The notes below the pieces were generated by a model. It was not told where the DNA came from and made no database searches. It saw only the letters and a list, made by a program, of their open reading frames with translations. A stretch of 29,544 nucleotides of DNA, taken from positions 1 through 29,544 of the IMG/VR virus record IMGVR_UViG_3300044568_005038. One strand, 5' to 3'. Below are positions 1 through 29,544 of this stretch, in pieces. How positions within the stretch are numbered: position 1 is the first letter of the stretch; every line of letters begins with the position of its first letter. Both the position numbers and the translations under genes were made by a program. The stretch is from a virus.

Positions 1-36
1 CCATTACTGCCTCTCCCCTGAACTAACAGAGGACCT

Positions 37-127
37 GGAGAGGTGGCTGAGTGGCCGAAAGCGCCCGTTTGCTAAATGGGTATACCCCAAAAGGGTATCG
101 TGGGTTCGAATCCCATCCTCTCCGCCA
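37..127 (+). tRNA. tRNA-Ser(GCU)
   Basis: The 7-bp acceptor stem GGAGAGG/CCTCTCC closes the gene, followed by discriminator G and an encoded CCA at 125-127. The anticodon stem CCCGT/ATGGG encloses the seven-base loop TTGCTAA, with anticodon GCT at 71-73, reading serine AGC/AGU codons. A long variable arm (roughly 82-100) and the TTCGAAT T-loop confirm class II tRNA-Ser. It is the likely host gene at the prophage edge: an integrase gene begins about 200 bases downstream on the same strand, so the 3' half of this tRNA probably contains the attL core. Confidence 0.96.
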
Positions 128-149
128 TCTTCCGACGGTGAAAACCCGG

Positions 150-174
150 AAAACCACGCAAAAAACGTGGTTTT
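150..174 (+). terminator. Hairpin terminator after tRNA-Ser
   Basis: A perfect 9-bp stem AAAACCACG/CGTGGTTTT surrounds the loop CAAAAAA. The stem ends in TTTT, and its A-rich base also supplies a U-tract for the opposite strand, so it could terminate in both directions. It lies 23 bases after the tRNA CCA and fits as the tRNA terminator, or as an insulator between host tRNA and integrase transcription. A GTG inside its 3' arm opens a longer integrase reading frame, but that start is implausible. Confidence 0.7.
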
Positions 175-228
175 GCCGCATTCTTGCGTTCCACAAATTT
201 CCCAATTTCACACAAATCGGGAGTTAAA

Positions 229-249
229 TTGTCTACAGATTGACTACAG
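229..249 (+). repeat. Two phased direct repeats near attL
   Basis: TTGTCTACAG (229-238) and TTGACTACAG (240-249) differ at one base and are spaced 11 bases start to start, placing both on the same helix face. Repeats of this kind beside an integrase are typical of arm-type sites. The assignment is inference; only two copies are visible. Confidence 0.4.
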
Positions 250-334
250 CATTGCGGGGGGTGCGAGGCCCGTGGTTACGGCTGATTCGTCCGGTTCGCG
301 TCTGCGATCCCGCGGACAACGGAAACCACGAATC

Positions 335-1552
335 ATGAAGCTCAACCCTGTCGCCAAGTCTCGCTCCCTTGAAGGGGGCATCCTCGTCTACAACCGGGCG
401 TCTAACGACACCTGGGTCGTCATGTGGCGAACTTCCCTGGGTCGCCGCTACCGTAGTTTCAAGACCTTGGGCGAGGCCAACTACTTCGCTTCCGAGCTCC
501 AGCAGGAGCGCCGGAGCAACGGCGTCCAGCCAACCCCCAGTCTCCTGTCGCCCGACGAGGCCAGGGTCTGGTATGAGCTTCGCCGGCTGATTGGAGGCAC
601 CCCCCTAAGCGAGGTGGTCGAGGCGGTCCGGGAGCGGCAAGCCCGCGAGTCGGGGCGGCAGATCGAGGCCTTGGTCGAGGACTTCCTGCGTATGCGTAAG
701 GAAGAGGGCGTTAGGGGCTGGCTGCACACCAACCAGACCCTTTACCTCAAGCGATTCACCCAGTTCATCAACCCCCTCAAGCCGGCCAATGCCATTGAGG
801 CCGATGATGTCCGCAGGTGGGTGGGCGATCTCAAGGGAAAGGGTTTCAGCCTAAAGACCATCAAGCACCACCTGTCGGTAATCTCGATGTTCTTCAAGCG
901 GTCCCTCGCCGAGGGCTGGGTCCGTCGCAACCCTTGCCTGGCCGTTCAGCTGCCCAAGGACCAGCCAGCCGGCGAGGTCTCAGTCCTGAGCGCCAAGGAC
1001 ACCGCCAAGCTCTTCGAGGTGAACAAGGACAGTCGTGTGGCCGTCTACATGGCCCTAGAGGCCTTTGCCGGCCTGCGGTTCTCCAGTGCCTTCCGACTGT
1101 GCCGCTCTGACATAAACCTCGAGGAGAAGACCATCCTTCTCCCTGCGGCCAAGCATAAGACTGGCCGACGCTACCTGTTGGAGAATCTCCCAGAGAATAT
1201 CTGGGATTGGATTCGCCGCGCCGATAATCTCCAGGATCCGAATTGGAAGAAGCGGCCGTGGCACATGGGGCGAGTGATCTATGACCGTGAGAAGAACGAG
1301 GCGTTCAAGCGGGCCGGGATCGAGCGCAGCCCGAATATCCTGCGACATTCGTTCTGCTCCTATCACATCGCGTTGCAACAGGACGCCGCGAAGACCGCTC
1401 TACTCATGCAGCATTCGAACCAAGCGATGATCTATCGTCATTACCGAGGTGTGGCTTCGCAGGTCGACGCGGCGGTCTATTTTGGCATCCGGCCCGGAAA
1501 GTTGAAGAATGCGAAAAACGCCGTAAACCCCACTTTTCCTTCGGCGGCATGA
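335..1552 (+). CDS. int: Tyrosine-recombinase prophage integrase
   Basis: A 405-residue site-specific tyrosine recombinase that would integrate and excise the prophage at the adjacent tRNA-Ser. The N-terminal part looks like an arm-binding region. A core-binding SAM-like domain lies at about 105-210 (FINPLKPANAIEADDVRRW, then KTIKHHLSVISMFFKRSLAEGW). The catalytic domain shows Arg248 in AGLRFSSAFRL, Arg337-His338 in NILRHSF, His360 in MQHSN and the likely nucleophile Tyr370 in YRHYRG. The usual first His of the HxxR box is Asn334 here. The same frame is open back to a GTG at 167, but that lies inside the terminator hairpin, so I chose the ATG at 335 (MKLNPVAKS). The length is normal for phage integrases. 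Confidence 0.93.
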   Translation: MKLNPVAKSRSLEGGILVYNRASNDTWVVMWRTSLGRRYRSFKTLGEANYFASELQQERRSNGVQPTPSLLSPDEARVWYELRRLIGGTPLSEVVEAVRERQARESGRQIEALVEDFLRMRKEEGVRGWLHTNQTLYLKRFTQFINPLKPANAIEADDVRRWVGDLKGKGFSLKTIKHHLSVISMFFKRSLAEGWVRRNPCLAVQLPKDQPAGEVSVLSAKDTAKLFEVNKDSRVAVYMALEAFAGLRFSSAFRLCRSDINLEEKTILLPAAKHKTGRRYLLENLPENIWDWIRRADNLQDPNWKKRPWHMGRVIYDREKNEAFKRAGIERSPNILRHSFCSYHIALQQDAAKTALLMQHSNQAMIYRHYRGVASQVDAAVYFGIRPGKLKNAKNAVNPTFPSAA

Positions 1553-1594
1553 GTTAAGGTGTAATCCTGGCGAACAAAGATAAAATTGGGAAAG

Positions 1595-1615
1595 AGTCCG
1601 TGTTTTACACGGGCT
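1595..1615 (+). promoter_or_regulatory. Hairpin in leader of the early small-gene operon
   Basis: AGTCCGTGT/ACACGGGCT form a 9-bp stem (one G-T pair) around the loop TTT, in the 99-base gap between the integrase stop and the next gene. No T-run follows, so it is more likely an operator or RNA leader element than a terminator. Function is inferred only from position. Confidence 0.35.
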
Positions 1616-1651
1616 GAGTTGGGTAAACCATTACGGGTGAATCCTCGCAAC

Positions 1652-1906
1652 ATGCCCGACCCCAAGCATACCAGCGACAAGCCACAACCCCAACGGCGCG
1701 GCTGTAGTCCTAGCACCTGGACTAAGAAGTTCGCCGAAGGCCGAGACATCAGTTTTCGCTTGAGCCCGCGCTATGCGCGGATGCTTGCGGAAATCTCACA
1801 CAAGGTGGGCGCAACGCCCAATGACGTTGTCAGAGACATGGTAGTCCTGAGCTTGGAGGTCAGGCTACGTAGGAATAGGGAGGAGGCCAAAGATGGGTCC
1901 AACTGA
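1652..1906 (+). CDS. Small basic protein, possible ribbon-helix-helix regulator
   Basis: An 84-residue basic protein. The N-terminal ~30 residues are polar and probably disordered. The rest (ISFRLSPRYARMLAEISHKVG, then a DVVRDMVVLSLEVRLRR helix) has the strand-helix-helix look of CopG/Arc-type DNA-binding proteins: a short beta strand, then two amphipathic helices. I picked the ATG at 1652 because the only earlier in-frame start is a TTG just before the hairpin at 1595-1615. Its end overlaps the next gene by 14 bases, implying co-translation in an early operon. A regulator of lysogeny or excision is possible, but the family is not firmly recognised. Confidence 0.6.
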   Translation: MPDPKHTSDKPQPQRRGCSPSTWTKKFAEGRDISFRLSPRYARMLAEISHKVGATPNDVVRDMVVLSLEVRLRRNREEAKDGSN

Positions 1907-2366
1907 TGACCGTGAAGACCTTGTCAGCCAACTTGAGCTCGCACTTCCGCCAATCGCGGTCGAAGCCGTTGTCATTGAGCGGATGTCGGCCGTGGTCGCG
2001 GAGAATAGCTCCAATGTCGCCTTATGCGGTAACACCATCCTCATGCTTCAAAAGCAGGTCGAATCGATGACGACAAAACTCGAAGCATTGCTAGATGCCT
2101 ATCGTCGGCAGTCCGGGCCAAGGGAGGTGGCTGCTCTGGATTCAGCTCTCATTGAAGACCAATCCGAGCCTCCCGGCCATGCCGGCTATACGGTCAAGGA
2201 GTTCTCAACACTCACCAAGCGCAGTAAGTCCTACGTCTATCGGCTGCTCATGGAAAAGCAGGTCATCAAGAACATGGCTGGCCTCATTACCCACGAGTCG
2301 CTGCTGAAGATGCGCATGGTGCAGGCTGGCAAGAGCCGCCGCCCACGCCGGCCTAAGTGGTCCTGA
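1893..2366 (+). CDS. Helix-turn-helix protein, excisionase/AlpA-like C-terminus
   Basis: A 157-residue protein. Residues ~1-75 are helical and possibly coiled-coil (SNVALCGNTILMLQKQVESM). Residues ~98-142 (GYTVKEFSTLTKRSKSYVYRLL, then VIKNMAGLITHESLLKM) match the pattern of MerR/excisionase-type winged helix-turn-helix domains, with recognition-helix wording and a hydrophobic wing. The C-terminus is basic (KSRRPRRPKW). The ATG at 1893 follows GGAGG at a good spacing and lies inside the end of the preceding gene. Near an integrase, such a protein is a natural candidate for the excisionase or a directionality/transcription factor. The domain call is moderate; the biological role is inference. 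Confidence 0.65.
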   Translation: MGPTDDREDLVSQLELALPPIAVEAVVIERMSAVVAENSSNVALCGNTILMLQKQVESMTTKLEALLDAYRRQSGPREVAALDSALIEDQSEPPGHAGYTVKEFSTLTKRSKSYVYRLLMEKQVIKNMAGLITHESLLKMRMVQAGKSRRPRRPKWS

Positions 2367-2384
2367 AATTTCACCCTATAAATT

Positions 2385-2663
2385 ATGAGTAATATTCACA
2401 CCGAGCCTGCGGAGCGCGCTGGCCCAGAGTCTAGGCAAATCCAGGCTATGGTTGCTGCCATTAGTACTGATCTTGCGGTCGTCCATGACGCCGAAGCTGG
2501 TATGCGCCGAGCCCTTGATTGCCTACGTGCTGGTCTTGATGACCGGTTCTTGGCAGAAATTCAGGACGTCACCCAGGCCTACGTTGACTCAGAGCGCGGT
2601 CGGCTCTTCGCGCTTCGCAATAGCATCGTCGTTCTTGAGCAGGCCGCGAGGAACTGTAGCTGA
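2385..2663 (+). CDS. Small acidic helical hypothetical protein
   Basis: A 92-residue, mostly helical protein with no recognised domain. Long runs of alternating hydrophobic and charged residues (VHDAEAGMRRALDCLRAGLDD, then DSERGRLFALRNSIVVLEQA) suggest a helical hairpin or coiled coil. The ATG at 2385 has no clear Shine-Dalgarno; the leader is AT-rich (CCTATAAATT). The stop codon shares one base with the start of the next gene (TGATG), so the two are almost certainly translationally coupled. No function is assigned. Confidence 0.6.
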   Translation: MSNIHTEPAERAGPESRQIQAMVAAISTDLAVVHDAEAGMRRALDCLRAGLDDRFLAEIQDVTQAYVDSERGRLFALRNSIVVLEQAARNCS

Positions 2664-2932
2664 TGCCGGAACCGCGAGAGAAGCCCATCGTACTCCCTGA
2701 CGGGGAGACTGTCTGGCTTCGCGCCCTACCGCTCGTCCCCGAGGACTCCATGCGTAACCTAAAGCTTTGCCGTCTTTCCATTTACCTCCCTGAGCCATGT
2801 CTCAAGCGGGCGATGGATCTGGCTGCTTTGTCCGGGATTCACACCAAGTCTGGCGCCATCACGCACGTCCTGCGGCAATGCCTAGTCAAGAAGGAGGAGC
2901 CTCGTGACCCTAGGTCCGGAAGAGCGGCATAA
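2663..2932 (+). CDS. Small hypothetical protein, possible RHH fold
   Basis: An 89-residue protein. Residues ~33-75 (KLCRLSIYLPEPCLKRAMDLAALSG, then KSGAITHVLRQCL) read as a short strand followed by two helices, loosely like a ribbon-helix-helix DNA-binding domain. The start overlaps the previous stop by one base, and its end overlaps the next gene by 29 bases. The polar C-terminal tail is rich in Glu, Arg and Lys. It belongs to the same compact early operon; family membership is not certain. Confidence 0.55.
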   Translation: MPEPREKPIVLPDGETVWLRALPLVPEDSMRNLKLCRLSIYLPEPCLKRAMDLAALSGIHTKSGAITHVLRQCLVKKEEPRDPRSGRAA

Positions 2933-3119
2933 GGCTAAGCAGATCATGAAGGCTCAGTACGTTACCTACAAGGAGGCCTTGTCGATCATGTCCCGCTCCG
3001 CCGCAGTGAAGCGCGCTCAGCATATTGTCCGCCGGGCCCTAGCCAGGGAGCGCACTAAACCCCTTTCCGAGCGACGGCTAGAGCCGCCGCCCAACAACGT
3101 CTGGTACAACCGCGACTAG
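2904..3119 (+). CDS. Small basic hypothetical protein
   Basis: A 71-residue, strongly basic helical protein with no recognised domain. It starts at a GTG preceded by AGGAGG at good spacing (the SD is in the end of the preceding gene), which decides the start. Residues 8-50 are alpha-helical with many Lys/Arg and could contact nucleic acid. The C-terminus (LEPPPNNVWYNRD) is probably unstructured. It is the last gene of the early small-gene string before a 164-base gap. Confidence 0.55.
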   Translation: MTLGPEERHKAKQIMKAQYVTYKEALSIMSRSAAVKRAQHIVRRALARERTKPLSERRLEPPPNNVWYNRD

Positions 3120-3141
3120 GCCATTGAGGCCCGGCGCCACC

Positions 3142-3291
3142 ATGAAACCACCATCCCGCACAAGCATGATCACGAGAGCCCTTAAATGGGCCGTCGGAGG
3201 GGCAGGGCCGTCTTTCCCCTGTCCTCCCTCCGTGTGGTCGGACCATCGTAGTCCCTTGGGTGAAAACGAGGAAGGCGAAAGCAATGGCTAG
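3142..3291 (+). CDS. Possible 49-residue leader ORF before the replication genes
   Basis: An ATG at 3142 opens a 49-residue frame (MKPPSRTSMITRALKWAVGG...), ending at TAG 3291 and overlapping the next gene's ATG (3284) by 8 bases. The overlap fits coupling, but there is no strong Shine-Dalgarno, no recognised domain and a hairpin inside it. It could equally be untranslated leader. Confidence 0.2.
   Translation: MKPPSRTSMITRALKWAVGGAGPSFPCPPSVWSDHRSPLGENEEGESNG
3196..3227 (+). promoter_or_regulatory. Hairpin in leader of replication operon
   Basis: GGAGG and CAGGG (3196-3200, 3203-3207) can pair with CCCTG and CCTCC (3217-3221, 3223-3227), giving a 5+5 bp stem with a small internal loop. It lies about 57 bases before the initiator start. 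No T-run follows at a useful distance. It may be a leader or regulatory structure; the inference rests on position and pairing only. Confidence 0.3.
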
Positions 3292-4027
3292 GCGCAGGGG
3301 GCTCTCAATCAGGCCAGGGGAGTGGCTAAGCGACCAGAGGTTGGACCAGCTCAGGCCTGCCGAGCTAGGCGTGCTCATGCGCCTAGCAATCCTTGTCGTG
3401 GAAAACCACGACCGGGGAGCAATCAGGTCAGAGTCAGGTAAGCCGGTCGGCTTTACGCAGCTGGCCAAGATGATCCACCCATCGGATCCAGCGGCGAGAC
3501 GTTCGCTCTCTTCGCTCGTCCGGCTCGGGCTGGTGAGCAAGGAGGAGGACGGGGCCTTTAAGGTCGCGTTCCTTGAGAGGGATAAATCGGGCGGAGGGAT
3601 TCTTGTACCTAGCAAGGTACAAAAAAATCCCCCCCTTTCCCCTATAACCCCTATCCCCCCAGAAAAAAAGAGGAGGGAGAAAGGGGGGAGGGGTGCACCG
3701 GATGGTTGGGACGAGATGCTGACCGAAAAGCTCAAGGCAGGCAAAGGCATCGCCGACGCCTGGAAGTCATGGGTATCGCACGTCGCCGGCATGATGCGGC
3801 TGACGAAAGAAAAGCTCAGGGAGGACTTGCGGAGGATGGCCGAGATCCACGACGAGGCCGGCGACGAAGTGCTCGTCTCCGCCATGTCTTGGGCGGTGTC
3901 CTGCGGCTACCGCACGATTACGCGAGAACCCCAGCAAAAGGTCCGAAATCCTACCAAAACACCCCAACAATCCGAGCCGTCCGAGGCCGACGGCTTCAGT
4001 CCGCGGCATCGGCCGAATGTCCTATGA
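3284..4027 (+). CDS. Phage replication initiator / replisome-organiser-like protein
   Basis: A 247-residue protein with two apparent domains. Residues ~1-95 look like a winged helix (LRPAELGVLMRLAILVVENHDRG, then FTQLAKMIHPSDPAARRSLSSL and a beta wing), as in phage replisome organisers. A basic, Pro/Gly-rich linker spans ~107-140 (PPLSPITPIPPEKKRRE). The C-terminal helical domain (DEMLTEKLKAGKGIADAWKSW onward) could recruit the helicase loader. The ATG at 3284 follows GAGGAAGG at suitable spacing; a GTG at 3260 is less likely. The stop overlaps the start of the DnaC-like gene by 4 bases (ATGA), mirroring lambda O-P and DnaD/DnaC pairs. The linker DNA carries an unusual repeat block (3603-3694). 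The role is inferred from architecture and partner. Confidence 0.65.
   Translation: MARRRGLSIRPGEWLSDQRLDQLRPAELGVLMRLAILVVENHDRGAIRSESGKPVGFTQLAKMIHPSDPAARRSLSSLVRLGLVSKEEDGAFKVAFLERDKSGGGILVPSKVQKNPPLSPITPIPPEKKRREKGGRGAPDGWDEMLTEKLKAGKGIADAWKSWVSHVAGMMRLTKEKLREDLRRMAEIHDEAGDEVLVSAMSWAVSCGYRTITREPQQKVRNPTKTPQQSEPSEADGFSPRHRPNVL
3603..3694. other. Candidate replication origin: inverted repeat plus homopolymer tracts
   Basis: A perfect 8-bp inverted repeat TTGTACCT-AGCA-AGGTACAA (3603-3622) runs into A7 (3621-3627), C7 (3629-3635) and C4/C4/C6 tracts separated by TATAA and TAT. It then switches abruptly to a purine strand with A7 (3663-3669), G6 (3683-3688) and G4. The pyrimidine and purine arms can partly fold on each other. 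This sits in the linker codons of the replication initiator gene, where lambda-type phages carry their origin. Origin function is inferred from composition, symmetry and gene context. Confidence 0.45.
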
Positions 4028-4698
4028 CTTCACCTGCTGTCCGTCGATCGCCGGAGTGCCGATGCGGTCCCGATAATACGCCCTGCGGGCATTGCCGCTG
4101 GCTGGCCGAAGCCCGCGAGGATCACCGCTTGAAAACGCGCAAGGCCCTCGAGGCACAGATTCCTCCGCTATTCCTTCCCGTCACAAAGCCCGAGCGTCTT
4201 CCCGACCGCGAAGCCTGGGCCAAGGCCATCGCCTTGCCTGGCAAGGCCGGCCGCTGGCTCTGGCTAAGCGGTCCTAGTGGTTCGGGGAAGACTCGCACTG
4301 CCTTCGACGTCCTGCGGGCCTGGAGCGAGGAGCTGCAGGCCCCTGGCGCTTACATCACAGCCCACGAGCTGATGCTCCGCGCAGTCGAGGCCGCCTATGC
4401 CAGCAAGGAGTACGCCTTTGTCTCCGAGTGGTCCCGCGTGCCTGTACTCTTTATCGACGACCTAGGGAACAATCGCCTCACGCCGTCCATGGAGTCGGCG
4501 CTCTTCGGTGTCCTGAACAACCGATTCGCGCATGTCCGCCCGACCGTTTTTACGACCCAGTTCCTATTCAAGGACCTCCGCAAGCGCTTCGACAACGAGA
4601 AGCTCGCCGAGGCCCTTGAGCGCCGGATCGCCGAGCACGCCGACGTAGTGTTCTTCAGGCGTTCTCAATTGTTCCCTGATGCGAAACCAAAACAATAA
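4024..4698 (+). CDS. DnaC/IstB-type AAA+ helicase loader
   Basis: A 224-residue ATPase that would load the host replicative helicase at the phage origin. Walker A is GPSGSGKT at 83-90, Walker B is VLFIDDLG at 141-148, and a TTQF strand with downstream RRIAE fits sensor and arginine positions of DnaC/IstB proteins. The N-terminus carries CRC-x6-CGHC (Cys12, 14, 21, 24), a likely zinc-binding site as in several DnaC-like loaders. The same frame is open far upstream, but the ATG at 4024 overlaps the initiator stop as ATGA, and no sensible protein precedes it. It is the second gene of the replication operon. The AAA+ family call is firm; the helicase partner is inferred. Confidence 0.88.
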   Translation: MTSPAVRRSPECRCGPDNTPCGHCRWLAEAREDHRLKTRKALEAQIPPLFLPVTKPERLPDREAWAKAIALPGKAGRWLWLSGPSGSGKTRTAFDVLRAWSEELQAPGAYITAHELMLRAVEAAYASKEYAFVSEWSRVPVLFIDDLGNNRLTPSMESALFGVLNNRFAHVRPTVFTTQFLFKDLRKRFDNEKLAEALERRIAEHADVVFFRRSQLFPDAKPKQ

Positions 4699-5539
4699 AA
4701 CCAACTCGGCCGGTCCTGATGAACAGTCCAAGCGTAAGGGGCCTGGTCTGCCCGATAATTCCTGGGTCATGGCTGCGTTCAACTTGGGCGCCTTTCCTCC
4801 TCTGGAGGTCGACCTGGACAACGCCGCCGCCGTAGAATCCTTCCGAAGGAAGGTCGCAGCCGAGCAGTCCAAGGTGCTCAAGTTTTGGGTAGAGGGTCCG
4901 CATTTGCCCCTGGACCGTAGGAGCCGCTACTTGACCGATAGGTCTAAGATGTTCGGATGCCTGGTGACGCGCGCAATCTACATTCTGGAGATGATGCATG
5001 CCGTGGAAAGCGCCTTCGGGTTCGGGGTCGCGGCCGGCATGCTCAGGAGGGCCTCCTTGTTTCTCTGGAGGCGACTTGGAAACAAGAACCTGGCCGCCTA
5101 TTACTCGTTGGCCTTGGCCGAGTTTGGCGCCGAAAGCGGCAAGGCGCAATTCGTCGTCGACATGTGTAAGGTAGGGCTGGCAAACCCCAGTGCAGATCAG
5201 CAGGTTCATTGTCTGCCTGAGTTGCGGCGTCTGTATGCCCAGGTGCTCTTGGATTCACGGCAGCTCAGCAAGGCCCGTAAGCAGATCCAATTGGCTGAGG
5301 ATTCCGCTGCCGGACATCCTTACTATATGCCGGCGCTTTGGAATCGTATCTACGGCTGCAAGGCGGCCATCCTGGGGCGCCTAGGAGACGGGGAGGGGGC
5401 AGCGGAAACCAAAGGCAGGGTGGGACTCAATCATCGCCTCTATTCTGACGCCGACAACTCCGATAGCGGGGCGGCTGGTTGGCTCCGCTGGTTCAGCACG
5501 AGGCCGCCGATGGTACGTCCAGGCAGGCCCGCAGGCTAG
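4679..5539 (+). CDS. Helical, TPR-like hypothetical protein in replication operon
   Basis: A 286-residue protein not matched to a known family. The first ~35 residues are polar. Residues ~90-240 are a series of amphipathic helices (LVTRAIYILEMMHAVESAFG, then AAYYSLALAEFGAESGKAQF, then LRRLYAQVLLDSRQLSKARKQ and YMPALWNRIYGCKAAILGRLGD) resembling degenerate tetratricopeptide repeats, which usually mediate protein contacts. The ATG at 4679 lies 20 bases inside the end of the helicase-loader gene, so it is part of that operon. A partner role in replication or take-over is possible. It is the last plus-strand gene before the AT-richer island. Confidence 0.6.
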   Translation: MRNQNNKTNSAGPDEQSKRKGPGLPDNSWVMAAFNLGAFPPLEVDLDNAAAVESFRRKVAAEQSKVLKFWVEGPHLPLDRRSRYLTDRSKMFGCLVTRAIYILEMMHAVESAFGFGVAAGMLRRASLFLWRRLGNKNLAAYYSLALAEFGAESGKAQFVVDMCKVGLANPSADQQVHCLPELRRLYAQVLLDSRQLSKARKQIQLAEDSAAGHPYYMPALWNRIYGCKAAILGRLGDGEGAAETKGRVGLNHRLYSDADNSDSGAAGWLRWFSTRPPMVRPGRPAG

Positions 5540-5718
5540 GCAGCAAAGTCAGGCCTAAAGTAGGACCGCAGTGACCTTCACGCTCCGCTTCTTTATGAAA
5601 ATCTACTTAATGTGCTCCTTAATCCGCAACTCATGGACATGGTCGCCTTAAAGACGCGCTTTCTGTGCCTTACCCCGTCCTTCTGCGTAACGGCGCCCAG
5701 GCCAGGTAGACAATCTTC

Positions 5719-6033
5719 TTATGGCCTCTCGATGTCCGAAACGCTTACCTTACGGTATGCCAGCCAGATTGCCGCAATCGTGAGCAGGTTAATGACCGAC
5801 CAAGTGTCCTTGTTGAATGGGACCCTGATTATCGGATTATAAAGCACTACGATGGCCCAGCCGACCAGCGCCAGTGTCTCGGCCCCGGCCTCTTTGAGTC
5901 TTAGGGCCATCACCCAGAAAGTGGCGCACACAGCTATCTTTAGTAGGATATAATATCCGTAAGGCATGCTCCCAAGTGCCAATAGGAGCATGAAGGTCGA
6001 CGTCACTGATAAGACCTTCAAGGCGTCTTTCAT
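5719..6033 (-). CDS. Small membrane protein, DUF6804-like
   Basis: A 104-residue protein with three likely membrane segments: residues ~8-40 (LSVTSTFMLLLALGSMPYGYYILLKIAVC), ~35-65 and ~78-94 (VINLLTIAAIWLAYRKV). The PYGYY motif near the first segment and the LYNPIIRVPF motif before the last one are, as far as I recall, the hallmarks of the DUF6804 family of small membrane proteins of unknown function. It is transcribed on the minus strand, 28 bases downstream of another membrane-protein gene, so the two probably form a small operon opposed to the phage genes: a moron-like cassette. DNA is more AT-rich than the flanking phage modules. Confidence 0.7.
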   Translation of the reverse strand: MKDALKVLSVTSTFMLLLALGSMPYGYYILLKIAVCATFWVMALRLKEAGAETLALVGWAIVVLYNPIIRVPFNKDTWSVINLLTIAAIWLAYRKVSVSDIERP

Positions 6034-6061
6034 CTTAATTTTAAATGGTTAATCGGTCGTA

Positions 6062-7006
6062 TTATGCTGGCAAGGGAGGGGGTTGAGGTTTCGTCCAGAA
6101 CCAGCGCAACGCCGAAGGGCTTAGCAGAAGCGCCGCTGAGTAGAACGAGAGTATATTTTGTGTTGCCCGCAAAAGGTTTATAAATGCATCCGGTTCGCCG
6201 TTAAAAATACCGGATAGATTAACGGGGAACAGGGGGTAATTGTGATCGAAGACATAGTATAAGTTGATTGCCAGGAACGCTACAAACACGACCTTAAGGC
6301 CCTTTTTTATGCCTATGGCGATTCCTGCCAGTGTGAGTGCCGCCAAGGATGCAAAAATGAAGCCGGCAGAGGAATGTATCGCCATGCCAACTAATGCAGG
6401 CACGGCTAGCGCCAAGCATACCCACGAAACAGCTGAGGCTTCTGCGATCGTCGCTGGTACTTCGTCTGGCTTATTAGTTTTTTCGCCCCAGTTTTTCTCT
6501 GCATGATATTCTACCATTAGGCACGCGGTAAATCCGACTAATGAAAATATGACGTGTGCTAGCATGGTCCATTTGCCCTTAATGATCGCTGCGAACACTG
6601 CGAGAGGTATCTCTCCTACTCCTGCCATCAGGATGCCAAGAGTCACGCCTACTGTCCCCCATAGTTTGTAAACCGTCAGCAAGGATATGCACAGGCAGAG
6701 GAAGAAAAGCAAAGTTGATACAAGTGCGAAGCCAGGACGGGTTAATTTCCTCAGTGGGCGGACTGCCAGAAGCGGAGCAAGGAACACCAAGGTGGCCACG
6801 GTTAAAAGTTGGTATGCGTCAATTAGGCTTATGTACTGCCGGTCAAGCCACTCGTCGCTCATGACTATCCATGCGATGAATGATGCGATAACAGAAAATA
6901 GTAGCACAGCCTGTAGTAGCCATTTGAACATAGGGAACGTTTCTAGTTTACCTTGATGAATAGTCACGCCTTGTTCTGCACTCTTGTAAAGTCTGCCCTC
7001 GGTCAT
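6062..7006 (-). CDS. Polytopic membrane protein of unknown function
   Basis: A 314-residue integral membrane protein with about eight or nine hydrophobic segments. Examples are residues ~28-48 (WLLQAVLLFSVIASFIAWIV), ~64-82, ~91-112 (GFALVSTLLFFLCLCISLL), ~120-143, ~150-168, ~192-212, ~215-234, ~240-255 and ~288-305. A short charged loop (EYHAEKNWGEKTNKPDEV) follows the fifth. No catalytic motif or family is recognised. The C-terminus is Pro-rich (KPQPPPLPA). The ATG is the first in the frame and has no obvious Shine-Dalgarno. It leads a minus-strand pair with the DUF6804-like gene, reading away from an AT-rich intergenic region. Superinfection exclusion or host-envelope modification is possible but speculative. 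Confidence 0.75.
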   Translation of the reverse strand: MTEGRLYKSAEQGVTIHQGKLETFPMFKWLLQAVLLFSVIASFIAWIVMSDEWLDRQYISLIDAYQLLTVATLVFLAPLLAVRPLRKLTRPGFALVSTLLFFLCLCISLLTVYKLWGTVGVTLGILMAGVGEIPLAVFAAIIKGKWTMLAHVIFSLVGFTACLMVEYHAEKNWGEKTNKPDEVPATIAEASAVSWVCLALAVPALVGMAIHSSAGFIFASLAALTLAGIAIGIKKGLKVVFVAFLAINLYYVFDHNYPLFPVNLSGIFNGEPDAFINLLRATQNILSFYSAALLLSPSALRWFWTKPQPPPLPA

Positions 7007-7187
7007 TCAAGTGGGCTAATAACTATATAATAAATTCTCGTGTTAGATATTGCCCCTGTCTTTAATCCCTAAGTAAATTTTGGTGAAGAGACTGTTTATC
7101 TTCAGTAATTCGGAGTTTGGCGCACTTTATGGCCATGCGTATTATGCCGGCTTGCGTCCTCTGTTTCATTGGTGCAACTTGTACCAC

Positions 7188-7208
7188 GCTGGGGTGTTAA
7201 CCCCCAGC
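7188..7208. promoter_or_regulatory. Inverted repeat, possible operator
   Basis: GCTGGGG/CCCCAGC, a 7-bp stem with loop TGTTAAC, is centred on GTTAAC. There is no T-run on either side, so termination is unlikely. In a divergent intergenic region it could bind a dimeric repressor. Confidence 0.4.
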
Positions 7209-7223
7209 AAAGACAAGGGCTCC

Positions 7224-7250
7224 GCCCTAGGTGACGATACTCACTAGGGC
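7224..7250. promoter_or_regulatory. Second inverted repeat, hairpin or operator
   Basis: GCCCTAGGTGA (7224-7234) pairs with TCACTAGGGC (7241-7250) over 10 bp with one bulged G, around the loop CGATAC. It lies 63 bases before the next plus-strand start. No T-run follows. It could be an operator or an RNA element in the 5' leader. Confidence 0.4.
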
Positions 7251-7312
7251 CGAATGGACAAAGCATGCTTCCCTCGGGGACCATGGCACCGCGTCATCAC
7301 CAAACCAACCAC

Positions 7313-7570
7313 ATGAAATACAACATCAACATCTCCCCCGCCTGGATCGGCGAGCTCGGCCTAATCGACGATTGGGGTCCCGAGATCGCCCCCAAGGACA
7401 TCCCCGCCGGCACGACCCGCGCGGTCGCCGTCAAACTCAAGTCCGGACGCGTGCACCTCATCAGCTGGAAGCACGTCAAGGACCTGCCGGAGGACGACCC
7501 CGCCGTCGTCGCCGTCCTGGTGGATATCCTGATCGACGAGGACCAACTCTTCAAACCTAACGCCGGCTGA
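7313..7570 (+). CDS. Small DUF2442-like hypothetical protein
   Basis: An 85-residue protein (MKYNINISPAWIGELGLIDDW...) with beta-strand-rich middle and an acidic end. The segment TTRAVAVKLKSGRVHLISWKHVKDLP loosely resembles small single-domain proteins in which a strand pair and a 'DG/SGR' turn dominate; the family resemblance is weak. The ATG at 7313 was preferred over an earlier in-frame start (7265) because the upstream residues look random. There is no clear Shine-Dalgarno; the leader is CA-rich. It is followed after 14 bases by the next gene. Codon third positions are strongly C/G, unlike the AT-richer genes around it. Confidence 0.5.
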   Translation: MKYNINISPAWIGELGLIDDWGPEIAPKDIPAGTTRAVAVKLKSGRVHLISWKHVKDLPEDDPAVVAVLVDILIDEDQLFKPNAG

Positions 7571-7584
7571 CCCGGCATTCCGAC

Positions 7585-8037
7585 ATGAAAACCAACATTC
7601 TATCCCTCTCTTTCCGCCAGGAGGCCGCGACCGACCAGTCGCCGGCTTATCTGGTAGGGGAGCTGCGCATTGACGGCCAGATCGTCGGCGGAGGCTACGT
7701 CGTGGATGTTCGCGAACTTGCCAAGGCCCTGACTAGGGAAGGGGAGCATTTCATCTTTACCTGTGGTTGCGGCGAGCCTGGCTGCGCCGGTATCCATGAG
7801 GGTTTCCATACCTGGTTGGAGGGGGAGGTCATTTCTGTTGAGGGCAACCTCCCTAAGGGGGTGGCCTGCTCTTGGAAACTCTCGGCTGCCCAAGCTAAGG
7901 AAGCAGTGGGCTCCGCGCTGAAGGCTGTCGTGCCGGTGGCCGCAGCGATGTGGGGGGAGGGCGGTTATCCGATCGGACCGGAGGGTCTGGATGCCGAGGG
8001 CGTCCGGGTAGCTGCTTTACTGCTTTGCCGAAAATAG
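7585..8037 (+). CDS. Hypothetical protein with CxC...C...H cluster
   Basis: A 150-residue protein with no firm family. The N-terminal half is beta-rich (AYLVGELRIDGQIVGGGYVVDVRELAKAL). Cys60, Cys62, Cys67 and His71 in FTCGCGEPGCAGIH form a compact cluster that could bind zinc or another metal; this CGCG-x2-GC pattern recurs in uncharacterised and immunity-type bacterial proteins. The C-terminal half is Ala/Gly-rich and helical. It begins 14 bases after the previous gene and probably shares its transcript. It ends in convergent orientation with a minus-strand gene. Confidence 0.6.
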   Translation: MKTNILSLSFRQEAATDQSPAYLVGELRIDGQIVGGGYVVDVRELAKALTREGEHFIFTCGCGEPGCAGIHEGFHTWLEGEVISVEGNLPKGVACSWKLSAAQAKEAVGSALKAVVPVAAAMWGEGGYPIGPEGLDAEGVRVAALLLCRK

Positions 8038-8086
8038 CCTGAAATATAATCTACCTAGTGCTGGAGTGTAACCCTACCGAGTTGTC

Positions 8087-8425
8087 TCACTTGGAGTACA
8101 ACTTGATCAATCGCTTAAGTTCAAGGCACGCTGCACTGAGTTCTTTCTGATAAGCTAGAAATTTCTCATATTGTTCCTGCTCGGAGCCTTTTCCGTACAA
8201 AACGTGCAAATCCATTGCGTTTGCCGTAAGAATGACTCGTGCCTTAGCGTTAACCAGTTCAAGGTATTTTTCCCGGGAGTCTACGGTGAATGAGAGGCCT
8301 CTGTATTGTTTGAGAACATTTTGCCAAGTGGCCTTGCCGTTAGGATCAATATCGAAAGTTAAAGTGTATTCTGCGCCAAGAAGGTTAATCGTTAAGAGGC
8401 ATAGAAGAATAGATAATTTACGCAT
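8087..8425 (-). CDS. Small secreted hypothetical protein
   Basis: A 112-residue protein with a clean signal peptide: MRKLS, then ILLCLLTINLLGA, with likely signal peptidase I cleavage after LLGA. The mature part is charged and helical (YLELVNAKARVILTANAMDL, then a C-terminal EQYEKFLAYQKELSAACLELKRLIKL helix). No lipobox is seen and no family is recognised. It is on the minus strand, converging with the preceding gene and diverging from the next. Its AT-richer DNA and exported product match the accessory island. Confidence 0.65.
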   Translation of the reverse strand: MRKLSILLCLLTINLLGAEYTLTFDIDPNGKATWQNVLKQYRGLSFTVDSREKYLELVNAKARVILTANAMDLHVLYGKGSEQEQYEKFLAYQKELSAACLELKRLIKLYSK

Positions 8426-8459
8426 TAATAAAGACTGTAGGCGCCCCTTCTCGAGGCAA

Positions 8460-8512
8460 ACAGTAAATTAAATGTTCATCTATAGAAAGGGTTGCTTATA
8501 GGCCTTTACTGT
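8460..8512. promoter_or_regulatory. Divergent promoter region with 8-bp inverted repeat
   Basis: The gap between the divergent genes (8426-8526) contains ACAGTAAA at 8460-8467 and its exact reverse complement TTTACTGT at 8505-8512. The spacer is AT-rich. The pair could be operator half-sites or close a loop. Two eight-mers in 50 bases is suggestive, not conclusive. Confidence 0.3.
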
Positions 8513-8526
8513 CCAAGTTTACTAAC

Positions 8527-9300
8527 GTGAAAGCGATTAATGCATTCCTAGTAATTGCTTTGTCCGTCGTCACCTTCCTTATCGGCAGGGAATACTTTCC
8601 CAGAATAATAGACAGACCTGTTGTTGTTGAGAGGGAGGTTAAAGTGCCTGTTGAGGTTACTGTTGAAGTCCCTGTTGTTAAGGAGGTGATTAAGGAGGTT
8701 ATTAAAGAAGTTCCGGCTAAATTAACACCCGACCAAGCTGATGCTGTCCTGACTTTTGCGCTCATAGAGGCGGCTTCTGATCGCGTTGCGACTCCTGCGG
8801 ATACTAAGGTTTTGCGTGTAGGTGACGGAAAATTTCACCCCGAAGTTTCGAAAGTTTCCAAGATTTGGGCTGGTAGCGACAAGATACGGGTTATCATTGC
8901 GCTTGATGGACGTGCGGTTGATTGCTGCGATAAGGACGAAATTTTCGCATTAATTCGTCGTCGACTTCAACAAGTAGGATTAGATGGCGAAATGGCCTCG
9001 AGCGATTTCACGAAGGCGATGTTTCAGTCGTCGAATATCATTAGGGTCCAGGTCCGGCTTATGGAGGCTACCCAGTATTCTTACAGTGGAGTCGTTTCTA
9101 CGTCTTTTCACCAGACCGCAATCGGTATGAACAGGGAATCGAATCCAGCGGTTGGGCCGTGGAAGAGGTTTTTAGTAACTCCCGTTGAAGAGGATACCCT
9201 GGTTCGAGCTGGCAAGACTGTTGCCAACTCATATATCAAGGAGAATATCGATAACCAACTTGCCATTGTATGTGGTGAAATTGCACGAGGCCTTAAGTGA
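8527..9300 (+). CDS. Membrane-anchored Val/Glu-rich hypothetical protein
   Basis: A 257-residue protein starting at a GTG. Residues ~4-20 (INAFLVIALSVVTFLIG) form an uncleaved N-terminal membrane anchor. Residues ~31-63 are a repetitive stalk (VEREVKVPVEVTVEVPV, then VKEVIKEVIKEVP) of short Val/Ile-Lys-Glu-Val units. Residues ~67-257 are a mixed globular domain, presumably periplasmic, with no recognised family. The repeat codons create strong internal Shine-Dalgarno-like sequences at 8679-8699. It is followed 4 bases later by a secreted Sel1 protein, suggesting a shared transcript and a common location in the envelope. Confidence 0.7.
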   Translation: MKAINAFLVIALSVVTFLIGREYFPRIIDRPVVVEREVKVPVEVTVEVPVVKEVIKEVIKEVPAKLTPDQADAVLTFALIEAASDRVATPADTKVLRVGDGKFHPEVSKVSKIWAGSDKIRVIIALDGRAVDCCDKDEIFALIRRRLQQVGLDGEMASSDFTKAMFQSSNIIRVQVRLMEATQYSYSGVVSTSFHQTAIGMNRESNPAVGPWKRFLVTPVEEDTLVRAGKTVANSYIKENIDNQLAIVCGEIARGLK

Positions 9301-9304
9301 CCGC

Positions 9305-10327
9305 ATGACCCTCCGCACTTCCACCCTTGTTTTCGCGTTTGTGTTTTCAGCCGCTCTTTTGGCGGATCCCGGCTCGAAGGAAGATAGACTGTTGTTTGCA
9401 CAGAATAAGATTAAGGCAGACGCTGGGGATTCAAATTCTCAAATCTACCTTGGTATTGCTTACGGAATGGGGACTGGCGTCCCTCAGGATGACGTACAGT
9501 CCACGCAGTGGTTCCTCAAGGCTGCCCTTCAGGGGAACGAGATGGCCATTGGTTTAATGGGCAGTTGTTACGAAACGGGAAAGGGCGTTCCAATAGACAA
9601 GTCTGAGGCTCTCAAGTGGTACATCCGGGCTGCCGGATGTAATCCCAGCTTTCCTGAGACCAGGATGTTTACTGAGAAAGTTGCAACTTGGTACCGAGAT
9701 GGAATCGGTACTGAAAAAGATTTCCAGAAAGCTCGCAGTTGGTTCAACAAGGCAGCCGAACTTGGTTCTGGTTCAGCTTATTGTCAGATTGGGCGTATGA
9801 TTAGGAACGGAGAAGGCGTGATTGCTGACCCTGCGGCGGCGGTCATCTATTTTGAGAGGTCTGCTGGAATGGGTGATCGTGAGGCGATGTATTACCTGGG
9901 TGTCGCCTCTCAGTTTGGCATGGGCGTAGATAAGAACATAGATAAGGCTGCAAGTTATTTGAAGAAGTCTGCCGAACTTGGCTATGCACCGGCGCAGTAT
10001 AATTATGCATTAATGCTCAAAGCTGGTACCGGCGTGACCAAGGATCTTGCTCTGGCATACAGTCTTTTTGCAAAAGCCTCTATGCAGTCTGTTTGGCCTG
10101 CTCAGATGCAGCGAGGCATCATGCTCGCCAACGCGCAGGGGTGTGAACGCGATTTAGTCGAAGGCCTCGCCTGGTTGTTGCTTGCCGGAGATGCGAATGA
10201 ATTGGCTGCGGAGCCCCGTGATGATCTCATCAAGGTGCTTTCGCCATATGATGTTACTGCTGCTAAGCGAAGGGCTAAGCAGCTATCGGATGACATCGAG
10301 AAGGATAAATTACCTTTGGCTAGGTAA
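9305..10327 (+). CDS. Secreted Sel1-repeat protein
   Basis: A 340-residue protein with an N-terminal signal peptide (MTLRTSTLVFAFVFSAALLA, likely cleaved before DPG) and about six Sel1-like repeats, each a ~36-residue helical hairpin. Visible units include AQIYLG-type SQIYLGIAYGMGTGVPQDD, AIGLMGSCYETGKGVPIDK, AYCQIGRMIRNGEGV, AMYYLGVASQFGMGVDKN and AQYNYALMLKAGTGVTKD. Sel1 repeats mediate protein-protein contacts and are often found in exported or signalling proteins. The ATG at 9305 is preferred over an upstream in-frame start at 9185, because the latter would bury the signal peptide and lies within the preceding gene. It forms a pair with the next Sel1 gene. Confidence 0.88.
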   Translation: MTLRTSTLVFAFVFSAALLADPGSKEDRLLFAQNKIKADAGDSNSQIYLGIAYGMGTGVPQDDVQSTQWFLKAALQGNEMAIGLMGSCYETGKGVPIDKSEALKWYIRAAGCNPSFPETRMFTEKVATWYRDGIGTEKDFQKARSWFNKAAELGSGSAYCQIGRMIRNGEGVIADPAAAVIYFERSAGMGDREAMYYLGVASQFGMGVDKNIDKAASYLKKSAELGYAPAQYNYALMLKAGTGVTKDLALAYSLFAKASMQSVWPAQMQRGIMLANAQGCERDLVEGLAWLLLAGDANELAAEPRDDLIKVLSPYDVTAAKRRAKQLSDDIEKDKLPLAR

Positions 10328-10389
10328 GATTATATTTCCAGACGCGAGTTTTGTTGCAACGATTTATCTGCCGACTATATCTTCCTATT

Positions 10390-10824
10390 ATGCGCACCTT
10401 GATTTTTTTAATGCTCACATTGAGCGCCAGTCTGTTCGCAAAACTTTCCCCGGACGAGCTTATCGACATGGCAATTAAGGCCGATCGAGGTGATGCTATT
10501 GCGCAATCTAAGTTGGGGGAGTACTATTATGTGGATAATAAGAATTACGAAAAGGGATTGTACTGGATGAACCGCGCTGCGGCGCAGGGGAACTCTTGGG
10601 CAATGTTTCTTCTATATGACGCCTATCGGTTTGGCCAAGGGGTAGCCAAGGATGAGGTTCTTGCTTATAAATGGATTCTGCTGATTCAGTCACCAGGGAA
10701 CCTTGCTAAGATTTGCCGCGAGAATTTTGAGGCTATCATCACTCCCGCTCAGCGTGAAATGGGTGCCAAGCTTGCTGCTGAATTTAAGGTTAAGCCAGAA
10801 GTTGGTGCGCTGCCCGTAAAGTAG
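10390..10824 (+). CDS. Short secreted Sel1-repeat protein
   Basis: A 144-residue protein with a signal peptide (MRTLIFLMLTLSASLFA, cleavage likely after LFA) and about two Sel1-like repeats: DAIAQSKLGEYYYVDNKNYEKG and SWAMFLLYDAYRFGQGVAKDEV. The C-terminal part (ITPAQREMGAKLAAEF) resembles the final helix of its larger neighbour, which ends with a similar Asp/Ala-Lys-Arg-Ala segment. The two may have arisen by duplication. The ATG at 10390 starts the signal peptide; an earlier TTG at 10351 is unlikely. It is the last gene before the packaging module. Confidence 0.82.
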   Translation: MRTLIFLMLTLSASLFAKLSPDELIDMAIKADRGDAIAQSKLGEYYYVDNKNYEKGLYWMNRAAAQGNSWAMFLLYDAYRFGQGVAKDEVLAYKWILLIQSPGNLAKICRENFEAIITPAQREMGAKLAAEFKVKPEVGALPVK

Positions 10825-10958
10825 TCTGATTCACCGTTCTTCCCGTTTTTCGGATGAGCGGTAGATATTGCTAGCCTGAAGTTTTCGTAAAGGTTCAGGT
10901 CTGCAATAGGTTGCGACTATTTTATATCTAGGGCCTGCTTGTCCTGCAACCTGTCAAC

Positions 10959-10990
10959 GCTGAACACCTCCCACATTGTGGGAGGTCAGC
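10959..10990. promoter_or_regulatory. Strong hairpin just upstream of terminase genes
   Basis: ACCTCCCAC (10966-10974) and GTGGGAGGT (10978-10986) pair perfectly around ATT. GCTG (10959-10962) and CAGC (10987-10990) extend the stem with a 3-base bulge. No T-run follows. It lies 33 bases before terS, a place where packaging (pac/cos) sites and late-operon control sites often occur. The function is inferred. Confidence 0.45.
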
Positions 10991-11023
10991 CGCGATGACT
11001 TTCGCCGGCGGAGGGGTTGTCTC

Positions 11024-11722
11024 GTGCGCATGGAGCACGGGCCCACAGTCGAACCGACGCCGGAGGCGGGGCCTCAACATAACCACGAGCCTGCATTGCA
11101 TGGCTGCGCCCAACTCAGCCTCCCCACGCTAGGTGACGAGGAAGGCCCGTGCTCCTCCCTTCCTCTCGGCTTCTTCCGCCTTAGCCCGCGCGAGCGGATC
11201 TTCGTCGAGGGCGTGATGAAGCACGGTCGCTACCGGCAGGCCGCCCTAGACGCCGGCTACAGTGCCCGCAACGCCGCCTGGATCGCCAGCGACCTGGTCC
11301 GCCGTCCTGACATCCAAGCGGTCTTCATGCAGCTCTGCCACCGGGCCGAGGAGCGCGTGACCGCCCGGGCCGGCGACTGCCTCGGCAAGTCCGAGTCCTA
11401 TTCCTTCGACCTGGCCTTGGCCCGCGAGCGCCGCGCAGACGCGCAGCGCAAGGTCGACGAGTCGGCCGACATGGTCGCCCGCGAGATCGCGGAGGCCGAG
11501 CTCACTGATGCCCGCAAGGAGGAGGACCGCCTGAGCCGGATCTGCTCCGACTGGACCAAGCTCGCCTTCCTCGCGATGGGCAAGGGACTGCCTGAGTCCA
11601 AGGTCACCAACCACACTACCATCGTCACCGGGGGCCGCGTCATCGAGCCGGCTCTCCTGGAGGCCATCACCCAGGCCCGCCTCGACGGCGTCCTTGAATC
11701 CCGGGAGGCCGTGCCCGCATGA
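11024..11722 (+). CDS. terS: Terminase small subunit
   Basis: A 232-residue DNA-recognition subunit of the packaging motor. The N-terminal third is variable. A helix-turn-helix-type region at ~55-100 (LSPRERIFVEGVMKHGRYRQAALDAGYSARNAAWIASDLVRRP) has the 'QAAxxAGYS' signature of phage small terminases. The following long helices (ARERRADAQRKVDESADMVAREIAEAEL) probably oligomerise. The start is uncertain: the GTG at 11024 follows GAGGGG by 7 bases, while the ATG at 11030 is close by. A TTG at 10976 lies in the hairpin loop and was rejected. It overlaps terL by 4 bases (ATGA) and opens the late operon. Confidence 0.8.
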   Translation: MRMEHGPTVEPTPEAGPQHNHEPALHGCAQLSLPTLGDEEGPCSSLPLGFFRLSPRERIFVEGVMKHGRYRQAALDAGYSARNAAWIASDLVRRPDIQAVFMQLCHRAEERVTARAGDCLGKSESYSFDLALARERRADAQRKVDESADMVAREIAEAELTDARKEEDRLSRICSDWTKLAFLAMGKGLPESKVTNHTTIVTGGRVIEPALLEAITQARLDGVLESREAVPA

Positions 11723-13239
11723 GCTCCGCCCTTACCGCCAAGGAGCGCGAGCTCATCTCTTCGCCCTACGGGTTCGCCAAGTACCTGCTGGGCATCCCCG
11801 TCTACGACGGCCGCCGCAAGGGCGCGCCTTCGCAGGGGAGGGAGGTGCGCTGCGACGGCAAGGTGCTCTACACCGTCGACGAGAACCCCGCCTGGCAGCG
11901 CGACGTGTTCGACGCCATGAAGGATTCCGGTGCCCGCGTGTCCCTTCGGACCGCCAATGGCTCGGGCAAGACCTCCACGATCATCACGGGCCTAATCCTC
12001 TGGCACCTGGCTACCTTCCCGAACTCCACGGTCATCAGCACCGCCGGCGTCGACCGCCAGGTCCGCGCGCAGCTCTTCCCCAACCTCCGCCGGCACGCCC
12101 ACAAGCTCAAGGGCTGGAACTTCAACGAATCCTCACTGGAGGTCACGGCCCCCAACGGCGCCCGCTGGATCGGCTTCACGACCGACAAACCCGAGCGCGC
12201 TGAGGGCTGGCACGGCCGCGACGCGATCGCCAAGGACGGCGGTCCCGGCCCGCTCATGATCATCGTGGACGAGGCTAAGTCCGTCCCGACCGGCATCTTC
12301 GAGGCCTTCGACCGCTGTACCTACCAGCGCATCCTTTACACCTCTTCCCCAGGGGCTGCCACCGGCGAGTTCTGGAAGAGTCAGACGCAGGCTTCCTCGC
12401 CCTTCAAGCGGTTCGTCATCCCGGCCAGCCAGTGCCCGCACGCCGACCACGAGAAGAACACGGTCGTCGTCGGCGCCCGCGGGGAGAAGAACCCGATGGT
12501 CCGCTCAGCAGTATTCGCCGAGTTCACGGACGAGGACGCGAGCTTCGTCCTGTCCCTTTCCGACCTGGAGCGCTGCCTCCAGAACCCTCCTGCCTTCGAC
12601 CCAGCCGGCGGTCGCCGTGCATTCTGCGACTTTGCGGCCGGCGGCGACGAGAATGTCCTGGCACTCCGGGAAGGAAACAGGGTGCGTGTGGTGGACGCCT
12701 TCCAGGACCGGGATACGATGGCCGCCGTCGGCCGCTTCATCTCGCGCTTCCGCGAGCTGAACCTCGCCCCGCATGAGATCTACGCCGATGCCGATGGCTT
12801 AGGTGCCCCCATGCTCGACCGGCTCCAAGAACAGGGCTGGAAGATTAACCGCTGCCGTAACGGCTCCGCCCCCGACGACCCCGAGGTCTATCGTAATTGG
12901 GGCTCCGAAACCTGGCACGATGGCGCCGAGGAGATTCGCCGCTGCCGCGTCATCCTCGACATCGACGATGACACCAAGATGCAGCTCTGCGACCGCCGCA
13001 TGGACCGCAAGTCCGACGGCCGCCTGGGCCTGGAGTCCAAGGACGATATGCGTCGCCGCGGCGCCGGCTCTCCGGACCGAGCGGATTCCATCTTGGGCTG
13101 CATGCGTGGTAGCCCCGCCCATGCCCCCGTCGACTTCATGGCCTCGGGCATGGCCCTCTCCCTGGACGAACGCATGCGACAGGAACTGGCCGAGGAGGCC
13201 ACCTCTTCCGGCGTCCATGACGGCTCCTATGCCGGCTGA
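11719..13239 (+). CDS. terL: Terminase large subunit
   Basis: A 506-residue packaging ATPase and nuclease. Walker A is TANGSGKT at 78-85 and Walker B with the catalytic glutamate is LMIIVDEA at 179-186 (Asp184, Glu185). A coupling motif is visible in YTSSPGA. The RNase H-fold nuclease has Asp304 (FCDFAAGGDEN), Asp357/Asp359 (YADADGLG) and Asp453/Asp456 (SPDRADS). The length and order match podovirus/siphovirus large terminases. The start is fixed by the ATGA overlap with terS. It works with the portal gene, about 800 bases downstream. Three lysis-like genes are inserted between the two. Confidence 0.94.
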   Translation: MSSALTAKERELISSPYGFAKYLLGIPVYDGRRKGAPSQGREVRCDGKVLYTVDENPAWQRDVFDAMKDSGARVSLRTANGSGKTSTIITGLILWHLATFPNSTVISTAGVDRQVRAQLFPNLRRHAHKLKGWNFNESSLEVTAPNGARWIGFTTDKPERAEGWHGRDAIAKDGGPGPLMIIVDEAKSVPTGIFEAFDRCTYQRILYTSSPGAATGEFWKSQTQASSPFKRFVIPASQCPHADHEKNTVVVGARGEKNPMVRSAVFAEFTDEDASFVLSLSDLERCLQNPPAFDPAGGRRAFCDFAAGGDENVLALREGNRVRVVDAFQDRDTMAAVGRFISRFRELNLAPHEIYADADGLGAPMLDRLQEQGWKINRCRNGSAPDDPEVYRNWGSETWHDGAEEIRRCRVILDIDDDTKMQLCDRRMDRKSDGRLGLESKDDMRRRGAGSPDRADSILGCMRGSPAHAPVDFMASGMALSLDERMRQELAEEATSSGVHDGSYAG

Positions 13240-13252
13240 ACCTTTTACCCTA

Positions 13253-13663
13253 ATGAAAAACAAACTGCCCATCCTGATGCTCGTCTGCCTGTTCGTCGCC
13301 GCCAACGCGGCCGGCGCCGACGTGCCTCCGACCACCCCTTCCGAATCCGCCGAGCTCCAGAAGGCCCTCACCGGCCTGCTTTCCGATGCCCTGAACGGAA
13401 AGGGCGGCTGGATCACCACGCTCCTCATCCTCATCGGTGGCCTTCGCCTCTTGCTCAAGCCCGTGATGAACGTCGTGGGTGGCGTCGTCTGCGAGACGAA
13501 GATCAACGGCTACCGCACGACCTGGTGGTTCCGATTCCTCGAATACACCTTAGACCTTACTGCCTCGGTAAAGATCGCGCGCCCCGCGCCCGATGTTGCG
13601 TCGCAAAGCGTGACCGCCGTTGATGCCAAATCCACAGCCGGAAAGGAGGACCCTCTCAAGTGA
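13253..13663 (+). CDS. Signal-peptide/TM protein, holin candidate
   Basis: A 136-residue protein with a signal-like N-terminus (MKNKLPILMLVCLFVAANAAGA, possible cleavage before DVP). A second hydrophobic helix lies at ~55-70 (GWITTLLILIGGLRLLLKP), followed by an amphipathic tail (FRFLEYTLDLTASVKI). Two hydrophobic segments in a small protein between terminase and portal, followed by a helical protein and a lipoprotein, suggest a holin or another lysis component. The conserved-looking R-LLLKP and LD-SVK elements resemble uncharacterised prophage proteins. The ATG at 13253 is 14 bases after the terL stop. It overlaps the next gene by 4 bases (GTGA). The role is inference from size and setting. 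Confidence 0.6.
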   Translation: MKNKLPILMLVCLFVAANAAGADVPPTTPSESAELQKALTGLLSDALNGKGGWITTLLILIGGLRLLLKPVMNVVGGVVCETKINGYRTTWWFRFLEYTLDLTASVKIARPAPDVASQSVTAVDAKSTAGKEDPLK

Positions 13664-14031
13664 TCGGACTGCTCTCCGACCTTGCCCGGGCCTTGCGCGA
13701 CCTCATGGAGGTGCGGCGCATCCGGGCGAGGTGGGAGCTGCTCCGTGACATCCGGGCCCAAGCCGATGCTACCGAAGACGAGATACTCCGCCTACGTTCT
13801 GGCGACGCTGCTGACCAGCTTCGCGCTGACCGGCTGCGCTTGCGCCTCGAAGCGGACCTCGGGCTCGTTGCAGGGCTCGCCCCGTATCCTGCGCCTGCAG
13901 GCGGGGACACCGGTGCAGACCAAGGACGGCCCCTACAACCCGCAGCAGGACGAGACCTGGCACAGTCAGACGGAGTACCTCCGCCTGGAGCAGGAAGTCT
14001 TGATGCTCAGCCGCGCCGCCCAAGCGCGTAA
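13660..14031 (+). CDS. Helical protein overlapping an out-of-frame lipoprotein gene
   Basis: A 123-residue frame starting at GTG 13660, preceded by a strong AAGGAGG (13643-13649). Residues ~1-68 are a charged amphipathic helix or coiled coil (RARWELLRDIRAQADATEDE, then DQLRADRLRLRLEADLG). From about residue 73 the sequence turns Pro/Gly/Ala-rich (PYPAPAGGDTG...), as expected where the DNA primarily encodes the overlapping lipoprotein in another frame. The position is like an inner spanin next to an Rz1-type partner, but no N-terminal membrane segment is visible. It may instead be a soluble lysis or chaperone-like factor. Confidence 0.55.
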   Translation: MIGLLSDLARALRDLMEVRRIRARWELLRDIRAQADATEDEILRLRSGDAADQLRADRLRLRLEADLGLVAGLAPYPAPAGGDTGADQGRPLQPAAGRDLAQSDGVPPPGAGSLDAQPRRPSA

Positions 14032-14044
14032 TCAAAACCGATGA
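13766..14044 (+). CDS. Small lipoprotein nested out of frame, outer-spanin candidate
   Basis: A 92-residue lipoprotein. The N-terminus MLPKTRYSAYVLATLLTSFALTGC is a classical lipoprotein signal with lipobox LTGC (Cys24). The mature ~68 residues contain LRLQAGTPVQTKDGPYNPQQ, a tryptophan-containing DETWHSQTEYLRLEQEV helix and a basic C-terminus. It lies in a different frame over the 3' half of the preceding gene and ends 13 bases after it; its stop overlaps the portal start (ATGA). Rz/Rz1 spanin pairs show this overlapping layout, and Rz1 is an outer-membrane lipoprotein. The lipoprotein call is good; the spanin role is inferred. No strong Shine-Dalgarno precedes the ATG. Confidence 0.68.
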   Translation: MLPKTRYSAYVLATLLTSFALTGCACASKRTSGSLQGSPRILRLQAGTPVQTKDGPYNPQQDETWHSQTEYLRLEQEVLMLSRAAQARNQNR

Positions 14045-15936
14045 GCAATAAGTTGCATGACAAGGTCCGGGCCGCCCTGGCCGCACGCTCCCAGTGGGAG
14101 ATGCGCCAGTCGCGCTGGCACGAGATGCGTCATGACGGCGAACGCCGTCAAGTCCGCCCATGGAAGGGCGCGGCCGACATGCACTTCCCCCTGGCCGACA
14201 TGCTCATCGAGAAGATGAAGCCGGCCTACATCCAACAGGTGTTCGCCGCCGATACCATCGCCTCCTTCACCGGCCTGGACGCAGACGCCGCCCGCTGGCA
14301 AATCGCCGCCGGCCAATGGTTCGACCACATCCTCAAACAGCGGAGCAACTTCGAGGAGTTCATCGTGCGTGCCGTCGACACGATGCTCGTTTCGGGTCGC
14401 GCTCCCGTGAAGGTCCGCTGGAACGCCTCCCGCGAACGTCTCGAGTTCACGGTTATCCCTCCGCTGCGGCTCATCGTCCCGCCCTGGACCCGCAACTTGG
14501 CCGAGGCCGACTGGATTTGCCAAGTGCATACCATCTCGGCCGACGAGTACGCCCGCTCCGGCCTCTATGACCAGGACCCGGACTTGGTCCGCTCCATCAC
14601 TGGCCGCGGTAGCGAGGCCGGCGTCGTTGCCGAAACCAATCGCCGTCTCCGCGAGGGCGTCACGCACTCCGACCAGGAGATGATAGTCGTCTGGGAAATC
14701 TGGCACCGCGACAGGGAAGGGCGCTGGGTTGTTTCCACAGCCAGCCCGCTCGCCCCCGACAAGCCTCTCCGCCCGGACTTCGTCTGTCCCTATAACCATG
14801 GCCCCTTTGCCGAGGGTGCCTGTCCCTTCGGTTCGTTCACCTATGAGCTTAAGGAGGACGGCTGGCACTCTCCGCGCGGCATCCCCGAGCGCGTCGCCCC
14901 GTTCGAGGCCTCCCTGAACAAGCTCTGGAACACCCAGATGGATTGGCTGACGCTCACCTGTCAGCCGCTCTTCTACACGCCCTCCGGTGGCCTCGAGAAC
15001 AATGCCTCGGTCACCTTCCGCCCGGGCCAGATCCTGCCCTACGAGGTCAAGTCCGTGGACTTCCCTCCGTCCCCGCAGGACATCCCCATGCAGATGCAGG
15101 CGGCCCGCGCGGTCGCCGAGCAGCTCGTCACCGTGCCGGACTTCGGCATGGGCCAGGCTTCCGGCATGGCCGGCCACAAAGGCGCCAAGACCGCCACCGA
15201 GGCCTCCATCATCTCGCAGGTGATGGGTAACAACACCGAGCTGCGCTCCCGCATCTTCCGCCGCGAGCTTGGCGAACTCCTCCGCATGGCCTGGGCGATT
15301 TGCGCCCAGCACATGAGCGGAGACTTGAAGTTCTATTTCGACAGCCAGGTCGGTCAGCTCGAGGAGGCCGCGCTCAAGGCCTCGTACGCCATCGAGCCCA
15401 ACGGCTCCGGCGATACCTCCAACCGCCCGCTCCAGATCCAGAAGGCTTACTCTCGCCTGCAGGCCTTCTCGGGTAGTCCCTACGTCGACCAGGCTGAACT
15501 CACCAAGTCCGCCCTTGAGGTCGACGATCCGCGCATCGTGCGCCGTCTCTTCCGCGAGCCCGAGCAGAAGGCGGCTTCCCAGATGGAGGACCAAGCCCAG
15601 GAGATTTCCATCATGACCATGGGCTTCCCCGCCCAGGTCCAGCAGACCGACGACCACTCCGCGCACCTTCAGAGTCTCATCGGTTATATCCAGCGCCGTA
15701 TCGGCACCGGCGAACGCATCGCTCCCGAGCAGGGCATCCTTTTCGCGCAGCACGCCATGCAGCACTTCGACGCGCTCAAGAAATCCGACCCCGCCGGCGC
15801 CAAGCAACTGGCCCCGGTGGTTCAGGAGATCGCCCAGATGGGTGCCGCGGCCGTGCAGGCCGTCCAGATGCAGGCCCAGCAGGCTCAAGCGTCACAGTCA
15901 CAGCCGTCACAGTCCCCCCAACCCGTTTCCGCATGA
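14041..15936 (+). CDS. Portal protein
   Basis: A 631-residue protein that would form the dodecameric DNA gateway at the capsid vertex. The N-terminal part (RRQVRPWKGAADMHFPLADMLIEKMKPAYIQQVF) matches the 'PWxGASDxxxP' pattern of P22/N4-type podovirus portals. The middle includes the wing/stem region (SPRGIPERVAPFEASLNKLWN, with a 'GIPExL...E..LN' pattern). The helix following MGQASGMAGHKGAKTATEASI is the usual conserved TATE motif. The C-terminus is Gln/Ala/Ser-rich, like portal barrels or tails. It starts inside the lipoprotein stop (ATGA) and overlaps the next gene by 4 bases. The length fits podovirus portals. Confidence 0.86.
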   Translation: MSNKLHDKVRAALAARSQWEMRQSRWHEMRHDGERRQVRPWKGAADMHFPLADMLIEKMKPAYIQQVFAADTIASFTGLDADAARWQIAAGQWFDHILKQRSNFEEFIVRAVDTMLVSGRAPVKVRWNASRERLEFTVIPPLRLIVPPWTRNLAEADWICQVHTISADEYARSGLYDQDPDLVRSITGRGSEAGVVAETNRRLREGVTHSDQEMIVVWEIWHRDREGRWVVSTASPLAPDKPLRPDFVCPYNHGPFAEGACPFGSFTYELKEDGWHSPRGIPERVAPFEASLNKLWNTQMDWLTLTCQPLFYTPSGGLENNASVTFRPGQILPYEVKSVDFPPSPQDIPMQMQAARAVAEQLVTVPDFGMGQASGMAGHKGAKTATEASIISQVMGNNTELRSRIFRRELGELLRMAWAICAQHMSGDLKFYFDSQVGQLEEAALKASYAIEPNGSGDTSNRPLQIQKAYSRLQAFSGSPYVDQAELTKSALEVDDPRIVRRLFREPEQKAASQMEDQAQEISIMTMGFPAQVQQTDDHSAHLQSLIGYIQRRIGTGERIAPEQGILFAQHAMQHFDALKKSDPAGAKQLAPVVQEIAQMGAAAVQAVQMQAQQAQASQSQPSQSPQPVSA

Positions 15937-16274
15937 AGCAGTTCCTACTCAACCGCCTCCTCACCCCTGAGGAACTCGATCTACTTTCCTCGCTTCGCGT
16001 CAACGGACGCGAGGACGAGGTCCAACTAAACGAGGACGACTTCGCTGCTCTTGCCCACTTCCTGGGCACGACTTCCGGCAAGCGCCTCGACGCTGCCATG
16101 CGCACGCTTGTCGCTGGCAAAGCGTCCACCGCCGTCTGGGGTACTCCTGGCGACGAGATCCGCGCCAACGCCGCAGCCCGCGGCTTCGCGAGCTGCTGGG
16201 GCACCGTGCGAGGGCTCGCGCAGCGCGCCGTCGCCAAGACGGACGAACTTTCCGGGGAGGACGGCCAGGCCTGA
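15933..16274 (+). CDS. Small hypothetical protein between portal and scaffold
   Basis: A 113-residue protein with no recognised family. The N-terminal part (FLLNRLLTPEELDLLSSLRVNGREDEVQLNEDDFAALAHFLGT) is acidic and helical, and the C-terminal half is Ala/Arg-rich. Its start overlaps the portal stop (ATGA). The conserved position between portal and scaffold genes suggests a head-morphogenesis or packaging accessory, but this is only positional. Confidence 0.6.
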   Translation: MKQFLLNRLLTPEELDLLSSLRVNGREDEVQLNEDDFAALAHFLGTTSGKRLDAAMRTLVAGKASTAVWGTPGDEIRANAAARGFASCWGTVRGLAQRAVAKTDELSGEDGQA

Positions 16275-16320
16275 CGTCCCTTTCCCGAACTAGAACCCAG
16301 GCCAACAGTAAGAAACACCC

Positions 16321-17232
16321 ATGGACCAGAACCAGGAACAGAACAGCCCCGTGACCGAGCCGGTCGTCGACGACGTGTCGGCGATCATGCAGCTCGCGGA
16401 GAAGGCGGATACCGGCGTCACCGCAGAGACCGTCGACAAGACCGAACCCGAAGTGACCCAGCCTAAGGAGGAAGCAGCGAAAACCCCGGCGCCCGCTGCC
16501 GCCGAATCCCCGAAGGCCGACGAACCCAAGCAGGACGAAGAGGCTCCGCCCGAGCGGACCCCGTACCAGCAGGCCGTCGACAGGAAGCAGAAGGACGACG
16601 CTCGGTTGGACCGATCCTGGAAGAAGCTCCATGAGGAGAAGGAGGAGATCCGGCGCCAGCGGGAGCAGCTCGCCCGCCAGCCCGAATCTCCCGGTAACGT
16701 CGAGGACCCCGGCAAGACCTACGAGAAACTAGCCCGCGACTACAGGAACAAGGGAGACCACAAGATGGCCGAACTTGCCCTCGAGACGGCGGATAAGGTC
16801 CGGAAGGAAGCCGCGGAGGCCGAAAGCGTTCCGGAGCCCGACGCGCATTTCAACAAGCCCGTGTTCCAACGCGGCTGGGCTGACGTGCGCGACACCCTCA
16901 TCAGGCAGGACCCGAGCTTGGCCGACGAGCACAACCCCGTGGTCAAGATCGCGAACAAACTGGTGAACGACGATGAGTTGGGTCCGATTGCAAGGAGCCA
17001 TCCCAACGGACTCAAGGCAGCGGTAGGCATCGCCCGGCTCATGATCGAGGCGGACGCCCACCGGCTCCAGGTCCAGAAACTGCGCGAGGAGGTCAAACGC
17101 CTCAGCTCCCTGACTTCGGTCGAGGGCGGCAACGGCTGGAACGCCTCCTCGCGCAAATCCCCCGACGACATGAGCGATGCCGAACGGGAAGCCCACCTCC
17201 GCAGGGCCATGCTCAACGCGGACGGAGCCTGA
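16321..17232 (+). CDS. Putative capsid scaffolding protein
   Basis: A 303-residue acidic, highly charged protein. Residues ~1-85 are low-complexity and disordered (Glu/Pro/Ala/Lys-rich). Residues ~85-125 form a predicted coiled coil (SWKKLHEEKEEIRRQREQLARQ). The rest is helical, with a positively charged LRREV-type segment near the C-terminus (QKLREEVKRLSSL). The location immediately before the major capsid gene, the acidic disordered N-terminus and the helical core are typical of internal scaffolds of N4-like and P22-like phages. The ATG at 16321 has an A/C-rich leader without a Shine-Dalgarno. Confidence 0.7.
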   Translation: MDQNQEQNSPVTEPVVDDVSAIMQLAEKADTGVTAETVDKTEPEVTQPKEEAAKTPAPAAAESPKADEPKQDEEAPPERTPYQQAVDRKQKDDARLDRSWKKLHEEKEEIRRQREQLARQPESPGNVEDPGKTYEKLARDYRNKGDHKMAELALETADKVRKEAAEAESVPEPDAHFNKPVFQRGWADVRDTLIRQDPSLADEHNPVVKIANKLVNDDELGPIARSHPNGLKAAVGIARLMIEADAHRLQVQKLREEVKRLSSLTSVEGGNGWNASSRKSPDDMSDAEREAHLRRAMLNADGA

Positions 17233-17303
17233 CGCGCCGGGCGCGCCCATTCTCCGCAACTCTTCAGCCCATCCTTCCTCCCTCCCTCATCCCTTAGAAC
17301 GTC

Positions 17304-18290
17304 ATGTTCGATACTTCCCTCATCCAGACGCAGCTTCGCCCTCACTTCGAGAAGAAGCTGCTCACCACCGCCCAGCACACCCTGGTATTCGACCAGTTCG
17401 CGCGCGACGGCGACCTGCCGCGTAACATCGGCAGCCGCACCGTCCGCTTCTTCCGCCGCGAAGAGGCTGACCTCACCCGCCCGGGCGCCCCGATCGCCCT
17501 CACCGAAGGCGTCGCACCGACCGTTTCCCGCGACGTCACCTACCAGTCCGTCGAGGTCACGCTCTCGCAGCGCGGCCAGGTGGCCAAGGTCACCGACGTC
17601 GTCAACCACGTCGGCCTCCTGAACTACATGAACTCCACCATCTTCCTGATGGGCCAGGAGTGCGCGCTCGATGCCGACAGCATCATGCGCGACCAGCTCA
17701 CGGCCGGCCTGAACAAGCGCTACGCCGGCGGCTTCACGTCGTTCTCGGCCCTCAAGGCAGGTGCGGCTTCCGCCGCCCGCATCACCCCGCAGGACGTCTT
17801 GGACGCCGCGACGCAGCTCCGCGTGAACAAGGCCGTCCCGATCCAGGGTAAGGCCTTCGTGCTCGTGGTTCCTCCGCAGGTCGAGCGCGACATCCGCAAC
17901 AACCCCGAGTGGCAGAACATGGTCCGCTACCAGTACGCCGACAAGCTCTTCAACAACGAGATCGGCGACCTGCACGGCGTGCGCCTGGTGTCCCACACGA
18001 ATCCGTTCGTCGAAGGCGCCACCGAAGGCACCTACACGTCCAATCACTCGGACCCGGACGCCGTGTTCTCGTCCTACTGCCTGGCCTCCGAGGCCTACGG
18101 CGTGACGAAGATGGCAAGCCTGGGCGGTTCTCCGTTCAAGCCGTCCATCATCATCAACGACAAGCCCGACAGCCTCAACCCGCTGGCTCAGTACATGACC
18201 GTCGGCTGGAAGTCGTACTGGGGCAGCTGCGTGCTGAATCCGAAGTTCGGCATCACGCTCAAGTCCAAGACGGAGTTCCGCGCCTCCTAA
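17304..18290 (+). CDS. Major capsid protein, N4-gp56 family
   Basis: A 328-residue HK97-fold coat protein. The N-terminal region (RPHFEKKLLTTAQHTLVFDQFARDGDLPRNIGSRTVRFFRREEADL) and the following block ALTEGVAPTVSRDVTYQSVEVTLSQRGQVAKVTDVV reproduce the pattern of N4-gp56 family capsid proteins: a 'G.tv.fr' strand, 'LtEGv.P' and 'qyG....tD'. A-domain-like residues (VLVVPPQVERDIRNNPEW and DLHGVRLVSHTNPF) follow. The length is usual for the family. The gene is preceded by a pyrimidine-rich leader without a Shine-Dalgarno and followed by a terminator, so it may have the strongest transcript of the operon. Confidence 0.88.
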   Translation: MFDTSLIQTQLRPHFEKKLLTTAQHTLVFDQFARDGDLPRNIGSRTVRFFRREEADLTRPGAPIALTEGVAPTVSRDVTYQSVEVTLSQRGQVAKVTDVVNHVGLLNYMNSTIFLMGQECALDADSIMRDQLTAGLNKRYAGGFTSFSALKAGAASAARITPQDVLDAATQLRVNKAVPIQGKAFVLVVPPQVERDIRNNPEWQNMVRYQYADKLFNNEIGDLHGVRLVSHTNPFVEGATEGTYTSNHSDPDAVFSSYCLASEAYGVTKMASLGGSPFKPSIIINDKPDSLNPLAQYMTVGWKSYWGSCVLNPKFGITLKSKTEFRAS

Positions 18291-18300
18291 TCCAATCCCC

Positions 18301-18338
18301 GGGGCCGTCCGTCTGGGCGGTCCTGGGGACCCCTTTTT
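18301..18338 (+). terminator. Rho-independent terminator after major capsid gene
   Basis: Two GC-rich stems stand in series: CCGTCC/GGGCGG (18305-18310/18315-18320, one G-T pair) and GGTCC/GGACC (18319-18323/18327-18331). T5 follows at 18334-18338. GGGG at 18301-18304 can also pair with CCCC at 18330-18333. The position, 11 bases past the capsid stop, is typical of late phage operons. Confidence 0.7.
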
Positions 18339-18360
18339 ACAAATCATTCACAAATCTAAC

Positions 18361-18720
18361 ATGCCCCAATCCCCTGAATCCAAGGCTTCCGATGGCCTCG
18401 CCCTCCTGATCGGCATGGCTCCCTCCGGCGCCTCCGTCAAGAAGTCCGCCTCGGGTAACCGTTGCATTGTCAGCGTTCCTTCCAAGGCCCTTGAAATCGA
18501 CGGACAGCTCCCATCCGAAGGCGAGACCGTGGACCTCCAGGTCGTCGCCACCGTGCGCTCCGTCGGCAAGTCCGGCGTCACGCTCGAGCTTTCCACCGCT
18601 AACGGCCAGCCGATGACCGAGTCCGCCGAGACTGAAAAAGCTGAAGGCGAGCCCAACGCCCAGGACGACGCCGAGATGATGCGCGCCGCCGAGCAGGCCG
18701 ACATGGGAGGTTTGGCCTGA
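18361..18720 (+). CDS. Small virion-region hypothetical protein
   Basis: A 119-residue protein. Residues ~1-35 are polar and Ser/Ala-rich. Residues ~36-82 form a small beta-rich unit (GNRCIVSVPSKALEIDGQLPSEGETVDLQVVATV). The C-terminus is acidic and disordered. The location directly after the capsid gene suggests a head accessory or decoration factor, but no family is recognised. The leader (CAAATCATTCACAAATCTAAC) has no Shine-Dalgarno. It shares a single base with the next start codon (TGATG). Confidence 0.6.
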   Translation: MPQSPESKASDGLALLIGMAPSGASVKKSASGNRCIVSVPSKALEIDGQLPSEGETVDLQVVATVRSVGKSGVTLELSTANGQPMTESAETEKAEGEPNAQDDAEMMRAAEQADMGGLA

Positions 18721-18986
18721 TGGGCCTCAGCTACACCGTCGGCACCGCCCCCGTGTCCATCGCGGCCGAGGGGCGGCGCACGGCGCTGGTCGTGAGTAAC
18801 CGCGGGCAGCAGTCGGTGGCCTTCAAGATCGGGGATGCCGGCGGGACGCTCAACTGGAGCAACGGCGTCTGCATCCTGCAGCCCGGTGGGACGCTTTCCA
18901 TCGATTCCGCCCGCGCTGCGCGGATGCAGCTCCAGGCCGTCGCCCAAGCGGGCACCACCTTGCTCGCCGTCCAAGAAATCTCATGA
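18720..18986 (+). CDS. Small beta-rich hypothetical protein
   Basis: An 88-residue protein with alternating short hydrophobic strands (SYTVGTAPVSIAAEGRRTALVVSNRG, then SVAFKIGDAGG and NGVCILQPGGTLSI). The pattern suggests a beta sandwich as in capsid decoration or tail-interface proteins. No Cys pair or catalytic motif stands out. It starts with a one-base overlap of the preceding stop and ends overlapping the next start (ATGA), so the three genes are co-translated. Confidence 0.6.
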   Translation: MGLSYTVGTAPVSIAAEGRRTALVVSNRGQQSVAFKIGDAGGTLNWSNGVCILQPGGTLSIDSARAARMQLQAVAQAGTTLLAVQEIS

Positions 18987-20017
18987 TTTCCGTCGGTAAT
19001 CCCGTGGTGTCGACGAACACCACCACCTACATCGTTCAGCCGGTACCGGTGACCGTGACCGAGTTCACGGCGAGCCAGCCCCAGCGTCTGGACTTCATCT
19101 CCACTATTGGAACCCCGTCGGATCAAGGTTGGACGGTTGATTTACCTGGAGCGTTTGCGCAGGTCCTCGCCGTGACCGATACGGACGGCGCGCAGTCGCT
19201 GCAGGTGACCGACTCCACTAGCGACGGATACGTCGGACTTACGCGTACGTTGGACTGGCCCTTCGCGTCGAACCTCTGGCAGCGCGGTGGCCGCATGGCC
19301 ACGCGCTTCTCTTTCCCCGACTCCTCCTATGGAGACGCGTTCACCCTGGGCTTCGCCTTGCCGGTGGATTCGAACAACCCGTGGACCTGGAGCCAGACGA
19401 ACGACATGGTCTATCAGGTGGGGTTGGCCTTGCGCGTCGTGCGCAACTACTCTGGCTTCGAACTTTATTGGGCCGACGGTAATGTCTATCTGGGCGGCTT
19501 CAGCGCGGCCCCCGGTGAATCCGTCGAGCTGGAGCTCCGCTTCACGCCCCAATCCTCGCAAGTGGCCGTGTACTTCAACGGTAGCCAGATTGGTACCCGC
19601 TACGATTGGTGCCCGCAGCCCGATTACTTCGCGTCCAATTTCGGGATCCATACACGTCCATCGGCGAGCTATACGGCTGCGACCAACTTCCGCCGGATCT
19701 GCTTCATTGCGTATACCGACGACGGCGTGGTCGATATCACGACGGCTCAGTCGTCTACTCGGGTCAACCTGCCTGAGGAACCTCGTGCCTATGTTGTCCG
19801 CGTGCCGGATGATTTCCCGCCCTGGTCGCAAATCGAGGTACGCTGCCGTACCGCCGAATCGGTCACCTTCCGGCAGCAGGGAATGAAGGCGCTCTTCAAC
19901 GGCCTAGTTGCTGTGACCATGGTACGCCCACCAGGCGCCATGCTCGACGCCCGAGCCATCCAGGCGCAGGGCGGTAGCTCGGCCGGCAACCTCTGGTCTT
20001 GCGGAAACGTCGCGTAA
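18983..20017 (+). CDS. Lectin-like beta-sandwich virion protein
   Basis: A 344-residue protein rich in aromatic residues and beta strands. Residues ~40-235 (SDGYVGLTRTLDWPF, then RMATRFSFPDSSYGDAFTLGFALPVDSNNPW, then FELYWADGNVYLGGFSA and QVAVYFNGSQIG) have the rhythm of concanavalin A-like lectin/glucanase domains: long antiparallel strands with Trp/Tyr on the faces. The final ~100 residues are a separate domain. It could bind polysaccharide as a capsid decoration or tail-associated protein. The start is set by the ATGA overlap. The family call is by pattern only. Confidence 0.5.
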   Translation: MISVGNPVVSTNTTTYIVQPVPVTVTEFTASQPQRLDFISTIGTPSDQGWTVDLPGAFAQVLAVTDTDGAQSLQVTDSTSDGYVGLTRTLDWPFASNLWQRGGRMATRFSFPDSSYGDAFTLGFALPVDSNNPWTWSQTNDMVYQVGLALRVVRNYSGFELYWADGNVYLGGFSAAPGESVELELRFTPQSSQVAVYFNGSQIGTRYDWCPQPDYFASNFGIHTRPSASYTAATNFRRICFIAYTDDGVVDITTAQSSTRVNLPEEPRAYVVRVPDDFPPWSQIEVRCRTAESVTFRQQGMKALFNGLVAVTMVRPPGAMLDARAIQAQGGSSAGNLWSCGNVA

Positions 20018-20019
20018 TC

Positions 20020-20289
20020 ATGCCGACCTACGAATACGAATCCGTGGACCCGCCGTTGCGCGTCGTGGCTATCCGGTCCGTGGCCGACCGGGACCTCCCG
20101 ATTGTTCTGCGCCGCATCGTGGTGCCGTCCTCGGTCTCGCTCGCCAACACCGATGGCGGCCGCTCCCAGGAGCTCACGCTTTCCAAGGACGTCATGGCTG
20201 GTTACGCAAAGCTTGAGGACTCCAAGGGGTCCACCTTCGCCCGCAAGGAGAAGGACCGCATCCGCAAGGCATGGGAGGGCAGCGTCTGA
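20020..20289 (+). CDS. Small hypothetical protein with FmdB-like N-terminus
   Basis: An 89-residue protein starting MPTYEYES, 2 bases after the preceding stop. Its opening and the following RSVADRDLPIVLRRIVVP recall FmdB zinc-ribbon proteins, but every expected CxxC cysteine is missing. The C-terminal half (LSKDVMAGYAKLEDSKGSTFARKEKDRIRKAW) is helical and basic. No reliable family assignment. It lies between the lectin-like and collar genes and is probably a structural or assembly accessory. Confidence 0.55.
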   Translation: MPTYEYESVDPPLRVVAIRSVADRDLPIVLRRIVVPSSVSLANTDGGRSQELTLSKDVMAGYAKLEDSKGSTFARKEKDRIRKAWEGSV

Positions 20290-20290
20290 C

Positions 20291-21073
20291 ATGGCAATCT
20301 CCGTTACGATTCAACGGCCTAACCTGCAGGACGGGGACATCCTCGATGCTGCGGCCCTGACGGCCATCACCGCGGTCAACGTCGCCGTCACTGGCGCCGT
20401 GGCATCCGACGAGTTCCTTGCCTATAAGGCTCAAGTCACCGCCGCACTGAACGCGGCCGTGGCGGCATTGGTGCTCCCGCCGGTCGGTGCGGTCATCCCA
20501 TTCGCGGGCTTCGATTCACCGACCGGTTGGCTACCGTGTGACGGCCGCTCGCTCGTGCGCTCGGAGCATCCGAAGCTCTACGCAGCAATCGGCATCTACT
20601 GGGGCTCGGTCGACGGCGAGCACTTCAACCTGCCTGACCTGCGCGGTCGCACGCTCTTCGGCGTGGATGGCTCCACCGGCCGCACCAACGTCGCAGCGAC
20701 GCTAGGTTCCATTGGTGGCTCACAGGCCGTGACGCTGGGGCTCGGCGACCTTCCCGAGCATACCCATTACGTCCAATCCACGACTGGCATCACCAGTTCC
20801 ATCGGCGACCACACTCATCAGCTTTCCGAGAAGGTCGTCCTGCAGAAGGTCCAAGACGGCTACCCTGACGAGGACATCTGGGGCAACGGCTATAACCAGA
20901 CTCCAGCCTATGCGTTCCCCGACGACGATCCTGACCGTTGGACCTCCGCCGCCGGCGGCCATAGCCACAGTGTGGAGATTCCCTCGCGGTACACCGACCC
21001 GGCTGGTTCGGGCGCGGCCCACGATAACATCCCGCCCATGGCGGCCATCAACTGGATGATCCGCGTCAGCTGA
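20291..21073 (+). CDS. Tail-collar domain protein
   Basis: A 260-residue protein. Residues ~1-55 are an N-terminal helix-rich region. Residues ~60-120 (PPVGAVIPFAGFDSPTGWLPCDGRSL, then PKLYAAIGIYWG and FNLPDLRGRTLFGVDG) match the phage tail-collar domain found in tail fibres and microcystin-dependent-type proteins. The middle is His/Gly-rich (EHTHYVQ, DHTHQ, GHSHSV), perhaps with metal-stabilised repeats. The C-terminus NIPPMAAINWMIRVS is the usual collar-domain end. It probably forms receptor-binding or fibre tips. The start at 20291 follows the preceding stop immediately; longer frames upstream are spurious. Confidence 0.85.
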   Translation: MAISVTIQRPNLQDGDILDAAALTAITAVNVAVTGAVASDEFLAYKAQVTAALNAAVAALVLPPVGAVIPFAGFDSPTGWLPCDGRSLVRSEHPKLYAAIGIYWGSVDGEHFNLPDLRGRTLFGVDGSTGRTNVAATLGSIGGSQAVTLGLGDLPEHTHYVQSTTGITSSIGDHTHQLSEKVVLQKVQDGYPDEDIWGNGYNQTPAYAFPDDDPDRWTSAAGGHSHSVEIPSRYTDPAGSGAAHDNIPPMAAINWMIRVS

Positions 21074-21074
21074 C

Positions 21075-21665
21075 ATGAACGTCGCCCAGATCATCGACCA
21101 CGCCTGCCGGCTTGCCGGCATGGAGGACGCGCCCACCCGCGCGATCGCCGGCGAGTTCCTGCGCAACCGCTGGTCCACGATTTGGAACTCCTACCTTTGG
21201 AAGACCGCCCTGCAGGCCCAGGTGTTCGGCCCCGACGCCTCCCGCGAACGGCTGACCTTGTCCTCGCCCGCGGAGTTCATCTGCGAGGTTAGGGCAGGGG
21301 AGGTCCCATACTTCCCGCAGGCTGACGCCGACCCCTCGGGGCTGTGGTTCAAGCTCGAAGGGCAGGACGTCGTGCTCGCCCCTCCGATGCCCGCAGGCCT
21401 TTCTTGCATTGTACGATGGAAGCCGGCCGCACCGGTCTTGGCCGATGCCTCGACGATTCCATTACCCGGAGGAGCGGAGTGCCTCTTGGCCTTCGTGACG
21501 GCCGACCTCTACGAGTACATGCGACAGGTGGCCAAGTCCCAGGCGAAGCTCCAGGAGGCCGCGGCCCTGCTGGAGCGCATGCGCTCGATCGAGGTGGCGC
21601 AGCGAACCCGCTCCGTGATGTTGTTGCCACACGAATCCGTCAGATGGGAGGAGCCCTATGCCTGA
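21075..21665 (+). CDS. Putative head-tail neck protein
   Basis: A 196-residue protein. The N-terminal half is helical (NVAQIIDHACRLAG, then RAIAGEFLRNRWSTIWNSYLWKTAL). A beta-rich middle (SPAEFICEVRAGEVPYFPQ and LWFKLEGQDVVLAPPMPAG) leads to a long C-terminal helix (LYEYMRQVAKSQAKLQEAAALLERM). This architecture fits podovirus head-completion or gp4-like neck proteins placed between capsid and tail genes. The sequence match is weak. It overlaps the next gene by 8 bases. Confidence 0.45.
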   Translation: MNVAQIIDHACRLAGMEDAPTRAIAGEFLRNRWSTIWNSYLWKTALQAQVFGPDASRERLTLSSPAEFICEVRAGEVPYFPQADADPSGLWFKLEGQDVVLAPPMPAGLSCIVRWKPAAPVLADASTIPLPGGAECLLAFVTADLYEYMRQVAKSQAKLQEAAALLERMRSIEVAQRTRSVMLLPHESVRWEEPYA

Positions 21666-23205
21666 CTTCTTCATCGATTCGCTCGACGACCCTTTGCTGG
21701 ACGTCGGGGCCCGTGCCTTCACCGCCGTGAACTCGGCCGTGAACCCCACGGTCATCGACCCGGGCACGCTGCGCAGCTCCCGCAACCTCTACATGGAAGG
21801 CGACGGCGTTTGCCGCCGCCGGCCTTGCCTCGTGAAGGTCATCGGTCCCGGCGCTCCCGCCGTGGTCTCTTCGATCTGGTACGACACGCCTGACATGGAG
21901 GCCATGGTGCTTTGCCGCGACGGTCAGCTGTCGGCCTATCCAGGCGACATCGAGGGTTTCGTTGAAACCGCCATCGGCATTTCCGGCCTCGGCGAAGGCC
22001 GCGTGCCGCTTGCCCAGTTGGTCGACCTCTTGGTCGTCGCCCGGCCTGAGGGTGGTTTGTCGTGGGCCCGCTACGCAGGAGGAGCCTGGGGCACTGGCTC
22101 CGTCTCGGTCGACGCCGAGGGCACGGCCCTTCCGCGTTTCTCTTTCCTTTGCCCTCACGCGTTCCGGATGTTCGCGGCCCAAGAGGGCTCCGACATCCTC
22201 TGGACCTCCGACGTCCTTTCGGCCGACGTGCCCGCCGCTTGGAGCCAGTTGCGCACCTTGCGCATCGGCACCGGCGAAGGTGACCCCATCACCGCCATCC
22301 TTCCGTTCCAGGAGCAGGGGCTGCTCGTCCTGAAGGAGCATTCCGTCTGGCTGCTCGACGTGACCGGCGCTGATCCCTCCGTGTGGGCCATCCGCCGCCT
22401 GACGGGCCTTGCCGGTTGCATCGCCGGTCGAACGGCCGTCCAGCTTGGGCAGGACGTGCTCTTTCTTTCCCGGTTGGGGGTGCTCAGTCTTTCGGCGTTG
22501 TCGCGCAGCGACTCGGTCAGCACCGCGAGCTCCGTCTCGGCCCCGATCCGCGCCGACTTCGACCGCATTAACTGGTCCATCGCCTCCGACTCCTTCGCCG
22601 GCGTCTGGCGCCAGCATTACCTGCTCGCCGCGCATCGCGACACGGAGACCTCGCCCGCGCATCTGCTCGCTTTCAACACCGAGACCAAGACCTGGTCGGG
22701 CCTTTGGCCCATCGCCACTCCCTTGTCGGCCTCCTGCATCACCCGCATGGGCGGCCGCCAGGAGACCATGGTCATGACGGCCGACGGCGCCGTTTGGCGC
22801 CTGGACCCCAAGGCCTCCACCGAGCCTCTCGGGGATGGCTGGCTTGAGGCCGTCGGCGAAACCAAGTGCTTCGACTGGGACGCGGGCCACGTCGGCAAGC
22901 GCGCCATGCGCCTCGAGGTTACCATGGAATGCCGCTCGGCCGTGGACATCTCCGTGCAGGTCCGCCCCGACCAGGAGCTGCCCGTGGAGGTTTCTGGCGT
23001 CATGTCTTACGCTTCCTCCTGCGTGTTACCGGTCACGCTGCCCATCCAGCTCGACCGCAACCGCATGGTCCGCAAGGCCTGGAACCTGCGTCCGCTGCTT
23101 CCCCGTCCCGTCAGGGACCTTTCGGTCGTGGTGCGTGCCCGTTGCCGCGGAAGCTTCGCCTTGGGAGGGGTCACGCTCAGCGCGTGCGCCGAGGGAGTCC
23201 GATGA
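21658..23205 (+). CDS. Large beta-rich tail/hub protein, P22 gp10-like candidate
   Basis: A 515-residue protein made almost wholly of short beta strands with repeated turns, such as VVSSIWYDTPDMEAMVLCRDG, LVDLLVVARPEGGLSWARYAGG, GLLVLKEHSVWLLD, and DVLFLSRLGVLSLSAL. These are spaced like blades of a propeller, as in P22 gp10-type tail-hub or stabilisation proteins of podoviruses. The N-terminus (AVNSAVNPTVIDPGTLRSSRNLYMEGDGVCRRRPC) has the arginine/NLY pattern common in such proteins. The genes on both sides fit a podovirus neck-to-tail order. The start overlaps the preceding gene by 8 bases. Confidence 0.5.
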   Translation: MPDFFIDSLDDPLLDVGARAFTAVNSAVNPTVIDPGTLRSSRNLYMEGDGVCRRRPCLVKVIGPGAPAVVSSIWYDTPDMEAMVLCRDGQLSAYPGDIEGFVETAIGISGLGEGRVPLAQLVDLLVVARPEGGLSWARYAGGAWGTGSVSVDAEGTALPRFSFLCPHAFRMFAAQEGSDILWTSDVLSADVPAAWSQLRTLRIGTGEGDPITAILPFQEQGLLVLKEHSVWLLDVTGADPSVWAIRRLTGLAGCIAGRTAVQLGQDVLFLSRLGVLSLSALSRSDSVSTASSVSAPIRADFDRINWSIASDSFAGVWRQHYLLAAHRDTETSPAHLLAFNTETKTWSGLWPIATPLSASCITRMGGRQETMVMTADGAVWRLDPKASTEPLGDGWLEAVGETKCFDWDAGHVGKRAMRLEVTMECRSAVDISVQVRPDQELPVEVSGVMSYASSCVLPVTLPIQLDRNRMVRKAWNLRPLLPRPVRDLSVVVRARCRGSFALGGVTLSACAEGVR

Positions 23206-23624
23206 TCGCCATGGCCTCGCCCAAGCTCGCCGAATACCGCGCGGTGCTCCTCGAGCACCTGCCGCACCTGCGCAACCTCTCCACGGAGGACCTGGACCTG
23301 CACATCCGCTGGCACATCAGCCTCGGGTGCTTCTCCTCTGTCCGTCACGACGGCAAGATTGTTGCCGTCGGGCTCTACCGCCGCGTCCGTTCCGTCGAGG
23401 AGGCCGAGCGCGATCGCTGGGCCCACCGCCGCGACGGCAAGGTCGTCTGGATCGACCAGCTCGCCGCCCCTGGCTGTGTCCTCGGGCACATGCTTTGGCA
23501 CTTCCTCTCGAGGGAAGCCCTCGAAGAGCCCTTCACCCATTTCGCCGGCCACCGGATGACCCGCAACCAGCGGGTCAGCTGCCTCCCGGCCTCCACCGTC
23601 GAAAGAATCCTCCTACCTCGCTAA
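23202..23624 (+). CDS. Possible GNAT-fold virion-associated protein
   Basis: A 140-residue protein. The region EYRAVLLEHLPHLRNLSTEDLDLHIRWHISLGCFSSVRHDGKIVAVGLYRRV has the helix-helix-strand-strand feel of acetyltransferase-like folds seen in some podovirus internal virion proteins. VVWIDQLAAPGC followed by LGHMLWHFLSREAL would be the central strand and cofactor-side helix, though the usual QxxGxG/A acetyl-CoA loop is not clear. It could be a structural relative without activity. The ATGA overlap with the previous gene fixes the start. It lies before the predicted ejection proteins. Confidence 0.4.
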   Translation: MIAMASPKLAEYRAVLLEHLPHLRNLSTEDLDLHIRWHISLGCFSSVRHDGKIVAVGLYRRVRSVEEAERDRWAHRRDGKVVWIDQLAAPGCVLGHMLWHFLSREALEEPFTHFAGHRMTRNQRVSCLPASTVERILLPR

Positions 23625-23629
23625 AACCC

Positions 23630-24733
23630 ATGGGAAGCAGTTCCGATCCACCTCCTCCGCCCGACATCAAGGCAGAGAGCCAGAAATCCGTCGAAGCCGA
23701 CCTCGGCACGCTGGCCTTGCGCCGTGCCGCCGAGCTCGGTGCATCTAAAGGCCTAGGCTTCTACGCCGGCGGTAAATATTACAAAGATAAGGCGGGGCTC
23801 GACGCCGACCTGGCTTCCTCGAAGCAAGCGCTGGCCGAGGCTCGCGCCGCAGCCGGCGAACGCACCGGGCCGGGTGGCCGAATCTTGGTGCAGAATAAGG
23901 ACATGCAGGCGAAGGCCTCGCAACTTGAGGCCAAGATCAAGGAGCTCGAGAACCCGCAGGACTTCAGCGGCTTGGCTGACTCGGAGTTCGCCAAGAACGC
24001 CCTAGGTATCCTGCTCGACAGCAATGACTCGGTATCGCGTCGGCAGCTCGCCTTGCGCAAGGAGCTAGGCGTCGAGAACGTCAAACAGACGGTAGAAGAG
24101 CTCAAGGCGGCCGATCCGGAATCCTGGGCGCTCCGCCAGAGGCTCCTCGGTGAGGTGGGCGACGAGCGCGTCAGTCCCGAGCTCCAGAAGCTCCTCGATG
24201 ACGCGAAGTCCGAGTATGCGCTCGGCTCCAGGCTCGATGACTCCACCGCCCGCGAGGTCGAGCAGGCCGTACGCTCCGCCCAGGCCTCTCGAGGCAACGT
24301 GCTCGGCAACGCAGCCGCCACGCAGGAGGCAATGGCCCGCGGCGAGATGGGCAACCAGCGCAAGCAGCAGCGCGCCCAAAACCTGGCCGCGCTCGACAAC
24401 GCGGTCTCCGGCCGCAAGCAGCAACGGCTTTCGGATATTTCGGCCGTCCTGAACAACGCCGTGGTCGGCCAGTTCGGGGCCTTGAGTGGCGCACAGAACG
24501 GAGCCGTCGGCTTCAATGCCGTCCAAGGTAAGGGCGGCACCAATATCGCCGGTAACGCCGTCCAGATGGGCCTCGGCTTTGCCCAGAATAACTACTCGGG
24601 CCAGATCGAGACCTGGAAGGCCGACCAAGGGAATCCCTGGACCAACATCCTCTCCGGCGCCGCGGGCATGGCCCTCGGCAGCTTCACCGGAGGCATCGGC
24701 ACCGGACTCGCCGCCAAAGCCCTCGGCAAATAA
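23630..24733 (+). CDS. Putative internal virion/ejection protein
   Basis: A 367-residue protein with a Pro-rich N-terminus (DPPPPPDIK) and long helices (LADLASSKQALAEARAAAGE and MQAKASQLEAKIKELEN). A Gln/Asn/Ala-rich middle follows, then a Gly/Ala-rich hydrophobic C-terminus (GNPWTNILSGAAGMALGSFTGGIGTGLAAKALG). Hydrophobic glycine-rich ends of this type are typical of podovirus proteins ejected into the envelope to build the DNA channel. The ATG at 23630 has an ACCC leader with no Shine-Dalgarno. A longer overlapping frame (from 22835) is spurious. Confidence 0.55.
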   Translation: MGSSSDPPPPPDIKAESQKSVEADLGTLALRRAAELGASKGLGFYAGGKYYKDKAGLDADLASSKQALAEARAAAGERTGPGGRILVQNKDMQAKASQLEAKIKELENPQDFSGLADSEFAKNALGILLDSNDSVSRRQLALRKELGVENVKQTVEELKAADPESWALRQRLLGEVGDERVSPELQKLLDDAKSEYALGSRLDDSTAREVEQAVRSAQASRGNVLGNAAATQEAMARGEMGNQRKQQRAQNLAALDNAVSGRKQQRLSDISAVLNNAVVGQFGALSGAQNGAVGFNAVQGKGGTNIAGNAVQMGLGFAQNNYSGQIETWKADQGNPWTNILSGAAGMALGSFTGGIGTGLAAKALGK

Positions 24734-24739
24734 TCTACC

Positions 24740-25717
24740 ATGCAACGCTGGGACCAATACTTCCTTGAGGGCCTTGGACGCGGAGTCCAGATGGCCGAAC
24801 GCTCCGCCGACCGCGAGCGCGAGGATACCTACCGCAACAAAGTCCTCGAGGACAACAAGACGACGCGGGAGGAGGACCGTAAGACTCGAACCGCCGAACG
24901 TGATGCCGACCGTGCCGAGGCCGAGAAGCGCCTCGAAGCGGAGAAGGCGCTACGCGAGCGCGAGCTCGCCCTGCGGGTTCGCCAGCTCGACGAGGCGAAG
25001 GCCCGTGCCGAGAAGGACGATGCCCGGGCCACGGAGCTCGAAAGGACCCGCACCCGCATGAGCACCTTCGACCGCCATTTCAAGGCGGGCACGGAGATGA
25101 GCCCCGAGGACGTGGCCGCCGAAATCGAGGACCTGCAGAGTCGGGACGACCTAGAGGACGATGACCAGGTTCGTTTGGACGCCCTCCGTCGTGCCTACAG
25201 CGTGCAGCGTTCCGTGATGCGCAACATCCGGGGTAAGCGCGTCTCCATCGACCCCAACGATCCGCTGACCCGCACGGAGGAACCGACCTTGAGCCAAGGT
25301 GTGGACCTTCCTGAGGTCGGAGCAGTGTCGAGAGAGGGAGTCTCCAATGCGATGAAAGAGGGCATGGGTCGTCTCCGTCGTCCAGGAGCGCCTCCGGCTG
25401 CTACGCCACCTGCGGCCACTGGTTCGCGTGGTGTACTCGATATTCTCCCGGGCGTCGACCCCGACGGCGTTTCCAGCCGTCTTAACTCTCTCATCCAGGA
25501 GAAGCAAAACGAGCTCGACGAACATAACCGCGAAATCGCCGCGGGCGATGAGCGCCACGGCTTCTTGAACATGTGGTCCCGTCGCGTCTCGGCTTCCGAG
25601 GCCGACGCCAAGATCCGCAAAGCCAAGGAGGACAAGGCCGCTTTGGACGCCATCCGCGCTGACCCGAGTAATGCCCGCGCCCGTGAGGTGCTTGAGCGCC
25701 TGAATCGCGACTACTAA
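24740..25717 (+). CDS. Long coiled-coil hypothetical protein
   Basis: A 325-residue protein. Residues ~20-105 are a highly charged Arg/Glu-rich coiled coil (EDRKTRTAERDADRAEAEKR, then LRERELALRVRQLDEAKARAE). An acidic helical segment (MSPEDVAAEIEDLQSRDDLEDDD) and a Pro/Ala-rich linker follow, then a second helical region. No domain is recognised. It lies between the ejection-like protein and the polyvalent protein and may be a second internal virion protein or an assembly factor. Confidence 0.6.
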   Translation: MQRWDQYFLEGLGRGVQMAERSADREREDTYRNKVLEDNKTTREEDRKTRTAERDADRAEAEKRLEAEKALRERELALRVRQLDEAKARAEKDDARATELERTRTRMSTFDRHFKAGTEMSPEDVAAEIEDLQSRDDLEDDDQVRLDALRRAYSVQRSVMRNIRGKRVSIDPNDPLTRTEEPTLSQGVDLPEVGAVSREGVSNAMKEGMGRLRRPGAPPAATPPAATGSRGVLDILPGVDPDGVSSRLNSLIQEKQNELDEHNREIAAGDERHGFLNMWSRRVSASEADAKIRKAKEDKAALDAIRADPSNARAREVLERLNRDY

Positions 25718-25748
25718 TTTTTCATCAACCCCCAATCCAACCAACAAG

Positions 25749-28700
25749 ATGGCTTTTGACCTAGACGCCTACGCCGAGGGACGCCCACAGCCCCGACGCC
25801 GCAATACCTACCTCGACCAGTGGGACGAGGCCCGCGCCAACACCGAAGACCCGGGTACGCTTGGCGGCGTGTGGAACAACGTGAAGAAGGGCTACTACGG
25901 CGCCATGCGTGCGTCGTCCCTTCAGGACGCCAAGGACGAGCAGGAGCGCCCCTTCCGTCCGATCGCCGCCGACGAGGCCGTCGACGCCGCCGAGGCCGAA
26001 GCCCAGCGTCGCTATGAGCAGTCCGGCTCCGCGGCCGACGAGGCCCAGCTGCAACGGCTCTCCCGTCGTTCTTATTCCGCGAACAACCCTGCTTTCGAGC
26101 AGAAGGCCCGCGAGACCTCGACGACCAACAAGAAGGCCTTCGTCGCCCGCAAGGCCGGCGAGGTGGAAGGGTATACGCGCAAGATCCAATCTCTCCCCAA
26201 CGCCGAGGCCTATCAGCGTTGGGAACGCGCCAGCGGCGGTGATGCCTGGGGTGCTTTCCTTTCTGATCCGTTCGAGGTGACTTCCAATATCGTCGCCGGT
26301 AGCGCTTCGCAGATGGCTACCCAGATGGCCGTCGGTGCCGCCGCAGGCTTCGTCGGTGGCTCGGTCGCCGGTGCGCCTGGTGCAACCGTTGGTTCCGCCT
26401 TAGGCGCGGGCCTTTCCAGCTTCTCCGGCGAGTATGCCAGTTCGTTCCTCGATTCGATGGAAGAGGCGGGTATCGACATGTCGGACCGCGACTCAATCAT
26501 CAAAGGCCTATCGGATTCCAACGCCGTCGCCCGTGCCAAGAGTTTCGCCATGAAGCGGGCGGTCCCGGTGGGAGTCTTCGATATGATCAGCCTTGGCATC
26601 GCCGGCAAGTTGATCGGTAAGCCCGGTATCGCTGCGGTGGAGAAGGGTATCATGGGCTTGACTAAGCGCGCCGCCTCCAAGGCTGGCGAGATGGCTACCG
26701 AGGCTACCATTCAGGGTGGCCTAGGTGCCGCCGGTGAAGCCACGGCGCAACTCGTCTCCAAGGGGAAGGTCGACGACTGGAAGTCCGTCGCTGGTGAGTT
26801 CATCGGTGAGTTCGGCGGTGCCCCCGGCGAGGTGGCTGTCGGTGCTGTCACCAAGGCGTATGGCGCCACCAAGGCCGCCATGAGCCCGCAAGTGAGTATT
26901 TCCGCCAACCTCGCCGCCGCCGCCGAAGAGGCCGCCACGGCCCGCTCGGCTCCCATTGACGAAACCCCCAAACTCGCCGCAGCCCGTCGCCGCCTCGAGG
27001 CTGAGGCCCGCCTTCGGGCCGACGCCGGCGAAGAAGACGTGGATGTCGGTGGTGCTGCCCCAGCGTATTCCCGTAAGCGCAAGCCGAAGAAAGCTCCGCC
27101 TGCTCCCGATCCGACGGTGAGCCCTTCTGGCGAGGCTCCGTTCGATGACCTCAAGACCTTCAATATCGACGGCAGGCTTTCGACCTTCGTCGAGCATCGC
27201 CAAGTCGCCGAGGTCGCAAGTGGCGTCGAATTCGTCCGCACCGCGGACGAGGCCGCGCACGTCGTGGCCGGCCTTCGCAAGTATCCCCAGGAGAACATTG
27301 TCCTTCTCATCACCGACGAGAACGGTCGCCCGATCCAGATCGCCCGCCACCAAGTCGGCGGTCCGACCTCTGCAGGTTTCAATCCGGGCCTGCTCATCGG
27401 CACCGCGGCTAGTACGCCCGGCGCCTCCGAGGTCTGGTTCGTTCATAACCATCCGTCGGGCAAGGCATCCTTATCGCCGGCGGACATCTCGGCATCAGGT
27501 GCGGTTCAGCGGCTTACCGAGGCCGCAGGGCTCAAGTACCGCGGAGCCATGGCTGTCGCGTTCAACAAGTATGCGATGATGGACGAGGGCGGAAGCATCC
27601 TCTCGAACCAGAGCATCCCCGCGATGGCCCGAAAGTTCGTGGTCCCGATGACCGAGCGCATGTATCGAAACGTCGGCTACCTCGGCCAGTCCGCCTTTAG
27701 CGACCCGTTGGTGGTTTCCCAGGAGATGCCCGGTCTGCTCGGTGGTCGCCCTGGTATCGTGTTCGCCAATAACGCAAACATGCCCGTGGCCGCGCTCCCT
27801 CTGACCGAGGAGGTGATGAAGCAGATGATCCAGCCCGGCGGCGCGAACCAGTACTTTGCCGCCCTTGAGCGCAGTAACGCCGTCAACGCCTTCCTGTATA
27901 CGGCAGATATCGACCCGGCCGAGCGCGTGAAGGTGATCGAGAATATCTCGCGCCTGGCTAATGCCTCCAAGGTTACGCTCCTGGACGCTATTGACGCGGC
28001 CGGCGTAACGCATTCCCGCCATATCATCGGTTACGACTCGCAGTTCCGTTCACGAGGTGAGGAGGGCGGGGCTTCGCCAGCTACCGGCCCGGAGGCCCAG
28101 GAACTCGTCCAGGCAATCCGCGAATCCTTTGGTAAGGCTACCGACAAGCTGCTCGAGCTCGGACGCATTCGTGTCGTCTCCAGCGTCGATCAGCTCACCG
28201 GTCTGCATCCGGACGACACCCGCGGCGTCGCGCTCTCCGACGGCACCGTCGAAATCGCCGCCCAGAACGTCGGCAAGGAGGAGGCCCGTGGCATGGTCCT
28301 CCACGAAGTCGGCGTCCACGTCGGGCTCGAGTCTATGGTCGGCCCTGAGCTCTTCCAGCACGCGCTCTCCGAGGTCGACCGCCTTATCGCCGAGGGTAAC
28401 GAGCATGCCGTCTCCGCTCGCGACTCCGTCCCGTCAGATACTCCGGATGCGATGCGCCGCGAGGAGCAGCTCGGCTACCTGATGGAGAACGCGCCCGAGC
28501 TGGGCTTCATCCGCAAGATCATCGCGGCCATCCGCGCCTGGGTCTACCGCTCCATTCCGGGCGGCCGCATGATGAGCCTTTCGGTCGGGGACCTGCAGGC
28601 CCTCGCGACCGCTGCCGTCCGTCAGGAGGCCAACCGCATGTCGAGCGACGAGACTGCGCAGGCGGCCCCGCGTCCGAGCCGTAAGGGCTTCCGTGTCGTG

Positions 28701-29544
28701 CAGTCTCCCGACGGCGGCTACAACTGGGGCGAGATTGGCTCGGCCGACGCCGACCAAGCCGGCATCGACCCCGGCCGCATCATGCTCAAGGACGGCTTCC
28801 ACTATGGCGATCACCGCGGCTTCGGTCTCGAGCACATCGAGATGCAGCACGGCGAGGAGATCCGCGGCCTGGGTATGGAGCCGACCGAGTTCGTCTACGA
28901 CGTCCTCCGTAACTACAATAACATCGCCCTCCAGGACGGCGGCCGCGTCGCGCTGATCAGCAACGCGCGACCGACGAGGGTCGTCATCTTGGATCCCCTC
29001 AACGGCGGGGGTTACTCGGTCCGCACCGCGTTCTACGACAACAGCGGCAACCTCTTCCGTCGCCTGAGCGAGAAGGGACAGGTCTATCGCCGCCGGAGCG
29101 GTCCTCCGCCGCCTCCGCCTCCGGGCGGTGGTCAGCCTGTCAGGCCTGTCAGCCCGTCAGGGGGGCCGCCCGGTCCGCAGTCAGGTGGACCTATCGTCAA
29201 AGGATACAGCCGGTCGGGAGGTCCGGCTCCGCACCCTACCGGGGCCTCCCTGGCTGACGCCGCCGTCAGCTCGGGAGGCATGAATTTGCCCCCTCAGGCG
29301 ACCCTGGAAGGCCTTTCAGAGGCTGACCTGACCGAGTACGCCAACCGGCTCAGTCAGGCGGCCCTAGGCTTTGCCATGGGTCACCCCGCCCGGGACCTCC
29401 TCCTGACCGCCCGGGATGAGGCCAGGAACCTCCTGATTGACCGCCGGACCCGTGGCGCCGTCCCGACGCCCAGCCCGGCCCAGCCGACCGGGACGGTCGT
29501 CCCTGAGCCCGATCAGGAGACGGAGGCCGCCTTGGCCGCCATCG
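25749..29544 (+). CDS. Large polyvalent protein (partial): JAB, Zn-peptidase and PBECR-like domains
   Basis: The frame opens at ATG 25749 and runs, unbroken, past the window end (at least 1265 residues). Residues ~1-170 are charged and helical. Residues ~173-377 are Gly/Ala-rich and hydrophobic with GE motifs (SGEYASSFLDSMEEAGID and AAGEATAQLV), like N-terminal regions of polyvalent proteins. Residues ~495-605 form a RadC-like JAB/JAMM domain: likely Glu515, His566-Asn-His568-Pro, then Ser576 and Asp579. Residues ~835-915 hold HEVGVH (His852, Glu853, His857) and a downstream EEQLGYLME with candidate third ligand Glu905/Glu906, as in zinc metallopeptidases. Residues ~975-1115 (GFGLEHIEMQH at 1024-1034) resemble PBECR nucleases. 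A PPPPPPP linker follows at 1119-1125. Placed after the ejection proteins, it is likely injected. Confidence 0.85.
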   Translation, partial: MAFDLDAYAEGRPQPRRRNTYLDQWDEARANTEDPGTLGGVWNNVKKGYYGAMRASSLQDAKDEQERPFRPIAADEAVDAAEAEAQRRYEQSGSAADEAQLQRLSRRSYSANNPAFEQKARETSTTNKKAFVARKAGEVEGYTRKIQSLPNAEAYQRWERASGGDAWGAFLSDPFEVTSNIVAGSASQMATQMAVGAAAGFVGGSVAGAPGATVGSALGAGLSSFSGEYASSFLDSMEEAGIDMSDRDSIIKGLSDSNAVARAKSFAMKRAVPVGVFDMISLGIAGKLIGKPGIAAVEKGIMGLTKRAASKAGEMATEATIQGGLGAAGEATAQLVSKGKVDDWKSVAGEFIGEFGGAPGEVAVGAVTKAYGATKAAMSPQVSISANLAAAAEEAATARSAPIDETPKLAAARRRLEAEARLRADAGEEDVDVGGAAPAYSRKRKPKKAPPAPDPTVSPSGEAPFDDLKTFNIDGRLSTFVEHRQVAEVASGVEFVRTADEAAHVVAGLRKYPQENIVLLITDENGRPIQIARHQVGGPTSAGFNPGLLIGTAASTPGASEVWFVHNHPSGKASLSPADISASGAVQRLTEAAGLKYRGAMAVAFNKYAMMDEGGSILSNQSIPAMARKFVVPMTERMYRNVGYLGQSAFSDPLVVSQEMPGLLGGRPGIVFANNANMPVAALPLTEEVMKQMIQPGGANQYFAALERSNAVNAFLYTADIDPAERVKVIENISRLANASKVTLLDAIDAAGVTHSRHIIGYDSQFRSRGEEGGASPATGPEAQELVQAIRESFGKATDKLLELGRIRVVSSVDQLTGLHPDDTRGVALSDGTVEIAAQNVGKEEARGMVLHEVGVHVGLESMVGPELFQHALSEVDRLIAEGNEHAVSARDSVPSDTPDAMRREEQLGYLMENAPELGFIRKIIAAIRAWVYRSIPGGRMMSLSVGDLQALATAAVRQEANRMSSDETAQAAPRPSRKGFRVVQSPDGGYNWGEIGSADADQAGIDPGRIMLKDGFHYGDHRGFGLEHIEMQHGEEIRGLGMEPTEFVYDVLRNYNNIALQDGGRVALISNARPTRVVILDPLNGGGYSVRTAFYDNSGNLFRRLSEKGQVYRRRSGPPPPPPPGGGQPVRPVSPSGGPPGPQSGGPIVKGYSRSGGPAPHPTGASLADAAVSSGGMNLPPQATLEGLSEADLTEYANRLSQAALGFAMGHPARDLLLTARDEARNLLIDRRTRGAVPTPSPAQPTGTVVPEPDQETEAALAAI
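29131..29184 (+). repeat. GTCAG-rich short tandem repeats in polyvalent-protein linker
   Basis: Five copies of GTCAG begin at 29131, 29139, 29148, 29156 and 29180, the first four spaced 8-9 bases apart within imperfect units like CTGTCAGGC. They encode the Gln/Val/Arg/Ser/Pro-Gly linker after the PBECR-like domain. Codons AGG, GGA, GGG, TCA and CGG become common here, unlike the CGC/GGC-dominated codons upstream, suggesting a module junction. Confidence 0.55.

Follow-up and report, generated by a model that had tools for sequence, protein, structure and literature searches.

What function is served by a giant gene that joins a Gly/Ala-rich region to several enzyme-like domains and lies at the end of a block of virion genes? 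We analysed the whole IMG/VR record IMGVR_UViG_3300044568_005038 (29544 bases, hereafter the window), whose features are collected in Table 1. The reading that we favour is that the gene product is probably the third and innermost of the ejection proteins in a short-tailed phage, and a polyvalent effector as well. The frame is open for 1265 codons, and the source holds no sequence past the gene. The record itself stops at 29544 and the contig end truncates the gene, in agreement with a first-pass annotation in which it encoded at least 1265 residues and ran on past the window.

Table 1. Features of the window that bear on the giant gene; residue numbers refer to its product.
Feature	Residues	Position	Strand	Remarks
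Terminase small subunit		10976-11722		
Portal protein, SU10-type		14041..15936	+	profile matches
Major capsid protein		17304..18290	+	phrog_1357 E 2.4e-49
Tail collar fibre protein		20102..21073	+	Pfam Collar E 4.7e-17
Virion protein		21658..23205	+	profiles of amidase, head-closure Hc3 and internal virion protein families; ortholog in L047
367-aa protein, candidate ejection/virion protein		23630..24733	+	second upstream of giant gene; L047 ortholog in same order
325-aa charged protein, candidate ejection protein		24740..25717	+	directly upstream of giant gene
Giant polyvalent gene	1-1265	25749..29543	+	1265 codons, open up to record end
Gly/Ala-rich membrane-type domain	about 131-371	26139..26861	+	
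RadC-type JAB	499-613	27243..27587	+	JAMM residues E515, H566, H568, D579
Domain X	653-749	27705..27995	+	between JAB and peptidase
Zincin-like metallopeptidase	781-970	28089..28658	+	HExxxH at 852-857 (28302-28319); third ligand candidate E906
BECR-like RNase domain (predicted)	980-1115	28686..29093	+	candidate catalytic H1029, T1093

Scanning genomes with an alignment of the peptidase identified the same protein in a contig of a Comamonadaceae MAG (L045) and in two contigs of an Opitutae MAG bin (L046 and L047), with hosts as binned, at 59-62% identity to the window protein over the aligned length. The whole domain order recurs in L045 and L046, and L047 shares it up to its contig end inside the peptidase. 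Completion of the frame failed in the record, which holds nothing downstream, but the C-terminus could be read in the L046 ortholog with the help of a neighbouring contig. L046 and contig C107 of the same bin overlap by exactly 141 nt, in frame, and the ORF across the overlap stops after about 2274 residues; the join is an assembly inference, and this C-terminus thus comes from an ortholog spread over two contigs. Approximately 660 residues near it are homologous to the C-terminus of the giant phage protein L027 (E 4e-48), a shared stretch in which Pfam found no match. When IMG/VR was scanned for a complete copy, first the single protein and then the alignment of orthologs serving as query, the only return was L002, whose copy stops at residue 135. 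Pairwise dN/dS between L045 and L046 amounts to 0.02-0.16 in every part of the protein and to 0.03-0.08 for the JAB, X, peptidase and BECR-like domains. The recurring order in the orthologs, together with purifying selection on every domain, points to a maintained protein rather than a chance assembly.

The JAB/JAMM domain proposed from the first reading is borne out by Pfam, by the structural model and by invariant residues, and can be refined to the RadC type. The Pfam RadC profile matches residues 502-613 with E 2.1e-10 (41 bits against a cut-off of 22.1), and all four JAMM residues are invariant among the 19 sequences aligned, with S576 nearly so. The AF2 model of the region reaches a pTM of 0.80, with a pLDDT of about 90 over the domain, and its best PDB match is RadC 2qlc (Foldseek E 8e-5). 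Comparison of the model with 2qlc by VIA yields Z 15.6 and an rmsd of 2.3 over 121 residues, as against Z 7-8 for other JAB enzymes. The substrate of the domain is probably a nucleic acid or a nucleotide. The window protein and its IMG/VR relatives, one of which carries LPD38 and InPase and another PBECR1 and MuF_C, place RadC in phage virion modules.

An uncatalogued domain, here termed X and additional to those of the first-pass annotation, follows the JAB domain in all 18 relatives aligned and also in a conjugative plasmid. The modelled order of helices and strands in X repeats that of the JAB domain, with the HxH motif missing. When JAB and X were compared with hhalign, one direction gave a full-length, in-register match with a probability of 3%, and the other an out-of-register match. 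A PDB sequence search with domain X found no relative. On the modelled element order, X is possibly a degenerate JAB domain.

The metallopeptidase called next in the chain likewise stands, with conserved ligands and a zincin fold in the model, but its motif had been misread as HExxH: the sequence is LHEVGVH, i.e. HExxxH. Across 17 sequences, H852, E853, G855, H857 and E906 do not vary. The model displays a zincin core composed of an N-terminal helix, three strands and two helices, and its best PDB rows are zincins of the lethal-factor/PPEP kind (Z 6.1). A zincin-like MPTase with an HEXXH or HEXXXH motif and a downstream Glu helix has been described for polyvalent proteins (Iyer et al. 2017, PMC5512222). 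Residues 781-970 match gp69 of Burkholderia phage JC1 (E 4e-10) as well as giant proteins from plasmids and IMG/VR, and the relatives carry ddrB-ParB, ART-PolyVal, LPD37, LPD38 and MuF_C domains, which are marks of polyvalent proteins.

A peptidase held in common with JC1 gp69, annotated as DarB-like antirestriction protein, and with ddrB-ParB giant proteins would also suit a protein whose main task is antirestriction in the manner of P1 DarB/DdrB or Lessievirus DarB, packaged and injected to protect the incoming DNA and with RadC acting on DNA. We nevertheless regard this as unlikely, as Pfam searches of the 1265 residues that can be read and of the C-terminus of the ortholog turn up neither a methylase nor a helicase or ParB domain. 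Assignment to the DarB/DdrB class itself was rejected on the same searches, which detected neither a methylase-helicase dyad nor a DdrB-like ParB.

For the last readable domain, the claim of a PBECR-like nuclease probably holds for the fold, which resembles barnase and colicin D-type RNases in the model, and not for the Pfam families. PBECR and MuF_C profiles of Pfam gave no match at E up to 10 for the window, L045, the L043 stretch or the solo homolog, which rules against membership in a Pfam PBECR family. A PBECR1 profile search of the record returned nothing, and neither did a search for peptides of the domain in viral contigs and by tblastn in phages. Homologs were found in the orthologs, in a stretch of the polyvalent protein L043 and in a solo protein of 152 aa; the five homologs compared all keep H1029, in the first helix, and T1093, in the fourth strand. 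Five of the six PBECR families have been described with this pairing of a helix His and a Ser/Thr in strand 4. In the low-confidence model (pLDDT 45-61), the element order, an N-terminal helix with the His followed by four strands, and the residue placement match the BECR scheme, and the PDB rows for model residues 249-337 consist mainly of CdiA-CT, colicin D, colicin E5 and BrnT (Z 4.5-7.3). Residues 980-1115 may represent a BECR-like clade that has no Pfam model, a candidate RNase family. The solo protein (L070:1480-1935) comes from a different genome of the family to which L045's genome belongs, and could be an RNase or toxin that acts on its own.

The hydrophobic Gly/Ala-rich N-terminal region noted at first reading proved real and homologous to the N-termini of giant proteins from two phages. 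In a search against three sequences, to which these E-values apply, residues ~136-345 of the window protein matched the N-terminal region of the giant protein of Limnohabitans phage DC33 (E 5e-18) and the corresponding region of gp16 of Pseudomonas phage AF (E 3e-13); tblastn of the domain in all phages gave E 6e-6. The PHROG virion RNA polymerase profile matches the domain with E 8.5e-6. Neither HMMs against N4 and LIT1 nor profile-profile comparison with six vRNAPs gave a significant match to an N4-type N-terminus. Identity as an N4-like virion RNA polymerase was discarded, as Pfam, applied to the 1265 aa and to the C-terminus of the ortholog, detects no T7-type RNA polymerase domain. Phage DC33 (L060, PQ492659.1) is filed as Inoviridae; at 39 kb, and encoding a polyvalent protein of 3125 aa that resembles those of tailed phages, it looks misclassified.

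Placement of the giant gene among virion genes, as first described, is corroborated by Pfam and PHROG profiles for the portal, capsid and collar genes upstream. The order from collar through virion genes to the giant gene is common to the window and L047. Orthologs of the 325-aa protein adjoin the giant gene in L045, L046 and L047; the 367-aa protein has no PHROG match. Among eight JAB-X loci with the upstream gene checked, the giant gene directly follows a gene of an endolysin/internal virion protein family in six (IMG/VR contigs L032, L033, L034, L037, L041 and L042), and in phage AF the gp16 gene is preceded by two internal virion proteins and an endolysin. Synteny and relatives thus put the giant gene in what would be the last ejection-protein slot of podoviruses, the position of T7 gp16 and N4 gp50. 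Direct comparisons with JC1 gp61, gp68 and portal proteins gave no clear homology. At L039:2-2197, the gene in front of a giant protein with RadC has matches to profiles of DarB-like proteins and of the N4 virion RNA polymerase, which again hints at an ejection-type region in common. Proteins with Sel1 repeats, one ORF having six repeats, are encoded upstream of the terminase genes (window 9185-10824).

An ordinary structural ejection protein like T7 gp16 or N4 gp50 would also fit the gene's place in the virion module and its N-terminal domain; the enzyme-like domains would then be remnants or serve only to shape the channel. Against this speak the JAMM, HExxxH and BECR His/Thr residues, invariant in the aligned relatives, and the strong purifying selection on the enzyme domains, and we give such a purely structural role only a slight chance.

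A tRNA-Ser(GCT) gene lies at the start of the record (window 37-127), with a tyrosine integrase frame directly after it (2-1552). The arrangement is that of a prophage integrated at a tRNA gene, and the phage is probably temperate; no second copy of the tRNA-Ser end was found within the window. Alternatively, the protein would not be packaged at all: the host would make it in late infection, or the prophage would express it, for host takeover or against superinfection. This would suit a probably temperate phage with its integrase beside tRNA-Ser, a packaging supported by analogy, and the action against rival elements also considered by Iyer et al. (PMC5512222), but its probability is just as slight, given the gene's constant location among virion genes and the packaging shown for JC1 gp69 and N4 gp50.

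Returning to the dual role as ejection protein and effector, the giant protein would most likely travel inside the capsid and leave through the tail before the genome does. Mass spectrometry of purified JC1 virions recovered 51 unique peptides of gp69 (PMC9144972, Table 6), which supports packaging of the window protein by analogy. The Gly/Ala-rich domain may help to build the inner-membrane part of the ejection channel, which the N-terminal domain of N4 gp50 is thought to join (PMC12633501). The cargo behind it would enter the cytoplasm, comprising the RadC-type JAB domain with its partner X, a zincin that might cut the chain into working pieces or cut a host target, and a putative BECR-type RNase. 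The frame, its domains with their conserved catalytic residues and order, the purifying selection and the synteny with virion genes are observed here; we infer packaging, ejection, self-processing and every enzymatic activity, with synteny and the analogy to JC1 gp69 pointing to packaging and delivery.

The suspicion that the combination might be new was justified: apart from close orthologs, the domain set is unmatched in the records and literature searched. Domain shuffling is the rule in the polyvalent class. Two elements are new here, namely RadC inside phage-type polyvalent proteins, always followed by the uncatalogued domain X, and the putative BECR-like clade that has no Pfam model. The 2017 survey by Iyer et al. 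(PMC5512222), according to which there is disagreement over what RadC does, placed it only in polyvalent proteins of conjugative elements. That RadC occurs with its metal ligands intact and with an unvarying partner domain, in proteins that are probably injected, points to a substrate of importance during the first minutes of an infection. It is conceivable, though we would not count on it, that RadC-JAB and X form a conserved two-lobed counter-defence enzyme, one lobe an active and the other a degenerate JAB domain, which phages inject with their DNA and which has passed between them and conjugative plasmids, the two together with the BECR clade making up an undescribed injected toolkit. Residues of about 470-755, spanning RadC and X, offer a small construct for testing RadC.

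Among the known systems, JC1 gp69 (DarB-like, 4515 aa) shares a homologous HExxxH-type peptidase and is the last large gene of a podovirus virion module. It is about twice as long as the completed ortholog, the 29% identity is confined to the peptidase region, and tblastn found no match to RadC in it. The N4 virion RNA polymerase gp50 is also giant, and is packaged and ejected; its N-terminal domain is likely of the membrane kind, and one subdomain is zincin-type with HExxH (PMC12633501), whereas the window protein lacks the RNA polymerase domain, and the N-terminal likeness failed the profile-profile test. Phage AF gp16 and the DC33 giant protein share the homologous N-terminal domain, and in AF the gene occupies the same position after internal virion proteins; these proteins contain LPD22 with LPD23 or ART-PolyVal, and HExxH motifs, but no RadC. 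In a polyvalent protein of the Pseudomonas sp. KHPS1 conjugative plasmid, encoded between conjugation genes, a RadC JAB domain is followed by domain X at 28% identity, and the same open frame continues into a protein annotated as zincin-like metallopeptidase. At L012:11800-12825, the open frame of that metallopeptidase begins ~340 codons further upstream and takes in the RadC domain, and the annotated start may be too late. The orthologs L045, L046 and L047, all unannotated, have the same domain order as far as readable and the same upstream genes. The window protein itself belongs to the known polyvalent class (Iyer et al. 2017): predicted RadC, zincin and BECR-like enzyme domains are joined in one ORF, the zincin motif is accompanied by the downstream Glu E906, and the gene stands in a late virion setting.
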